DNA from: Paraconexibacter algicola
GTDB taxonomy: Bacteria; Actinomycetota; Thermoleophilia; Solirubrobacterales; Solirubrobacteraceae
Reading direction: 5' to 3'
NCBI RefSeq assembly: GCF_003044185.1
Contig: NZ_PYYB01000004.1
Coordinates: 1 to 64,000 of the forward strand
Length of the DNA stretch: 64,000 nt
Positions 1 through 64,000 of the stretch are shown one piece after another (within the stretch, counting starts at the first letter, position 1; each line of letters starts with the position of its first letter). Made by a program: the position numbers and the translations under genes. The notes under the pieces were generated by a model. It saw only the letters and a program-made list of their open reading frames with translations. It was not told the origin of the DNA and made no database searches.

Positions 1-258
1 ACGAAGTCCGACGTCCGCAACGCCGTGACGATGGTCGAGTCCTGCCTCACCGAGGCGCCGAACAACTGCGACAACCCCGAGGGGCTGCCCACCGGCGTCG
101 CGGTCACCGGCTCCAACGACGGCACCCCCGAGACCTACGTCGTGACGAAGACCTCCAACGGTCGCTCGTTCACGATCACCAAGACGGGCATCGGCGTCTT
201 CGCCCGCACCTGCAACACCTCCGGCGAGGGCGGCTGCAACAGCACCGGCGGCTGGTAG
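1..258 (+). CDS. Type IV pilin, C-terminal end (5' part outside window)
   Basis: The reading frame is open from base 1 and stops with TAG at 256-258, so only the last 85 residues are visible. The segment has the look of the C-terminal globular part of an actinobacterial major type IV pilin: a short helix (KSDVRNAVTMVESC), a two-cysteine pair (C16 and C22 of the fragment) and a further pair near the end (CNTSGEGGC), with Thr/Gly/Asn-rich beta segments. The methylated N-terminal helix is outside the window, so the call rests on composition and on the pilus genes downstream. A strong hairpin follows immediately, as expected for a highly expressed pilin. Confidence 0.6.
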   Translation, partial: TKSDVRNAVTMVESCLTEAPNNCDNPEGLPTGVAVTGSNDGTPETYVVTKTSNGRSFTITKTGIGVFARTCNTSGEGGCNSTGGW

Positions 259-287
259 CCCCACCCCCGACAGGACCGAGTCGCTCC

Positions 288-315
288 ACGGGGCGGGCCG
301 CACGGCCCGCCCCGT
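288..315 (+). terminator. Perfect 13-bp hairpin after the pilin
   Basis: ACGGGGCGGGCCG (288-300) and CGGCCCGCCCCGT (303-315) are exact reverse complements separated by two bases. No U-tract follows, but the stem sits 30 bases after the pilin stop and just before the end of the convergent membrane gene (stop at 317-319). It can therefore serve both genes. Confidence 0.75.
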
Positions 316-316
316 G

Positions 317-1477
317 TCACGTCCGCGGCCGGTACAGCGTGCGCGCCAGCCAGGCGGTCAGCGGCAGCACCCACGCCATGTAGAGCGCGAACAGCCACGG
401 GGCGTCCTCGAGCGTCTGCCCGTAGAAGCGGACGTGCTCGCCCCAGTAGGAGACCGACAGCAGCAGGATCGCCGCGATCGTCAGGCGCGGCACCCCGGGG
501 CGGCGGACCGCCTCCCAGGACAGCAGCGCGAGCACGAACGGCACCGCGTAGTAGTCGATGTTCCAGGTGTCCAGCACGCAGCGCAGCGAGAACAGCAGCG
601 CGAGCAGCAGCAGCGCGTCGTCGCGACGGCGGTCGGGCCGGCGCCACAGCAGCAGCGACAGCGGCAGCGCGACGAGCACGATCAGCGGGTGGGAGATCGT
701 CGACGCCCAGATCGGCACGAAGTAGCGGTCGCCCTGCGGGGTCGGCTCGCGCGAGCCCAGCGGCCAGAAGACGTTGTAGGGGGTCGCGACGCCGTCGCTG
801 CCGGTCTGCAGCGCCGCGTTCTGGCTCACCGACGAGAACGCCTGCGGGCTCGACAGGATTCCCGGGAGCGTCAGCGCGGCCGCGATCACCCCGGCGACGA
901 GCAGGACCCCCAGCCGCCGCGACGGCGTGGCCAGCAGCACCGGTAGGACCGCCAGCAGCGCCCACTGCTTCGTGGCCAGCGCCAGGCCGAGCAGCACCGC
1001 GGACAGGATCCGCCGGTCCCACAGCGCGGCGAGCACCGCCCCGACGCACAGCGCCCCGGCGAGGATCTCCTCCGGGTGACCCCAGTGCAGCGCCCGGAAC
1101 GTCAGCGGGTTGAGGATCGCCAGCGCGGCCACGAGCCACTGCACCGCGGGCCCCTGGCCGACCCGCTCGAGGTGCCGGCGCAGCGCCAGGCCGAGCACGA
1201 TCCCGCCGGCCAGCAAGGGCAGCGCCCCGACGTAGTAGACGACGTCGAGGTCCTCGTAGAGCACGAGCCGCACGAACGGGGCGCGCACGATCAGCGAGAA
1301 GCTGCCCATCAGCGGCTGGATCTGCAGGAAGCCGGAGACGTTCCCGGCGGCGAGCAGGTCGATCGCCTGGCTCGCGTCGGTGAAGTAGTCCAGGCCCGGC
1401 TCCATGCCGATCGCGGCGCGCAGCGTCAGCGCGACCACCGCCAGCACCGCGGTGATCGTCAGGGCGCGGGCCGGCAT
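317..1477 (-). CDS. Polytopic membrane glycosyltransferase, GT87-like (DUF2029 type)
   Basis: About 386 residues with roughly nine to eleven hydrophobic segments and short charged loops. GT-C/GT87-type features include an early acidic loop after the first membrane helix (GMEPGLDYFTDAS), the loop HWGHPEE and the motif LALATKQWALL, typical of enzymes that transfer sugars from polyprenyl-phosphate donors on the outer membrane face. The start is uncertain: ATG at 1555 and 1489 are also in frame. I prefer 1477 because a TATGCT hexamer (read on this strand) ends 7 bases upstream, the spacing seen before many starts here. It is reversed between the pilin and the minor pilins, so pilin glycosylation is possible but is only inference. 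Confidence 0.7.
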   Translation of the reverse strand: MPARALTITAVLAVVALTLRAAIGMEPGLDYFTDASQAIDLLAAGNVSGFLQIQPLMGSFSLIVRAPFVRLVLYEDLDVVYYVGALPLLAGGIVLGLALRRHLERVGQGPAVQWLVAALAILNPLTFRALHWGHPEEILAGALCVGAVLAALWDRRILSAVLLGLALATKQWALLAVLPVLLATPSRRLGVLLVAGVIAAALTLPGILSSPQAFSSVSQNAALQTGSDGVATPYNVFWPLGSREPTPQGDRYFVPIWASTISHPLIVLVALPLSLLLWRRPDRRRDDALLLLALLFSLRCVLDTWNIDYYAVPFVLALLSWEAVRRPGVPRLTIAAILLLSVSYWGEHVRFYGQTLEDAPWLFALYMAWVLPLTAWLARTLYRPRT

Positions 1478-1484
1478 CCCGCGC

Positions 1485-1490
1485 AGCATA
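1485..1490 (-). promoter_or_regulatory. -10-like hexamer TATGCT, leaderless candidate
   Basis: Read on the minus strand, TATGCT lies 7 bases before the ATG at 1477. This spacing places the transcription start at or next to the start codon. Confidence 0.4.
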
Positions 1491-1623
1491 GGCGCCGCGA
1501 CCGGGCGTCCGTCCCGCTGGCCGCACGCCTCCTCACTTCTGGGGATGGCCGGCATCGGCCGCCCGCCGACGTGACTGCGCGCCCCTCAGCCGCCGCCCGC
1601 GGACCGCCGACGCCAGACGTGCC

Positions 1624-1821
1624 ATGGACCGGCCCCTGCCCCTCATGGACGAGGCGGGCTTCACCTTCGTCGAGCTCCTCGTCGTCCTCCTCATCATCGG
1701 TGTCCTCGCGGGCATCGCGATCCCCGCCCTCGTCGGGCAGGAGCACAAGGCGCGCGCCGCCGTGCACACCACCGAGGAGCGGACGAGCCTGCTCGAGTCG
1801 CGGCTCGCGGAGCTGCCATGA
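1624..1821 (+). CDS. Very short type IV prepilin-like protein
   Basis: 65 residues. A short leader ends in DEAG and is followed by FTFVELLVVLLIIGVLAG, an exact class III prepilin signature (G before the cleavage point, F1, E5, then a hydrophobic helix), so the prepilin peptidase at 5612 should process it. After the helix only about 30 charged residues follow (HKARAAVHTTEERTSLLESRLAELP) and there is no globular beta domain. It is much shorter than usual minor pilins. ATG at 1645 gives a shorter leader and is equally possible. The stop overlaps the next start by 4 bases, so it is the first gene of a translationally coupled minor-pilin operon. Confidence 0.75.
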   Translation: MDRPLPLMDEAGFTFVELLVVLLIIGVLAGIAIPALVGQEHKARAAVHTTEERTSLLESRLAELP

Positions 1822-3404
1822 GGCTGCGCGACGAGGAGGCCGGCTTCACGCTCGTGGAGGTCCTCGTCGCCGCCGCGCTGCTCCTCGTCGGCATGCTCGC
1901 CACGCTCTCGATGCTCGACATGGCCCAGGCGGTCACCACCACGAGCAAGACGCGCGAGCAGGCCGTGTCGCTGCAGCGCGAGATCATCGAGGCGGTCCGT
2001 GCGGTCCCGTACGACCAGCTGACGCCCGGCGGGGTCGGACCCGCGGTGCGCGCCTCCGGGTCGCTCACGGACTCCAACCTCGGGTCCGGCGGCTGGACGA
2101 TCCGCCGCCGCGGCGCCACCTACACCGTGGCGGTCGGCGTGTGCGCGGTCGACGACGCGCGCGACGGCACCGGCACCCACGACGGCGGCCAGTTCTGCGC
2201 GACCGGTGCCGGGACGACCAGCAGCGCCACCTGCGGCACCCTCCTGGGGATCAGCGGGGCGATCAGCGGCACGCCCGCCGCCGCCACCGCCGGGGCCGCG
2301 GTCGGGGACTGCGGGATCGACCTGAACCTCGACGGCCAGGTCGACAACCTCACCGAGGCCAGCGTCGGCCTCTGCCTGCTGATCTGCCCGGGGGCCGGGA
2401 CCGACGCGATGCCCTCGGACTACAAGCGCGTCGTCGTGCTCGTGCGCTGGGCGACCGGCGGCGGCAGCCGCTACGCGCTGCAGGCCACCACGATCGCCAA
2501 CCCCGGCATGGCCGCCGCGCCGAGCGTCACGGCGCTGAACGCGGCGGGCAGCGTCCCCGTCACGAGCGCGACCAGCCTCGGCTTCAACGCCACGACCTCC
2601 TCGGCCGCGGCGAGCGCCGCCTGGTACATCGACGGGACCGCGAAGGGGAACGCGGCCGGCGCCGGGACCGCGTGGACGTTCACCTGGCCGCTGGGCACCG
2701 TGTCCTCCGGCAGCACCCCGAACGCCGACGAGGTGCTCGACGGCACCTATCTCGTCGGGGCGAAGTCGTTCGACAAGTTCGGGCAGTTCAGCACCGCCCG
2801 CCAGCTCACCGTCACGGTCAACCGGCGCGCCCCGTACGCGCCGCGCCAGCTCGACGCCGGTCGCAACGGGGCCGTCGTCGACCTCGAGTGGCGCCCCAAC
2901 GCCGAGCGCGACGTCGAGGGGTACCGGGTCTACCGCCGTCCCGCCGTCGGCGCGCCCGTGCTCGTCTGCGGCCCGGTCACGACCACGACCTGCCAGGACA
3001 CCGCGCCGCCCGCGCTCCCCACCCTCAGCTACTACGTCGCTGCGCTGGACCGCACGACCGGCGGCGCGGTCCGCGAGGGCGCCGCCTCCGCCGACGCGGT
3101 CGTCGTCACCGGCAACCGCGCCCCGAACCCACCGACCGGCCTGACCCTGTCGGTCAGCGCCGGCAACCGCGTGCTCAGCTGGACCGCGCCCGCGGTCGCC
3201 GACCCGGACCTCGGCGACTCGATCGCCTACTACCGGATCTACCGCGACGGGGCGCTCGTCGCCGACCGCTACGACCGCACCGCCACCGGCACCGAGCTGA
3301 CCTACACCGACACGCAGTCCGGTGGCGTCGCGCACAGCTACCGGATCACCGCGGTCGACCAGTACATGGCCGAGAGCACGATCGTCGGACCGGTGTCGGG
3401 ATGA
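1818..3404 (+). CDS. Large minor prepilin with fibronectin type III-like repeats (PilV-like)
   Basis: 528 residues. The leader ends in DEEAG, followed by FTLVEVLVAAALLLVGML, a canonical prepilin N-terminus. The pilin part (to about residue 230) contains cysteine-bearing loops. Beyond that come three beta-sandwich-like stretches. The last two look like fibronectin type III domains, with VDLEWRPNAERDVEGYRVYRR and VLSWTAPAVADPDLGDSIAYYRIYRDG around residues 350-375 and 455-485. Such extended minor pilins can act as tip adhesins; that role is inferred. It overlaps both neighbours by 4 bases. Confidence 0.8.
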   Translation: MRLRDEEAGFTLVEVLVAAALLLVGMLATLSMLDMAQAVTTTSKTREQAVSLQREIIEAVRAVPYDQLTPGGVGPAVRASGSLTDSNLGSGGWTIRRRGATYTVAVGVCAVDDARDGTGTHDGGQFCATGAGTTSSATCGTLLGISGAISGTPAAATAGAAVGDCGIDLNLDGQVDNLTEASVGLCLLICPGAGTDAMPSDYKRVVVLVRWATGGGSRYALQATTIANPGMAAAPSVTALNAAGSVPVTSATSLGFNATTSSAAASAAWYIDGTAKGNAAGAGTAWTFTWPLGTVSSGSTPNADEVLDGTYLVGAKSFDKFGQFSTARQLTVTVNRRAPYAPRQLDAGRNGAVVDLEWRPNAERDVEGYRVYRRPAVGAPVLVCGPVTTTTCQDTAPPALPTLSYYVAALDRTTGGAVREGAASADAVVVTGNRAPNPPTGLTLSVSAGNRVLSWTAPAVADPDLGDSIAYYRIYRDGALVADRYDRTATGTELTYTDTQSGGVAHSYRITAVDQYMAESTIVGPVSG

Positions 3405-4306
3405 GCGCCGCGGCGACCGTCCGGGCGCGCCTGGCCGCCGAGCGCGGCGAGATGTCGCTCACCGGGCTGCTGGTGGCGATCGTGATCTTCGCGTTCATCC
3501 TCACCGCGACGCTCACGACCTACGACTCCTACTCGCGCGGCCAGCGGCAGACCTCCGACGTCATCGACGCGCAGCAGGCGGCGCGCGCCGCGATCGACCG
3601 GCTCGCCCGCGACCTGCGCAACCTCTCCAGCCCGACCCCCGACCAGCCGCAGGCGTTCGACGCCGCCGGGCCCTACGACCTCGTCTTCAAGACCGTCGAC
3701 CCCAACGGGCCGAACGCCGGCAGCAACGCCCTGAACGTCAAGCGGATGCGCTACTGCCTGGACGTCGCCAAGCCCGAGGCGGCACGGCTCGTCGCGCAGA
3801 CGCAGACGTGGACGACCGCGACGCCGCCCGCGGTGCCCTCCACGACCGCCTGCCCCGGCAGCGGCTGGCCGCAGACCACGGTCCTGGCCACCGCGCTGGT
3901 GAACCGCGCCGGCGGCCGCGACCGGCCCGTCTTCCTCGTCAACTCGACCGACCTCACCGCGATCAGCGCGGTCCACGCGGAGCTCTTCGTGGACCTCGAC
4001 ACCGCCCGCAACCCCCCGGAGACCACCATGAGCACCGGCGTCTTCCTGCGCAACCAGAACCGCCGCCCGACCGCGGCGTTCACCGCCACCCCGAGCGCCC
4101 AGGGGATCCTCCTCAACGGCTCGACGTCCTCCGACCCGGAGGGCGAGTCGCTCACGTACCGCTGGTACGACAACGGCGCGCTCGTCGGCACCGGGATCAC
4201 CTTCACCGCGCCCGCCGCCGCCGGGACCTCGCACACGATCCAGCTGCGCGTCAGCGACCCTGCCGGCCTCGAGGGCGTCTCCGCCACGCAGGCGGTGGTC
4301 GCATGA
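3401..4306 (+). CDS. Minor prepilin-like protein, PilW/GspJ position, with PKD-like C-terminus
   Basis: 301 residues. The N-terminus AERGEMSLTGLLVAIVIFAFIL has the membrane helix of a prepilin but lacks the usual Gly at -1 and Glu at +5, so processing may be different or absent. A helix with QQAARAAIDRLARDLRNL follows, as in PilW/GspJ proteins. The middle is a cysteine-containing pilin-like domain. The last 80 residues (from NRRPTAAFTATP, with SSDPEGESLTYRWYDNG) resemble a PKD or related Ig-like domain. Position three in the minor-pilin operon supports the role; start and stop overlap the neighbours by 4 bases. Confidence 0.7.
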   Translation: MSAAATVRARLAAERGEMSLTGLLVAIVIFAFILTATLTTYDSYSRGQRQTSDVIDAQQAARAAIDRLARDLRNLSSPTPDQPQAFDAAGPYDLVFKTVDPNGPNAGSNALNVKRMRYCLDVAKPEAARLVAQTQTWTTATPPAVPSTTACPGSGWPQTTVLATALVNRAGGRDRPVFLVNSTDLTAISAVHAELFVDLDTARNPPETTMSTGVFLRNQNRRPTAAFTATPSAQGILLNGSTSSDPEGESLTYRWYDNGALVGTGITFTAPAAAGTSHTIQLRVSDPAGLEGVSATQAVVA

Positions 4307-5547
4307 CCCGCCGGCTGCGACGGCGCCTGGGCGCCGAGGACGGCACCGCGATCGTCACCGCGATCGTGCTGCTCGCCGTCATGGTCGGGATCGGCCTGGC
4401 GACGATGTCGTCGGTCGACGTGCAGAGCGCCGAGTCCGGGGCGACCCGGCAGCGCGAGTCCTCGTTCAACCTCGCCGAGGCGGCGATGTCCGCGCAGATC
4501 TTCCAGCTCGCCCGGGACTGGCCGGGCGGCGGGTCGGCGGTGAACCCGTACCCGGTCTGCACGCGGACCAGCACGGCCGCGCGGTGCCCCGACTCCGCGC
4601 AGCTGCTGTCGCTGTTCACCTCCCCGGACATCGACGCGGGCACCCAGTGGTCCACGACCGTGCGCGACAACGTCAGCCCGGACAACGCGAGCTTCTACTC
4701 CGACCAGCTCGCGCAGACCGCGCCGCAGTACGACGCCAACGGCGACGGCCAGCTGTGGGTCCGCGCGCAGGCGACCGCCCGCGGGCGCACCCGCACGCTC
4801 GTCGCGCTCGTGCGCGCCCAGCAGCAGGCCGAGGACCTGCCGCGCGGCGCGCTCATCACCGGGCGGCTGGACATCTCCAACAACGGCCGCAAGGTCCTCA
4901 TCGACGCGCAGGGCGGCTCCTCCCAGAGCGGCCTCGTCGCGGTCCGCTGCGTCCCGGCGCTGCTGGAGCTCACCCCGTGCCTGGGCCACAAGCTCAGCGG
5001 CGGCGTGCTCGGCACCGCGCTCGCCACCCTCAACGGGCTGCTGAGCTTCCAGATCAGCCCGAACATCACGCAGACCGGGTACGCCAACACGCCCGCGATG
5101 AGCGCCGAGGGCCGCGTCCGGCTGAAGGCGACCGCGATCGCCAACGGCACCTACTACGCGTCCGGCTGCCCGTCGGCCGCCGGCCTGACCGGCGCGATCG
5201 TCTACATCGAGAACGGCACCTGCTCGTACACCGCCAACACCCAGTTCAACTCGCCGAGCGCCCCGGGCATGGTCCTCATCGCCCGCGGCTCGCTGTATCT
5301 CGGCGGGACCACGAACTTCTACGGCATCCTCTACCACGCCAACGAGGACGGGAGCACCGGGCAGATCATGCAGACCCAGGGCAACGCGACGGTCACCGGG
5401 GGCGTCCTCGTGGACGGCATGGCGACGACCGTCGTCGGCTCCTCCAAGCTGAACATCCGGCTCGACACCGGGGCGTTCGACCGCGTGCAGTCCTACGGCT
5501 CGGCGGGCATCGTCCAGAACACCTGGCGGGAGATCAAGGGCACCTGA
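4303..5547 (+). CDS. PilX-like minor pilus assembly protein
   Basis: 414 residues. The N-terminus (AEDGTAIVTAIVLLAVMVGIGLATMS) matches the PilX N-terminal pattern of a short charged leader, a small hydrophobic helix without Glu5, then a long polar helix (ATRQRESSFNLAEAAMSAQIF). The large C-terminal region is Asn/Gly/Thr-rich, with several cysteine pairs and repeated beta segments (NGTYYASGC, IVYIENGTCSY). It would join the other minor pilins in a priming complex at the pilus tip; this is family knowledge. It is the last gene of the minor-pilin operon and a hairpin follows. Confidence 0.7.
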   Translation: MTRRLRRRLGAEDGTAIVTAIVLLAVMVGIGLATMSSVDVQSAESGATRQRESSFNLAEAAMSAQIFQLARDWPGGGSAVNPYPVCTRTSTAARCPDSAQLLSLFTSPDIDAGTQWSTTVRDNVSPDNASFYSDQLAQTAPQYDANGDGQLWVRAQATARGRTRTLVALVRAQQQAEDLPRGALITGRLDISNNGRKVLIDAQGGSSQSGLVAVRCVPALLELTPCLGHKLSGGVLGTALATLNGLLSFQISPNITQTGYANTPAMSAEGRVRLKATAIANGTYYASGCPSAAGLTGAIVYIENGTCSYTANTQFNSPSAPGMVLIARGSLYLGGTTNFYGILYHANEDGSTGQIMQTQGNATVTGGVLVDGMATTVVGSSKLNIRLDTGAFDRVQSYGSAGIVQNTWREIKGT

Positions 5548-5557
5548 CCGCCGCGGC

Positions 5558-5589
5558 ACGGACCCCCGGCCGCTCAAGCCGGGGTCCGT
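5558..5589 (+). terminator. Hairpin after minor-pilin operon
   Basis: ACGGACCCCCGGC and GCCGGGGTCCGT form a 12-bp stem with one bulged C around a CGCTCAA loop. It sits 10 bases after the PilX-like stop and before the prepilin peptidase. Confidence 0.6.
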
Positions 5590-5611
5590 CCGGGCCGATG
5601 CTCCGGGCGTC

Positions 5612-6367
5612 ATGATCGCCGTCGCGCTCCTCGCCCTCGTCCTCGGCCTCGCGGTCGGGTCGTTCCTCAACGTGGTCATCCACCGGCTCCCCCGCAAGGA
5701 GTCGCTGGTGCACCCGCCGTCGCGGTGCCCGGGGTGCGAGCAGCCCGTCCGCCCGTACGACAACGTGCCCGTGCTGTCGTGGCTCGTGCTGCGGGGCCGC
5801 TGCCGCCACTGCGCGGAGCCGATCAGCCGCCGTTACCCGCTGGTCGAGGCGCTCACCGGCCTGCTCTACGCCGCCGTCGTCCTCGCCCGCTGGGACGAGC
5901 CGGTCGACGTCGCGCTCGGCATCGCGCTCGTGACGCTGCTCGTCCCGATGACGTTCATCGACCTCGACACGCGCACGATCCCCAACGTGCTGCTCGCGCC
6001 GTTCGCCGTCCTCGCCCCGGTGATCGCGCTCGCGCTCGACCCGGACCTGCTCCCGGAGCTGCTGCTCTCCGGGGCGGGCGCGTTCGCGGCGTTCCTGCTC
6101 GTGGCGCTCGCCTCCCCGAAGGGCATGGGGATGGGGGACGTGAAGCTCGTCGGCGTCCTGGGCCTGTACCTCGGCCGCGCGGTCGCCCCCGCGATCTTCG
6201 CGGGGCTGATCGCGGGCGTGCTCGTCGGCGCCGTGATCATGGGCCGCCTCGGCGCGCAGGCGGGCCGCAAGGTCGCCGTGCCGTTCGGCCCGTTCCTCGC
6301 GCTCGGGGCGGTGCTCGCCCTGTTCGTCGGCGAGGACCTCGTCGACTCCTACGTCGACACGTTCTAG
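5612..6367 (+). CDS. pilD: Type IV prepilin peptidase / N-methyltransferase (A24A family)
   Basis: 251 residues, a membrane enzyme that removes the prepilin leader and methylates the new N-terminus. The cytoplasmic loop carries two zinc-binding pairs, CPGC (39-42) and CRHC (64-67), within the N-terminal methylase-type domain. The aspartyl protease signature is complete: FIDLDTRTIP (115-124) and GMGMGD (171-176, the GxGD motif). About seven hydrophobic segments are visible. It starts just after the minor-pilin operon terminator and ends before another hairpin, so it may be transcribed alone. The substrates would be the pilins at 1-258 and 1624-4306. Confidence 0.93.
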   Translation: MIAVALLALVLGLAVGSFLNVVIHRLPRKESLVHPPSRCPGCEQPVRPYDNVPVLSWLVLRGRCRHCAEPISRRYPLVEALTGLLYAAVVLARWDEPVDVALGIALVTLLVPMTFIDLDTRTIPNVLLAPFAVLAPVIALALDPDLLPELLLSGAGAFAAFLLVALASPKGMGMGDVKLVGVLGLYLGRAVAPAIFAGLIAGVLVGAVIMGRLGAQAGRKVAVPFGPFLALGAVLALFVGEDLVDSYVDTF

Positions 6368-6373
6368 CGCGCC

Positions 6374-6404
6374 GCGTCGGCGTCCACGATCTCGCCGCCG
6401 ACGC
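6374..6404 (+). terminator. Hairpin after the prepilin peptidase
   Basis: GCGTCGGCG (6374-6382) and CGCCGACGC (6396-6404) form a 9-bp stem seven bases past the TAG stop. The remaining bases to the pilM start (6405-6495) show no clear promoter hexamer. Confidence 0.55.
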
Positions 6405-6495
6405 TCAAGTCTGAAGCCCGTCTGGACGAAGAGGGGAGTGGAGGCGCCCCCCGCTCGAACCGCGAGCCGGACGGGCCGATCCGCCCCCCGAGACC

Positions 6496-7551
6496 ATGGC
6501 CAAGAAGCCCGCAACCATCGTCGGACTGGAGCTCGAGCCGAGCGGCGTCACCGCCGTCGCGGTCACCGGCTCCGGCCGCCTCGAGATCAAGCACGCCGCG
6601 ACCGCCCCGCTGGACCCCGGCGTCATCCGGGACGGGGAGGTCGCCGAGGTCGACGCGCTCGCCGACGCGCTGCGCCGCCTCTGGCAGGACGAGAAGGGCC
6701 TGGACAAGCGCGTCCGGGTCGGCATCGCCAACCAGAAGATCGTCGTGCGGATCATCGAGCTGCCGGTCATCGAGGACCCCAAGGAGCTCGCCCAGGCCGT
6801 CCGCTTCCAGGCCCAGGACCAGATCCCGATGCCGCTCGACAGCGCCGTCCTGGACTTCCAGACGCTCGGGATCGTCGACACCGACCAGGGCCGCCGCCAG
6901 CGCATCGTCCTCGTCGCCGCCCGGCGCGACATGATCGACCGCGTCCTCGCCGCCACCCGCGCGGCGGGCCTGCGCCCCGAGGGCATCGACCTCTCCGCGT
7001 TCGGCATGGTCCGGGCGCTGCAGCCGACCGCGCTCGCCGCCGGTGCCGGCCCCGACGACGTCGTCCTCTACGTGTCGATCGGCGGCCTCACGAACATCGC
7101 GGTCGCCCAGGGCCGCACCTGCACCTTCACGCGCGTCGTCGGCGCCGGGCTCGAGCAGCTCGCCGTCGAGCTGGCCGAGCGGCGCCGCCTGACGCTGGAC
7201 CAGGCGCGCGCCTGGTTCACCCAGGTCGGCCTCGAGCAGCCGCTCGAGCTGCTCGACGGGGACCCCGAGATCGTCGCGGAGACCCGCGCGCTGCTCGACG
7301 AGGGCACCCGCCGGATCGCCGGGGAGGTCCGCAACAGCGTCGACTTCCACCACATGCAGGGCAGCTCCGGGCCGGTCACGCACTGCGTGCTCACCGGTCC
7401 GGCGGCCGACGTCCCCGGCTTCGTCGCCGCGTTCGCGGTCGAGCTGGGCCTGCCCGTCCACCCCGGCGCCGTGGCCGGCGCGCCCCTGGGCCTCGACGCC
7501 CGGATGGCCGTCGCCGCGGGCCTCGCGATCCCGGAGGCCCAGGCCGCATGA
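6496..7551 (+). CDS. pilM: Type IV pilus assembly protein PilM (actin-like ATPase)
   Basis: 351 residues, the family length. The N-terminus IVGLELEPSGVTAVAV is the phosphate-1 strand of the actin/FtsA fold. IELPVIEDPKELAQAVRFQAQDQIPMPLD is the PilM-specific segment that precedes the 1C subdomain, and YVSIGGLTNIAVAQG and HCVLTGPAADVPGF mark the second nucleotide-binding half. PilM is cytoplasmic and binds the N-terminal tail of PilN, linking the ATPase ring to the membrane PilNO complex. It is followed by pilN with a 4-base ATGA overlap. Confidence 0.93.
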   Translation: MAKKPATIVGLELEPSGVTAVAVTGSGRLEIKHAATAPLDPGVIRDGEVAEVDALADALRRLWQDEKGLDKRVRVGIANQKIVVRIIELPVIEDPKELAQAVRFQAQDQIPMPLDSAVLDFQTLGIVDTDQGRRQRIVLVAARRDMIDRVLAATRAAGLRPEGIDLSAFGMVRALQPTALAAGAGPDDVVLYVSIGGLTNIAVAQGRTCTFTRVVGAGLEQLAVELAERRRLTLDQARAWFTQVGLEQPLELLDGDPEIVAETRALLDEGTRRIAGEVRNSVDFHHMQGSSGPVTHCVLTGPAADVPGFVAAFAVELGLPVHPGAVAGAPLGLDARMAVAAGLAIPEAQAA

Positions 7552-8369
7552 AGGCCGTCAACCTCATCCCGCTCGAGGAGCGCCGCGGCGCCGGCGGTGC
7601 CGCCGGCCGGTCCGGCGGCGCGGTCTACGTGCTGCTCGGCGCGCTCGCGATGGTCGTCATCGCGCTCGCGACGCTCACGCTCACCGGCAAGCGCATCGAC
7701 GACCGCAAGGCCGAGCTCGCGTCCGTGCAGCAGCAGGTCGCCGCCGAGCAGGCCCGCGCCGCGGAGCTGCAGGCCTACGCGACGTTCCGGGCGCTGCGCG
7801 AGGCGCGCGTCCAGACGGTCACGAGCCTCGCCAACAGCCGCTTCGACTGGGGTGCCGCGCTGCACGAGGTCTCCCGTGTCGTCCCGCGCGACGTCTGGCT
7901 GACCCAGCTGAACGCGACGGCCGCGCCCGGCGTCGCGGCCGGCGGCGGCGGGACCGGGGCGAGCACGCTGCGCAGCGCGCTCGCGGTCCCGGCGATCGAG
8001 CTGACCGGCTGCACCACGAGCCAGCCGGGGGTCGCCCGCGCGATGGCCGCCTTCCGCCGCATCGACGGCGTGCAGCGCGTGACGCTCGCGAGCTCCGAGA
8101 AGGGCGACGCCGCCCAGGCGGGCTCCTCCGGCAGCGGCGACTGCCGCCAGGGCCGCGACACCTTCCCGCAGTTCTCGATGGTGCTGTTCTTCGACCCGCC
8201 GGCCGGGGGCGTCGCCCCCGCCACGCCCGGGACCGCGACGGCCGCCCCGGCGGCGGTCACCGGCCCGACCGGCGCCACCGGCGCCGCCCCGTCCACGGCG
8301 ACCGCGCAGCTGCAGGGCAGCCAGGCCGCCAAGGACGCCGCACTCGCCACGCAGGAGGAGGACCGGTGA
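7548..8369 (+). CDS. pilN: Type IV pilus assembly protein PilN
   Basis: 273 residues. It opens with MKAVNLIPLEERRG, matching the conserved INLLP-type tail of PilN that docks into PilM. One membrane helix follows (VYVLLGALAMVVIALATLTL, about 23-42), then a coiled coil (DDRKAELASVQQQVAAEQARAAELQAY) and a ferredoxin-like domain (WGAALHEVSRVVPRDVWLTQL). The C-terminal 50 residues are Ala/Thr/Pro-rich and longer than usual. Overlaps with pilM and pilO show tight coupling. Confidence 0.9.
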   Translation: MKAVNLIPLEERRGAGGAAGRSGGAVYVLLGALAMVVIALATLTLTGKRIDDRKAELASVQQQVAAEQARAAELQAYATFRALREARVQTVTSLANSRFDWGAALHEVSRVVPRDVWLTQLNATAAPGVAAGGGGTGASTLRSALAVPAIELTGCTTSQPGVARAMAAFRRIDGVQRVTLASSEKGDAAQAGSSGSGDCRQGRDTFPQFSMVLFFDPPAGGVAPATPGTATAAPAAVTGPTGATGAAPSTATAQLQGSQAAKDAALATQEEDR

Positions 8370-9139
8370 CCGCCCGTGACCGCACCGTGCTGATGGTCGT
8401 GGGGCTGCTCGCCCTCGTCCTCGGCTTCTGGTTCCTGGCGATCTCGCCCAAGCGCGACGAGGTCGCCGCGCTCGACACCCGCATCGCCACCGCCCGGCAG
8501 GAGCTGCAGGTCGCCGCCGAGGGGGCGCGCAGCGCTGAGCAGGCGAAGGCCCAGTACGCCCGCGACTACGCGGTCGTGGCGCGGCTCGGCAAGGCCGTGC
8601 CCGCCGACGACGACGTCGCCTCCCTGCTCGTGCAGCTCGAGGCGGCGGCCGACGACGCCGAGGTCGACTTCCGCACGATCCGCCTGGAGTCCTCCGGCAC
8701 CGTCGCCCCGCAGGCCGCCACGCCGAGCGCCGCGGTCGCCGCGGTCGGCGCGGCCGAGAAGGGCAAGGACCCGGCGGCCGCCGCGGCCGCACCCGCCACC
8801 GAGGCGGCCGCCGCCGTGCTGCCGCCCGGCGCGGCGATCGGCCCGGCGGGCTTCCCGACGATGCCGTTCAGCTTCGCGTTCCAGGGCGAGTTCGCCGGCC
8901 TGGAGAAGTTCCTCGACCAGCTCACTGCGTTCACGCGGATGAAGGGCAGCACGATCGCCGTCCGCGGCCGCCTCCTGACGATCGACGCGGTGAACCTCAC
9001 CGCGGGACCGAAGGGGTTCCCGCAGATGGAGGCCGCGATCAAGGCGACCGCCTACCTGCTGCCGGGCGACCAGGCCGGCCTGCCGGCCGCGCCCGGCGCC
9101 ACGCCCACCACCGTGACGACCTCCGGAGGCACCCCGTGA
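8366..9139 (+). CDS. pilO: Type IV pilus assembly protein PilO
   Basis: 257 residues, GTG start overlapping the pilN stop. A short cytoplasmic tail is followed by one membrane helix (LMVVGLLALVLGFWFLAI), a coiled coil (RDEVAALDTRIATARQELQVAAEGARSAEQ) and a periplasmic-type ferredoxin-like domain in which FAFQGEFAGLEKFLDQLTAFTRM fits the PilO core. An Ala-rich insertion lies between them (about residues 118-150). PilO forms heterodimers with PilN to build the inner-membrane alignment complex. Confidence 0.88.
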   Translation: MTARDRTVLMVVGLLALVLGFWFLAISPKRDEVAALDTRIATARQELQVAAEGARSAEQAKAQYARDYAVVARLGKAVPADDDVASLLVQLEAAADDAEVDFRTIRLESSGTVAPQAATPSAAVAAVGAAEKGKDPAAAAAAPATEAAAAVLPPGAAIGPAGFPTMPFSFAFQGEFAGLEKFLDQLTAFTRMKGSTIAVRGRLLTIDAVNLTAGPKGFPQMEAAIKATAYLLPGDQAGLPAAPGATPTTVTTSGGTP

Positions 9140-10245
9140 CCGTCCTGCGCGCCATCGGGCACGACCTCGTCGAGAAGAAGCTGTGGCCGCTCGCGGTCCT
9201 GCTCGTCCTCGCGCTCGTCGCCGTGCCGGTCGCCCTCGGGGGCGGCGGCAGCCCGCAGAGCACCCCGGCCGACCCCGGCGCGACCGCCGCGGTCGCGCCC
9301 GGCGGCGCCCCGGCGACCGCCGAGGTCGCGGTCGCCGTCGAGCAGCCCGCGCTGCGCCGCCGTGCCGGCGCGACCCGGGACCCGTTCCGCCAGCAGTACG
9401 TGCGCAAGGCCACCGGCGCGGTCGACGGGGCGGTCACCGGCGCCACCGGCGTCGCGACGGTCGACCCGGTGAAGGACGTCAGCGGCGGCACGCCGAGCTC
9501 CCCGGTCGCGGCGACGACGGGGCCGAGCGGCACCAGCGGCCCGTCCTCGACGGCCGGCACCACGACCGTCCCGAAGCTCGACCCGCTCGACGTGTACCGC
9601 GTCGCGCTGCGGTTCGGCACCGACGAGCGCCGCCGCACGCTGCGCAACGTCTCGCGGCTGAGCCCGCTCCCGAACGCCGAGCAGCCGTTCTTCGTCTTCC
9701 TCGGCGTCCTCGCCGGCGGCAAGAAGGCCGTGTTCCTCGTCGGCGCCGACGCGCAGGTGACGGGGGACGGCACGTGCCGCCCGTCGCGCACGAACTGCGA
9801 GACCGTCGAGATGGGCACCGGCGACACCGTGTTCCTCGACCGCGAGACCGCCGACGGCATCACGCAGTACGAGCTCGAGCTGCTGTCGGTGACGCGCCGC
9901 ACCAGCGCGCAGGCGGTCGCGGCCAAGGAGGGAGCCTCCACCTCCCAGAAGCGGCAGTCCGCCGCGAAGGACGAGGCGGCCGAGGACCTCACCGACCTGT
10001 ACCGCTGGGACGACGAGCGGGGCGTGCTCGTGCGTCGCAAGCTCACGCGTGCCGCCCGGTCGGCGCCCGCCGCGACGCGCACGCCGGCGCCGCAGGACGC
10101 CCCGGCGGTCGCGGGACACACGGCGGCCGAGTACCGGGCCTGGTATCTCGCGGTCTACCTGGAGTACCTGCGCCAGCTCGCGGCCGGGACGGCGCAGGCG
10201 GCGCAGCGGACCGCGGCGGTCCTCGACGCGGTCCCGCAGCCCTGA
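9136..10245 (+). CDS. Membrane-anchored protein in the PilP position of the pilus operon
   Basis: 369 residues, GTG start overlapping pilO by 4 bases. A single N-terminal membrane helix (LWPLAVLLVLALVAVPVAL) leads to a long Ala/Thr/Gly-rich linker containing RDPFRQQ, reminiscent of the DPF segment of PilP/GspC proteins. A compact beta-rich domain follows (FFVFLGVLAGGKKAVFLVGADAQVTGDG, then DTVFLDR), resembling the HR/PilP fold, and then a charged helical tail. There is no lipobox, unlike Gram-negative PilP. A PilP-like partner of PilNO is inferred from position and layout, not from clear homology. Confidence 0.55.
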   Translation: MTVLRAIGHDLVEKKLWPLAVLLVLALVAVPVALGGGGSPQSTPADPGATAAVAPGGAPATAEVAVAVEQPALRRRAGATRDPFRQQYVRKATGAVDGAVTGATGVATVDPVKDVSGGTPSSPVAATTGPSGTSGPSSTAGTTTVPKLDPLDVYRVALRFGTDERRRTLRNVSRLSPLPNAEQPFFVFLGVLAGGKKAVFLVGADAQVTGDGTCRPSRTNCETVEMGTGDTVFLDRETADGITQYELELLSVTRRTSAQAVAAKEGASTSQKRQSAAKDEAAEDLTDLYRWDDERGVLVRRKLTRAARSAPAATRTPAPQDAPAVAGHTAAEYRAWYLAVYLEYLRQLAAGTAQAAQRTAAVLDAVPQP

Positions 10246-10283
10246 GCCCGGGGGTCTGGCGCGGGCCACGGCGTCCCGCCGCG

Positions 10284-10289
10284 TAGACT
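10284..10289 (+). promoter_or_regulatory. -10-like TAGACT before aroC
   Basis: The hexamer ends 10 bases before the aroC ATG. The spacing predicts a leaderless or nearly leaderless transcript. No Shine-Dalgarno sequence lies in between. Confidence 0.5.
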
Positions 10290-10299
10290 CCGGCGCCGC

Positions 10300-11463
10300 A
10301 TGACCCTCAAGCTCGTCACCGCCGGGGAGTCCCACGGGCCCGGTCTCACCTGCCTCGTCGAAGGCCTGCCCGCGGGCCTGGAGCTCGATCGCGACGCGAT
10401 CGACCGCGACATGGCGCGTCGCCAGCTCGGCCACGGCCGCGGCGGCCGCATGAAGATCGAGACCGACCGCGCGTACGTCACCGCCGGGGTGCGGCACGGC
10501 CGCACGCTCGGCGGGCCGATCGCCCTCCAGGTCGCCAACCGCGACTACACCAACTGGGAGGAGCGGATGAACCCGTGGCCGGTCGAGGCGACCGTCCCCG
10601 AGGTGCACCTGCCGCGGCCCGGGCACGCCGACCTCGTCGGCACGCAGAAGTACGGCCTGACGGACGTCCGCGACATCCTCGAGCGCGCGAGCGCCCGCGA
10701 GACGGCCGCGCGCGTGGCGGGCGGCGCGGTCTGCAAGGCGTTCCTGCGCACGCTCGGGGTGGAGGTCGTCAGCCACGTCGTGCAGATCGGCAGCGTGCAC
10801 GCGCCCGCGGTCGACCGCGAGCTGACGCTGGCGGACTTCGACGGCATCGACGACGACCCGGTCCGCTGCCTGGACGGGGACGCGAGCCGCGAGATGGTGC
10901 AGCACATCAACGTGCAGCGCAAGGCGAACGAGTCGATCGGCGGCGTGTTCGAGGTCGTGGCGTTCGGCCTCGTGCCGGGCCTCGGCTCGCACGTGTCGTG
11001 GGAGGAGCGTCTCGACGGCCGCCTGGCGGGCGCGATCTGCTCGATCCAGGCGGTGAAGGGCTGCGCGATCGGGGACGCGTGGGACGTCGCGGGCCGTCCG
11101 GGCTCGCAGGCCCACGACGAGATCTTCTACGACGCCGAGCGCGGCTACCACCGCTCCACGAACCACTCCGGTGGTCTGGAGGGCGGCATGACGACCGGCG
11201 ATCCGCTGCACGCGCGCGGGGCGATGAAGCCGCTGCCGACGCTGACGAAGCCGCTGCAGAGCGTGGACATCGACTCCAAGGAGCCCGCGCAGGCGCTGCG
11301 CGAGCGCACGGACTCGTGCACGGTGCCGGCGGCCGGCGTCGTCGGCGAGGCGATGGTCGCCCTGGTCCTCGCGGACGCGTACCGGCGCAAGTTCGGCGGC
11401 GATCACGTGGACGACGTGCGCGCCGCGGTGGACGCGTACCGCGCCCGCCTGCGTCAGGGGTAG
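10300..11463 (+). CDS. aroC: Chorismate synthase
   Basis: 387 residues. It converts EPSP to chorismate with reduced FMN, the last shikimate step. Family signatures are plain: GESHGPGL near the N-terminus (residues 8-15), the flavin-binding GRGGRMKIETD segment, RASARETAARVAGGA, HDEIFYD and the HSGGLEGGMTTGDPL segment. Length is normal. It heads a shikimate cluster with the aroK-aroB fusion 12 bases downstream and aroQ after that. Confidence 0.97.
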   Translation: MTLKLVTAGESHGPGLTCLVEGLPAGLELDRDAIDRDMARRQLGHGRGGRMKIETDRAYVTAGVRHGRTLGGPIALQVANRDYTNWEERMNPWPVEATVPEVHLPRPGHADLVGTQKYGLTDVRDILERASARETAARVAGGAVCKAFLRTLGVEVVSHVVQIGSVHAPAVDRELTLADFDGIDDDPVRCLDGDASREMVQHINVQRKANESIGGVFEVVAFGLVPGLGSHVSWEERLDGRLAGAICSIQAVKGCAIGDAWDVAGRPGSQAHDEIFYDAERGYHRSTNHSGGLEGGMTTGDPLHARGAMKPLPTLTKPLQSVDIDSKEPAQALRERTDSCTVPAAGVVGEAMVALVLADAYRRKFGGDHVDDVRAAVDAYRARLRQG

Positions 11464-11475
11464 CGGGCCCGCGCG

Positions 11476-12999
11476 ATGCCCGCGCCCGCGCTGGTCTTCG
11501 TCGGCTTCATGGGGGCCGGCAAGAGCACGGCGGCCCGTGAGGCCGCCGCGGTCCTCGACGCCCGCCTGCACGACAGCGACCGGCTGCTGGAGGCCGAGTT
11601 CGGCAGCACGATCGAGGCGTTCTTCGACGCGCACGGCGAGGCGGCGTTCCGCGAGCGCGAGGAGGCGCTCGTCCTGCGCCTGCTCGACGCCGCGGACGGT
11701 GACGTGATCGCCTTGGGCGGCGGGACGCTCGCGAGCGCCCGGGTCCGCGAGGCGCTCGGCCGCCACCTGGTCGTGCACGTCGAGGTCGACCTCGAGACGG
11801 CGTGGACGCGCGCCGCGGGCAAGGGCCGGCCGCTGGCCCGCGACCGCGCGGTGTTCGAGGCCCGGTACGCGGAGCGCGCCTCGACCTACCGGTCGGTCGC
11901 CCGCGCGACGTTGCCGCCCGCCGACAAGAAGGTGGGCCGCCGGGCGGCGCGGGCGCTGCGCGATCTCGCGGACGCCCCGGCAGGCACGCAGCTGCTGTGG
12001 GCGACCGCCGCCTCGGGCGACTACCCGGTGCTCGTCGGCCGCCGGCTGCTGGGCCAGGTCCCGTGGCCGCTGGGCGGGCGCCGGTTCGTGGTGAGCGACG
12101 CGAACGTCGGCGACCTCTACGCGGGCCTGGTCGGCGAGGTGTCGGGCCTGATCGAGATCGGCGCGGGGGAGGAGCACAAGACCCTCGCGACGGCCGAGCG
12201 GGTCTGGGAGGCGCTGGTCGAGCAGGGCGCGACGCGCGCCGATCACGTCGTGGCGGTCGGCGGCGGCGTGGTCGGCGACCTCGCGGGGTTCTGCGCGTCG
12301 GCGTACCAGCGCGGCGTGCCGGTCATCCAGGTGCCGACGACGGTCGTCGCCCAGGTGGACAGCGCCTACGGCGGCAAGACCGGGGTGGACCTCCCGACTG
12401 CGAAGAACTACGTCGGGGCGTACCACCAGCCGTCGGCGGTCGTGGTCGACGTCGCGACGCTGGCGACGCTCCCGCCGGAGGAGCACGCGGCGGGCTACGC
12501 GGAGGTCGTGAAGACCGCGCTGATCGCGGGCGGCGCGCTGTGGGAGCAGGTCGCCTCGGGCGTTCCGGTGGACGACGCGACGATCCTCGGCTGCGCGCGC
12601 ACGAAGCTCGCGGTGGTCCGCGAGGACGAGCGCGACGGCGGCCGCCGGCAGGTCCTGAACCTCGGCCACACGGTCGGCCACGCGATCGAGACGGTCAGCG
12701 GCTTCGCGCGCTACCGCCACGGCGAGGCGGTGGGCCTGGGCCTGCTGGCCGCGCTGCGCCTGTCGGGCCAGGAGGACCTGCGCGCGCACGTGCGGGACCT
12801 GCTCGAGGGGGTCGGCCTGCCGGTCGAGCTCGACCCGCAGCTGGACGCTGCGGAGATCGTCGCGGCGACCGCGAAGGACAAGAAGCGGCTGGGCGAGCAC
12901 ACGCCGTTCGTGCTGGTCCACGGTCCGGGGGACGTCCGGCACGGTGCGGTGGTCGCGCCTTCCGACGTGCTCGCGGCCGTGGCAGAGTTGCACGGGTGA
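11476..12999 (+). CDS. Bifunctional shikimate kinase / 3-dehydroquinate synthase fusion
   Basis: 507 residues joining two shikimate enzymes that are usually separate. Residues 1 to about 165 are a shikimate kinase: P-loop GAGKST (13-18), shikimate-binding DSD (33-35) and GGGTLAS (81-87). From about 172 the protein is a 3-dehydroquinate synthase: GEEHKTL, VGGGVVGDLAGF (near 252-262), VPTTVVAQVDSAYGGKTGVD, the metal-ligand segment GYAEVVK, and LNLGHTVGHAIE. Both halves keep their active-site residues, and the frame is open throughout. The order (kinase first) matches the aroK-aroB gene order in actinobacteria, so simple loss of an intergenic stop is the likely origin. Confidence 0.95.
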   Translation: MPAPALVFVGFMGAGKSTAAREAAAVLDARLHDSDRLLEAEFGSTIEAFFDAHGEAAFREREEALVLRLLDAADGDVIALGGGTLASARVREALGRHLVVHVEVDLETAWTRAAGKGRPLARDRAVFEARYAERASTYRSVARATLPPADKKVGRRAARALRDLADAPAGTQLLWATAASGDYPVLVGRRLLGQVPWPLGGRRFVVSDANVGDLYAGLVGEVSGLIEIGAGEEHKTLATAERVWEALVEQGATRADHVVAVGGGVVGDLAGFCASAYQRGVPVIQVPTTVVAQVDSAYGGKTGVDLPTAKNYVGAYHQPSAVVVDVATLATLPPEEHAAGYAEVVKTALIAGGALWEQVASGVPVDDATILGCARTKLAVVREDERDGGRRQVLNLGHTVGHAIETVSGFARYRHGEAVGLGLLAALRLSGQEDLRAHVRDLLEGVGLPVELDPQLDAAEIVAATAKDKKRLGEHTPFVLVHGPGDVRHGAVVAPSDVLAAVAELHG

Positions 13000-13454
13000 C
13001 CCCGCCCGTGAGCACCCACAACCGCGTCGAGGTCCTGCACGGCGTGAACCTCGACCAGCTCGGCCGGCGCGATCCCGCCCACTACGGGTCGTTGACGTTC
13101 GAGCAGCTGCAGTACCGGATCGAGGAGTTCGGGCGGGAGCTCGGCCTGAGCTTGCGGTTCTTCCAGACCAACCACGAGGGCGAGTTCGTGGAGCACCTGC
13201 ACGAGATCCGGGACACGGCGGACGGCATCGTCCTCAACCCGGGGGCGTGGACGCACTACAGCTACGCGATCCGCGACGCCCTGGAGCTGACCGAGCTGCC
13301 CGCGGTGGAGGTCCACCTCTCCGACGTCCAGGCGCGCGAGGCGTTCCGCCGGCACTCGGTGATCACCGACATCTGCGTCGCGACGGTGAGCGGCAGGGGC
13401 GTGGACGGGTATCGCGACGCGTTGAACCGACTGAGCGAGGAGCTGCAGGGATGA
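12996..13454 (+). CDS. aroQ: 3-dehydroquinate dehydratase, type II
   Basis: About 152 residues, dodecameric type II family. VLHGVNLDQLGRRDPAHYGS carries the N-terminal active-site loop (usually GPNLNLLG, with the catalytic Tyr in YGS). FFQTNHEGEFVEHLHE supplies the base-binding Asn/His region, and LNPGAWTHYSYAIRDAL and EVHLSDVQAREAFRRHS the rest of the pocket. The GTG at 12996 overlaps the previous stop; the GTG at 13008 is an alternative. The substitution of GVNLDQLG for GPNLNLLG is mild and activity is expected. Confidence 0.93.
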   Translation: MTPPVSTHNRVEVLHGVNLDQLGRRDPAHYGSLTFEQLQYRIEEFGRELGLSLRFFQTNHEGEFVEHLHEIRDTADGIVLNPGAWTHYSYAIRDALELTELPAVEVHLSDVQAREAFRRHSVITDICVATVSGRGVDGYRDALNRLSEELQG

Positions 13455-14527
13455 GCGCAGGCATCGACATGACCCGGGCCGACCGCGTGGCGGCGGCCCT
13501 CGACGGCCGAGCGGCCCTGCTCGTCACGGACCTCGTGGACATCCGCTGGCTGACGGGCTTCACGGGCTCCAACGCGGTCGCGCTCGTGGGTGCGGCGGGC
13601 GAGCGGCTGCTGCTGACCGACTTCCGCTACCTCAGCCAGGTCGAGGCGCAGGTCGACGCGGGCTGGGAGCGCCTGATCCGCCAGGACCTGCTGGCTTCGG
13701 TGGCGGACGCCCTACCGACCGGTCGGTCGGGCTTCGACGAGCACGACCTGTCGGTGCACCAGCACCAGCACCTGCTCGCGAAGGTCGGCGAGGGCGTCGA
13801 GCTCGAGCCGGCGGGCTCGATCGTCAAGGACCTGCGCGCGATCAAGGACGAGGCGGAGCTCGTGAAGCTCCGGGCCGTCGCGAAGGTCGCCGACGAGGCG
13901 TTCGAGGAGGTGGTGTCCGCCGGGCTCGTCGGCCGGACCGAGCGCGACGTCGCCCTGGACCTGGAGATCGCGATGCGCCGCCGCGGCGCCGACGGGGTCT
14001 CGTTCCCGCCGATCATCGCCGCGGGCGAGCACGGCGCGCTGCCGCACGCGGAGCCGCGCGACGTCCCGATCCCCGCGAACACGCTCGTGGTCATCGACTG
14101 GGGCGCCCAGATGGACGGCTACGCGTCGGACTGCACGCGCACCGTCGCCACCGGGCCGCTGGACCCGCGTGACCGCGCGGTCTACGACACGGTGCTGGCC
14201 GCGCAGGAGGCGGCGCTGGCCGCGGTCCGGCCCGGGCCCACGGGCCGCGAGGTCGACGCGGTCGCCCGGACGATCATCGACGAGGCCGGGCACGCCGAGC
14301 ACTTCGGGCACGGCCTCGGCCACGGTGTCGGGCTGGAGGTCCACGAGGGTCCGCGGCTCTCCAAGCAGGGCGAGGTCGCGCTCGCCCCGGGCCACGTGGT
14401 GACGGTCGAGCCGGGCATCTACGTGCCGGGCGCGGTCGGGGTCCGGATCGAGGACCTCGTGGCGGTGACCGAGGGCGGGCACGAGGTCCTCTCGTCGCTG
14501 CCCAAGGCGCTGCGCACCGTCGACTGA
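13451..14527 (+). CDS. Xaa-Pro aminopeptidase / M24 metallopeptidase
   Basis: 358 residues. The N-terminal creatinase-like domain (VDIRWLTGFTGSNAVALV) is followed by a pita-bread catalytic domain. The five metal ligands are visible: Asp in VIDWGAQ, Asp in SDCTRT, His in FGHGLGHGVGLEVHE, and Glu in TVEPGIYV and VRIEDLV. It would remove N-terminal residues preceding proline. The aroQ-pepP-efp order is common in Gram-positive bacteria; here a tetR insertion separates efp. The palindrome ACCGACCGGTCGGT lies inside the gene at 13714-13727. Confidence 0.93.
   Translation: MSAGIDMTRADRVAAALDGRAALLVTDLVDIRWLTGFTGSNAVALVGAAGERLLLTDFRYLSQVEAQVDAGWERLIRQDLLASVADALPTGRSGFDEHDLSVHQHQHLLAKVGEGVELEPAGSIVKDLRAIKDEAELVKLRAVAKVADEAFEEVVSAGLVGRTERDVALDLEIAMRRRGADGVSFPPIIAAGEHGALPHAEPRDVPIPANTLVVIDWGAQMDGYASDCTRTVATGPLDPRDRAVYDTVLAAQEAALAAVRPGPTGREVDAVARTIIDEAGHAEHFGHGLGHGVGLEVHEGPRLSKQGEVALAPGHVVTVEPGIYVPGAVGVRIEDLVAVTEGGHEVLSSLPKALRTVD
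13714..13727. repeat. Dispersed palindrome, copy 1 (inside M24 peptidase gene)
   Basis: Perfect 14-bp palindrome ACCGACCGGTCGGT. In this gene it is read in a different frame (P-T-G-R-S-G) from the copies at 31943, 42042 and 45296 (T-D-R-S-V), so the DNA sequence and not a peptide motif is what is shared. Confidence 0.8.
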
Positions 14528-15258
14528 TGCTCGAGCTCTCGGGGCACCCGGTCGCGCTCATCGACGAGCCGCTCGACGTCCGCCTCCGCGGACTCGGCGA
14601 GGTCGCGGCCGCGTTCGACGACGAGGACGATCTCGGCGGTGTCCTCTGGCGTGCGCGGCTGCGCGACGACGACGGGCGCGTCTGGCGCGCCGCGGCCGAC
14701 GCTCCGGAGCACCTGCCCGCCGGTCTGGCCCCGTCCAAGCCGGGAACCGGCCGCGTGCCCGCGCTGGGCTCCCTGCACCCGGTGCGGCTGGACGTGCACG
14801 CCGAGGCGCCCGACGGGCGCGGCGCGAAGCGCACGTTCGAACGGCGGCTCCTGGCCGACGGGGTGCGCGTCCGCCGCTGGAAGGAGCCGCAGCTGCGCGC
14901 CACCGCGTTCCTGCCGCCGCCCGGCGCGCCGGCCGCCGAGCCGTTGCTGCTCGACGCGCGCACCGACGCCAGCACGGGTGAGCTCGGCCTGCTGGCCGCG
15001 TTCGTGGCGCCGCTGGCGGCCGCGGTCCTCGCCTCGCGGGGCCGCGCGACGCTCGTCGTGACCGACCTCGACGACCTCGCGCCCGCGCTGGAGCGGCTGG
15101 CCGGGCTGCGCGCGGCGACCGGGGCGCCCCGCGTCCTGCGAGCGCTCGGCGCCGGCGACGTCGTGCTGCTCCCGCCGGGGATCCCGGTGCTCGACGAGGG
15201 CTCCGCGGCCCGCACGGCCCGGCGGGACCGCTGGGCGAGCATCGTCACCCCGGCCTGA
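14527..15258 (+). CDS. BAAT N-terminal-domain-like protein, no intact hydrolase domain
   Basis: 243 residues, its ATG overlapping the previous TGA by one base. The first 145 residues fit the N-terminal beta-sandwich of acyl-CoA thioesterase/BAAT proteins: ALIDEPLDVRLRGL, VWRARLRDDDGRVWRAAAD, then FERRLLADGVRVRRWKEPQLRATAFLPP. The remainder (LLAAFVAPLAAAVLASRGRATLVV) resembles the opening strands and helix of the alpha/beta hydrolase domain, but no nucleophile elbow or catalytic His follows. It is either a truncated relic or a stand-alone binding domain. The 3' end overlaps the convergent tetR gene by 14 bases. Confidence 0.5.
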   Translation: MLELSGHPVALIDEPLDVRLRGLGEVAAAFDDEDDLGGVLWRARLRDDDGRVWRAAADAPEHLPAGLAPSKPGTGRVPALGSLHPVRLDVHAEAPDGRGAKRTFERRLLADGVRVRRWKEPQLRATAFLPPPGAPAAEPLLLDARTDASTGELGLLAAFVAPLAAAVLASRGRATLVVTDLDDLAPALERLAGLRAATGAPRVLRALGAGDVVLLPPGIPVLDEGSAARTARRDRWASIVTPA

Positions 15259-16126
15259 GGTCCGGCGGGTCACGCCCGGGGTCGCCGTCGCGCGGGCGGG
15301 CCGGCCACGACGGATCCGCGCCCGGCGGGGTGCGCTCGCCGCGCCGCAGGTCCGCGCGTGGCGGCCGGGTCCACGCGCGGGCGAGGTTCGACGCGGCCAC
15401 CAGCGGGTGCGCGAGCGCCCAGTGCATCACGGCCTCCGCGGCGCCGACGAGCATCTCGGCATGCAGCTCGAGGGCGAAGCGGCGGTTCAGTCCGCGCTGC
15501 GCACGGACGCTGCGGTCACGGCGCAGCGCCTCGACCACCCGGTCGAGCACCGTCCGCCGCACCTCGGCGTGCACGGCCATGACCGCCTCCTCCTCGATCG
15601 GCCGGTGCAGCAGCAGGCGGGCGCTGTCGGGGTTGCGCCGGGCCCAGCGCACGAGCGCGCAGACGACGCGCGGGAGCGGCTCGAGCTCCCAGCCCGTCGG
15701 TGCGGGGCCGGCCGCGACCGTGTCGACGGCCCCGACGTGGCCGCCTCGACCCGCCGCGAGCACGGCCGGGCCGAGGAACTCGTGCGCGTGGGCGCCCACG
15801 AGCTGCGGGCCGAGCACCGCCTCGACGCGCTGGGCCTCGTGCCGCAGCGCGGCCGCGTACAGATGCGCCTTGGACGGGAAGTACGAGTACATCGTCGGGC
15901 GCGAGACGGGGGAGACCGCCTCGAGGCGCCGCAACGTCGCCCGCGCGTAGCCGCGCGCCGCGAAGACCGGGATGACCGCCTCCAAGATCTGGACCCGCCG
16001 CTGCGCCCCCGTGACCCGGGCGGCCCGCCGCGCCCGCCGGTCGCGCGGCTTGTCGAGCACCTTGCCGAACAGGAGCCGCTCGGTGCGGTCCGGGTCGAAC
16101 AGCGCGTCGATGTCCTTCTGGTCCAT
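15245..16126 (-). CDS. TetR family transcriptional regulator
   Basis: 293 residues, longer than the usual 190-220. An N-terminal extension (about 45 residues, charged) precedes the DNA-binding domain: QILEAVIPVFAARGYARATLRRLEA, then PVSRPTMYSYFPSKAHLYAAAL, the classical TetR helix-turn-helix with YxYFPSK. The C-terminal helical ligand domain and a Pro/Arg/Asp-rich tail are less conserved. A near-perfect palindrome (16134-16147) lies 7 bases upstream of the start, suggesting autorepression. The target genes are unknown; efp is divergent but is a housekeeping gene. Confidence 0.88.
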   Translation of the reverse strand: MDQKDIDALFDPDRTERLLFGKVLDKPRDRRARRAARVTGAQRRVQILEAVIPVFAARGYARATLRRLEAVSPVSRPTMYSYFPSKAHLYAAALRHEAQRVEAVLGPQLVGAHAHEFLGPAVLAAGRGGHVGAVDTVAAGPAPTGWELEPLPRVVCALVRWARRNPDSARLLLHRPIEEEAVMAVHAEVRRTVLDRVVEALRRDRSVRAQRGLNRRFALELHAEMLVGAAEAVMHWALAHPLVAASNLARAWTRPPRADLRRGERTPPGADPSWPARPRDGDPGRDPPDLRPG

Positions 16127-16133
16127 GCCCCAG

Positions 16134-16147
16134 ACCTACCGGTCGGT
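16134..16147. promoter_or_regulatory. Probable TetR operator; variant of the dispersed palindrome
   Basis: ACCTACCGGTCGGT has one mismatch from the palindrome ACCGACCGGTCGGT. It sits directly upstream of the tetR start, where it would block transcription. GC-rich palindromes of this kind are common TetR-family operators in actinobacteria. Confidence 0.55.
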
Positions 16148-16248
16148 CGGGTGGGGTTGGGGAGGGACCCCGCGATCGGCACCGGATCGGCACGAAGCCG
16201 TCACGAAGCCCGCACACGGACCGGTCGTCACGACACGCCGCGCGGCAC

Positions 16249-16254
16249 TACGCT
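16249..16254 (+). promoter_or_regulatory. -10-like TACGCT before efp
   Basis: The hexamer ends 9 bases before the GTG start of efp, a leaderless-type spacing. Confidence 0.4.
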
Positions 16255-16263
16255 CTGGGGACC

Positions 16264-16824
16264 GTGATCAGCACCAACCAGCTCAAGAACGGCAACCACA
16301 TCGAGGTTGACGGGGTCATCTACAAGGTCGTGGAGTTCCAGCACGTCAAGCCGGGCAAGGGGCCCGCGTTCGTGCGCACGAAGCTCCGCCGCACCACCGA
16401 CGGCAACATCATCGACAAGACCTTCCGGGCCGGCGAGAAGTTCCGCAGCGTCCGCACCGAGGCCCGCAAGGAGACCTTCCTGTACTCGGACGGCGCCGAC
16501 GCGCACTTCATGGACGCCGAGACGTTCGAGCAGACCGCCATCCCCGAGAAGGCGCTGGGCGACAAGCTCCGCTGGGTCAAGCCCAACGAGACGGTCGACC
16601 TGCTGTTCATCGACGGCCAGCCCGCGGACATCCAGCTGCCCGCCTCGGTCGAGCTGGAGATCACGCACACCGAGCCGGGCCTGCGCGGCGATACGGCCTC
16701 CGGTGGCGGCAACAAGCCCGCGACGGTCGAGACCGGTGCGGAGATCCAGGTGCCGCTGTTCGTCAACGTCGGGGACCGCGTGAAGGTCCAGACGGAGACG
16801 GGCCAGTACATGTCCCGCGTGTGA
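16264..16824 (+). CDS. efp: Translation elongation factor P
   Basis: 186 residues, GTG start, the family length. The KOW-like N-terminal domain carries the ribosomal P-site loop KPGKGPAF with Lys32 at the tip, followed by two OB domains (the last contains VGDRVKVQTETGQYMSRV, the C-terminal EF-P signature). EF-P relieves stalling at polyproline stretches, which are frequent in several proteins of this window. The stop overlaps the nusB GTG. Confidence 0.97.
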   Translation: MISTNQLKNGNHIEVDGVIYKVVEFQHVKPGKGPAFVRTKLRRTTDGNIIDKTFRAGEKFRSVRTEARKETFLYSDGADAHFMDAETFEQTAIPEKALGDKLRWVKPNETVDLLFIDGQPADIQLPASVELEITHTEPGLRGDTASGGGNKPATVETGAEIQVPLFVNVGDRVKVQTETGQYMSRV

Positions 16825-17249
16825 GCCGCCGCTCCGACCAGCGGCGCGCCTCGGTCTTCGCGCTCTACCAGCACGAGCTCACCGGCCGCGAGCTCGACGA
16901 CGTCTTCGAGCGCGACGCCAGCGAGTTCACGCGCGCACTCGCCTACGCGACCGCCGACTACGCCGAGGAGCTCGACGCGATCGTCGAGCGCCACGCCACC
17001 GGCTGGACCGTCGACCGCATCGCCCCGCTGGAGAAGGCGATCCTCCGCGTCGCGCTGCTCGAGATGCTCCACCCCGACGCTGCGCCCGGCGACCAGCCGA
17101 TCCCGGCCGAGGGCGCGATCGACGAGGCGGTCGAGACCGCCAAGACGTTCTGCGGCGCCGAGGCCCCGTCGTTCGTCAACGGCATCCTCGACGCCGCGCT
17201 GCGCGAGCACCGCGCCGCGCCCGCCGATGCCGACGGCGATGCGGGATGA
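16821..17249 (+). CDS. nusB: Transcription antitermination protein NusB
   Basis: 142 residues. All-helical RNA-binding family: RRASVFALYQHELTGRE at the N-terminus, WTVDRIAPLEKAILRVALLEML in the middle and AIDEAVETAKTFCGAEAPSFVNGILDAAL at the end are the three conserved NusB segments. NusB pairs with S10 (NusE) at boxA to suppress termination in rRNA operons. It is coupled to efp by a 4-base overlap. Confidence 0.96.
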   Translation: MSRRSDQRRASVFALYQHELTGRELDDVFERDASEFTRALAYATADYAEELDAIVERHATGWTVDRIAPLEKAILRVALLEMLHPDAAPGDQPIPAEGAIDEAVETAKTFCGAEAPSFVNGILDAALREHRAAPADADGDAG

Positions 17250-17259
17250 TCGGGACGCG

Positions 17260-17478
17260 ATGAGCGAGGCGCCCGACACCCACGAACAGCTCGACCGGCT
17301 GATCGAGCGGCTCGAGACCGCCGCCGACCAGCTGCGCACCGGCGAGCTCGACCCCGACCAGGCCGCCTCCGTCGTCGAGCAGTGCGCCACGTTCGCCTCG
17401 CAGGCCTCCGCCGAGCTCGAGCGGCTCGCCCGCGTCGCCGCCTCCGAGCCGCTCCCCGGTCAGGACCAGCTGCTCTAG
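17260..17478 (+). CDS. xseB: Exodeoxyribonuclease VII small subunit
   Basis: About 72 residues from ATG 17260; an ATG at 17227 would extend it into nusB. The sequence is two helices, EQLDRLIERLETAADQLRTGELDPDQAASVVEQC and SAELERLARV, matching the XseB pattern in which the GELxLDxAxxxYExG core becomes GELDPDQAASVVEQC. The catalytic large subunit XseA, usually encoded just upstream, is absent from this cluster. The last codon is followed directly by the ispA ATG. Confidence 0.75.
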   Translation: MSEAPDTHEQLDRLIERLETAADQLRTGELDPDQAASVVEQCATFASQASAELERLARVAASEPLPGQDQLL

Positions 17479-18369
17479 ATGGGCTACCCGGACGCGCTGC
17501 GCGACGAGGTCGAGGCCTACCTGGAGGGGCTGTCGTTCGCGCCGCCCGGCGCCACCGACGGGCTCCAGGAGGCCATGCGCTACAGCCTGCTCGCGGGCGG
17601 CAAGCGGATCCGGCCGGTGCTCGCGCTCGCGACCGCGCGCGCCGTCGGCCTGCCGCACGAGGCCGTGCTCCCGTACGCCGCCGCGCTCGAGCTCGTCCAC
17701 ACCTACTCGCTGATCCACGACGACCTCCCGGCGATGGACGACGACGACCTGCGTCGCGGCCGCCCGACCTGCCACGTCAAGTACGGGGAGGACGTCGCGA
17801 TTCTTGCCGGGGACGCGCTCTACGCCGAGGCGTTCCACCTGCTCCTGCGCAGCACCACCGCCGTCGGGGCGATGGACCCCGCCGACGTCATCGCGGCGGC
17901 CGCCGAGCTCGCCGCCGCCACCGGGGTCGACGGGATGGTCGGCGGGCAGTACATCGACGTCGCCGGCACCGCCACCACCGCGCAGGAGCTCCGCGCCCTT
18001 CACGCCCTGAAGACCGGCCGCCTGATCGGCGCCTCGGTCGTCGGCGTACTGCTTCTAGGGGGCATCAAGGAACCTGCGACAATGGCCTATCGCCAGTACG
18101 CCACCGAGATCGGAGTGCTCTTCCAGATCGTCGACGACATCCTCGACGTGACCGGGACCGACGCGGACCTGGGCAAGCCCCAGGGCAGCGACGAACGACA
18201 CGGCAAGCGCACGTACGTGTCGGAGTTCGGCCTCGACGGCGCGCGGGAGCTCGCAGCCCGCTGCCACCAGGACGCCCGGACGACGCTCGCCACGGCGGCC
18301 GCCGCCCACGACGGACGAGCCGACGAGCTCGAGCAGATCACCGACTTCATCCTGACCAGGACCGCATGA
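17479..18369 (+). CDS. ispA: Short-chain polyprenyl diphosphate synthase (farnesyl type)
   Basis: 296 residues. The first aspartate-rich motif is DDLPAMDDDD (81-90) with a DDx4D spacing, the second is FQIVDD with ILD (215-223), and GGKRIRP (40-46) binds diphosphate. The residues before the first motif (HTYSLIH) match bacterial farnesyl diphosphate synthases, so a C15 product is most likely, although C20 cannot be excluded by eye. It lies between xseB and dxs, a standard order for isoprenoid supply. A small AT-richer patch occurs at 18040-18110. Confidence 0.93.
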   Translation: MGYPDALRDEVEAYLEGLSFAPPGATDGLQEAMRYSLLAGGKRIRPVLALATARAVGLPHEAVLPYAAALELVHTYSLIHDDLPAMDDDDLRRGRPTCHVKYGEDVAILAGDALYAEAFHLLLRSTTAVGAMDPADVIAAAAELAAATGVDGMVGGQYIDVAGTATTAQELRALHALKTGRLIGASVVGVLLLGGIKEPATMAYRQYATEIGVLFQIVDDILDVTGTDADLGKPQGSDERHGKRTYVSEFGLDGARELAARCHQDARTTLATAAAAHDGRADELEQITDFILTRTA

Positions 18370-20330
18370 CTCGCATCCTCGACCGCATCGACCGCCCCCA
18401 GGACCTCCACGGCCTCACCGAGGAGCAGCTCGCGCAGGTCGCGCAGGAGGTCCGTGAGCACATCATCGACACCGTCGGCGAGATCGGCGGCCACTTCGGC
18501 GCGAACCTCGGCACGTGCGAGCTCGCCGTCGCGCTGCACTCGCTGCTGGACTCGCCGCGCGACAAGATCCTCTGGGACGTCGGCCACCAGGCCTACCCGC
18601 ACAAGATCCTGACCGGCCGCCGCGACGAGCTCCACACGATCCGCCAGTACGGGGGCCTCGCCCCGTTCTGCGCCACGTTCGAGTCCGAGCACGACATCAT
18701 GGGCGCCGGTCACGCCTCGACCTCGATCGGCTACGGCGTCGGGCTCAAGGAAGGCATGCTCCTGCGCGGCCAGAAGCCGCAGGTCGGCAAGGTCGCGGCC
18801 GTCATCGGCGACGGCTCCATGACCGGTGGCGTCGCCTTCGAGGCCATCCACCAGGCCGGCGGCCTCGGCACCCCGCTCGTCGTCGTCCTCAACGACAACG
18901 GCATGTCGATCTCGCCGAACGTCGGCGCGCTCTCCCGCTACTTCAACCGCGTGCGGCTGCACCCCAAGCTCTGGCACGCGCGCGAGGGCATGGAGAAGAA
19001 CCTCGTCGACCTGCCCGGCGGGCTCGGCGCCGCGATCGAGAAGCTCGGCCCGCAGTTCAAGGAGTCGATCAAGGCCTTCTGGGCTCCCGGCCTGCTCTGG
19101 GAGGAGCTCGACTGGGCGTACATGGGCGTCATCGACGGCCACGACGTCCGCGCGCTGCGCCTCGCGCTCAAGCAGGCGTTCGCCGCCGAGCGGCCCGTCG
19201 TCGTGCACGTCGCGACCGTCAAGGGCAAGGGCTTCGCCCCCGCCGAGGAGGGCGGCCTCGAGGGCATGGAGCAGTGGCACGCCGCTAAGCCCAAGTCGAT
19301 CGCCAACGGCAGCCCCGTCGCCGCCAAGCCCGCCCCGGCGGACGCCAAGCCCGCCCCGCCGCAGTACACGAAGGTCTTCGGCGACGCGATGGTCGAGGAG
19401 GTCCGCCGTGACCGCCGGGTCGTCGGCATCACCGCAGCGATGAACTCCGGCACCGGCCTCAACATCCTCCAGAAGGCGGAGCCCAAGCACTACTTCGATG
19501 TCGGCATCGCCGAGCAGCAGGCGCTGCTGTTCGCCTCCGGTCTCGCGCTCGAGGGCGTCAAGCCCGTCGCCGCGATCTACTCGACGTTCCTGCAGCGCGC
19601 CTACGACCAGATCGTCCACGACATCTGCCTGCAGGAGCTCAACGTCGTCCTCGCCATGGACCGCGCCGGGCTCGTCGGCGACGACGGCCCGACCCACCAC
19701 GGCGTCTTCGACATCGCCTACCTGCGGTCGCTGCCGAACATCGTCTGCATGGCGCCGCGCGACGAGGCGATGCTCCGCCACATGCTGCGCACCGCGCTGC
19801 TGCACGACGGCCCGATCGCCCTGCGCTACCCGCGCGGCGAGGGCGTCGGCGTGCCGCTGCCCGCCCCCGAGGAGATCCGCCCGATCGAGATCGGTCGCGG
19901 CGAGGTCCTGCGCGAGGGCACCCGGGTCGCGCTGCTCGGCTACGGCACCGGGGTCCAGAAGGCCCTCGACGCGGCCGACCGGCTGCGCGACGAGCACGGA
20001 CTCGAGGTCACCGTCGCTGACGCGCGGTTCGCCAAGCCGATCGACCTCGAGCTCGCCACGCGGCTCGCCACCGACCACGAGCTGCTCGTCACCCTCGAGG
20101 AGGGCGTGCTCGCCGGTGGCTTCGGCAGCGCCGTCTGGGAGGCCCTCAACGAGCACCCCACGCCCGGCGCCGACGCGCGGATCCTGCGGATCGGGGTGCC
20201 CGACCGCTACATCACCCACGGCAAGCCCGCCCTGCTGCACGAGGAGATCGGCTTCACCGGCGAGGCGGTGGCCCGGCGCGTCCTCGAGGCGATCGGCGCG
20301 TCGACCGGGACGCCCGTCGGCACCGCATGA
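18366..20330 (+). CDS. dxs: 1-deoxy-D-xylulose-5-phosphate synthase
   Basis: 654 residues. It condenses pyruvate with glyceraldehyde 3-phosphate in a thiamine-diphosphate reaction that opens the non-mevalonate isoprenoid pathway. Seen are GHQAYPHK with an active-site His, the cofactor motif GDGSMTGG with LNDNGMSIS, the DRAGLVGDDGPTHHG segment of the pyrimidine domain, and a transketolase C-terminal domain with TLEEGVLAGGFGSAV. A Pro/Ala/Lys-rich linker at about residues 315-335 is longer than usual. The ATG overlaps the ispA stop. Confidence 0.97.
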   Translation: MTRILDRIDRPQDLHGLTEEQLAQVAQEVREHIIDTVGEIGGHFGANLGTCELAVALHSLLDSPRDKILWDVGHQAYPHKILTGRRDELHTIRQYGGLAPFCATFESEHDIMGAGHASTSIGYGVGLKEGMLLRGQKPQVGKVAAVIGDGSMTGGVAFEAIHQAGGLGTPLVVVLNDNGMSISPNVGALSRYFNRVRLHPKLWHAREGMEKNLVDLPGGLGAAIEKLGPQFKESIKAFWAPGLLWEELDWAYMGVIDGHDVRALRLALKQAFAAERPVVVHVATVKGKGFAPAEEGGLEGMEQWHAAKPKSIANGSPVAAKPAPADAKPAPPQYTKVFGDAMVEEVRRDRRVVGITAAMNSGTGLNILQKAEPKHYFDVGIAEQQALLFASGLALEGVKPVAAIYSTFLQRAYDQIVHDICLQELNVVLAMDRAGLVGDDGPTHHGVFDIAYLRSLPNIVCMAPRDEAMLRHMLRTALLHDGPIALRYPRGEGVGVPLPAPEEIRPIEIGRGEVLREGTRVALLGYGTGVQKALDAADRLRDEHGLEVTVADARFAKPIDLELATRLATDHELLVTLEEGVLAGGFGSAVWEALNEHPTPGADARILRIGVPDRYITHGKPALLHEEIGFTGEAVARRVLEAIGASTGTPVGTA

Positions 20331-21286
20331 GCGCCGGCCCCGGCGGCGGCCTGCACCCGCAGGTCGCCGCGCTCGTCACCGCCCCCACGGACGGGCCGCT
20401 GGACCTCGACACGCTACGCGCCGGCTACGCCGAGACCGCCCGGGCGCTCGGCGGGCCCCCGGAGGACGTCGCGCACGTCCAGAACCTCCGCGTGCCTCGC
20501 CAGGACGGACCCGACACCGAGGGCATCCCCGCCCGCTACTACCTGCCGCAGGACCTCGCCGACGGCCCCGCCGGGGTGCTCGTGTGGTTCCACGGCGGCG
20601 GCTGGGTGATGGGGGACCTCGCGGGCATCGACCCCGCCTGCCGCGCGATCTGCGCCGCCTCGGGGCACGCCGTCCTCTCGATCGACTACCGGCTCGCGCC
20701 CGAGCACCCGTTCCCCGCCGGTCTCGACGACGCGTGGAGCGCGGTCCGCTGGGCGGCCGGGCCCGACGGGGCCGAGATGCTCGCCATCGAGGAGGGCCGC
20801 GTCGCCGTCGGCGGCGACAGCGCGGGCGGCAACCTCGCCGCCGCGTGCGCGCGCCGCGCGCGGGACGGCGGCCTCGCGCTCCACGGCCAGGTGCTCGTCT
20901 ACCCGGCGCTCGACCCGACCGGGGCGAGCCCGTCGTTCACGGAGCACGCCGACAGCGACATGCTGCGCGCCGACCAGATGCGCTGGTTCCTCGACGCGTA
21001 CGCCGGCGGCGACGCCGGCGCGCGGCTGCGGGACCCCGACTTCGCGCCGCTGGCCGCCGCCTCGTTCGCCGACCTCGCGCCCGCGTACGTCGCCGTCGCG
21101 GAGATCGACCCGCTGCGCGACGACGGCCTGCGCTACGCGCAGCGCCTGCAGGAGGCCGGGGTGGAGGCGTCCACGCGCGTGCACGCCGGGATGGCGCACG
21201 GGTTCCTGCGCTGGGGTGGCGCGGTCGACGAGGCGCTCGTGCTCCTCGAAGACCTCGGCCGCGAGACCCGCCGCCTGCTCGGCTGA
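20327..21286 (+). CDS. Alpha/beta hydrolase, hormone-sensitive lipase-type esterase
   Basis: 319 residues. All signatures of the HSL (GDXG) esterase group are visible: oxyanion loop HGGGW, nucleophile elbow GGDSAGGN, the acid in AEIDPLRDD and the catalytic His in GMAHGFLRW. SIDYRLAPEHPFPAGLDDAW is the usual linker. The likely reaction is hydrolysis of short-chain acyl esters in the cytoplasm; the natural substrate is unknown. It overlaps dxs by 4 bases, but a metabolic link to isoprenoid synthesis is not shown. Confidence 0.92.
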   Translation: MSAGPGGGLHPQVAALVTAPTDGPLDLDTLRAGYAETARALGGPPEDVAHVQNLRVPRQDGPDTEGIPARYYLPQDLADGPAGVLVWFHGGGWVMGDLAGIDPACRAICAASGHAVLSIDYRLAPEHPFPAGLDDAWSAVRWAAGPDGAEMLAIEEGRVAVGGDSAGGNLAAACARRARDGGLALHGQVLVYPALDPTGASPSFTEHADSDMLRADQMRWFLDAYAGGDAGARLRDPDFAPLAAASFADLAPAYVAVAEIDPLRDDGLRYAQRLQEAGVEASTRVHAGMAHGFLRWGGAVDEALVLLEDLGRETRRLLG

Positions 21287-21365
21287 GTCGCCGCCGTCGC
21301 CCGCGTCCGCGTCGCCGTTGCGGGCGGCGCGCGACGAGCGTCGCATCCGGCATCCTGCGGGACCG

Positions 21366-22163
21366 ATGCGCGGACCGCTCCTGCTCCTCCTCGCCTCCGT
21401 GGTGCTCGGCGCCGGGGCCGCGGTCGCCGCGGTGACCGAGCGCAGCGACGGCCTGCGCCCGCCCGGCCTGACCGCGCGGACCGCCGCCCCGTCGGGCTCC
21501 GCGGTCGCCCGCGCCACGCCGCTGCCGCCCGCCCTCGCGCCGGCCCCGGCCGTCCCGGCGCCCACGCCCGCCGCCACCCCGACCCCGGTCCCGACCCCGC
21601 CCTCCATGGGGACCGCGCCCGCGTCCCGCGCCCTCGGCCGCCCGTTCCGCGACGGCCGGCTGGAGAACGGCGTCCTCCTCCCGGCGCAGGGCCCCGACCA
21701 CCGCACCTGGGACGCGCCGCTGCAGCGCAGCCCCAGCCGCGCCTGGCGGCGGTGGGGGACCGACGTCCTCGTCGCCACCGTGCTCGAGGTCCTCGCCGAG
21801 CACCGCGCCGCGCACCCGGAGTCGCCACCGATCCTCGTGGGCGACCTCAGCCGCCCGCGCGGCGGCATCTTCGACCAGCGCTACGGCGGGCTGGGGCACG
21901 CCTCGCACCAGAACGGCCTCGACGTGGACATCTACTACCCCCGCAAGGACCGGCTCCCGATCGAGCCCGCGCGCGCCTCCCAGGTCGACCGGCGGCTCAG
22001 CCAGGACCTCGTCGACCGCTTCCTCGCGCGCGGCGCGGAGTTCGTGTTCGTCGGGCGCAACGTCCGCCTGCGCGGACCGAAAGCTCGCGTGTCGAAGCTG
22101 CCCCACCACGACGACCACCTCCACGTGCGGATCCCGGACCCCGACGGCGTCGGCGGACGCTAG
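21366..22163 (+). CDS. Secreted murein endopeptidase, MepA (M74/LAS) type
   Basis: 265 residues. A signal peptide or membrane anchor (LLLLLASVVLGAGAAVAAV) is followed by a 60-residue Pro/Ala/Thr linker of the cell-wall-spanning type. The catalytic domain has the zinc motifs of the LAS peptidases: GHASHQNGLDVDIYY (His and Asp ligands) and HHDDHLHVRI (HxH). GLGHASHQNGLDVD matches penicillin-insensitive murein endopeptidase. It should cut peptide cross-links in peptidoglycan outside the membrane. A terminator follows. Confidence 0.87.
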   Translation: MRGPLLLLLASVVLGAGAAVAAVTERSDGLRPPGLTARTAAPSGSAVARATPLPPALAPAPAVPAPTPAATPTPVPTPPSMGTAPASRALGRPFRDGRLENGVLLPAQGPDHRTWDAPLQRSPSRAWRRWGTDVLVATVLEVLAEHRAAHPESPPILVGDLSRPRGGIFDQRYGGLGHASHQNGLDVDIYYPRKDRLPIEPARASQVDRRLSQDLVDRFLARGAEFVFVGRNVRLRGPKARVSKLPHHDDHLHVRIPDPDGVGGR

Positions 22164-22182
22164 CCCGCCCGGGCAAAGAAAA

Positions 22183-22208
22183 CGGCCCGCTGGGAGGCGG
22201 GCCGCTTT
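22183..22208 (+). terminator. Intrinsic-type terminator
   Basis: CGGCCCGC and GCGGGCCG form an 8-bp stem with a six-base loop, followed by CTTTCGG. It lies 19 bases past the murein peptidase stop and also faces the convergent membrane protein gene. Confidence 0.7.
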
Positions 22209-22271
22209 CGGGGAGGAGAGATACTGCTATGTGGGTCGTGCGTGGATCTCTGAGAGAAGTCTGTGTGCCGG

Positions 22272-22631
22272 TCAGGCGCGCGCGCTGTACCGGGTGCTGA
22301 GGTTCAGCGCGAGCTGCAGCGCCGCGATGCCCGCGAGCGTGAAGCCCGCGACCGAGTCCCCGGCGACGCCGAGCACGAGGGCCGCGCCGCCGACGCCGAT
22401 CGCCAGGCCGTAGTCCGCCGCGTGGTGCGTGGCGACCGGGACGGCCGGGACACCGCGCTCGTCGGTGGTGGAGCCGAGCGCGAGGCCGACCAGCGCCGCG
22501 CCGACCACGACCGCCAGGACGGTGCCCGCCGGGTCGAACCCGAGGGCGAACGGCGCGACCATCGTGAGGATGCCGACGAGCATCTCGAGGGCGCCGTGGG
22601 CCTGGAGGGGGATGAGGCGGAACGCGGTCAT
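22272..22631 (-). CDS. Small four-helix membrane protein
   Basis: 119 residues, ATG preceded by a GGAGG Shine-Dalgarno sequence. Four hydrophobic segments (LEMLVGILTMVAPFALGF; VLAVVVGAALVGLALG; GLAIGVGGAALVLGVAG; TLAGIAALQLALNL) are joined by short loops, one with histidines (VATHHAADYG). It recalls the small SPW/DUF-type membrane proteins of actinobacteria, but the SPW motif itself is not present. The function is unknown. It is transcribed away from tlyA and converges on the murein peptidase. Confidence 0.7.
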   Translation of the reverse strand: MTAFRLIPLQAHGALEMLVGILTMVAPFALGFDPAGTVLAVVVGAALVGLALGSTTDERGVPAVPVATHHAADYGLAIGVGGAALVLGVAGDSVAGFTLAGIAALQLALNLSTRYSARA

Positions 22632-22747
22632 CTGCCTCCGGATCGTGGCGGGCGGACGGACGTTCGTCTGTGACACCAGGCACACACCCGAACGGCCGTT
22701 CGCCCCGGGCTGGGCGTCCCGCTGCACGGGCGGCGCGGGTTCGGCGC

Positions 22748-22753
22748 TACGGT
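22748..22753 (+). promoter_or_regulatory. -10-like TACGGT before tlyA
   Basis: The hexamer ends 11 bases before the tlyA ATG in the divergent 133-base region. The opposite gene uses a Shine-Dalgarno sequence instead. Confidence 0.4.
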
Positions 22754-22764
22754 GTCGCACGCCG

Positions 22765-23562
22765 ATGCCCAAGGTCCGCCTGGACACCCTGCTCCACGAG
22801 CGCGGCCTGTTCGCGTCGCGCAGTCGCGCCGCCGCCTCGGTGATGGCGGGCGAGGTGCGACTGGGCACCGACGGCGCCCGCGCGCAGAAGCCCGGCCAGC
22901 TCGTCCCCGACGACGCCGTCGTCACCGTCGACGAGGCCCCGCGCTACGTGTCCCGCGGCGGCGTGAAGCTCGCCAACGCGCTCGACGCGCGAGCGATCGA
23001 GGTCGCCGGGCGCCGGGCGCTCGACGTCGGCGCCTCCACGGGCGGGTTCACCGACTGCTTGCTGCAGCGCGGCGCCGCCCACGTCGTGGCGCTCGACGTC
23101 GCCTACGGGGAGCTGCACTGGAACGTCCGCACGGACGAGCGGGTCACGGTCGTCGAGCGCACCAACGCCCGCGCGCTGACCCCGGACCAGCTGCCGTACG
23201 CTCCCGACCTCGTGGTCTGCGACGTCTCGTTCATCTCGCTGACGAAGGTCCTGCCGGCGGTCCTCGCCTGCCTGGACCCGGCGCGCCACGACGTCCTCGC
23301 GATGGTCAAGCCGCAGTTCGAGGTCGGCCGCGAGCGCCTGGGCAAGGGCGGCGTGGTCCGCGACGCCGACGACCGGCGCGCCGCGCTCGTCGCCGTCGCC
23401 GCCGCCGCCCGGGACGGCTCCGGCGCCACCGTCCTGGGCTTCGCGTCCTCCGGCCTGCCGGGCCCCAAGGGCAACCGCGAGACGTTCGTGCACCTCGCCG
23501 AGCCGGGCCGCGACGGGGCCGTGACCGATCTCGAGGCGGCCGCCCGGGAGGTCGAGCCGTGA
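22765..23562 (+). CDS. tlyA: TlyA-family rRNA 2'-O-methyltransferase
   Basis: 265 residues. The N-terminal S4 RNA-binding domain (RLDTLLHERGLFASRSRAAASVMAGEVRL) is joined to a Rossmann methyltransferase: SRGGVKLANAL, SAM motif LDVGASTGGFTDCLLQRGA, DVAYGELHW, DVSFISLTKVLP and VKPQFEVGRE. TlyA methylates 16S C1409 and 23S C1920 in mycobacteria, affecting capreomycin sensitivity; the same role is inferred here. It forms the usual tlyA-nadK-recN operon, with a 4-base overlap to nadK. Confidence 0.94.
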   Translation: MPKVRLDTLLHERGLFASRSRAAASVMAGEVRLGTDGARAQKPGQLVPDDAVVTVDEAPRYVSRGGVKLANALDARAIEVAGRRALDVGASTGGFTDCLLQRGAAHVVALDVAYGELHWNVRTDERVTVVERTNARALTPDQLPYAPDLVVCDVSFISLTKVLPAVLACLDPARHDVLAMVKPQFEVGRERLGKGGVVRDADDRRAALVAVAAAARDGSGATVLGFASSGLPGPKGNRETFVHLAEPGRDGAVTDLEAAAREVEP

Positions 23563-24419
23563 CCCCGCGCCGCTCCGTCACCGTGCTCACGCACCAGCGG
23601 CCCGTGCAGACCGGCTCGGTGCTCGACACGCTCGTCCAGGTCGCGCGCGAGGCCGGGGTGCTGCTGCGCTTCGACCCCGACGAGACCCGCAAGCACCACC
23701 TCGCCGCCCAGGACGTCGTCGCGGTCGACGCGCCGCTGATCGACGACGTCGAGCTGTGCATCGTGCTCGGCGGCGACGGCACGATCCTGCGCGCCCTGCG
23801 GCGCTACGCCGGCACGAGCGTCCCGGTGTTCGCCGTGAACTTCGGCGAGGTCGGCTTCCTCGCGACCGTCGACCCCGACGACGACGGGGGCGCGGAGGCG
23901 TTCCGCCAGGCGCTGCGCGGCGACTTCGAGACGCTGACGCTCCCGGCGATCGCACTGGAGCTGCCCGGTGGCCCGCAGGCGGCGATCAACGACATCTCGA
24001 TCCATCGCAAGGTCGGGGAGCGGGTCGCGACGCTCGCCTACGCGAGCAACGGCGAGGAGGTCGGCAGCGTCCGCTGCGACGGCCTCGTCGTCGCCACCCC
24101 GGCGGGCTCGACCGGCTACAACCTCGCCAACGGCGGCCCCGTGATGGCCTGGGGCGTCGAGGGCTTCGCGGTCTCGTTCATCGCCCCGCACTCGCTGACC
24201 GCCCGGGCGCTCGTGGTCGCCCCCGACGACGAGCTGACGATCTTCAACCGCTCGCTCGGCGCGGTCGACCTCTCGGTGGACGGCCGGCCCGTGGGCGAGC
24301 TCGGCCCCGGGCAGCGGATCACCGCCCGGTTCGTGCGCGAGGCGGCCGACCTGGCGCAGCTGCCCGGCACGAGCTTCTACCGCCGCCTGCGGGAGAAGTT
24401 CGGCCGCCTCTCCTCCTAG
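23559..24419 (+). CDS. nadK: NAD kinase
   Basis: 286 residues, GTG start. It phosphorylates NAD to NADP in the cytoplasm. Motifs: GGDGTILRAL (the GGDGT loop that binds ATP and NAD), VNFGEVGFLA, NDISIHRK (the usual NE/D motif), CDGLVVATPAGSTGYNLANGGP (the conserved nucleotide loop) and SFIAPHSLTAR. The N-terminus is compact, as in other actinobacterial enzymes. It overlaps tlyA and lies 50 bases before recN. Confidence 0.96.
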   Translation: MTPRRSVTVLTHQRPVQTGSVLDTLVQVAREAGVLLRFDPDETRKHHLAAQDVVAVDAPLIDDVELCIVLGGDGTILRALRRYAGTSVPVFAVNFGEVGFLATVDPDDDGGAEAFRQALRGDFETLTLPAIALELPGGPQAAINDISIHRKVGERVATLAYASNGEEVGSVRCDGLVVATPAGSTGYNLANGGPVMAWGVEGFAVSFIAPHSLTARALVVAPDDELTIFNRSLGAVDLSVDGRPVGELGPGQRITARFVREAADLAQLPGTSFYRRLREKFGRLSS

Positions 24420-24469
24420 AACGTCTGTTCGCCCCGGTTCCGTCCGTGGCCGGTGGTTCACTCGGCGGC

Positions 24470-26125
24470 GTGCTCCACGAACTCCGCGTCGAGAACCTCC
24501 TCCTGATCGAGCGGGCCGAGCTGCGGCTCACGGCGGGCCTCAACGTCCTGACCGGGGAGACCGGCGCGGGCAAGACCGTGCTCGCGCACGCGCTCGACCT
24601 GCTGCTCGGCGGCAAGGCCCGGGCGGGCATCGTGCGCCCGGGGGCGTCCGAGGCGTGGGTCGAGGGGGTCTTCGACCTGCCCGACGCGCTGCGCGCGACG
24701 ATCGGGGACCGGCTGCCCGAGGACGCGGAGGACCTCGTGCTCGCGCGCCGCGTGAGCGCGGAGGGGCGCACCCGCGCCTACGTCGGCGGGCGGACCGCGA
24801 CGGTCTCCGACCTGCAGGAGATCGCGGCCGGCCTGATCTCGTTCTACGGGCAGCACGAGCACCGCAAGCTCACGCTGGCGACCGCGCAGCTGGACCTGCT
24901 CGACAGCGCCTGCGGGCCCGGGCACCTCGAGCGCCGGGCCGCGTTCGGCGCGGTCCACGCCCGGGCCCGGGGCCTGGAGCGGCGGCTGGAGGAGCTGCGC
25001 GAGGTCGCGGGCGCGCGCGAGCGCGAGCTCGACCTGCTGCAGTTCGAGCTCGCGGAGATCGAGGCGGCCGCGCCCGACGTGGCCGAGGCCGCCGAGCTGC
25101 GCGGCGCGCGCGAGCGGCTGCGCCACGTCGAGGCGCTGCGGCTGGCCGCGCACGAGGCGGCGGACGCGCTCGCGCCCGAGGACGGCGAAGGGGTCGTGTC
25201 GCTGCTCGGCGGCGGCGCGGCCGGCCTGGAGGGCGTCGGCGGCGTCGACGCCGAGCTCGACCGGCTGACCGAGCGGGTCCGGGCGCTGGGCTACGAGGCG
25301 CAGGACGTCGCGGGCGAGCTGCGCCGCTACGTCGACGGCCTCGACGCCGACCCGGAGGCGCTGGAGGCGACCGAGGAGCGGCTCACGGTGCTCGACCGGC
25401 TGCAGCGCAAGTACGGCGGGTCGATCGAGGCGGTGCTCGAGCACGCCGCGACCTGCCGCGCTCGCCGCGACGAGCTCCAGGGCGCCGAGGTGGCGATGGA
25501 GAACGCGACCGCGGAGCTCGACGCCGCCCGGGCCGAGCTCGACACCCGCGCCCGCGAGCTGCGCGCCGCCCGCGAGGCGCAGGCCCCGCTGTTCGCGCAG
25601 GCCGTGCGCGAGCGCCTCGGGGCGCTGGCGATGGAGGCCGCGCGGTTCGAGGTCGTCGTCACCGAGCGCGAGCCGACCGCCACGGGCGCCGACGCGGTCG
25701 AGTTCCTCATCGCGGCGAACCCGGGCGTGCCCGCCGGCCCGCTGCGCGACATCGCCTCGGGCGGCGAGCTCTCCCGCGTGATGCTCTCGATCATGGGCGT
25801 CGCCAACGACGGGTCGGGCGCGACGCTCGTGTTCGACGAGGTCGACGCCGGCATCGGCGGCGTCACCGCCCGGGCGGTCGGCGAGCAGCTGCGCGAGCTC
25901 GGGGCCGGGCGCCAGGTCGTCTGCATCACGCACCTGCCGCAGATCGCGTCGCTGGCCGCGCGGCACTTCTCGATCGAGAAGGACGTCAGCGTCGAGCCCG
26001 CGCGCACCACGGTGCGGACGCTCGAGCAGCGCGAGGTCGTCGGCGAGCTCGTCCGGATGCTCGGCGCGGAGGCCGACGACGTCGCCGCGCGACGGCACGC
26101 CAAGGAGCTGCTGAAGGCCGCCTGA
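24470..26125 (+). CDS. recN: DNA repair protein RecN
   Basis: 551 residues, GTG start chosen because VLHELRVENLLLIERAEL is the conserved N-terminus. This SMC-like ATPase acts early in double-strand-break repair. The Walker A is GETGAGKT, the Q-loop region ISFYGQHEHRKL, the ABC signature SGGELSRVML, the Walker B FDEVDAGIGG and the H-loop CITHLPQIA. Between them are two long coiled-coil arms rich in Ala, Arg and Glu (about 160-390). It has normal length and order for tlyA-nadK-recN. Confidence 0.96.
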   Translation: MLHELRVENLLLIERAELRLTAGLNVLTGETGAGKTVLAHALDLLLGGKARAGIVRPGASEAWVEGVFDLPDALRATIGDRLPEDAEDLVLARRVSAEGRTRAYVGGRTATVSDLQEIAAGLISFYGQHEHRKLTLATAQLDLLDSACGPGHLERRAAFGAVHARARGLERRLEELREVAGARERELDLLQFELAEIEAAAPDVAEAAELRGARERLRHVEALRLAAHEAADALAPEDGEGVVSLLGGGAAGLEGVGGVDAELDRLTERVRALGYEAQDVAGELRRYVDGLDADPEALEATEERLTVLDRLQRKYGGSIEAVLEHAATCRARRDELQGAEVAMENATAELDAARAELDTRARELRAAREAQAPLFAQAVRERLGALAMEAARFEVVVTEREPTATGADAVEFLIAANPGVPAGPLRDIASGGELSRVMLSIMGVANDGSGATLVFDEVDAGIGGVTARAVGEQLRELGAGRQVVCITHLPQIASLAARHFSIEKDVSVEPARTTVRTLEQREVVGELVRMLGAEADDVAARRHAKELLKAA

Positions 26126-26173
26126 GCGGCCCGCGGGAGGGACCGCGGACGGCGACCCGACGGGGGCGCGCCG

Positions 26174-26179
26174 TAGACT
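26174..26179 (+). promoter_or_regulatory. -10-like TAGACT before steA
   Basis: The hexamer ends 8 bases before the ATG. It is identical to the hexamers upstream of aroC and pyrG. Confidence 0.5.
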
Positions 26180-26187
26180 CGCGCGCA

Positions 26188-27381
26188 ATGGCGTTGCGCC
26201 GCCGGTCGACCGGATCCCAGCCCGTTGGCGGCTCGCCCGACCCCTCCGGGGTGCGGGTGGTGCGCGGGCCCGTGCGCCGCGGGCGCAAGACGAAGATGCT
26301 GGTCAAGCGCCTGCGTCCCGGCGAGGTCGCGGTGATCGACCACAAGGACCTCGACCGCGTCGGCGCCGAGGACCTCATCGCCGCCGGCGTCGTGTCGGTC
26401 CTCAACTGCCGCCCGTCGAGCAGCGGCACCTACCCGAACATGGGACCCCTGCTGCTCGTCCAGGCCGGCATCCACCTCGTGGACCTCGACGGCGACGGGA
26501 TCTTCGACGCGGTCGACGACGGGGACCCGATCGAGGTCCGCGGCGGCACCGTCCTCATCGACGGCGAGGTCGTCGCCACCGGGACCGTGCAGGAGCCCGC
26601 CGACGTCCGGGCCGCCAACGAGCAGGCGCGCGCCGACATCGGCGAGGCGCTCGAGGCGTTCGCGCGCAACACGATCGAGCACATGGTCGAGGAGCAGGAG
26701 CTGCTCTCCGGGCGCATCGAGCTGCCCCGGTTCGACACCGACTTCCGCGACCGGCCCGCGCTGATCGTCGTGCGCGGCGTCGACCACCAGTCCGACCTGC
26801 AGGCGCTGCGGCCGTACATCCGCGACGTCAAGCCCGTGCTCGTCGGGGTCGACGGTGGCGCCAACGCGATCCTCGAGGCGGGCTTCAGCCCCGACATGAT
26901 CGTCGGCGACATGGACTCCGCGCAGGAGCGCACGCTGCGCTGCGGCGCCGAGCTCGTCGTCCACGCCTACAGCGACGGCCGCGCGCCCGGCCGCGACCAC
27001 CTCGAGAGCCTCGGGCTCGCGCACAAGGTCGTACCGGCCCCGGGCACGAGCCAGGACGTCGCGATGCTCATCGCCGCCGAGAAGGGCGCGGAGCTGATCG
27101 TCTCGGTCGGCGCCCAGCTCAACCTCATGGAGTTCCTCGACAAGAACCGGCGGGGGATGAGCTCGACGTTCCTCACCCGCCTGCGGCTCGGCGAGATCAT
27201 CGTCGACGCCAAGGGCGTCAGCCGGCTGTACCGGCCGCTGCCGCGCGCCGCCCCGATCTGGCTCGTCCTGCTCACCGGGTTCGTGACGCTCGTCGCGGTC
27301 GTGCTGCTCACGCCCGGGCTGCGCGAGGTCGCCGACCTGCTGTGGCTGAAGCTCCGCGTCCTGCTGGGCTTCGACCTGTGA
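26188..27381 (+). CDS. steA: SteA-like cytokinetic ring protein (thiamine pyrophosphokinase-like domain)
   Basis: 397 residues. A basic N-terminus leads to KTKMLVKRLRPGEVAVIDHKDLDRVGAEDL, the characteristic opening of the family. DGDGIFDAVDDGD follows, and then a TPPK-like catalytic fold (VGVDGGANAILEAGFSPDMIVGDMDS, APGTSQDVAMLIAAEKGA). A C-terminal membrane helix (IWLVLLTGFVTLVAVVLLTP) anchors it. SteA acts with SteB in septal peptidoglycan hydrolysis during division in corynebacteria; this function is assigned by similarity and by the adjacent steB. Confidence 0.85.
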   Translation: MALRRRSTGSQPVGGSPDPSGVRVVRGPVRRGRKTKMLVKRLRPGEVAVIDHKDLDRVGAEDLIAAGVVSVLNCRPSSSGTYPNMGPLLLVQAGIHLVDLDGDGIFDAVDDGDPIEVRGGTVLIDGEVVATGTVQEPADVRAANEQARADIGEALEAFARNTIEHMVEEQELLSGRIELPRFDTDFRDRPALIVVRGVDHQSDLQALRPYIRDVKPVLVGVDGGANAILEAGFSPDMIVGDMDSAQERTLRCGAELVVHAYSDGRAPGRDHLESLGLAHKVVPAPGTSQDVAMLIAAEKGAELIVSVGAQLNLMEFLDKNRRGMSSTFLTRLRLGEIIVDAKGVSRLYRPLPRAAPIWLVLLTGFVTLVAVVLLTPGLREVADLLWLKLRVLLGFDL

Positions 27382-27413
27382 CCACCTCCGATCGCTAGCC
27401 TCCCGGCCGCCTC

Positions 27414-28280
27414 GTGTTCGACTTCCGCTACCACGCGCTCTCGCTCGTCGCCGTCTTCGTCGCCCTGCTCATCGGGCTGCTCCTCGGCGTCGCGATCGGG
27501 GACGAGGGCCTCGTCTCCAGCGCCGAGCGCCAGCTGCGCTCGAACCTGCGCTCCGACGTCGCCGACGCCAACCGGCGCGCCGACGAGCTGCGCGCCGACG
27601 TCGCCGAGAGCCAGCGGTTCGCCTCCGAGGTGTACGCGCCGCTCGTCGCCGACCGGCTGCTCGGGCAGCGCGTCGCCGTGCTCTTCCTGGGGGAGGGCTC
27701 CGAGGACCTCGCCGACGACGTCCGCACCGCCCTGGAGGACACCGGCGGCCGGGTCGTGGCGGTCGGCGTGGTGCGCGAGCCGCTGGACGTGCCGCAGCTC
27801 GCCCAGCGCGCCGCCGACACCCGCTACGAGAACCTCGCGGTCGGCGACGAGGACCTCGCGCAGGCGCTCGGCGTCCGCATGGGCGTCCAGCTGGTCTCCG
27901 GCGGCGAGCTGCTGGGCCGCCTGCGCCCGACGCTCTTCCGCACCCTCAACGGCTCCCTCGACGACGTCACGATGGTCGTCCTGATCCGCCGCCCGCCGAA
28001 GCTCGAGGGCGCGCCGGAGCGCACCCGCGCCGGGTTCGAGGAGGGCTTCGTGCAGGGCCTGCGGGAGACCGCGATGCGCGTGGTCGGCGCGGAGGACTCC
28101 GACGCCGACCCGTCCCAGATCGGCTGGTACGAGGACCGTGACCTGTCCAGCGTCGACGCGCTGGACCGCATCGAGGGCCGGGCCGGGCTCGTCCTGACCC
28201 TGGCCGGAGCCGAGGGGACCTTCGGCATCAAGGACAGCGCCGACGCCCTGTTGCCCGACGTGGTGGGAGGAACACCATGA
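27414..28280 (+). CDS. steB: SteB-like / MctB-family membrane-anchored protein
   Basis: 288 residues, GTG start. The N-terminus FDFRYHALSLVAVFVALLIGLLLGVAIGD is diagnostic of the family annotated as copper transporter MctB (DUF3186), now linked to SteB. One N-terminal helix is followed by a coiled coil (AERQLRSNLRSDVADANRRADELRADVAES, about 38-67) and an extracytoplasmic alpha/beta domain. Adjacency to SteA supports a shared division role. The C-terminal stop overlaps the next ATG, which has a GGGAGGAA ribosome site inside this gene. Confidence 0.82.
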   Translation: MFDFRYHALSLVAVFVALLIGLLLGVAIGDEGLVSSAERQLRSNLRSDVADANRRADELRADVAESQRFASEVYAPLVADRLLGQRVAVLFLGEGSEDLADDVRTALEDTGGRVVAVGVVREPLDVPQLAQRAADTRYENLAVGDEDLAQALGVRMGVQLVSGGELLGRLRPTLFRTLNGSLDDVTMVVLIRRPPKLEGAPERTRAGFEEGFVQGLRETAMRVVGAEDSDADPSQIGWYEDRDLSSVDALDRIEGRAGLVLTLAGAEGTFGIKDSADALLPDVVGGTP

Positions 28281-29158
28281 ACCTCACCAGCGACCGCTCG
28301 CTGGGACAGCTGCTCGACACGTCCTTCGCGCTCTACCGCGCGCACCTGGGGCTGTTCCTGCTGCTCGCGGCCGGGGTCGTCATCCCGGTCGACCTGATCG
28401 TCGGCGGGATCGGCCTCGGGCAGCTCACCGCCGGCTACGACGAGAGTCCCTCCGCCGCCGAGACGCTCGTGCCCAGCGCCGTCTCCGCGCTGGTGACCGT
28501 GCCGCTGATCACGGCGATGCAGGTCCGCGCGATCCTCGCGATCGAGCAGGGACGGACCCCGACCGCGGGCGAGGCGGTCCGCGAGGGCCTGGACGTCTTC
28601 ACCCCGCTGCTGGTCGTCGTCGTGCTCGCCGGCCTCGTCACGATCCTCGGCTTCCTCGCGCTGATCATCCCCGGCATCTACCTGCTGACGCACCTGGCGG
28701 TCGCCGCGCAGGTGGTCGCGGTCGAGGGCCGCACCGGCGGGGAGGCGCTGCGCCGCTCGTTCGAGCTCGTGCGCGGCAACGCCTGGTGGACGCTCGGCGT
28801 CCTGCTGGTGATCAACCTGCTCGCGGGCATCGTCGGCGGCATCGCCACGCTGCCGGCGGTCGGGCTGGCCGAGAGCAGCGACAGCGCGCTGCCGCTGCTG
28901 ATCGCCGCGATCATCGTCGAGCCGTTCACGCTCTCCTTCCAGGCGCTCGCCACGACGGTCCTGTTCTTCACGCTCGTCGCCCGCTCGACCGGGGTCGGTG
29001 CGGCCGATGGGCCGTCCGGCGCCGGGCCGGGCACCGCACCGTCGCAGGACGACGCCTTCCGCGCCCCCGAGGCGCCCTGGCAGCCGCCCGGCTTCACCGA
29101 CCTGCCGCCGCCGCCCCGCCCGCCCGCCGGGTGGGAGCCGCCGCGCCCCGGCTCCTGA
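28277..29158 (+). CDS. Multi-pass membrane protein, glycerophosphodiesterase-membrane-domain-like
   Basis: 293 residues with about six hydrophobic segments. The pattern (SLGQLLDTSFALYRAHLGLFLLLA; then IIPGIYLLTHLAVAAQVVAVEG and ALRRSFELVRGNAWWTLGVLL) is that of the family also fused to some glycerophosphodiester phosphodiesterases, here without a catalytic domain. A Pro-rich cytoplasmic tail (about 45 residues, PPPPRPPAGWEPP) ends it. The function is unknown. Its place between steB and an MraY-like gene suggests an envelope role. Confidence 0.65.
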   Translation: MNLTSDRSLGQLLDTSFALYRAHLGLFLLLAAGVVIPVDLIVGGIGLGQLTAGYDESPSAAETLVPSAVSALVTVPLITAMQVRAILAIEQGRTPTAGEAVREGLDVFTPLLVVVVLAGLVTILGFLALIIPGIYLLTHLAVAAQVVAVEGRTGGEALRRSFELVRGNAWWTLGVLLVINLLAGIVGGIATLPAVGLAESSDSALPLLIAAIIVEPFTLSFQALATTVLFFTLVARSTGVGAADGPSGAGPGTAPSQDDAFRAPEAPWQPPGFTDLPPPPRPPAGWEPPRPGS

Positions 29159-29202
29159 GCGATCCCGGGCGGGCCGCAGGGCGGGTCGTCCGCGCCCTCA
29201 GC

Positions 29203-29208
29203 TAGGTT
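29203..29208 (+). promoter_or_regulatory. -10-like TAGGTT before the MraY-like gene
   Basis: The hexamer ends 8 bases before the GTG start at 29217. Confidence 0.45.
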
Positions 29209-29216
29209 GCCCGTCC

Positions 29217-31728
<2,512 letters not shown>

Positions 31729-31731
31729 GCC

Positions 31732-32898
31732 GTGCGGCGCGCCGACGCGGCCGAGCGCGAGCGCCTGCACGCGCTCTTCGGCGAGCTGTGCGCGATCCGC
31801 TCGGTGACGGGCGAGGAGCGCGCGATCGCCGACCGCGTGACGGCCGAGCTGACCGGCCTGGGCCTCGCGGTCCACGAGGACGGCACGGCCGCGGAGACGG
31901 GCCTGGGCAGCGGCAACCTGCTGGTCCGGATCCCCGCGGCGCACCCGACCGACCGGTCGGTCGGGTTGTGCGCGCACCTGGACACCGTGCCGCACGACGG
32001 GGTCGTCGAGCCCGTCCGGGTGGACGGGGGGTGGGAGAGCGCGGGGGAGACGATCCTCGGGGCCGACAACAAGGCCGCGCTCGCCGTGCTGCTCGTCGCC
32101 GCCCGTCGGCTGGTGGCCGAGGGGGCCCCGGTCGGCGTCGAGCTGCTGCTGACCGCGGGAGAGGAGACCGCACTGCTGGGCGCCTCGGCGTTCGACGTCT
32201 CGACGCTGCGCTGCGACCTCGGCTACGTCTACGACCACGCGTCCCCGATCGGGGAGATCGCGCTCGCGTCCCCGACCTACTACCGGATCGAGGGCCACTT
32301 CCTCGGTGCCGCGGCCCACGCCGGGATCCGTCCCGAGACGGGGCGCAGCGCGGTCCGGGCCGCGGCCCGGGCGGTCGTCGCGATGCCGCACGGCCGGCTC
32401 GACGACCAGACCACCGCGAACGCCGGGCACGTGCGCGGCGGGCCCGCCGGGGCGACGAACGTCGTGCCGGAGCACGCGACGGTCCTCGCCGAGGTCCGCT
32501 CCCTGGACGCCGCCCGGGCGGAGGAGGTCGTCGGGCAGGTCGTCGACGCGTTCCACGACGCCGCCAACGACCCGGACGCCCCGTGCGACCTGGACCTGCA
32601 GGTCGCCCGCCTCTTCGCCGGCTACCGGCAGGCGCCCGACCTGCCCGCGGTCCGCATCGCCGAGGAGGCGCTGCGCGCGTGCGGCTACGCGCCGCGCCAC
32701 ATCGTCACCGGGGGCGGCACCGACGCCAACGCGATCATCGCCGCCGGCGGGCCGCCGTTCGTGAACCTCGCCAACGGCACCGAGCGCAACCACCAGACCT
32801 CCGAGCGCGTCAGCGACCAGGCGCTCGAGGACATGCTCGACCTCACCTTCGCGCTGCTCGACGCCGCGGCGGACCCCCGGTTCGCGCCGGAAGCGTGA
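31732..32898 (+). CDS. M20/M42-type metallopeptidase (PepT-like)
   Basis: 388 residues, GTG start 3 bases after the pyrG stop. Two-zinc ligands are visible: His and Asp in CAHLDTVPHDG, the bridging Asp in LGADNKAALA, the catalytic Glu pair in TAGEETALLGASAFD, Asp in YVYDHAS and the last His in ERNHQTSERV. A lid domain lies between about 190 and 295. It most resembles actinobacterial tripeptide aminopeptidase-like M20 enzymes; the peptide substrate is not predictable. The 24-bp palindrome at 31943-31966 lies in this gene. Confidence 0.88.
   Translation: MRRADAAERERLHALFGELCAIRSVTGEERAIADRVTAELTGLGLAVHEDGTAAETGLGSGNLLVRIPAAHPTDRSVGLCAHLDTVPHDGVVEPVRVDGGWESAGETILGADNKAALAVLLVAARRLVAEGAPVGVELLLTAGEETALLGASAFDVSTLRCDLGYVYDHASPIGEIALASPTYYRIEGHFLGAAAHAGIRPETGRSAVRAAARAVVAMPHGRLDDQTTANAGHVRGGPAGATNVVPEHATVLAEVRSLDAARAEEVVGQVVDAFHDAANDPDAPCDLDLQVARLFAGYRQAPDLPAVRIAEEALRACGYAPRHIVTGGGTDANAIIAAGGPPFVNLANGTERNHQTSERVSDQALEDMLDLTFALLDAAADPRFAPEA
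31943..31966. repeat. Dispersed palindrome, copy 2, extended to 24 bp
   Basis: This is the longest copy: the core ACCGACCGGTCGGT is flanked so that 12 bases on each side of the centre (31954/31955) are exact reverse complements. It encodes H-P-T-D-R-S-V-G within the peptidase, just before the metal-binding CAHLD segment. Confidence 0.85.
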
Positions 32899-32961
32899 CA
32901 GCGCACCCCTGATCGCGTGACGGCGGCCGTCGGTGCGCCCGAGCGGTGCTTGGGTGCGGCC

Positions 32962-33588
32962 ATGTGGTTCGCCATCCTCACCCCGGGCACGCACGAGTGC
33001 CGACCGATCGCGGAGCCCGGCGTGGCGACGCTCTACTGCTGGAACGACATCGCGCGGATCCGCATCGACGGCCCCGCGCACGACGTCGCCTCGGGCCTGC
33101 GGATGCTCCGCGCGTCGCTGCGCCGGCGCGGGCAGGCCGGGCACGACCCGCGCTGCTTCGTCTGCGGCTGCCCCTACCCGGTCCCCGACCCCGACGGGGT
33201 GCTCCGGGAGGCGGGGCCGCCCGACCCGGAGGGCCTCGCGATGCCCGCCGACGCCGCCGACCATCAGCCGCCCGAGCACGGCCCCGCCACGCTGCTGCTC
33301 GTCCACCTCGCCGACGACGTACATGACGTGCGGGACGAGGAGGCCCTCGTCGTCCTCGCGGGCACGTCGGTCGCGATGCTCGTGCCGCTCGACGCGCTCG
33401 ACCACGTCGGCCCGCTGCTGTCCCAGACCGCCGCGACGCTCGAGCCCGCCCGCTGCGAGGCGTGCGACGCGGTCGCCCCCGGCGGGGCGCGTGCGGGCGG
33501 GCCCGGTCGCGCGGAGCGCCGGGCCACCGCGCGCGCCGCGGCACGCGCGGACCGCCGCGGACACGCCCGCCGCGGGCGCGCGGCCTGA
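32962..33588 (+). CDS. Uncharacterised protein with cysteine pairs
   Basis: About 208 residues from ATG 32962; a GTG at 32917 would add 15 residues. I do not recognise the family. Visible are a compact N-terminal part (MWFAILTPGTHECRPIAEPG), a CFVCGCPYP motif in the middle and CEACDAV near residue 172, which could form a zinc site. A very basic Arg/Ala/Gly-rich tail of about 45 residues suggests nucleic-acid or acidic-surface binding. It lies between the M20-type peptidase and DUF3866 genes. Function not assigned. Confidence 0.55.
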   Translation: MWFAILTPGTHECRPIAEPGVATLYCWNDIARIRIDGPAHDVASGLRMLRASLRRRGQAGHDPRCFVCGCPYPVPDPDGVLREAGPPDPEGLAMPADAADHQPPEHGPATLLLVHLADDVHDVRDEEALVVLAGTSVAMLVPLDALDHVGPLLSQTAATLEPARCEACDAVAPGGARAGGPGRAERRATARAAARADRRGHARRGRAA

Positions 33589-33602
33589 GCGGCGCGATCC
33601 CG

Positions 33603-33608
33603 TAGGGT
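33603..33608 (+). promoter_or_regulatory. -10-like TAGGGT before the DUF3866 gene
   Basis: The hexamer ends 7 bases before the ATG at 33616. Confidence 0.45.
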
Positions 33609-33615
33609 CGCCGCG

Positions 33616-34659
33616 ATGCTCGTCCTGCGCCGCGGCACCGTCCTGCACGCCGATCCCCCCGAGGGGACCCAGCAGGCGTTCACCGTCGAGATCGAGGGGC
33701 GGGAGCGGCGCGCCTTCGGGGACGTCGCGCTGCACGGCGAGACGGCCGCCGGCGACGACGTCGTCGTCAACACGCAGGCGGTCGACCTCGCGCTCGGCAG
33801 CGGCGGGGCGGACGTCCTGCACGTGAACCTCACGCGCGGGCTCGGCCGGTCGGGCGTGCCCGGCGCGCACGTGATGAAGCTGAACTACACGTCGCTGCAG
33901 CACGCCGTGCTCCCGGTCGAGGGGGAGGACCTGCACGTCCCGCTCGGCCGGCCCGCCGCGGTGTTCGGCCTGCACGGCCAGCTCGCGCCGATCGCCTGGG
34001 CGTTCTCCCGCACGGCCTCCGGCGGGCGCCTGGGCTACGTCCAGACCGCCGGCGGTGCGCTGCCGGGCGGGCACTCCCGCGTCGTCGCCCGGATGCTCGA
34101 CGAGGGCCTGCTCGCCGGCCACCTCACCGCGGCGCCCGCGTTCGGCGGGCAGGGCGAGGCGATCACCACCGCCGGGGCGCTCCAGCACGGCCTGCACGAC
34201 CTCGGCTGGGACGCCGCCGTCGTCGGTCCCGGCCCGGGCATCCTCGGCTCCGGCAGCGCGCTCGGCCACGGCGGCCTGATCGCGCTCGACAGCGCGCACA
34301 CGGGATTGGCGCTCGGCTGCCGCGTCGTCCTCTGCGCGCGGATGAGCAGCGGGGACCCGCGGCCGCGCCACCAGGGGCTCAGCCACCACACCGCGACCGT
34401 CCTGCGGCTGCTGCTGGCGCCCGTCGAGGTCGCGCTGCCGGTGGGGCCCGCACGCACCCCGGATGCCGACGGCGTCCTGCCCGTGGCGCGCGTCACCGGC
34501 CTCGGCCACACGGTCACCGAGCTCGACGCGGACCTCGACGGCTACCGGGCGAGCGGCCTGCCGGCCCGCACGATGGGCCGCTCGATCGACGAGGACGCGC
34601 CGTTCTTCGCGGCGGCGCTCGCCTGTGGCGCCGCCCTGGCTGCGAGGATCACCCCGTGA
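33616..34659 (+). CDS. DUF3866 family protein
   Basis: 347 residues, a family of unknown function found mainly in actinobacteria and some firmicutes. Family-typical blocks are NTQAVDLALGSGGADVLHVNLTRG, GAHVMKLNYTSLQ, YVQTAGGALPGGHSRVV, GGQGEAITTAGAL, VVGPGPGILGSGSALGHGGL and the H-rich GLSHHTATVL. The Gly-rich loops look like ligand-binding turns. There is no signal peptide or membrane helix, so it should be cytoplasmic. It is coupled to the NUDIX gene by a 4-base overlap, as often seen. Confidence 0.85.
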   Translation: MLVLRRGTVLHADPPEGTQQAFTVEIEGRERRAFGDVALHGETAAGDDVVVNTQAVDLALGSGGADVLHVNLTRGLGRSGVPGAHVMKLNYTSLQHAVLPVEGEDLHVPLGRPAAVFGLHGQLAPIAWAFSRTASGGRLGYVQTAGGALPGGHSRVVARMLDEGLLAGHLTAAPAFGGQGEAITTAGALQHGLHDLGWDAAVVGPGPGILGSGSALGHGGLIALDSAHTGLALGCRVVLCARMSSGDPRPRHQGLSHHTATVLRLLLAPVEVALPVGPARTPDADGVLPVARVTGLGHTVTELDADLDGYRASGLPARTMGRSIDEDAPFFAAALACGAALAARITP

Positions 34660-35204
34660 GCGAGCGCGATTTCGAGCACGTCGGCGGCGAGCTGATCTAC
34701 GAGGGCCGGATCATCTCGGTCCGCCGCGACCGGTTCCGCTACCCCGACGGGGAGACCGTCGAGCGGGAGGTCATCACCCATCCGGGGGCCGTCGCGGTGC
34801 TGGCCGTCGACGACGACGTCGTCCACCTCGTGCGGCAGCCCCGCGAGGCGGTCGGCGACCCCGACGTCCTGGAGATCCCCGCCGGACGCCGCGACAAGGA
34901 CGGCGAGCCGCCGCTGGAGTGCGCCAAGCGCGAGCTCGCCGAGGAGATCGGCAAGGCCGCCGACCACTGGGAGCACCTCAAGGACATGTACGCCGCCGTC
35001 GGCGTGCTCGGCGAGGTCGTCACGATCTACCGGGCCACCGGCCTGCGCGACGTGCCGTTCGAGGACTCCGGCGAGAACGAGCGGATCGAGCTCGTCGCCT
35101 GGCCGCTGGACGACCTCGACGGCGCGATCGCCGCCACGCGGGACTCGAAGACGCTCGTCGCGCTGCTCTGGCTGAAGGCCGAGCGCGCCGCCGCCCGCGC
35201 CTGA
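34656..35204 (+). CDS. NUDIX hydrolase, ADP-ribose pyrophosphatase type
   Basis: 182 residues, GTG start. The NUDIX box is present as PAGRRDKDGEPPLECAKRELAEEIG, with the catalytic REL-EE helix and one extra residue before the first Glu, a variant usual in actinobacterial members. VHLVRQPREAVGDPDVLEIPAG precedes it, as in ADP-ribose pyrophosphatases. It probably hydrolyses ADP-ribose or related nucleoside diphosphates. In many actinobacteria xerD follows this gene directly; here 4 kb of other genes intervene. Confidence 0.9.
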   Translation: MSERDFEHVGGELIYEGRIISVRRDRFRYPDGETVEREVITHPGAVAVLAVDDDVVHLVRQPREAVGDPDVLEIPAGRRDKDGEPPLECAKRELAEEIGKAADHWEHLKDMYAAVGVLGEVVTIYRATGLRDVPFEDSGENERIELVAWPLDDLDGAIAATRDSKTLVALLWLKAERAAARA

Positions 35205-35216
35205 CCGCGACCACCG

Positions 35217-35233
35217 GCGCCCGTACGGGGCGC
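35217..35233. terminator. Bidirectional hairpin between convergent genes
   Basis: GCGCCC (35217-35222) and GGGCGC (35228-35233) form a short GC stem. It fills the gap between the NUDIX stop and the stop of the convergent PucR-type regulator. Confidence 0.45.
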
Positions 35234-36508
35234 TCACCCGAAGTCGGCGTCGAGCTGCTCGCGCAGCTCCAGCGCCACCCGCAGCTCCAGCGACCGCTCG
35301 CGCAGCGGCCGGCCGATCAGCTCCTCCGCCGCGCGCACCCGGTTGCTGACCGTGTTGGGGTGCACGCCGAGCCGGGCGGCGGTCGCACCGCGGTGCTCGT
35401 GCTCCTGCAGGTGCACGCGCACCGTGGCGCGCAGCCGGGCGGGCTCGGCGCCCGCCGCCGCGAGCGGCCCGAGATGGCGGGCCACGAACCGCCGCGCCCG
35501 CGCCCGGTCGCCGCCGGCCAGCGCGACGAGCTCGACCGCCGCGAACGACACGACCCGGTCGCGCGCGGCGCTGCCCATCGCGATCCCCGCGGCGGCCAGC
35601 GCGTCCTCGTGCGTGGCGCGGAAGCCCGGCAGGCCGGGGGCCGGGTCGCCGTGGGCGATCGACAGCTCCGGCGGGCACGCCACCTCGATCGCCTCGCGCA
35701 CCCGTGCGGGATCGGGGTCGTCGCGCAGCGCGATCCACGCCCACGCCACGCCGCTGGCGGCGGCCACCACCAGCGGCGGGGCCGCACCGAGCGCGTCGGC
35801 GACCGCGCGCGACACCCCGGCGAAGATCGGCTGCGGGTCGGCGACGGCGGGCACCCCGTCGAGCACCGGGGCGTCGCGCCACAGCACGAGGCCGACGTGG
35901 CGGCGGCGGAACTCGTACGCCGCCGTGCGGCTCAGCGCGTCGACGTCCACGGTGCGCCCGCTGAGCGCCGCGTCGACGGCCTCGCGCCGCACGCGCTCCG
36001 GCGTGCGCGCGAGCCGCTCGCGCTCGGCCTCGTACACGGCCGACAGCTGCCGCGTCAGGCCGGTGAACCACTGGAAGGTCAGCTGGTGGGCGCGGCGCAT
36101 CGCGACCGCGAGCACCTCCGCGCGCAGCCCGAGCCCGGCGAGCCGCTCGTCCCACACGTCGGCGAACGCGCCGTGGGCGACCTGCCCGATCCGCAGGAGC
36201 GCCCCGATCGGGATGCCGTCGCGGGCCATGACGCCGATCTGGAACTGGACCTCGGGGGGTGGGGCGACCCGCTCCGGCGGTGCGCCGCGCCGCCACGCCC
36301 CGACGAGCAGCACGAGCGCCGCCCGCACCGAGCGGCGCGTCTCCTCCGCGCTCAGCGGATCGCCGGAGACCTCCGGCACCTCGCGCAGCAAGGCCTCGAC
36401 GAGCACCGCGGCGACCGCGTCGGCGTCGTCGAGCAGCTGGCCGGCGACGGCGACGAGCGCCCGGTCGGCGGCGGCCTGCGTGGCGAGCGGAACCGGGGAC
36501 GTGCTCAC
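35234..36508 (-). CDS. PucR/CdaR-type transcriptional regulator
   Basis: 424 residues from a GTG start, chosen because TACCGT ends 7 bases upstream on this strand. The N-terminal half resembles the RsbRD-like/GGDEF-like sensory regions of PucR-type regulators (around ARDGIPIGALLRIGQVAHG). The C-terminal 60 residues are the PucR helix-turn-helix: RATVRVHLQEHEHRGATAARLGVHPNTVSNRVRAAEELIGRP. It is divergent from the SDR gene at 36576, its probable target. The ligand is unknown. Confidence 0.82.
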   Translation of the reverse strand: MSTSPVPLATQAAADRALVAVAGQLLDDADAVAAVLVEALLREVPEVSGDPLSAEETRRSVRAALVLLVGAWRRGAPPERVAPPPEVQFQIGVMARDGIPIGALLRIGQVAHGAFADVWDERLAGLGLRAEVLAVAMRRAHQLTFQWFTGLTRQLSAVYEAERERLARTPERVRREAVDAALSGRTVDVDALSRTAAYEFRRRHVGLVLWRDAPVLDGVPAVADPQPIFAGVSRAVADALGAAPPLVVAAASGVAWAWIALRDDPDPARVREAIEVACPPELSIAHGDPAPGLPGFRATHEDALAAAGIAMGSAARDRVVSFAAVELVALAGGDRARARRFVARHLGPLAAAGAEPARLRATVRVHLQEHEHRGATAARLGVHPNTVSNRVRAAEELIGRPLRERSLELRVALELREQLDADFG

Positions 36509-36515
36509 AACGATC

Positions 36516-36521
36516 ACGGTA
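36516..36521 (-). promoter_or_regulatory. -10-like TACCGT before the PucR gene, within an imperfect inverted repeat
   Basis: The hexamer lies 7 bases before the GTG. It sits in an imperfect inverted repeat (GATCACGGT ... ACCGGATCAC, 36512-36540) in the divergent region, a plausible operator for the regulator. Confidence 0.4.
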
Positions 36522-36575
36522 TCGGGTGTCACCGGATCACAGTGGCCGGGGCTCGCGGGCGGCGACCATCGAGCT

Positions 36576-37388
36576 GTGTCCCCGTCCCTCAGCTCCCGGT
36601 CCAGCGCCGTCGTCACCGGCGGTGCCAAGGGGCTGGGCGCGGAGATCGCCCGGCGCCTGGCCGCCCGGGGCCACCACGTCGTGATCGCCGACCTCGACGA
36701 CGCCGCCGCCGCGACGCTCGCCGACGAGCTCGGCGGCCGTGCGGTGCGCCTCGACGTGGCCGACGCCGACGCCTGCCTGGCGCTCGCCGAGGACCTCCCC
36801 GACCTCGGGGTCTGGGTCAACAACGCGGGCGTGCTCGCCGTCGGTCCCGCCTGGAGCACCGAGCACGAGCGCCGCCGGCTGCTCGTCGACGTGAACCTCC
36901 ACGGCACGATGAACGGCACCACGGCCGCGCTGCGACGCTTCCTGCCCGCCGGGACCGGTCACGTGCTGAACGTCGTCTCGACCGCCGGGATCACCCCGGC
37001 CCCGCACGAGACCGTGTACGGCGCCACCAAGCACGCCGCGCTCGCCTACTCGATCGGCACCGCCCTGGACCTCCGCATCACCGGGCACCGCGGCGTGCAC
37101 GTCAGCGCGCTGTGCCCCGACGGCATGTGGACCCCGATGCTGCACGACCTCGCCCGTGACCCCGACGCCTGGCCGTCGTGGCAGGGCGGGATGATGCAGC
37201 CCGGCGACGTCGCCGACGTCGCCGTCCGGCTGCTCGACCGCCCGCGCATGGTGCGCGTGCACCCGCGCTGGCGCGGCGTGCTGCGCGTCGGCGCCGCGTT
37301 CCCGGGTGCCGCCGCCCACCTGCTTCCCGCGATCGTCGCCGACGCCCGGCGGCGCCAGCGCGCGTTCGCCGACCGCCACCCCCGCTGA
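36576..37388 (+). CDS. Short-chain dehydrogenase/reductase
   Basis: 270 residues, GTG start. Classical SDR: TGGAKGLG coenzyme loop near residue 15, ADLDD at the end of strand 2 (the acidic residue there favours NAD), WVNNAGVL, catalytic Ser in VVSTAGI and YxxxK in YGATKHA. It has a normal C-terminal extension with FPGAAAHLLPAI. Substrate unknown. It stands 20 bases before the metallo-beta-lactamase-fold gene and divergent from the PucR regulator, so the three may be one catabolic unit. Confidence 0.88.
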   Translation: MSPSLSSRSSAVVTGGAKGLGAEIARRLAARGHHVVIADLDDAAAATLADELGGRAVRLDVADADACLALAEDLPDLGVWVNNAGVLAVGPAWSTEHERRRLLVDVNLHGTMNGTTAALRRFLPAGTGHVLNVVSTAGITPAPHETVYGATKHAALAYSIGTALDLRITGHRGVHVSALCPDGMWTPMLHDLARDPDAWPSWQGGMMQPGDVADVAVRLLDRPRMVRVHPRWRGVLRVGAAFPGAAAHLLPAIVADARRRQRAFADRHPR

Positions 37389-37408
37389 TCCCGACCCGGA
37401 GCACCACC

Positions 37409-38536
37409 ATGGCCATCACCGTCGCCACCCCGACCCTCGACGCCGCCGGACTGCGGCCGATCCCCGAGCTCGACGAGGCCCGCGCCGTCTGGCCGCGCGG
37501 CCGCCGGCTCGCGGCGCTGCGCGAGGGGGCGGAGACCTTCAAGGCGCGGTTCAAGGCCCAGGGCGAGGTGCTCGGCGTGCGCAGCGTCGACCTCGTCGTC
37601 GCCCCGTACCCGACCGGGTTCGCGTTCCACAACGCGGTGCCGCTGCCGGTGCCCTACATCTTCATCACCAACCGCATGGTCATCGTGCAGTACGAGGACT
37701 TCCACGGCGTTCCGCGCACGCTCGTGTGGGAGCCGACCGTCCCGGAGGGGTCGGCCAAGGCGCCGTTCTACCGGCAGACCCGGGCGCTCCTGGACCGCGT
37801 GCCGCGCGGTGACTGGCTGGCCGACAACGTCTTCGCGCGCTACCGCAACGACACCGACGGCGCCCTGCGCGCCTGCGGCCTGCGGGCCGAGGACGTCGAC
37901 TACGTGAGCTTCGACCACCTGCACGTGCAGGACGCCCGGATGATCCTCGGGACCACCGCGCCGATCCCGGGGGAGACGGCGCCGCGCGCGCCGCTGTTCC
38001 CCAACGCGCTCGTGCTCGCCCAGGACCGCGAGATCGCGACGCTCGAGGACCTCCACCCGATGCAGTGGGCCTGGTACGTGCCCGGGGCGCTCGAGCACGC
38101 GCAGACCGAGCGGTTCGGCCGTCTGGAGGGCTCGGTCGAGCTCGGGATCGGGGTCGCGATCGTCTGGACCCCCGGCCACACCGACGGCAACCACTCGCTC
38201 GTCGTCAACACCCCCGACGGCGTCTGGGTCAGCTCCGAGAACGGCGTCTCGCTGGACAACTGGCAGCCCGACCGGTCACGGATCCCGGGCGTGCGGCGCT
38301 ACGCGGAGTTCTACGGCCGGGAGGTCGTGCCGAACGCCAACACGCTCGAGGACCCGCAGGACCAGTACGACTCGATGGTGCTCGAGAAGACGCTCGCCGA
38401 CCCGTCGCCGCGCGACGAGCGCTGGCGGCAGGTGATCCCGTCCTCGGAGCTCACGAACGTGCGGCTGCAGTGGCCGATCCGCGCCACGTACCAGCACGGG
38501 GGCATGGACTACGGGACGATCGAGCCGCGGCGGTGA
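37409..38536 (+). CDS. Metallo-beta-lactamase-fold protein with altered metal motif
   Basis: 375 residues. The fold is indicated by YVSFDHLHVQDARM in place of the usual THxHxDH, TPGHTDGNHSLVVNT and WVSSENGVSLD near the C-terminus. In the first motif the two His remain but the Asp-His pair is changed (HLHVQD), so metal binding at the second site may differ. An unusually long N-terminal region (about 150 residues) precedes it. It lies between the SDR and a membrane protein. Hydrolysis of an ester or lactone is possible but not shown. Confidence 0.7.
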   Translation: MAITVATPTLDAAGLRPIPELDEARAVWPRGRRLAALREGAETFKARFKAQGEVLGVRSVDLVVAPYPTGFAFHNAVPLPVPYIFITNRMVIVQYEDFHGVPRTLVWEPTVPEGSAKAPFYRQTRALLDRVPRGDWLADNVFARYRNDTDGALRACGLRAEDVDYVSFDHLHVQDARMILGTTAPIPGETAPRAPLFPNALVLAQDREIATLEDLHPMQWAWYVPGALEHAQTERFGRLEGSVELGIGVAIVWTPGHTDGNHSLVVNTPDGVWVSSENGVSLDNWQPDRSRIPGVRRYAEFYGREVVPNANTLEDPQDQYDSMVLEKTLADPSPRDERWRQVIPSSELTNVRLQWPIRATYQHGGMDYGTIEPRR

Positions 38537-39210
38537 GCCGCGAGCTGCGCGTCGTCGGCGGCCTGCTGGGGCTGCTCGGCGCCGGGATCGCGCTCAGCAC
38601 CCAGCTCGACGCGCCGGCGCGCGGCTGGCTGGTGCTCGCGGTCGTCGTCGCGGCGAACGTCGCGCTGCCGCTCGCGGCCCGGGCGGTCGGCCGGGACGAC
38701 TGGGTGACCGTCTGGGCGGTCCTGCTGCCCGTCTCGGTGCTGCAGGTGCTGCCCGACTGGGTGCTCGCCGGGCTCGTCGGCACGCTCGAGTTCGAGCCGA
38801 TCGGCGGCCCGCGGCTCGGGGACACGATCACGCTCGCGATGGCGGGTCTGTGGGTCGTGCCGCTCGCCGTCGCGGTCATCGGGGCGGACGGCCGGCCGGG
38901 CCGGGCGGCCGGTCTCGCGCTCGGCATCTTCGCCGGGGCCGAGCTGCTGGCCCCGACGATCGGCATCTGGGAGCCCACCGGCCGCGCGAGCGAGGTCGCC
39001 GGGGTCGCGCTCTACGTGCTCCCGGCGGAGGCGGTCCTCGGCGCGGCGGCGGCGCTCGCGGTCGCCGCCGACCGCTCCGCGACGAGCACCGGGATCCGGC
39101 GGCTGGGGCGTCGCGTCGCCGTCGCCGGACTGGTGAGCGCCGCCTACACGGGGTCCGCGGTGACCGCCTACTTCCTCATCGACGTGGCGTCGTTCACCGT
39201 CACGGTCTGA
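38533..39210 (+). CDS. Uncharacterised multi-pass membrane protein
   Basis: 225 residues, GTG start overlapping the previous gene by 4 bases. About seven hydrophobic helices with short loops are seen: GLLGLLGAGIALST, WLVLAVVVAANVALPLAA, WVTVWAVLLPVSVLQVLPDWVLA, LGDTITLAMAGLWVVPLAVAVIG, AAGLALGIFAGAELLAPTIG, ALYVLPAEAVLGAAAALAV and LVSAAYTGSAVTAYFLI. Acidic and His-free loops give no catalytic hint. I do not recognise the family. It ends the accessory block before xerD. Confidence 0.6.
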   Translation: MSRELRVVGGLLGLLGAGIALSTQLDAPARGWLVLAVVVAANVALPLAARAVGRDDWVTVWAVLLPVSVLQVLPDWVLAGLVGTLEFEPIGGPRLGDTITLAMAGLWVVPLAVAVIGADGRPGRAAGLALGIFAGAELLAPTIGIWEPTGRASEVAGVALYVLPAEAVLGAAAALAVAADRSATSTGIRRLGRRVAVAGLVSAAYTGSAVTAYFLIDVASFTVTV

Positions 39211-39324
39211 CCGGCCCCTACCGGGTCGCGCGGCCCGGAAGGCGGCCTGCACGGGATCGTGCGCGGCGCAGCGCGGCTTGCACCGGCGAGGACCGCGGCC
39301 GCCGAGGTGGAACCCCGGGACGTC

Positions 39325-40299
39325 ATGGCTCTCGCTCCCGCCCCGCCCGTCGACCGTGCCCTCGAGCACCACGTCCTCGACTTCCTGGCCTACCTGGAGT
39401 TCGAGCGCGGCCTGTCGCGCAACACGCTGGAGGCGTACCGCAGCGACCTGCTGCAGCTCGGCGCCTACCTCGGCCGCATCGGCGTCGGGGTGCTGCAGGC
39501 CGAGCACCAGCACCTCTCCGGCTTCCTGCACGACCTCGCCACCGGCAGCGAGGGCCGCCCGCCCGTCGCGCCCGCGACGATCCAGCGCAAGGCCGCGTGC
39601 CTGCGCTCGTTCTACCGGCACCTGCGTCGCGAGAACCTCCTGCAGAGCGACCCCACCGCCGAGCTGCGCGCCCCGAAGAAGTCGCAGAAGCTGCCGCAGG
39701 TCCTCAGCCGCGACGAGATCACCCAGCTGCTCGCCGCCCCGCGCGGCAGCACCCCGGGCGCGCTGCGCGACCGCGCGCTGCTCGAGCTGATGTACGCGTG
39801 CGGCCTGCGCGCCAGCGAGGCGGTCGGTCTCGAGGTCCGCGACGTCGACCTCGACGCCGGGGTCCTGCGCGCCCGCGGCAAGGGCAACAAGGAGCGGCTC
39901 GTGCCGATCGGCCGCGAGGCGATCCACGCCACCCGCGCGTACCTGGCCCGCTCGCGCCCGGTGCTCGTGGGGCTCGGCGACGAGCCGCACCTGTTCGTCA
40001 ACCAGCGCGGCACCGGCCTGACCCGGCAGGGCCTGTACAAGATCGTCCAGCGCCACGCGCGCGCCGCCGGCCTGCACGGCCGCATGAGCCCGCACACGCT
40101 GCGTCACACGTTCGCGACGCACCTGCTCGCCGGTGGCTGCGACCTGCGCGCCCTGCAGGAGATGCTCGGCCACGCGGACATCGCGACCACCCAGATCTAC
40201 ACGCACCTGTCGGCCGAGCGCCTGCGCGACGTGTACTTCCGCGCCCACCCGCGCGCCACCGCCGCGGCGCCCGCGGCACCGTCGGACCCGGTCACCTAG
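39325..40299 (+). CDS. xerD: Tyrosine recombinase XerD
   Basis: 324 residues. It resolves chromosome dimers at dif with XerC. The N-terminal SAM-like core-binding domain (FLAYLEFERGLSRNTLEAYRSDL) is followed by a complete catalytic domain: Arg162 (LRASEA), Lys186 (RGKGNKE), His257 and Arg260 (HTLRHTF), His283 (LGHADIATTQ) and Tyr292 (IYTHLS). No phage-like features or att sites are seen beside it, so it is the housekeeping recombinase. The 114 bases upstream hold no other gene. Confidence 0.93.
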   Translation: MALAPAPPVDRALEHHVLDFLAYLEFERGLSRNTLEAYRSDLLQLGAYLGRIGVGVLQAEHQHLSGFLHDLATGSEGRPPVAPATIQRKAACLRSFYRHLRRENLLQSDPTAELRAPKKSQKLPQVLSRDEITQLLAAPRGSTPGALRDRALLELMYACGLRASEAVGLEVRDVDLDAGVLRARGKGNKERLVPIGREAIHATRAYLARSRPVLVGLGDEPHLFVNQRGTGLTRQGLYKIVQRHARAAGLHGRMSPHTLRHTFATHLLAGGCDLRALQEMLGHADIATTQIYTHLSAERLRDVYFRAHPRATAAAPAAPSDPVT

Positions 40300-40336
40300 C
40301 GCATCCGTCCGCCGGTCCGGCAGAATCTGCCTGCCG

Positions 40337-40909
40337 ATGTCCCGTCCGCTGCCGCTGTTCGCCGTCCTGGCGCTGCTCGCCGTGCCCGTCGCCGGGTGTG
40401 GCAACGAGCGCACGCCGGTCCCCGAGGTCGGGGCGCCGACGCAGCGCCTGGGGGACAACCCGATCTCCGACCCGCGCGCCGGGTTCTCGCTGGTGGCTCC
40501 CGCGGGCTGGACCGTCGCGGCCGGCGCCGCGCCCGTCGTGTCGACGATCTCCAGCGGCACCGCGATCGTCTCGATCCTGCGCTACCCGCGGACCGAGCCG
40601 CTGCCGAAGGACCGCGAGGCGCTCGACCGCGCCCTGAACGACCTGCTCGCCGCGGCCAAGGCGCGCGATGCCTCGTTCATGCCGATCAAGAGCGCCCGGG
40701 CGAAGCTCGACGGGCACCCGGCGCTGGAGATCCGCGCCACGCAGACGGTCGCCGGGGTGCCGCGCACCGTGCGGTCCGTGCACGCCTACGCGTTCGGGGC
40801 CGAGGTCGTCGTCGACATGATCGCCCCGAACGACAGCTTCCGGCAGGTGGACGCGACGTTCTTCCGGCCGCTGCTGCGCTCGATGAAGCTCCGCGCGCCG
40901 ACCGCGTGA
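40337..40909 (+). CDS. Putative lipoprotein
   Basis: 190 residues. The signal peptide RPLPLFAVLALLAVPVAGC ends in a lipobox (VAGC, Cys21), so the protein should be lipid-anchored outside the membrane. The mature part (DPRAGFSLVAPAGWTV, SILRYPRTEPLPKD, EIRATQTVAGVPRTVRSVHAYAFG) has the look of the LpqN/PsbP-like single-domain lipoproteins that begin with a PxGW segment. Function unknown. A CAGAAT hexamer lies about 9 bases before the ATG. It overlaps deoB by 4 bases. Confidence 0.75.
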   Translation: MSRPLPLFAVLALLAVPVAGCGNERTPVPEVGAPTQRLGDNPISDPRAGFSLVAPAGWTVAAGAAPVVSTISSGTAIVSILRYPRTEPLPKDREALDRALNDLLAAAKARDASFMPIKSARAKLDGHPALEIRATQTVAGVPRTVRSVHAYAFGAEVVVDMIAPNDSFRQVDATFFRPLLRSMKLRAPTA

Positions 40910-42102
40910 CCGACCGGCACGCAGAGGCGCGGCGCGCGATCGTCGTCGTCATGGACGCGTGCGGAGCCGGGGCGACCGACGACGCGGACGCCTACGGGGA
41001 CGCGGACGCCGACACGCTCGTGCACCTCGCCGAGGCGGTGGGCGGCCTGGAGCTGCCCGTGCTCGGGCGCCTCGGGCTCGGCAACGTCCGCTCCCTGCTC
41101 GGGGTGCCGCCCGCGCTGCGCCCCGGCGCGCTCCACGGGCGCCTGCACCCGGCGGGGCCCGGCAAGGACTCCACGACCGGGCACTGGGAGCTCTTCGGCG
41201 TCGTCGCCGACGCCCCGCTGCCCACCTACCCGGAGGGCTTCCCGCCGGCGGTGCTGGGGCGCATCGAGCTGGCGGCGGGCCGTCGCTGCTGCTGCAACGC
41301 CCCGTACGAGGGGATCGCGGCGATCCACGACTTCGGCGAGCACCACCGGGCGACCGGGGAGCTGATCCTCTACACGTCGGTCGACTCGGTGCTCCAGATC
41401 GCCGCCCACGTCGACGTCGTCCCCGAGGCGGAGCTGTACGCGATCTGCGCGCGGGTGCGGGAGGTCATGCGCGACGAGCACGCGGTCGGCCGCGTCATCG
41501 CGCGCCCGTTCACCGGGGAGCCCGGCGCGTTCCGGCGCACCGAGGGGCGCCGCGACCTCGTCGTCCAGCCGCCCGGACCGAGCCACGTCGACCTGATCGC
41601 CGACCTCGGCCTGCCGACGCACGCGGTCGGCAAGGTCGCCGACCTCTTCGCGGGTCGCGGCTTCTCGGACACGCACCCGGGGGCGACGAACGCGGTCGCG
41701 CTCGAGCGGACGACCGCGCTGCTGCGCGACGTGCCCTCGGGCCTGATCGCGACCAACCTCGTCGAGACCGACCAGACCTACGGGCACCGCAAGGACGTCG
41801 CGGGCTTCGCAGCGGCGCTGCGGGCGATCGACGACGCGGTGGGGGAGTGGCTGGCGCTGCTGCGCCCCGGGGACCTGCTCGTCCTCACCGCCGACCACGG
41901 CTGCGACCCGACCACGCCGGGCACCGACCACACGCGCGAGCACGCCCCGCTGCTGGCGGTCTTCGCCGACCACGGCGGGCGTCGCCACGACGGGCCGCTG
42001 TCGGACGTGGGGGCGAGCGCGGCGGCCTGGCTGGGCGTCCCGACCGACCGGTCGGTCCCCGGCACGTCGTTCGTGACCCCCGTCGACCCGTCGGCCGCCT
42101 GA
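40906..42102 (+). CDS. deoB: Phosphopentomutase-like protein (DeoB family), altered substrate loop
   Basis: 398 residues, GTG start. Alkaline-phosphatase superfamily: VVVMDACGAGATDDADAYGD metal site, phosphorylated Thr region in GKDSTTGHWELFG, NLVETDQTYGHRKD and TADHGCDPTTPGTDHTREH. The loop that is normally NKPASGT, which contacts the ribose, is here CCCNAPYEGIA, and SVLQIAAH follows normally. It should interconvert ribose 1- and 5-phosphate or a related sugar phosphate. The palindrome at 42042-42057 lies near its 3' end. Confidence 0.85.
   Translation: MTDRHAEARRAIVVVMDACGAGATDDADAYGDADADTLVHLAEAVGGLELPVLGRLGLGNVRSLLGVPPALRPGALHGRLHPAGPGKDSTTGHWELFGVVADAPLPTYPEGFPPAVLGRIELAAGRRCCCNAPYEGIAAIHDFGEHHRATGELILYTSVDSVLQIAAHVDVVPEAELYAICARVREVMRDEHAVGRVIARPFTGEPGAFRRTEGRRDLVVQPPGPSHVDLIADLGLPTHAVGKVADLFAGRGFSDTHPGATNAVALERTTALLRDVPSGLIATNLVETDQTYGHRKDVAGFAAALRAIDDAVGEWLALLRPGDLLVLTADHGCDPTTPGTDHTREHAPLLAVFADHGGRRHDGPLSDVGASAAAWLGVPTDRSVPGTSFVTPVDPSAA
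42042..42057. repeat. Dispersed palindrome, copy 3 (in deoB)
   Basis: Perfect 16-bp palindrome GACCGACCGGTCGGTC, read as T-D-R-S-V near the C-terminus of DeoB, in a stretch not otherwise conserved. Confidence 0.8.
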
Positions 42103-42120
42103 GCCGTCCGCGGAGCGTCC

Positions 42121-42960
42121 GTGCCGGAGCTGCCCGAGGTCGAGACCATCCGCCGCGGACTCGTGCCGTTCGTCGAGGGACGGACGCTCACGCGCCTGGA
42201 GATCCTCGACCCGCGCTGGTGCCTCCCGCGCGCCCCGGAGGAGGTCGTCGACGCGCTCGTCGGCCGCCGGATCGAGCGGCTGGGCCGCCGCGGCAAGTAC
42301 CTGATCTGGACGTTCACCGACGAGATCCACCTGCTCGTGCACCTGCGCATGACCGGCACGTTCCTCGTCGACGCCGACGAGGACGAGCGCTACCAGCGGG
42401 TGCGCCTGCACCTCGACGACGGTCGCCTGCTGCGCTACTGCGACCCGCGCCGGTTCGGCACCGGCGAGCTCGCGCTCGGCGACGCCGGCCTCGCGGCGTT
42501 CCTGGCCCCGCGGCTCGGCGTCGAGCCGCTGGACGGCGAGCTCGACGGGGCCCGCCTGCGCGCCGAGGCCCGCGGGCGGCGCGCCCCGGTCAAGCCGTTC
42601 CTGCTGGACCAGCGGCGCGTCGCGGGCGTCGGCAACATCTACGCGGACGAGGCGCTGCACCGGGCCGGCGTGCACCCGCTGCGGCCCGTCGACCGGATCA
42701 CCCCGAAGCAGTGGGACGCGATCGCCGACGGGATCGTCGCCGCGCTCACCGCCGGACTCGAGGCGGGCGGCGCGACGATCGACGACTTCCGCAACGTCGA
42801 GGGCGTCTACGGCGGCTTCCAGCACGAGTTCCTCGTCCACCTCCGCAAGGGGGAGCCGTGCGACACGTGCGGCACGACGATCCGCAAGCTCGTCGTCGGC
42901 GGGCGCGGCACGTACGTCTGCGAGCGCTGCCAGCCGCGTCCGCGCGCCCGGCGCGCGTAG
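42121..42960 (+). CDS. mutM: Formamidopyrimidine-DNA glycosylase (Fpg/MutM)
   Basis: 279 residues, GTG start. Removes 8-oxoguanine and formamidopyrimidines and nicks the strand. Pro1/Glu2 catalytic start (PELPEVE), the Lys of RRGKYLIW, LRMTGTF, the helix-two-turn-helix VAGVGNIYADEAL with its Asn, and a zinc finger CDTC with CERC near the C-terminus (about residues 248-271). All active-site elements are intact. The C-terminal tail is short and Arg-rich. Confidence 0.96.
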   Translation: MPELPEVETIRRGLVPFVEGRTLTRLEILDPRWCLPRAPEEVVDALVGRRIERLGRRGKYLIWTFTDEIHLLVHLRMTGTFLVDADEDERYQRVRLHLDDGRLLRYCDPRRFGTGELALGDAGLAAFLAPRLGVEPLDGELDGARLRAEARGRRAPVKPFLLDQRRVAGVGNIYADEALHRAGVHPLRPVDRITPKQWDAIADGIVAALTAGLEAGGATIDDFRNVEGVYGGFQHEFLVHLRKGEPCDTCGTTIRKLVVGGRGTYVCERCQPRPRARRA

Positions 42961-42963
42961 GAT
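42958..42963 (+). promoter_or_regulatory. -10-like TAGGAT before the 56-residue gene
   Basis: The hexamer begins with the mutM stop codon TAG and ends 7 bases before the ATG at 42971. Confidence 0.4.
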
Positions 42964-42970
42964 CCCGGCC

Positions 42971-43141
42971 ATGAGAGAGCGGATCGCGATCGCCTTCCCC
43001 TTCATCCTGGCCGCCGCGCTGCCGCTCGTCGGGCTGATCCTCGCGCTCTTCCGCGCGACCGAGCGCCGCTACCACGACGCCGTGCTGCTGACGCTGTGCG
43101 CGCTGCTGGGCGCGCTGATCTTCGCGATCCTGCTGGGCTGA
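42971..43141 (+). CDS. 56-residue membrane protein
   Basis: A complete small frame (ATG to TGA): a charged start (MRERIAIAF), one hydrophobic segment (PFILAAALPLVGLILALF), a charged turn (RATERRYHD) and a second segment (AVLLTLCALLGALIFAILLG). The layout is a two-helix hairpin with termini on the same side. Codon use matches the neighbours, and the -10-like hexamer upstream supports expression. I know no family for it. It converges on the phosphodiesterase gene. Confidence 0.6.
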   Translation: MRERIAIAFPFILAAALPLVGLILALFRATERRYHDAVLLTLCALLGALIFAILLG

Positions 43142-43162
43142 GCGGGGCGCCGGGCGGCTCAG
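43138..43162. terminator. Inverted repeat spanning both stops of convergent genes
   Basis: CTGAGC and GCTCAG flank 13 bases. The arms contain the TGA of the 56-residue gene and the stop of the phosphodiesterase gene on the other strand. Confidence 0.4.
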
Positions 43163-43866
43163 GCCTCGAGCAGCTCGTGCTCGAGGCGACCGTCGTCGTG
43201 CAGGCGCACGACGCGCGCCCCGGTGAGGCCCTCGCCGAAGCGCATCGCCTCGCCCTCGTGCGCGATCGCCTGCGCGGTCGACGGACCGCCGAGCAGGACC
43301 AGGTCGCCCGGGCCGGGGAGCGCGAACGCGTCGTGCAGGTGACCGCTGAGGACCGCGCGGACGTGCGGTCGCGCAGCGAGCGCGTCGAGGAGCGCGTCGG
43401 CGCCGTCGAGCTGGAACCACTCGTGGGTGCTGCGCGAGCGCGGCGGATGGTGGACGACGAGCACGGTCGGGCGGTCGTCGAGTGCGTCGAGGCGGTGCAG
43501 CAGGGCGGGCACGTCGAGCGTCCCGTGGATCTGCCCCGGGCGGGCGGTCCGCGCGCCGAGGACGCGCCAGGCGCCGACCTCGGCGGTGTCGGGACCGCCG
43601 AGCGCCACCGTCGGCGCGTCGTGGTTGCCGCCCACGGCGAGGACCGGGGCTCCCAGCGCGACGAGCGCCTCGTCGACGCGCCGCACCGCGTCCGGGTGCT
43701 CGTCGTCGGTCACGTCGCCGCTGTGGACGACGAGGTCGGCGGACTCCCCGCGGGCGGTCCAGGCGGCCAGCACGGTCGCCAGCCGGGCGTCCGGGTCGCA
43801 CTCCATGACCGGACCACCCGGGGTGGCACCGAGGTGCGTGTCGGACAGGTGCAGGAGCGTGACCAC
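43159..43866 (-). CDS. Calcineurin-like phosphodiesterase (CpdA-type)
   Basis: 235 residues, GTG start with CAGGAT 6 bases upstream. The full metallophosphoesterase set is present: LSDTHLG, HSGDVTDD, GGNHD, VVHHPP and SGHLHDAF. The compact single-domain form with a di-metal site resembles class III cyclic-nucleotide phosphodiesterases, but the substrate (cAMP, UDP-diacylglucosamine or other) cannot be told. Cytoplasmic, no signal peptide. It lies between two short genes and is followed upstream by glutaredoxin on the same strand, 25 bases away. Confidence 0.87.
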   Translation of the reverse strand: MVTLLHLSDTHLGATPGGPVMECDPDARLATVLAAWTARGESADLVVHSGDVTDDEHPDAVRRVDEALVALGAPVLAVGGNHDAPTVALGGPDTAEVGAWRVLGARTARPGQIHGTLDVPALLHRLDALDDRPTVLVVHHPPRSRSTHEWFQLDGADALLDALAARPHVRAVLSGHLHDAFALPGPGDLVLLGGPSTAQAIAHEGEAMRFGEGLTGARVVRLHDDGRLEHELLEA

Positions 43867-43891
43867 GGCCGCATCCTGCCCGATCGGGCGG

Positions 43892-44149
43892 TCAGGCGGC
43901 GGCGAGGAGCTGGTCGAGCTCGCCGGTCTTGTCGGCGCGCGCGGTCTCGTCGTAGCCGCCGACGACCGTGTCGCCGATGATGACCTGCGGGAAGCTCATC
44001 CGGCCGGTGCGCTCCACGAGGGCGGAGCGTCCCTCCGGGTCACGTGCCAGATTGATCTCCTCGTACTGCAGCCCGCGCTTGTCGAGCAGCCGCTTGACGC
44101 GGACGCAGTAGGGACACATGTCGGTCGTGTACACCGTGATCGAAGCCAT
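43892..44149 (-). CDS. Glutaredoxin-family thiol reductase
   Basis: 85 residues. Thioredoxin fold with CPYC active site (TTDMCPYCVRVKRLL), cis-Pro in SFPQVIIGD, and the GGYDE segment that binds the thiol substrate in glutaredoxins. The organism group usually lacks glutathione, so mycothiol or another donor (mycoredoxin-like use) is likely; this is inference. ATG start with a TATACT hexamer 10 bases upstream. Confidence 0.9.
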   Translation of the reverse strand: MASITVYTTDMCPYCVRVKRLLDKRGLQYEEINLARDPEGRSALVERTGRMSFPQVIIGDTVVGGYDETARADKTGELDQLLAAA

Positions 44150-44159
44150 GACTTCACAA

Positions 44160-44165
44160 AGTATA
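44160..44165 (-). promoter_or_regulatory. -10 hexamer TATACT before the glutaredoxin gene
   Basis: The best match to a -10 consensus in the window, on the minus strand, ending 10 bases before the ATG. The region lies between divergent genes, with recO starting 16 bases away on the other side. Confidence 0.55.
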
Positions 44166-44180
44166 GCGGGTGGGTGCTGA

Positions 44181-44936
44181 GTGCCCGGTCCGGTCAAGAC
44201 CGAGGCCGTCGTCCTGCGCTCGATGCGCTTCGGGGAGGCCGACCGCATCCTGCACCTCTACACGCCCGGTCGCGGACGGGTCGGGGCGATCGCCAAGGGC
44301 GTGCGGCGCGCCCGCAGCCGCTTCGGCGGCCGGCTCGAGCCGTTCGGCCGGGTCGACCTCGTGCTGCACGAGGGACGCAGCGACCTGCTCACCGTCACCG
44401 GCGCGCAGATCCTCGAGCCGCACCGCGTCCTGCGCGAGGACGGCCGCGCGCTCGACGCCGCCGGCCGTGCCTGCGACGCGGTCGCCCGCCTGTTCGAGCA
44501 CGCCGAGCCACAGCCCGAGGTCTACCGCCTGCTCTGCCACGAGCTGACCATCCTCGACCGCGCCGCCGCGGCGCCCGAGAAGGCCGCGGCCGCCGGCTTC
44601 GACCACCACGCCAACCAGCTCGCCTTCCGGCTGAAGCTCCTCCATGCGGGCGGCTTCGCCCCCCAGCTGACCTCGTGCGCGCAGTGCGGCGAGGTCGACC
44701 ACCTCTCCGGCTTCAGCGGCGCGGCGGGCGGCGTGGTCTGCTCGTCCTGCGAGGCGGGGGCGTTCCCGCTCGCCCAGGACGCCTACGGCTTCCTCACCGA
44801 CGCGCTCGCCGCCCCGCTCGCCCGCGCGCCGCAGGCCCCGACCCGCGCGCTCGCCCAGGCCGAGCGGGCCATCGGGGAGACCGTCGAGCACCACGCCGGC
44901 GTGCACCTGCGCTCGGCCCGTCCGGTCGCTCCATAG
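44181..44936 (+). CDS. recO: DNA repair protein RecO
   Basis: 251 residues, GTG start. N-terminal OB fold (TEAVVLRSMRFGEADRILHLYTPGRGRVGAIAKGVRRARS) that binds SSB and DNA, helical middle, and a zinc finger of the form CAQC ... CSSC near residues 173-193. RecO loads RecA at gaps with RecR. It is divergent from glutaredoxin; its stop forms part of the -10-like hexamer of ppdK. Confidence 0.95.
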   Translation: MPGPVKTEAVVLRSMRFGEADRILHLYTPGRGRVGAIAKGVRRARSRFGGRLEPFGRVDLVLHEGRSDLLTVTGAQILEPHRVLREDGRALDAAGRACDAVARLFEHAEPQPEVYRLLCHELTILDRAAAAPEKAAAAGFDHHANQLAFRLKLLHAGGFAPQLTSCAQCGEVDHLSGFSGAAGGVVCSSCEAGAFPLAQDAYGFLTDALAAPLARAPQAPTRALAQAERAIGETVEHHAGVHLRSARPVAP

Positions 44937-44939
44937 GAT
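44934..44939 (+). promoter_or_regulatory. -10-like TAGGAT before ppdK
   Basis: It begins with the recO stop codon. It ends 3 bases before GTG 44943 and 6 before GTG 44946, which slightly favours the second GTG as the start of a leaderless transcript. Confidence 0.4.
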
Positions 44940-44942
44940 CCG

Positions 44943-47526
<2,584 letters not shown>

Positions 47527-47540
<14 letters not shown>

Positions 47541-48318
47541 GCCACACGCGGTCGCGCGGGTCGCGCGCGGCCTGCGCGCCGCGGCGCTCGCCGCGAAGGA
47601 CCGCGAGGACGTCGGGCCGCTGCTGCTGGGCCTGCACCCGGCGAGCGACCGCTACTACGGGTCGGTGGCGGTGCCCGCCGCGGGTGTCGCGCCCGCCGAC
47701 GTCGACGCCCGCGTGCTTGCACGGGCACGTGACGCGTTCGCCGCGCGCGGCCGGCGCCTGCGCGTGGAGCTCGTCGAGCAGGACGTGCCCGGCGTCGCCG
47801 ACGCGCTCGTCGCGCTCGGGCTGGAGGTCGAGGCGCGCGTGCCGCTGCTCGTCTGCGCCCCGCAGGACCTCGTCGCCGTCGACCCGCCCGCCGGGATCGG
47901 GATCGAGCACATCCCCAGCTCCGCCGACGACGAGATCGTCCACGAGGCGCTGCAGGCCGGGCGGGCCGCGTTCGCCGGGGCGGCCGACGTGACCGACGAC
48001 GAGGTCGCCCGGGTCGCGGAGATCGTCCTCGACGGCGGGCTCGTCGCGGCCCGCGACGCGTTCCACCGTGTCGTCGGCTCCGGGTTCGCGATGGCCCCGC
48101 AGGAGGGCGTCAGCGAGATCACCGCGATCGGGGTCGACGAGCGCGCCCGCGGCCAGGGGCTCGGGACCGCGCTGACGTCCGCGATCACCGCCGCGGCGTT
48201 CGCGGCGGGCGTCGAGCTCGCGGTCCTCAGCCCCGGGGACGAGCGCGCCCACGGCATCTACGCCCGCGTCGGCTACCGCCCGCTCGCGGACATGGTCTTC
48301 CTCACGGATCCCGCGTAG
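47527..48318 (+). CDS. GNAT-family N-acetyltransferase
   Basis: 263 residues, GTG start overlapping the ppdK stop by 14 bases. The C-terminal half holds a GNAT acetyl-CoA loop: ITAIGVDERARGQGLGTALTSAI, then ELAVLSPGDERAHGIYARVGYRP. The N-terminal half (about 140 residues, poorly conserved) resembles a second, degenerate GNAT fold. Substrate unknown. There is no sign that it modifies PpdK, but translational coupling suggests joint expression. Confidence 0.82.
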
Positions 48319-48329
48319 CCCGCGTCGCG

Positions 48330-48349
48330 CGGCACACGGATCCGTGCCG
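48330..48349 (+). terminator. Hairpin after the GNAT gene
   Basis: CGGCAC and GTGCCG enclose an 8-base loop, 12 bases after the stop. No T-run follows. Confidence 0.4.
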
Positions 48350-48399
48350 GGACCGTCACGGGCCACCGCCCCCGCCTGCGCCGCTGCGACAATCCGGAC

Positions 48400-49440
48400 G
48401 TGGACCCGCACCTGCACCCCGGACCCGTCGGCGAGGACTTCCACGCGCGGCGCCGCGCGTGGGAGGAGGCGAACCTCTCGCCGCTCGCGGCGCGGTCGTG
48501 GCCGGCGCGCCGCGTCCACGAGGAGGACGACTGCGGCCTGCGCAGCCCGCTGCAGCGCGACCGCGACCGGATCGTGCACAGCAAGGCGTTCCGGCGGCTC
48601 AAGCACAAGACCCAGGTGTTCGTCGCGCCCGAGGGCGACCACTACCGCACGCGGCTCACGCACACCCTCGAGGTCACGCAGATCTCGCGGACGGTCGCGC
48701 GGGCGCTCGCCCTCAACGAGGACCTCACCGAGGCGATCGGCCTCGGCCACGACCTCGGGCATCCGCCGTTCGGGCACATCGGCGAGGACGTCCTGGACCG
48801 CTGCCTGCAGGACCGCTTCGGGCGCGCGTTCCGCCACTTCGAGCACTCGCTGCGCGTCGTCGACGTGCTCGAGCGGGACGGCCGCGGGCTCAACCTCACC
48901 GCCGACGTGCGCGACGGCATCCGCTGCCACTCGGGCCGCTCGCCGACCCCGGCGACGCTCGAGGGGCGGATCGTGCGGCTCGTCGACCGGATCGCCTACA
49001 TCAACCACGACATCGACGACGCCGTCCGCGCCGGGGTGCTCGACGTCCGCCGCCTGCCGCAGGACGCGATCGCGGTCCTCGGCGAGACCGGGTCGGTCCG
49101 GATCGACCGGCTCGTCCACGACCTCGTCGAGCACAGCTCGCGGGCCGGGGACGTCGTGCAGGGCGACGAGGCGGGGGAGGCCATGGCCGCGCTGCGCGCC
49201 TTCATGTTCGACGAGGTCTACCTCGGCGAGGTCGCCCGCCGCGAGCACGAGCGGATCGACCTCGTGCTGCGCACCCTCTTCCACCACTACGTCGGCCTGC
49301 CCGACGGTCCGCCCGACGGCGGCGGCGCGCCCGACGCGGACCTCGCGCAACGCGTCACCGACTACCTCGCCGGCATGACCGACCGCTACTGCATCCGCAC
49401 GTTCGAGCAGCTCGCGGTCCCCGCGTCGCTGCCGCTCTAG
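48400..49440 (+). CDS. dGTPase-like HD-domain triphosphohydrolase
   Basis: 346 residues, GTG start with GACAAT 6 bases upstream. HD superfamily: SPLQRDRDRIVHSKAFRRLKHKTQVF, RLTHTLEVTQISR (first His), GHDLGHPPFGHIGE (His-Asp) and RIAYINHDIDDA (last Asp). These fit deoxyguanosinetriphosphate triphosphohydrolase-like proteins, which cut dNTPs to deoxynucleoside and tripolyphosphate. It precedes dnaG by 16 bases, the conserved dgt-dnaG order of actinobacteria. Confidence 0.93.
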   Translation: MDPHLHPGPVGEDFHARRRAWEEANLSPLAARSWPARRVHEEDDCGLRSPLQRDRDRIVHSKAFRRLKHKTQVFVAPEGDHYRTRLTHTLEVTQISRTVARALALNEDLTEAIGLGHDLGHPPFGHIGEDVLDRCLQDRFGRAFRHFEHSLRVVDVLERDGRGLNLTADVRDGIRCHSGRSPTPATLEGRIVRLVDRIAYINHDIDDAVRAGVLDVRRLPQDAIAVLGETGSVRIDRLVHDLVEHSSRAGDVVQGDEAGEAMAALRAFMFDEVYLGEVARREHERIDLVLRTLFHHYVGLPDGPPDGGGAPDADLAQRVTDYLAGMTDRYCIRTFEQLAVPASLPL

Positions 49441-49456
49441 GCTCCGACCTGCGCCG

Positions 49457-51334
49457 ATGGCCCGCTACACCGCCGACAGCAAGGAGAAGGTCCGCGACGC
49501 GGTCGACATGCTCGACCTCGTCAGCACCCGCACCGAGCTGAAGAAGAGCGGCGGGTCGAGCTACATGGGCCGCTGCCCGTTCCACGAGGAGCGGTCCGGG
49601 TCGCTCAGCGTCGAGACCGCGAAGAAGGTCTACCACTGCTTCGGCTGCGGCGCCTCGGGTGACTGCTTCCGCTTCGTCGAGGAGCTCGAGGGGCTCGACT
49701 TCAAGGGCGCGATGGAGTGGCTGGCCGCCCGCTACAACGTCGAGCTGGAGCTCGAGGACGAGGACCCGGCGGCCGCCCGCCGCCGCCAGGAGCGCGAGCG
49801 GCTGCTCGAGCTGCTCGAGCGCACCGCGACGTTCTACAGCCGCTACCTCTGGGAGTCCAAGGAGGCGCGGCGCGCCCGCGAGTACCTCGCCCAGCGCGGC
49901 CTCGGCGAGGAGGTCCTGCGCACCTACCGGGTCGGCTACTCGCCCAAGGCCTGGGACACCGTGCTGATGGCCTCGCGCAAGGCGGGCTTCTCCAACCGCG
50001 AGTGCTACGACGCGGGCCTGGCCAAGCGCGCGCAGGGGGAGGGCCGCATCTACGACGCCTTCCGCGGCCGCGTGATGTTCCCGCTGTGCGACCGGCGCGG
50101 GCGCGTCCTGGGCTTCGGCGCGCGGACGCTGTCCTCGCAGGACGGCCCGAAGTACCTGAACTCCAACGACAACGCCGTCTTCCACAAGGGCCAGCACCTC
50201 TACGGCGCGGACCTCGCCCGCAGCGCCGCGGCCCGCGCCGGCGAGGTGATCCTCTGCGAGGGCTACACCGACGTCCTCGCCCTGCACCAGGCGGGCCTGA
50301 CGAACACGGTCGGGCAGATGGGCACCGCGCTCACGCCCGACCAGGTCGGCGAGCTGTCGCGGCTGGCGCCCACGGTGCACATGGCCCTGGACGCCGACGA
50401 GGCGGGCCAGAACGCGATGCTGAAGGCTGCGACCGTCGCGCGCGGGCGCGGCGTCACGCTGCGCGTCGTGCAGCTGCCCGGCGGCCAGGACCCCGCCGAC
50501 GTCGTCGCCGCCTCCGCGCAGGACATGCGCGACCGGGTCGCCGCGTCGCTGCCGTTCGTCGCGTTCCGCGTGCGCCGCGCGCTCGACGGTGGCGACCTCT
50601 CCGACGCCGAGGGCAAGGACGCGGTGATCGACGAGCTGCGCCCCGTCTTCGCCGAGCTGCCACCCGGCGTGCTGCGCGAGGAGCTGCTGCAGACCGTCGC
50701 CGAGCGCCTCGACGTCAAGCCGTCCCTGGTCAGCGGCTGGCTCGCCGCTCCCGCGCCTGCGCCCGCGTCGGCCGGTCGCCCCGGACGTCCCGCCCCGCGG
50801 CCCGAGCCTGCCGCCCCGGCGTTCGGCGACCCAGGCCCGCCCGCCGGTCCCGCGGGGCGCGGCGCGCCGGGACCCGCGCGGGGCCGCGGTCCGGTCCGCG
50901 CCGGACTCGACGCGGCGGTGCAGTCCGAGCGCGCGTTCCTCGCCGCGGTCGTCGCCCTGCCGCAGTCCGGCACGACCGAGCTCGAGCGCCTGGACCTCGA
51001 CGTGGCGTTCACCAGCCCGCTGCATCGCCGGGCGGCGCAGCACCTGCTCGCGCACCCGGGCGAGCCGACGACGGGCATCGACCCCGAGGACCAGGAGCTC
51101 GCCGCCCTGGCCGCGGAGCTCGCCGTCCGCGCGGGCGAGCTCGGCGCCTCCGGCGCGATCCTCGAGGCCGAGGCGCGCAAGGTCGAGCTCGCGATGGTCG
51201 ACCGGCTGATCGCCCAGAGCCGCGCCCGCGGCACCGGCGGCGTCGCCGACCTCGCCCGCCGCCGCCAGGAGCTCCAGGCGGCACAGCACCGCGCGCTCGA
51301 GCGCGCGATGGCGGAGACCGCCAAGCCCGACTGA
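49457..51334 (+). CDS. dnaG: DNA primase
   Basis: 625 residues. N-terminal CHC2 zinc-binding domain (CPFHEERSGSLSV ... CFGCGASGD, about 37-68); the middle has GRVMFPLCDRRGRVLGFGARTL and KYLNSNDNAVFHKGQHLYG, and the TOPRIM part has EGYTDVLALHQAG and DADEAGQNA. A Pro/Ala/Gly-rich linker (about 430-480) leads to the C-terminal helicase-binding domain. The zinc domain has RSGSLSV where TPSF is usual. It synthesises RNA primers at the replication fork. Confidence 0.96.
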   Translation: MARYTADSKEKVRDAVDMLDLVSTRTELKKSGGSSYMGRCPFHEERSGSLSVETAKKVYHCFGCGASGDCFRFVEELEGLDFKGAMEWLAARYNVELELEDEDPAAARRRQERERLLELLERTATFYSRYLWESKEARRAREYLAQRGLGEEVLRTYRVGYSPKAWDTVLMASRKAGFSNRECYDAGLAKRAQGEGRIYDAFRGRVMFPLCDRRGRVLGFGARTLSSQDGPKYLNSNDNAVFHKGQHLYGADLARSAAARAGEVILCEGYTDVLALHQAGLTNTVGQMGTALTPDQVGELSRLAPTVHMALDADEAGQNAMLKAATVARGRGVTLRVVQLPGGQDPADVVAASAQDMRDRVAASLPFVAFRVRRALDGGDLSDAEGKDAVIDELRPVFAELPPGVLREELLQTVAERLDVKPSLVSGWLAAPAPAPASAGRPGRPAPRPEPAAPAFGDPGPPAGPAGRGAPGPARGRGPVRAGLDAAVQSERAFLAAVVALPQSGTTELERLDLDVAFTSPLHRRAAQHLLAHPGEPTTGIDPEDQELAALAAELAVRAGELGASGAILEAEARKVELAMVDRLIAQSRARGTGGVADLARRRQELQAAQHRALERAMAETAKPD

Positions 51335-51362
51335 CCCCGCGCGATCCGTCCGCGAGGCGAAC

Positions 51363-51368
51363 TAGTGT
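51363..51368 (+). promoter_or_regulatory. -10-like TAGTGT before the HNH gene
   Basis: The hexamer ends 10 bases before the ATG at 51379, in the short AT-richer gap after dnaG. Confidence 0.4.
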
Positions 51369-51378
51369 TCGTGTTCGC

Positions 51379-51951
51379 ATGCGGCGCTCGGACGGTATCG
51401 ATGCAGGGCGGTTGTCGGAGCTGGTCGCCGCGGACCACACCGTTGCGGAGATCGCCGAGCAGTTGGGGCGCAGCGAGGCGACGGTGCGCCACTGGCTGCG
51501 GCGCCACGATCTGGCGATCACCGACGCAGCGCGAACCAAGCGCCGACGCCTCCCGCGCTTCTCCGCGGTCTGCGCCACGCACGGCACGGCCCAGCACGTC
51601 CGTCGACCCGACGGGGTTGCGGTCTGTCTGCAGTGCCGGGCGGCCGCCGTTCGCGACTGGCGCCGTCGCGCAAAGGCACGACTGGTCGCCGAGATGGGGG
51701 GTCGGTGTCGGTGCTGCGGATTCGACGCCTTCGATGCCGCGCTGCACTTCCACCATCTCGATCCCGGCACGAAGCGTTTCGCCATCGGCGCGCGGGGATT
51801 GACGCGCTCGTACGAGCGTCTCCGGGAAGAGGCGGCGAAGTGCGTGCTGCTCTGTGCCAACTGCCACGCCGGCGTGGAGGCGGGGGAGGTCGAACTGCCT
51901 CCGTCGGTTCTCCTCGATAAGCTTTCCGACGAGCCGAACCTTCGGGGGTAA
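51379..51951 (+). CDS. HTH-HNH endonuclease running into tRNA-Asn
   Basis: 190 residues. An N-terminal helix-turn-helix (HTVAEIAEQLGRSEATVRHWLRRH) and a Cys pair (CATHG ... CLQC) precede an HNH nuclease: CRCCGFD, LHFHHLDPGTKRFAIG and CVLLCANCHAGVEAG. The HH of the motif and both CxxC knuckles are intact. Codon use is clearly less G/C-biased at third positions than in its neighbours (for example GATAAGCTTTCC near the end), suggesting recent acquisition. Its stop TAA (51949-51951) lies inside the tRNA-Asn gene, so the last codons share tRNA sequence. Role unknown; homing-like or defence use is speculation. Confidence 0.82.
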   Translation: MRRSDGIDAGRLSELVAADHTVAEIAEQLGRSEATVRHWLRRHDLAITDAARTKRRRLPRFSAVCATHGTAQHVRRPDGVAVCLQCRAAAVRDWRRRAKARLVAEMGGRCRCCGFDAFDAALHFHHLDPGTKRFAIGARGLTRSYERLREEAAKCVLLCANCHAGVEAGEVELPPSVLLDKLSDEPNLRG

Positions 51952-52014
51952 TTCAATCGGCAGAATGCTCGGCTGTTAACCGAGTCGTTGTGGGTTCGAG
52001 TCCCACCCCCCGAG
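51942..52014 (+). tRNA. tRNA-Asn (GTT)
   Basis: A full cloverleaf can be drawn. The acceptor TCGGGGG (51942-51948) pairs with CCCCCGA (52007-52013). The D stem is ATTC/GAAT and the anticodon stem CTCGG/CCGAG, with loop CTGTTAA and anticodon GTT at 51975-51977. The T stem is GTGGG/CCCAC with loop TTCGAGT, and the discriminator is G at 52014. CCA is not encoded. The 5' ten bases overlap the HNH reading frame. A strong hairpin follows. Confidence 0.95.
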
Positions 52015-52019
52015 CTCTC

Positions 52020-52044
52020 GACGGCGCCCATGATGGGCGCCGTC
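52020..52044 (+). terminator. Perfect 12-bp hairpin after tRNA-Asn
   Basis: GACGGCGCCCAT and ATGGGCGCCGTC are exact reverse complements around a single G, starting six bases past the tRNA. CCCTCGTTGG follows. Confidence 0.8.
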
Positions 52045-52081
52045 CCTCGTTGGAACGGCCAGGTACCTCCGGGTCCTCCGC

Positions 52082-52087
52082 TACCGT
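52082..52087 (+). promoter_or_regulatory. -10-like TACCGT before the Calx-beta gene
   Basis: The hexamer ends 6 bases before the ATG at 52094. Confidence 0.4.
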
Positions 52088-52093
52088 GCCGCC

Positions 52094-53701
52094 ATGAGGT
52101 TCGCGCAGAAGGGACGGGAGGGAACCCGTCAGGTCCTGTCGGTCGCCGCCGCCGCGGTGGCATCACTCGTGCTGGCGCCGAGCGCCCACGCGGCGCTGGG
52201 CGTCTCCTCGCCGACCGTGACCGAGGGCACCGGCCCGACGGCCGGCGCCACGCTGAGCTTCACGGTCACCGACTCCGGCCTGTCCTGCGGCGGCACCGCG
52301 TACGTCACGACGCGCGCGGGCACCGCGACGGCGACCGCCGACTACGTGCCGCGCACGGCGTTCGCGGTCGACATCCCGACCGGGCTGCTCGGCTTCGGCT
52401 GCAGCACGACCGTGACCGTCGCGGTCGTCGGCGACGCGCTCGACGAGAACGACGAGACGGTCATCCTCGACGCGGCCGGCACGGCCACGGGCGCCGCCGA
52501 GGCGTCGGGCACCGGCACGATCGCGGACGACGATGCGGCGCCGACCGTCACGCTCGCGCCCGGCGCGGCGCCGGAGGGCACCGGGACCGCCGGGTTCGTG
52601 CCGCTCGTCGCGTCGCTCAGCGCGCCTAGCGGCAAGGCGGTCACCGTCCCGTACACCGTCGCCCCGGGCACCGCGACCGCGCCGGAGGACATCGACGCGA
52701 CGGCCGGGCAGCTCGTCATCCCCGCCGGGGCGGGCAGCGGCGAGGTCCGCGTCCCGACCGTCGGCGACGACGTGGACGAGCCGGACGAGCAGTTCACCGT
52801 CACGCTCGGCACCCCGCTGGCGGGCACCGCGACGCTCGGCACCGGGATCACCGCGACCGGCACCGTCGTCAACGACGACGCGCCCGTCGTGAGCATCACG
52901 GGCGTCAGCGGCCGCGAGGGCACCGCCGCGACGCCGACGCCGTTCACCTTCACCGTCGCGCTGTCGAAGGCCGGCCGCGTACCGGTCACGGTGCGCGTCC
53001 TCACCGGGGACGTGCAGGCCAAGGCGCCGGGCGACTACGCGCCGATCGACACGACGCTGACGTTCGCCGTCGGCGAGACGTCGAAGACCGTCACCGTGGG
53101 CGTCGTCGCCGACGCCGTCCGCGAGCCGGACGAGGCGTTCGCGATCGCGCTGGCCGAGCCCGTCGGCGCGACGATCGGGACCGCGATCGCGCTCGGCGCG
53201 ATCATCGACGACGACGCCGCCGGCACGGGAACCGGGACCGGGACGGGAACGGGTACGGGCACCGGCACCGGCACCGGGACGGGCGGCAACACCGGGACCG
53301 GCGGCGGCACCGGCGGGACGGTGACGATCCCGGGCGGGAGCGTCGACGCGACCCAGCCGGTCGTGCGCCTGGCGAGCCTCGCCTACCGGCGCAGCGGCGC
53401 GAAGGTCCGCCTGACCGTCACCTGCCCGGCGACCGAGATCCGCTGCACGGGGACGGTCAACGTGTTCAACGTCGTCGTCCCGAAGGCGAAGACGAAGGCG
53501 CTGCGCCGCGAGGTGCGCCTGGCCCGCGGGACCTTCGCGCTCGCCGGCGGGGCCAGCACCACGCTGACGCTGTCGACGACCGCCAAGGGCCGGGCGCTGC
53601 TCACGGCCGCCCGCTCGTTCCGGGCGCGGGCGTTCGCGGTCGCGCGCGACGCCGCGGGGAACACCGGCATCGCGACGAAGACCGCGACCTTCAGGCGCTG
53701 A
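52094..53701 (+). CDS. Secreted protein with Calx-beta repeats and a Gly-Thr linker
   Basis: 535 residues. A signal peptide (RQVLSVAAAAVASLVLAPSAHA, cleavage near residue 33) is followed by three Calx-beta-like domains, each with the pattern GTATATADYVP and DALDENDETVIL/DVDEPDEQFTV/DAVREPDEAFAIAL ending in IADDDA. These bind calcium in other proteins. A simple (Gly-Thr)n linker at about residues 376-397 then leads to a C-terminal beta domain (VRLASLAYRRSGAKVRLTVTCP, ARAFAVARDAAGNTG). It is probably a surface or matrix protein. The stop overlaps the convergent glycosyltransferase by 11 bases. Confidence 0.85.
   Translation: MRFAQKGREGTRQVLSVAAAAVASLVLAPSAHAALGVSSPTVTEGTGPTAGATLSFTVTDSGLSCGGTAYVTTRAGTATATADYVPRTAFAVDIPTGLLGFGCSTTVTVAVVGDALDENDETVILDAAGTATGAAEASGTGTIADDDAAPTVTLAPGAAPEGTGTAGFVPLVASLSAPSGKAVTVPYTVAPGTATAPEDIDATAGQLVIPAGAGSGEVRVPTVGDDVDEPDEQFTVTLGTPLAGTATLGTGITATGTVVNDDAPVVSITGVSGREGTAATPTPFTFTVALSKAGRVPVTVRVLTGDVQAKAPGDYAPIDTTLTFAVGETSKTVTVGVVADAVREPDEAFAIALAEPVGATIGTAIALGAIIDDDAAGTGTGTGTGTGTGTGTGTGTGGNTGTGGGTGGTVTIPGGSVDATQPVVRLASLAYRRSGAKVRLTVTCPATEIRCTGTVNVFNVVVPKAKTKALRREVRLARGTFALAGGASTTLTLSTTAKGRALLTAARSFRARAFAVARDAAGNTGIATKTATFRR
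53221..53290 (+). repeat. GGNACN simple repeat encoding Gly-Thr
   Basis: A tandem GGN-ACN dipeptide run of about ten units within the Calx-beta gene. Synonymous third positions vary (A, G, C or T), so slippage is partly suppressed, but it is still the most repetitive coding stretch in the window. Confidence 0.7.
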
Positions 53702-54896
53702 GCACCGGGCGACCGGTCGCCGCGAGCTCCTCCACGAGCGTCGCGGCGCGGTCGCCCGCGTCGTGCGCGGCCGCCCAGGCCGCGAGATCGGCGGCCCGAG
53801 TCGCGAGGCGCCGGTCGCCGAGCGCCCGGCCGGTCGCGAGCCGCAGCGCGCGCGGGCCGACCGCCAGCCGCGGGACGCGGACGCCGCAGCCGGCCCAGTC
53901 GATGCGGGCCGCGTTCTCGTTCATGTCCCCGGCCGCCGGGGCGGCGACCACCACGGCGCCGCTGGTGAGCGCCCGCACGACCGTGCCGTGGCCGCCGTGG
54001 CAGACGACGACGTCGCAGCGCGGCATCGTGCGCGCGTAGGACACCCACTCGACGAGGGTCGCGTTGCGCGGCACCTCCACGGGCGGGTCGGGCACGCGCC
54101 GGTTCCAGGTGGCGAGCACGCGCACCGGCAGCTCCGCGAGCCCGGCGAGCGCCGCGCGCAGGAGCCGGTGGTCGCGGTCCTGGGAGGTCGAGGGAGCGAC
54201 GAGCACGAGCGGCGCGTCCCCGGGCGGGAGCGGGGCCTGCGCGGTGGGCGGCTCCCACTGCAGCGGCCCGACGACGTGCGTGCCCGGCAGCCGCCGGGTG
54301 CGCGGGTACTCGAGCTGCGGGAACGTCCCGACGAGGCAGAGGGCGCGGCTGATGCCGCCGTGCACGTGGTCCAGGCGCCGCAGGCCGAGCAGCTCGCGCG
54401 TCTCGTTCAGCTCCCGCTGGCCCTGCAGCAGGCCGCGCGAGACGAGCCCGTCGACGCGGCCCCAGAGCGCCCGTCCCACCGGCGTGCGGGGGCGCCGGGC
54501 GCCGATCGAGTACGGCGGGAAGCCGGGATCGGGACGCGGGTCGACGTGCGGGACGAGCGTCGCGACGGGCACGCCGCTCAGCTCGCCCGCGAGCGCGGGC
54601 GCGAGCGTCAGGATGTCCGCGACGACGACGTCGGGCTCGACCTCCTGCACGAGCGGCAGCGTGTCGCGCGTCGCGCGCACGACCGCCTCGTAGGGCTTGA
54701 GGTGCCGACCGAGCGTCGGGAAGACGTCGTACTCCGGCGCGGCGGAGAAGCCCAGGCCCTCCGCGCGGACGTGCGGCTCCCACCGCACCCAGGTCTGCAC
54801 GACGACCTCGTGGCCGCGCGCGCGGAGCGCGCGGCCGAGCGCGATGACCGGGAAGGTGTGCCCCGGGTCCCCGAATGCTCCGAGCAGGACCCGCAA
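53691..54896 (-). CDS. GT1/MGT-type glycosyltransferase
   Basis: 401 residues with a TTG start 6 bases after the stop of the upstream LLM gene. GT-B fold: FGDPGHTFPVIALGRALRARGHEV at the N-terminus, and a C-terminal donor-binding stretch with VEWVSYARTMPRCDVVVCHGGHGTVVRALTSG, the signature of UDP- or TDP-sugar macrolide-type transferases. The following GDMNENAARIDWAGCGVRV matches the D/E-Q/N donor position. Acceptor unknown. It is co-transcribed with the F420-type oxidoreductase, so a small-molecule tailoring role is possible. Confidence 0.87.
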   Translation of the reverse strand: MRVLLGAFGDPGHTFPVIALGRALRARGHEVVVQTWVRWEPHVRAEGLGFSAAPEYDVFPTLGRHLKPYEAVVRATRDTLPLVQEVEPDVVVADILTLAPALAGELSGVPVATLVPHVDPRPDPGFPPYSIGARRPRTPVGRALWGRVDGLVSRGLLQGQRELNETRELLGLRRLDHVHGGISRALCLVGTFPQLEYPRTRRLPGTHVVGPLQWEPPTAQAPLPPGDAPLVLVAPSTSQDRDHRLLRAALAGLAELPVRVLATWNRRVPDPPVEVPRNATLVEWVSYARTMPRCDVVVCHGGHGTVVRALTSGAVVVAAPAAGDMNENAARIDWAGCGVRVPRLAVGPRALRLATGRALGDRRLATRAADLAAWAAAHDAGDRAATLVEELAATGRPVLSA

Positions 54897-54902
54897 GCGC
54901 GC

Positions 54903-55949
54903 CTAGATCTCCGAGTGCAGCTGCGCGACCTCGCGGAGCTGCTGGATCCGGGCCTCCTTCGTCCACGCCATCGGCGTCATGCCGAGCGTGCCGACCCCGG
55001 CGTCCTTGTACGCGCGCAGGCGCTCCTTGACGTGGTCGCGGGGACCGCAGACGCTGACCGTGTCGATCAGGTCGTCCGGGATCGCCGCCATCGCCTCGTC
55101 CTTCTTGCCTTCCAGGTACAGATCCTGGATCTCCTGGGCGGCGTCGTCGTAGCCGTAGCGGCGGACCATCTGGTTGTAGAAGTTCTTGTCGCGCGATCCC
55201 ATGCCGCCGATGTAGAGGCCGAGGAAGGGGCGCATGAGGTTGCGCGCCTCCGTCATGTCGTCGCCGACGAACACCTGCACGGTCGGCGCGATCTCGACGT
55301 CGTCGATCGTCTTGCCGTTGCCGGCGCGGTCGACGCCGATCTGCAGCTCGTCCCGGATCACGGTGACGTGCTCGGGCGAGAACAGGGTGGGGATGACGCC
55401 GTCGGCGATCTCGGCCGCGAGCTGCGTGTTCTTCGGGCCGATCGCGGCGATGAAGATCGGGATCCGGTCCTGGACGGGCGCGATCGTGAGCTTCAGCGCC
55501 TTGCCGGGACCGTCGGGGAGCGGCAGGTCGATCGACTCGCCGTGGTACTCGACGCGCTCGCGGGCGAGCGCCATCCGCAGGACGTCGACGTACTCGCGGG
55601 TGCGGGCGAGCTGCTTGCCGAAGCGCACGCCGTGCCAGCCCTCGGAGACCTGCGGGCCGGAGGTGCCGAGGCCGAGGATGAACCGCCCGTCGGAGAGCTG
55701 GTCGAGCGTCGCCGCGGTCATCGCGGTCATCGCGGCGGTGCGCCCGGGGATCTGGAAGATCGCGGAGCCGATGCGGATCTTCGAGGTCTGGCCGGCGATC
55801 CAGCCGAGGATCGTCGCGGCGTCGGACCCGTAGGCCTCCGCGGTCCAGACGGAGTCGTAGCCGAGCTTCTCCGCCTCCTGGACGATCTCGAGCTGATCCT
55901 CGCGGGTGAGGCCGAGGCCCCAGTAGCCGATGTGGACTCCGAGCTTCAT
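54903..55949 (-). CDS. LLM-class F420-dependent oxidoreductase-like protein
   Basis: 348 residues. Luciferase-like TIM barrel: LGVHIGYWGLG, AEKLGYDSVWTAEAYGSDAAT, GSAIFQIPGRTAAMTAMTAATLDQLSDGRFILGLGTSGPQV and AAIGPKNTQLAAEIADGVIP. These match the F420-using LLM subfamily of actinobacteria. The substrate is not predictable. An AAAGGAA Shine-Dalgarno sequence lies 7 bases before the ATG, unlike the leaderless pattern of many neighbours. A glycosyltransferase gene follows in the same operon. Confidence 0.9.
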   Translation of the reverse strand: MKLGVHIGYWGLGLTREDQLEIVQEAEKLGYDSVWTAEAYGSDAATILGWIAGQTSKIRIGSAIFQIPGRTAAMTAMTAATLDQLSDGRFILGLGTSGPQVSEGWHGVRFGKQLARTREYVDVLRMALARERVEYHGESIDLPLPDGPGKALKLTIAPVQDRIPIFIAAIGPKNTQLAAEIADGVIPTLFSPEHVTVIRDELQIGVDRAGNGKTIDDVEIAPTVQVFVGDDMTEARNLMRPFLGLYIGGMGSRDKNFYNQMVRRYGYDDAAQEIQDLYLEGKKDEAMAAIPDDLIDTVSVCGPRDHVKERLRAYKDAGVGTLGMTPMAWTKEARIQQLREVAQLHSEI

Positions 55950-56041
55950 TGCAACGTTCCTTTCAGCGGGAAGGAGTTCCGTGGACGGTGCAGAGGGTCG
56001 TTGCTAGGTTGACCCCACGCCCTCGGGAGGGGCGAGATCCT

Positions 56042-56611
56042 ATGTCACGACGTCACCGCTCGCCCATCGACGACCTTCGCACCGCGATCGACTGCCTGCC
56101 CGAGCGCACGCGCATCGCGATGCTCGAGGGCATCAACGCCAACGACATCATCGTCGGGGCGTACACCGACCGCGACGGGGGCGTCTGCCCGATGCTCGCC
56201 GCGCACCGCTGCGGCGGGCGCACGAACTTCATCTCGTTCGCGAAGGCGTGGGACCGCTTCGCCGCGTCCAAGCGGGCGCGCCGCGCCACGACGCGCGAGG
56301 TCGCGATCCTGCGCAGCCACCTCGAGGCGAGCCTGCTGGCCGACGACCGCGTCGACCTCGCCGGCGCGATCCGCGACCACCGCGACCTGCTCGCCACCCG
56401 GCCCGCCGAGCGCGCGGAGCAGGAGGCGACGCGTCGCCGCCAGCCCAACGCGCCGCGTCCCGGTGACGCGTACCGCGGCCGCGACACGAAGGGCCGCCAC
56501 TGGCTGCGCCCGTTCCGTCGCCTCGACGAGTACGAGGCGGCCCTGGCCGCCGTCGAGGCCGAGCGCGACGCCCTGCTGGAGCGCCGCGCCCGGGAGCTCG
56601 AGACCGTCTAG
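56042..56611 (+). CDS. Uncharacterised conserved-looking protein
   Basis: 189 residues. The N-terminal part (SPIDDLRTAIDCLPERTRIAMLEGINANDIIVGAYTDRDGGVCPMLAAHRCGGRTNFISFAKAWDRFA) is compact and looks structured, with two Cys and a conserved-looking GVCPML segment; a highly charged helical tail follows. I recognise no domain. The 92 bases upstream contain TAGGTT at 56006-56011 and a GGGAGG ribosome site. Its end overlaps the convergent SDR gene by 4 bases. Confidence 0.6.
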   Translation: MSRRHRSPIDDLRTAIDCLPERTRIAMLEGINANDIIVGAYTDRDGGVCPMLAAHRCGGRTNFISFAKAWDRFAASKRARRATTREVAILRSHLEASLLADDRVDLAGAIRDHRDLLATRPAERAEQEATRRRQPNAPRPGDAYRGRDTKGRHWLRPFRRLDEYEAALAAVEAERDALLERRARELETV

Positions 56612-57357
56612 ACGGACACCTCGTCCACGCCCGGCAGGTCGCCGCCGCCGGGCTGGACGTACTGGATCTCCGGGACGACGCAGCCCGGGGAGGTCCGGAT
56701 GAGGAAGCGGACGGACTCCGCGATGTCCTGCGTCGTGATCATCTTCTCGGCCGGCACGGCGCCCTTGACGAAGTCGGTCATCGGCGTGTCGACGAACGCG
56801 GGGCACAGGGCGGTGTTCTTGATCCCGTCCTTGGCGAGCTCCTTGTTCATCGCCTGGGTGAAGCCGACGACGCCGTGCTTGGTGGCCGAGTAGACGCTGA
56901 GCCACGGCTCGCCGACCTTGCCGGAGATCGACGAGGTGTTCACCACGAGCGCGTTGCGGTGCTCGGCGCCGGCGGCGCGCAGCAGCGGCACCGCCGCCCG
57001 GTAGAAGAGGAAGATCGACCGCAGGTTCAGGTCGAGCTGGAGGTCGACCTTCTTCGTGGTGAGCTCGCCGACGAACTCGCCGATGCCGACGCCCGCGTTG
57101 TTGACGAGCACGTCGAGGCGGCCGTAGGTGCGCTCGTGCAGCGCGACGACCGCGTCGATCGCCTCCTCGTCGCCGAGGTTGCCGGCGTACTCGACGACCC
57201 GGTGGCCGGCGGCGCGCAGCTCGTCGGCGGCCGCGGTCAGCTTGTCCGGCCGGCGGGCGGCGACGGTGAGCCCGTAGCCCTCCTGCCCGAGCATGTGGGC
57301 GATGGCGAGTCCGATGCCGCTGGAGGCCCCGGTGATGATCGCCGCGCGGTCAGCCAT
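56608..57357 (-). CDS. Short-chain dehydrogenase/reductase
   Basis: 249 residues. Classical SDR: ITGASSGIGLAIA coenzyme loop, AARRPDK after strand 2 (the Arg favours NADP), VNNAGVGIGEF, catalytic Ser in NTSSISGKVG, and YSATKHG for Tyr and Lys. The ATG is preceded by an AGGGAGA ribosome site. Substrate unknown. It is divergent from the thioredoxin-like lipoprotein. Confidence 0.9.
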   Translation of the reverse strand: MADRAAIITGASSGIGLAIAHMLGQEGYGLTVAARRPDKLTAAADELRAAGHRVVEYAGNLGDEEAIDAVVALHERTYGRLDVLVNNAGVGIGEFVGELTTKKVDLQLDLNLRSIFLFYRAAVPLLRAAGAEHRNALVVNTSSISGKVGEPWLSVYSATKHGVVGFTQAMNKELAKDGIKNTALCPAFVDTPMTDFVKGAVPAEKMITTQDIAESVRFLIRTSPGCVVPEIQYVQPGGGDLPGVDEVSV

Positions 57358-57408
57358 GTCAGTTCTCCCTCTCGTGAACGGTGCGGCGCGCAGTCAATCA
57401 GACGCCCG

Positions 57409-57414
57409 TAGGAT
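57409..57414 (+). promoter_or_regulatory. -10-like TAGGAT before the thioredoxin-like lipoprotein
   Basis: The hexamer ends 7 bases before the ATG at 57422. Confidence 0.45.
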
Positions 57415-57421
57415 GCCCGCG

Positions 57422-58414
57422 ATGCGTTCCCCGTCCCGTCGCTCCGTCGTGTGCTGCGCCGCGCTCGCGGCGCTCGCGGCGGGGGCCGCCGCCTGCGGCT
57501 CGCAGGACGAGGAGGAGACGACGCCCGCGGCGCTCGCGATGCCGACGGCCAAGGCGCAGGACTTCCCGTCGACGACGGGCCGCTCGCTCGCGGACCTGCA
57601 GTCGATGATCCCGGAGGGCCCGGTGCTCTCGCCGACCGTGTCGCTCGTCGAGCGGGGCACGAGCCGGGTGGGCTTCGGCCTCTTCGACACCGCCCGCAAG
57701 CAGCTCGGCGGCGCGCCCGTCGCGCTCTACCTGTCGCGCACCGACGGGTCGTCGCTGCGCGGGCCGTTCCCGGCGCGCAGCGAGTCGCTGACGGTGAAGC
57801 CGCAGTTCCGCAGCCGCCAGACCGCGCAGGACCCGGACGCCGCCAACCACGTGTACGTCGCGGACCTCGCGTTCCCGTCACGCGGCAGCTGGGCGGTGAC
57901 CGCCGTCGCGCGGCTCGACGGCCGGCTCGTGCGGACCTCCCCGACGGCGATGCGCGTCGGCCGGACCGGCAGCGGGCCGCCGCAGGTCGGTGACCGCGCC
58001 CCGCGCGTGCACACGCCGACGTTCGAAGACGTCGCGGGCGATCTCGAGTCGATCGACACGCGCGTGCCGCCGCTGCGCTCGCTGCACGACACCGACCTGG
58101 CCGACGTGCTCGGCAAGGAGCCGGTCGTGCTGGTGTTCGCCACGCCGCAGCTGTGCCAGAGCCGCGTCTGCGGTCCGGTCGTCGACGTCGCCGCGCAGGT
58201 GCAGCAGCGCGCGGGGGACGACGTGCGGTTCGTGCACATGGAGATCTACCGCGACAACGACCTCTCCAAGGGCTTCCGCCCGCAGGTCGCCGCCTACCGG
58301 CTGCCGACCGAGCCGTGGACGTTCGTCATCGACCGGCGCGGGATCGTCCGCGAGCGGTTCGAGGGCGCGTTCTCGGTCGCCGAGCTGGAGCGCGCCGTCG
58401 AGCGCGTCCGCTGA
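57422..58414 (+). CDS. Lipoprotein with a C-terminal thioredoxin-like domain
   Basis: 330 residues. A signal peptide ends in a lipobox-like ALAAGAAAC (Cys at about 25). A beta-sandwich region (60-180; FGLFDTARKQLGGAPVALYL ... ADLAFPSRGSWAVTAVARL) precedes a thioredoxin/AhpC-like domain: LGKEPVVLVFATPQLCQSRVCGPV with a CxxxxC pair, IYRDNDLSKGFRPQVAAYRLPTEPWTFVIDRRGIVRERF. The two Cys could serve a redox role outside the membrane. Not a normal SCO1, whose motif is CxxxC. Its stop shares an inverted repeat with the next gene. Confidence 0.8.
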   Translation: MRSPSRRSVVCCAALAALAAGAAACGSQDEEETTPAALAMPTAKAQDFPSTTGRSLADLQSMIPEGPVLSPTVSLVERGTSRVGFGLFDTARKQLGGAPVALYLSRTDGSSLRGPFPARSESLTVKPQFRSRQTAQDPDAANHVYVADLAFPSRGSWAVTAVARLDGRLVRTSPTAMRVGRTGSGPPQVGDRAPRVHTPTFEDVAGDLESIDTRVPPLRSLHDTDLADVLGKEPVVLVFATPQLCQSRVCGPVVDVAAQVQQRAGDDVRFVHMEIYRDNDLSKGFRPQVAAYRLPTEPWTFVIDRRGIVRERFEGAFSVAELERAVERVR

Positions 58415-58439
58415 GCGCGCCCGCCGGGGCTCAGCGGAC
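58406..58439. terminator. Perfect 11-bp inverted repeat covering both stops of convergent genes
   Basis: GTCCGCTGAGC (58406-58416) and GCTCAGCGGAC (58429-58439) are exact complements around 12 bases. The TGA of the lipoprotein and the stop of the beta-helix gene lie symmetrically in the arms, so both proteins end in Val-Arg. Confidence 0.7.
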
Positions 58440-60461
58440 CGAGAACCGCCGCGAGGTGAACGTCGTGTTCCCGGTCGCGTCGGTGCCGCGGACGGTCATG
58501 ACGTAGCGGCCGGGGGCCAGGACGGTGCGTCGGCCGGTGCGGAAGCTCCAGACCCCGAACGCGACGGCAGTGTCGAAGTACACCGGGCGCTTGCACGACC
58601 GCCCGACGATCCCGCCGCGCGCGGGGTCGAGGTAGCGGCAGGTCTTCTTCGTCGGCCGCGGGCCGGAGCCGAACCGCTGCGTCAGCCGCAGCGACAGCGC
58701 CACCGGGCCGGTGCCGGACGCGGTGTCCTGCGTGGTGCCGGCGAAGCGCAGCAGCGCCCGGGTCCGGACCGCGCGGGCGCGGCCGCGGACGGTGCGGGTC
58801 ACGGTCGTGAAGCGCACGAGCCGCCGGTCCGGGGTCGGCTGGGTGATCACGACCTTCGGGCCGACGCCGTCGCGCACGAGGGTGGACAGCGCACCGGACG
58901 TGCCGGTCGCCCCGCCCCGGTCGGTGACGGTGACCGTCGAGGCGTAGGTCTGCATGCCCGTGTACCGGTGCGTGACCGTGGGGGTCGTGGTGGTCTGGGT
59001 GACCCCGTCGCCGAAGTCCCAGCGGTAGCGGACGATCGCGTCGCCCAGCGGGCCGTCGGGATCGGTCGAGGTCGTCGCGTCGAACGTCACCTCGCGGTTC
59101 TGCCGCGGCGAGACCGGGGTGCGGGTGATCCGCGCGGACGGCGGCCGGTTGCGGAACTCGTCGGCACCGAGGTCGGGGGCCGGCCCGACGGTCCGCGGGT
59201 CCCCGTCGACGTCGGTCTCCGCGGCGGGTGCGCCACCGGGACCCTGGTCGATCACCGGGGCGTCGGCCCGCAGCCGCCCGCCGGCCAGCCCGTCGGGGGC
59301 GGTGGCGGGGAGGAGCAGCTGCGCGTCGGGCGTGAACCGCGTGCCGGTCAGCCGCGTGGTCGCCCGCCCGTTGCTGCCCGTCGCGGCGACGACGTCGGTG
59401 TCGCTGTCCGAGACGACGAGCGCGGCGCGGTTCGGTGCCGAGCCCAGCCCGCCGACGTTCGCGGTGACGCGCGCGGGCCCGTGCACGATCGAGCCGGTCG
59501 CCGCGACCGCGACGTCCCCGACACCGGTGCCGCCGCCGCTGAGGCCGTCCAGGAGCGAGACCGCGCCGTTGGCCGCCGCGTCGACGACGATGCTGCGACC
59601 GGCGCGCGGGATCGTGACGCGGGAGAGCGTCACGGCCAGCGCCCCGGCGGTGCTCGGCCCACCGGTCGCGGCGCGGCTCGCGGCGAGCAGCCCGACGCCC
59701 TGGGCGCCGGCGGCCAGCACCGAGGAGCGCACCGTGACGACCTTGGCGGCCGCGTCGTCGGCGGCGGACACGAGCGCCAGCGCCGTCCCCGCGGACGTGG
59801 GGGAGGCGATCACGCTGCCGCCGACCACCGGACCGGACGCCCCGCCGCGCAGCTCGACCGCGGTGGCGGCGTTGGGGCCGCCGAGCACCCGGCTGTCGGT
59901 CAGCTGCACCGCCGCGCCGGCCTCGCCGAGCACGGTCGGGGCGGCGAACGACCCGGTGCGCGTCTCGCCGTCGAGCACCGCGAGGCGGCGCAGGACGACG
60001 CCGCTGCTGGGGCGGGCGAGCACGAGCGGCACCGACGCGGCGGTCGTCCCCTGGCGACGCACCGCCGCCCGGTCGACGACGGCGCCGGTCCCGGTGACGG
60101 CGATCGCCGTGACGCCGGCGCCGACCCCGAGGTCGAGCCCGTCGACCGTCGCGTTCGCGCCGATCGAGAGCGCGGTCGGCGCGCTGCCCCCGGTGACGGT
60201 GACGGTCCCGGGCGTCGCCTGCACGAGCACGCCGTCGGGCACGGCCAGGCCGCCCTCCCGGTAGGTGCCGGCGCGCACGGAGACGGTGTCCCCGGCGGTG
60301 GCGGCGGCCAGCGCGTCCCCGAGCGACCCGCACGTCCCGCCCGCGCACCCGGCGGGCGCGGCGGGGTCCACGGTCAGGATCTGGGCGGCGGTGGCGGTCG
60401 CGGGAACCGCGAGGGCCGCGGCGCCGGCGACGGCCACGGCGAGTCGAACGACAGGCGTCAT
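58431..60461 (-). CDS. Secreted right-handed beta-helix protein with PKD domain
   Basis: 676 residues. Signal peptide (VVRLAVAVAGAAALAVPATATAA). A DUF1565-like start (LTVDPAAPAGCAGGTCGSLGDALAAATAGDTVSVRAGTYREG) opens a long beta-helix with GTG/VVG repeats to about residue 430. A PKD domain (PSARITRTPVSPRQNREVTFDATTSTDPDGPL ... YRWDFGDG, then VTHRYTGMQTYASTVTVTDRGG) follows, then a C-terminal beta domain with two Cys. It is probably a surface carbohydrate-binding or lyase-like protein; no catalytic residues are evident. Confidence 0.85.
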   Translation of the reverse strand: MTPVVRLAVAVAGAAALAVPATATAAQILTVDPAAPAGCAGGTCGSLGDALAAATAGDTVSVRAGTYREGGLAVPDGVLVQATPGTVTVTGGSAPTALSIGANATVDGLDLGVGAGVTAIAVTGTGAVVDRAAVRRQGTTAASVPLVLARPSSGVVLRRLAVLDGETRTGSFAAPTVLGEAGAAVQLTDSRVLGGPNAATAVELRGGASGPVVGGSVIASPTSAGTALALVSAADDAAAKVVTVRSSVLAAGAQGVGLLAASRAATGGPSTAGALAVTLSRVTIPRAGRSIVVDAAANGAVSLLDGLSGGGTGVGDVAVAATGSIVHGPARVTANVGGLGSAPNRAALVVSDSDTDVVAATGSNGRATTRLTGTRFTPDAQLLLPATAPDGLAGGRLRADAPVIDQGPGGAPAAETDVDGDPRTVGPAPDLGADEFRNRPPSARITRTPVSPRQNREVTFDATTSTDPDGPLGDAIVRYRWDFGDGVTQTTTTPTVTHRYTGMQTYASTVTVTDRGGATGTSGALSTLVRDGVGPKVVITQPTPDRRLVRFTTVTRTVRGRARAVRTRALLRFAGTTQDTASGTGPVALSLRLTQRFGSGPRPTKKTCRYLDPARGGIVGRSCKRPVYFDTAVAFGVWSFRTGRRTVLAPGRYVMTVRGTDATGNTTFTSRRFSVR

Positions 60462-60469
60462 CCGCGGCG

Positions 60470-60475
60470 ACGATA
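60470..60475 (-). promoter_or_regulatory. -10-like TATCGT before the beta-helix gene
   Basis: On the minus strand, 8 bases before the ATG at 60461. The divergent 161-base gap also holds TAGCGT (60587-60592) facing the GT4 gene, 30 bases from its start. Confidence 0.4.
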
Positions 60476-60622
60476 CCCCCCGAAAAAGCCCCTGGCGACG
60501 GGTCCGGGACCGCTTTGGTCGGGCGGTCGAACCGTCACACCGGAATGTCCTCCCGGCAGTCGAAGAACGGACGTGGATCCCGTCGCTAGCGTCGCCGTAT
60601 CGTCCCCGCGGTCGACCAGCCG

Positions 60623-61894
60623 GTGTCGCGCACAGCCACGGGAGAGCCCGGGGTCGACGTCCCCGTGGGCACCCTCCGGGTCCTCGCCGCGACCGACCTC
60701 TTCGAGCCGGCGGTCGGCGGGCTGGAGCGCGCGGTCGCGACCCTCGGCGAGGCGCTCAGCGACCGCGGGCACGTCGTCCGCGTGGCGACCCTGAGCATCC
60801 CGGGCCTGCCGGGCCGCGACCGGTCGGGGGCGCTGGACGTGATCCGGCTCGCGGGCTGGCACGAGACGTTCGGCCCGCTCTACCAGGACCGTCACCGCCC
60901 GTTCCACCCGACGATCCCCGACCCGACCGTGGTGAAGGGGCTCGTCGCGCAGATCGACGAGTTCCGGCCCGACGTCCTGCACGCCCACGGCTGGATCCTG
61001 CACTCGGCGATCGCCGCGCGGCGGCTGCGGCCCGACGTGCGGCTCGTCGTGACGCTGCACGACTACTCGCTGACCTGCCCGAAGAAGAACAACACGCGCG
61101 CCGGCGCGAGCTGCGGCGTCGGTGGACCGGTGCGCTGCGTGACCTGCGCCACGGGCCAGTACGGGCTGCCGCGCGCCGCCGCGCTCACCGCGGGACTGCG
61201 GACCGGCGGGCGGCGACCCGGGGACGTCGACGCGTTCGTGCCGATCAGCCGCGCCGTGCTCGAGGTGTCGCGCGCGGCCATCCCGGCGGGCGCGGTCGTC
61301 GAGCTGATCCCGTCCCCGGTGTCCGACCACGCGCTGGCGCCCGCCACCGGGCCGCGTCCCGCGTTCGTCCCCGACGGGCCGTACCTGATGTTCGCGGGGG
61401 AGGCGTCGACCCACAAGGGCATCGACGTCCTCGCCGAGGCGCACGCGCTGCTCGGCCACGAGCCACCGCTGCTGATCTGCGCGACCCGGCCGTCCGCCGC
61501 CGCCCCGTGGAACGCCCTCAACACGACGGTGGTCGTGCAGCGCGACCACCCCGAGATCGTCGCCGCGTGGCGGTCCTGCGCGGTCGCGGTCGTGCCGTCG
61601 GTCTGGCAGGAGCCGCTCGGCCTCTCGGCCCTGGAGGCGATGGCCTGCGGCGCCCCGACCGTCGGGACCCTCACCGGCGGGCTGCGGACCTCGATCCGCG
61701 ACGAAGTCGACGGGCTCCTCGTCCCGCCGGCCGATCCGCGCGCGCTCGCCCGCGCGATCCGCCGGCTGCTCGACGACGAGCCGCTGGCCCGCCGCCTCGG
61801 CGAGTCCGCGCGGCAGCGGGCGCGCGGGTACGCCGCCGCCGACGTCGCCCGCGCGCACGAGGCGCTCTACCGCCGCCTGCTCGCCGATGGCTGA
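60623..61894 (+). CDS. GT4 family glycosyltransferase
   Basis: 423 residues, GTG start (a later GTG at 60665 is possible). GT-B fold: DLFEPAVGGLERAVATLGEALSDRGHVV, VLHAHGWILHSAIA, then LMFAGEASTHKGIDVLAEAHALL and EPLGLSALEAMACGAPTVGTLTGGLRTSI, the EX7E donor motif. A Cys-rich insert (CPKKNNTRAGASCGVGG ... CVTC, near 150-180) recurs in some GT4 enzymes. It is coupled by an 8-base overlap to the acyltransferase downstream, suggesting a joint role in surface polysaccharide assembly. Confidence 0.88.
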   Translation: MSRTATGEPGVDVPVGTLRVLAATDLFEPAVGGLERAVATLGEALSDRGHVVRVATLSIPGLPGRDRSGALDVIRLAGWHETFGPLYQDRHRPFHPTIPDPTVVKGLVAQIDEFRPDVLHAHGWILHSAIAARRLRPDVRLVVTLHDYSLTCPKKNNTRAGASCGVGGPVRCVTCATGQYGLPRAAALTAGLRTGGRRPGDVDAFVPISRAVLEVSRAAIPAGAVVELIPSPVSDHALAPATGPRPAFVPDGPYLMFAGEASTHKGIDVLAEAHALLGHEPPLLICATRPSAAAPWNALNTTVVVQRDHPEIVAAWRSCAVAVVPSVWQEPLGLSALEAMACGAPTVGTLTGGLRTSIRDEVDGLLVPPADPRALARAIRRLLDDEPLARRLGESARQRARGYAAADVARAHEALYRRLLADG

Positions 61895-63023
61895 CCTGTC
61901 GGTGCAGGTCGTGCGCACGCCGCCGGAGCTCGCGGCGCTCGCCCCGGCCTGGGCGACCCTGCACGCCCAGGGGTGCCCGAACCCGTTCGCGCACCCCGCG
62001 TGGCTGCTGCCGTGGGCCGCCCGCTGGGTCGCCCCCGGCGCGCTGCGGGTGCTCGCGGTCCGGCGCGGGGAGGAGCTCGTCGCCGTCGCGCCGCTGCACG
62101 AGGACCGCGGCCTGCGCGGCACCCGCGTCCTGCGGGCACTCGGCACCGGGCCGGAGTCCGCGCTCGTCGAGCTGCCGCAGATCGTCACCGGCCCAGACCC
62201 GCGGCGGGCGGTGCGGGCGGTCGTCGCGTGGGCGTGGGAGCGCGCGGACGCGCTCAGCTGGATCGAGCTGCCGCTCGCCCCCGACCAGGGCTGGGTCGAG
62301 CCCGCCTGGCTCGCGGGCGGACCGGACGGGCCGGGCACCGTGGTGCACAAGGCGGTGCGGGCGTGCGTCGTGGAGCCGCTCCCGGACACCGTGGAGGCGT
62401 GGCACGCGACGCGTAAGCGCAACCTGCGCGAGAGCCTGCGCCGGGCCCGCAACCGCCTCGGGCGCACCGGCCTGCCGTGGAGCGTGGAGGTCCACGAGGG
62501 CCCGGACGCGGTCGCGGCGCTCCCGACGCTGCTCGCGCTGCACGCCGCGCGCGCCGCGCTCCCCGGCAAGGTCCACCATCCCGGCCGCTTCGACGACCCG
62601 GCCGCCGCCGCGTTCCTGCGCGACGCGGTCGCCGGGCTCGCCGCCGCGGGCGCGGTGGAGCTGCACGTCCTGCGCGTCGGGGACGAGCCGGCGGCCGCCC
62701 GGCTCGTGCTGCGGGCCCCGGGCGCGATCTACCTCGCCTGGTCCGGGGTGGCGCCGCAGTGGTGGGAGCTCTCGGGCGTGACGCTGCTGACCGCGACGGC
62801 GATCGAGCGCGCGATCGCCCGCGGCGACCGGGTCGCGAACGTCGGGGCGGGCCCCGACACCGCGAAGCTGCGCTTCAGCGAGCGGCTCGAGGTCCACCAC
62901 GAGTTCCTCATCGGCGGCACCGGCCGGGCGGCCCGCATGACCTTCGGCGCCTACCTCGGGGCGCGCGCGCTCGCCGACCTGCGGCGGGCCCGCGCCGCCG
63001 TGCGGACGGTGCCCGCAGCATGA
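61887..63023 (+). CDS. BioF2-like (GNAT_6/FemAB-type) acyltransferase
   Basis: 378 residues. CesA-operon/BioF2-type pattern: AHPAWLLPWAARWV near the N-terminus, ALHEDRGLRGTRVLRALGTG, TRKRNLRESLRRARNRLGR in the middle (typical of GNAT_6 proteins) and AARLVLRAPGAIYLAWSGV with RVANVGAGPDTAKLRFSERLEV near the end. Such proteins acylate sugars or peptidoglycan-like polymers with an unknown donor. It overlaps both neighbours (8 and 4 bases). Confidence 0.75.
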   Translation: MADLSVQVVRTPPELAALAPAWATLHAQGCPNPFAHPAWLLPWAARWVAPGALRVLAVRRGEELVAVAPLHEDRGLRGTRVLRALGTGPESALVELPQIVTGPDPRRAVRAVVAWAWERADALSWIELPLAPDQGWVEPAWLAGGPDGPGTVVHKAVRACVVEPLPDTVEAWHATRKRNLRESLRRARNRLGRTGLPWSVEVHEGPDAVAALPTLLALHAARAALPGKVHHPGRFDDPAAAAFLRDAVAGLAAAGAVELHVLRVGDEPAAARLVLRAPGAIYLAWSGVAPQWWELSGVTLLTATAIERAIARGDRVANVGAGPDTAKLRFSERLEVHHEFLIGGTGRAARMTFGAYLGARALADLRRARAAVRTVPAA

Positions 63024-64000
63024 GCGCCGTCGAGGTCGACCGGGCGACCTGGGACGCCGCGCTCGCCGCCCATCCCGCCGCCACCGCGTTCCACCGCCAC
63101 GACGTCCTCGAGCTCGCCGCCGCCGCGCTCGGCGGGCGCTTCGCGGCGCTCGCGCTCCCCGACACCGACCCGCCGGTGCTGCTGCCGGTGCTGGAGCGCC
63201 GCCGCGGCCCCGTCAGCACCGTCGGCTGGGTGCCGTTCCCGTACCTCGGCCCGCTCGCCGCCGACGGGGACCTCCCGCGCGCGCTGCGCGCGCTCCTGAC
63301 CGCCGCGCGCCGCCGCCGCGCCGTGCTCGTCCAGTGCGCCGTGCGCGACCCGGGCGCCGCCACGGCGCCCGCCCTGCGCGCCGCGGGGTTCACGCTCCAC
63401 GACGACCGCACGCTCGAGGTGCCGGTCGCGGGCCGGGACGCGGCCGCGTGCTGGGGCGCGCTGCGCGGCAACGGCCGGCGTGACGTCCGCGCCGCGCGCG
63501 ACGCCGGGCTGACGGTGCGCGCCGCGACCCGCGAGGACGTCTGCACGCACCTGCCCGCGATGCTCGACGCGCTGCACGCCCGCGGCGGGGAGACCGGCTG
63601 GCCGGCGCGGCGGACCACCGCCCTGGCGTGGGAGCGGCTGGCCGCGAGCCCGCTCGCGCGGCTGACGACGGCGGTCGCCGCGGACGGCACCCCGGTCGCC
63701 GTGACGATCGCGCTGCACCACGGCACCCGGACCCACCTGTGGCTCGGGGCGGCGCACCGTCGCGACGGGATCGACCCGCACGCGCTGCTCTACTGGGACG
63801 CCATCGAGGACGCGGCGGCGCGCGGGCTCGACGCGGTCGACCTCGTCGGCGCGCCGACCCCGGGGATCGTCGCGTACAAGCGCAAGTTCGGGGCGGTGGA
63901 GCGGCCGGTGCTCGTCGGCCGGCGCCAGCGGCTCCCCGGCTACGGGCGGCTGCAGCGCGGGCACGCCCGGCTCACGGCCCGCCGGGCGGCGGTGGCCTGA
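63020..64000 (+). CDS. Second BioF2/FemAB-like acyltransferase
   Basis: 326 residues, ATG overlapping the previous stop; the TGA is the last codon of the window. The layout matches the FemAB group: TAFHRHDVLELAAAALGGRF, WVPFPYLGPLA, GRRDVRAARDAGLTVRAA and AVTIALHHGTRTHLWLGAAHRRDGIDPHALLYWDAIEDAAARGLDAVDLVGAPTPGIVAYKRKFG, the last typical of peptidoglycan-bridge and GNAT_6 enzymes. Two adjacent copies after a GT4 gene suggest a polysaccharide or cell-wall modification cluster that may continue beyond the window. Confidence 0.75.
   Translation: MSAVEVDRATWDAALAAHPAATAFHRHDVLELAAAALGGRFAALALPDTDPPVLLPVLERRRGPVSTVGWVPFPYLGPLAADGDLPRALRALLTAARRRRAVLVQCAVRDPGAATAPALRAAGFTLHDDRTLEVPVAGRDAAACWGALRGNGRRDVRAARDAGLTVRAATREDVCTHLPAMLDALHARGGETGWPARRTTALAWERLAASPLARLTTAVAADGTPVAVTIALHHGTRTHLWLGAAHRRDGIDPHALLYWDAIEDAAARGLDAVDLVGAPTPGIVAYKRKFGAVERPVLVGRRQRLPGYGRLQRGHARLTARRAAVA

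Follow-up and report, generated by a model that had tools for sequence, protein, structure and literature searches.

The Ter macrodomain of Escherichia coli is the domain of MatP and matS, a system of 23 short palindromic sites over 800 kb, which indicates that about 20 sites suffice (PMC3330122). In Caulobacter, ZapT is annotated as a regulator of the MerR family, and its ChIP sites lie mostly within genes near ter, at 10 positions for which a consensus motif was not found; a supposed regulator can thus bind inside genes near ter (PMC7188993). Two further systems use TetR-family proteins. SlmA of E. coli acts in nucleoid occlusion through dozens of dispersed sites (SBS) that avoid ter, and RefZ of Bacillus subtilis has nearly palindromic sites (RBM) that mark chromosome positions, a genus-conserved set of five, one near oriC and a pair on either arm; TetR proteins can thus do landmark work (PMC6657595). 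Among the open-licence papers that our searches listed, we found no description of a TetR-family terminus-domain system.

Here we describe a palindrome that occurs 20 times in the genome of one actinobacterial species, with one copy directly at the start of a tetR gene. From the sequence, we give about an even chance to the reading that the palindrome is the operator of this TetR and that the other copies are address sites marking a terminus-side domain. The fuller proposal, that a TetR repressor has turned into a terminus-domain organiser in this one species, its operator having been copied by point mutation to some 19 places, is offered more tentatively.

The best reading by analogy is that such a system would work like MatP/matS or ZapT while being kin to neither. 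As in MatP/matS, the site is a palindrome of 13-14 bp, present here in about 20 copies on a scale of about 1 Mb in terminus-side DNA; unlike matS, the copies are centred on tetR, and most of them fall to one side of the dif candidate. MatP is not known to be a TetR protein, Pfam gives TetR_N alone for the TetR studied here and so does not place it in the MatP family, and samples totalling 1.44 Mb contain 1 match to the matS consensus. The likeness to ZapT lies in a presumed regulator whose sites are mostly within genes on the terminus side, but the protein here belongs to the TetR family (PF00440) and has a sharp palindrome, in contrast to a MerR protein with no consensus. Unlike the SlmA sites, the copies are concentrated on the terminus side rather than excluded from ter, and the TetR scores 27.2 bits against the SlmA equivalog, well below its cut-off of 120. 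Unlike RefZ, there are 20 copies in one domain of one species, none of them on the contig that carries dnaA.

The palindrome at the start of tetR

The window, a stretch of 64,000 nucleotides, comprises positions 1-64000 of contig C4 in a genome of 4,736,481 bases on six contigs (C1-C6). It contains a tetR gene on the minus strand (15245..16126) that is predicted, from its match to PF00440 and from codon usage, to encode a TetR-family protein of 293 aa. The PF00440 match (36.9 bits against a cut-off of 24 in a Pfam scan, the sole significant Pfam family) covers residues 47-93 and leaves an N-terminal extension of 40-odd residues ahead of the helix-turn-helix (HTH). Codon usage supports coding as far as the ATG, at 16124-16126 on the minus strand. 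A single-sequence AlphaFold2 model of the protein had a mean pLDDT of 41.8 and was set aside. Tail-to-tail with tetR, and overlapping its end, lies an open frame of 243 aa (14527-15258), for which Pfam and NCBIfam scans gave no match.

The first-pass annotation had placed ACCTACCGGTCGGT 7 bases ahead of the start codon of TetR, at the position expected of an autoregulatory operator. On re-measurement the palindrome, in a form with a single G-to-T change (the T variant), occupies 16134..16147, and the gap to the ATG is indeed 7 bases. It overlaps a TAGGTC, which would be at -12 to -7 provided that transcription begins at the ATG. This position, together with palindromes before foreign TetR genes at three loci described below, bears out the earlier placement, and we consider the copy at 16134 a strong candidate, probably correct, for an autoregulatory TetR operator. 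The TetR encoded at 15245-16126 would then bind the palindrome and, from this copy, exert negative autoregulation.

Allowing up to two mismatches, the window contains 12 strand-matches at six places (11884, 13714, 16134, 31948, 42043 and 45297), compared with 0.48 strand-matches expected from shuffled windows, none of which reached 12 in 100 shuffles. Four of the six places are the perfect palindrome ACCGACCGGTCGGT, and the other two share one G-to-T change. At a further pair of places, 25865 and 63164, the sequence also differs from the perfect palindrome by no more than two mismatches, but these are GC-rich near-matches that look like background. Apart from the tetR copy, the window's copies, which like it have no strand, all lie in genes. 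The T variant at 11884..11897 falls in a shikimate kinase/3-dehydroquinate synthase fusion gene, where it reads T-Y-R-S-V, and perfect palindromes are found at 13714..13727 in an M24 (Xaa-Pro-type) peptidase gene, where a CTA Leu codon is forced, and, by motif and codon usage, at 31948..31961 in an M20 peptidase gene, at 42043..42056 in a metalloenzyme-superfamily gene (PF01676) and at 45297..45310 in a pyruvate phosphate dikinase (PPDK)-type gene. The fusion gene (11476-12999) is flanked by chorismate synthase and type II dehydroquinase genes.

Twenty copies and a contig that has none

Across the whole genome, ACCKACCGGTMGGT has 20 copies, 15 of them perfect and five with one G-to-T change, and its reversed control has none. 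The copies are distributed as 10 on C2, seven on C4, two on C3, one on C6 and none on C1 or C5. C1 amounts to 2,962,164 bases, or 62.5% of the genome, and holds both matches to ParB as well as the one DnaA that passes the cut-off; the chance that none of 20 copies would fall there under an even distribution is 3e-9. Other places with one mismatch behave differently, as nine of the 16 among the matches listed are on C1 and seven elsewhere (Fisher 1.2e-4 versus the copies). Conversely, C2 and C4 make up 21% of the genome and carry 17 of the 20 copies (1.4e-9), a result that is independent of where C3, C5 and C6 are placed. In an unbiased palindrome screen of samples from C2-C6 the motif ranked first, with the 14-mer found 7 times against 0.01 expected, although this screen is illustrative only, because the C2-C6 sample took in the window and two stretches chosen for their copies, and because two stretches overlap. 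The same screen did not put the motif among the top palindromes in samples of C1 or of G151, a closed relative, and 0.8 Mb of G151 samples held no comparable palindrome.

Four parS-like sites, found with a parS consensus at up to three mismatches, lie beside parB on C1 (~1251869-1252190), and the second ParB-family match (C1:463818-464261) is in an open frame of 467 aa. Unlike ParB/parS, the palindrome is absent from C1, where parB and these sites are.

Conservation among the copies extends over about 20 bases, as CCG-ACCKACCGGTMGGT-CGG, with G at arm position -1 in 34/40, C at -2 in 31/40 and C at -3 in 30/40. Dispersed copies in one species only could point to a mobile palindromic element or an insertion hot spot, but no common flank is shared between copies past those ~20 bases. 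Alignments with the relatives fetched span three of the 20 sites; in the best of these comparisons (L001) the ortholog is aligned without gaps and with two substitutions, which also speaks against insertion, and the other two (L013 and L014) are gapped and ambiguous. We consider a mobile origin highly improbable.

A domain centred on tetR on the inferred map

To place the copies we used an inferred contig order of C1, C3 reversed, C6, C4 reversed, C2 and C5 reversed. The ends of C1 and C3 overlap by 73 bases, a 73-base tip is common to C3, C5 and C6, and 28 bases of another tip are common to C1, C6 and C4; such shared ends would be expected if a repeat present three times had interrupted the assembly. 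In synteny with G151, which is interrupted in places, including inside C2 and C4, the C2 start meets the C4 start at ~2.935 Mb and the C4 end meets the C6 end at ~3.298 Mb. The other joins, including that of the C2 end to the C5 end, were made by elimination.

Plain GC skew in 20-kb samples gave no usable switch. Octamers skewed on C1, however, are positive or zero across C3, C6 and down to about 215 kb on C4, and mostly negative beyond, with a mixed C2 start, which matches the inferred order and sets a strand switch about 2.42 Mb from dnaA. The antipode is at 2.368 Mb. Near both lies a dif candidate with one mismatch (C4:253209-253227, at 2.391 Mb), a weak call: with the same pattern a second dif-like match, at two mismatches, lies at 2.271 Mb (C6:93396), one match is also seen with the reversed control, and a stricter pattern has none.

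On this map all 20 copies fall between 1.985 and 3.261 Mb, a range of 1.28 Mb or 27% of the genome, and none of 200,000 random sets was as concentrated. The dispersal claimed in the first-pass annotation is thus upheld, and its extent, put there at 30 kb or more, becomes about 1.28 Mb on the inferred map. The tetR gene is at 2.628 Mb, 5 kb from the middle of the span and 20 kb from the median of the copies; a random centre comes that close in 0.2% and 0.8% of cases, respectively. Density is also highest around the gene, with eight copies within 45 kb of tetR, its own copy counted, compared with 1.4 expected within the span (3.6e-5). The remaining twelve are 90-640 kb distant, and the set ends about 640 kb away on either side. 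An alternative map with C6 on the other side gives a span of 1.44 Mb whose middle is 200 kb from tetR.

The span takes in the antipode, the octamer switch and the dif candidate, which is 0.24 Mb from tetR. Relative to this candidate the copies extend from -406 to +870 kb, which puts the domain on the terminus side but with its centre at tetR, not at dif. Because 17 of the 20 copies lie on one side of the candidate and a random arc of the same length covers it in 27% of cases, the data point only weakly to the terminus as such. We also considered the copies as a fork trap and rejected this, as the five T variants have no common orientation on the map (4 versus 1).

The peak of density at tetR, and the end of the set at similar distances both ways on the preferred map, would also be expected if binding by a scarce regulator is strongest around the gene that encodes it and weakly useful sites persisted there without a structural role. 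For this idea of a local search, a literature search found no paper. The twelve distant copies, and genes that offer no regulatory reason for their retention, argue against this explanation, and we judge it quite unlikely here.

Copies inside genes and the codons that they force

The earlier description of the copies as mostly intragenic agrees with codon usage, which places about 14 of the 20 within predicted genes, although one of these (L009) may precede the true start of its gene. The six others include the tetR copy, one copy between convergent genes (L006), one just ahead of an ATG (L008) and one that includes a stop codon (L010), together with L005 and L012; six is more than the share expected from coding density, and two of the six stand before start codons. 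The 14 intragenic copies use all three reading frames (7, 3 and 4). Three of them force a CTA Leu codon, which the training ORFs use for 55 of their 17,552 Leu codons; these ORFs were picked for high GC3, so that codon figures are somewhat biased. Other rare codons forced by the copies are GGT (5%) and CGA (3%), and the T variant permits Tyr in two genes. Taken at the level of sequence, these features show a DNA-level constraint on the copies that overrides codon usage.

The genes with copies encode an AraC-type regulator, an AlkZ-like glycosylase, an acyltransferase, a C5-epimerase, a RibD-like protein, the M20 and M24 peptidases, the metalloenzyme, PPDK, a DUF429 protein, an alpha/beta hydrolase and the shikimate kinase/dehydroquinate synthase fusion; two copy-bearing genes have no Pfam match. 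Pfam annotation revealed no common functional theme among them, and we therefore rejected an ordinary regulon as the main reading.

The first-pass annotation had suggested that the intragenic copies form a set of decoys or roadblocks. An ordinary autoregulator whose nearby copies titrate it or block transcription within genes would fit the copy at tetR's own start, the eight copies within 45 kb, and the settings of L006, L008 and L010. However, decoys work anywhere in the cell, and neither titration nor transcriptional roadblocks need clustering in one domain; this leaves the limit to 27% of the genome, and the absence of copies from 2.96 Mb including the origin, unexplained, and the lack of a theme among the genes counts against it as well. 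We did not find support for the suggestion as the main explanation. It is a weaker reading than the domain marker, and we rate it as unlikely.

A possible marker of a terminus-side domain

If the copies instead mark a domain, the 19 apart from the tetR copy would be address sites rather than a regulon, each arising by point substitution within whichever gene was there. TetR bound at them would mark, and might bridge or compact, a domain of 1.3 Mb centred on tetR, and it might play a part in folding the chromosome, in SMC handling or in a link to the division site. It weighs against the domain-marker reading that a basic function would not be expected to depend on a system found in a single species, and that the contig order comes partly from elimination.

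If true, this would add to SlmA and RefZ a third chromosome landmark of TetR descent, with a geography opposite to that of SlmA, and would be a macrodomain system caught shortly after its origin. Because relatives have neither the sites nor the protein, it would show how such systems arise. The question is a testable one, since the system, in a high-GC lineage, has a single palindrome at 20 sites and a candidate reader beside its densest cluster.

Candidate readers and the palindrome in other genomes

No evident ortholog of the TetR was found in 100 other genomes of the order or in seven relatives of the genus, where the best matches (1e-10 and 2e-9, respectively) cover the HTH region alone. 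A search for orthologs in a collection of genome contigs returned three loci, with 30-33% identity in the HTH region only. The TetR's own genome contains at least 13 TetR-like matches (E <= 0.001). A different DNA-binding protein, possibly another of these TetRs, might therefore read the copies, with the tetR copy merely one of its targets, and TetR-like genes do lie less than 500 bp from copies at two loci, L006 and L012. Yet no other TetR gene of the genome starts directly at a copy, and on the preferred map the set is centred on the tetR in the window. We think another reader improbable, and keep the TetR in the window as the candidate.

Elsewhere the palindrome is sparse. The highest copy counts are 2 among 150 genomes of the order, 3 among 145 of the family and 5 among 395 of the phylum, in overlapping sets, and within the genus a single copy is present in three of the other seven members and none in the remaining four. 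We looked at 20 foreign loci (22 palindromes from 13 genomes), chosen from the matches listed rather than at random. A TetR gene was found within the fetched 4-kb stretch at five of them, and at three (L196, L203 and L206) the TetR start lies ~20-40 bases past the palindrome. At 21 TetR matches per Mb of samples, three or more of 20 loci would be within 100 bases of a TetR by chance with a probability of ~1e-5, a rough figure because the loci were not randomly drawn. This association with TetR promoters, observed in sequence, suggests that the palindrome is a member of a TetR-operator class. Its letters may match the operator core of the gamma-butyrolactone receptor ArpA, a lead that we did not use as evidence. 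At another foreign locus (G593 C1:4499704 and 4499727), where the 4-kb stretch yielded no TetR gene, two T-variant palindromes lie 23 bases apart.
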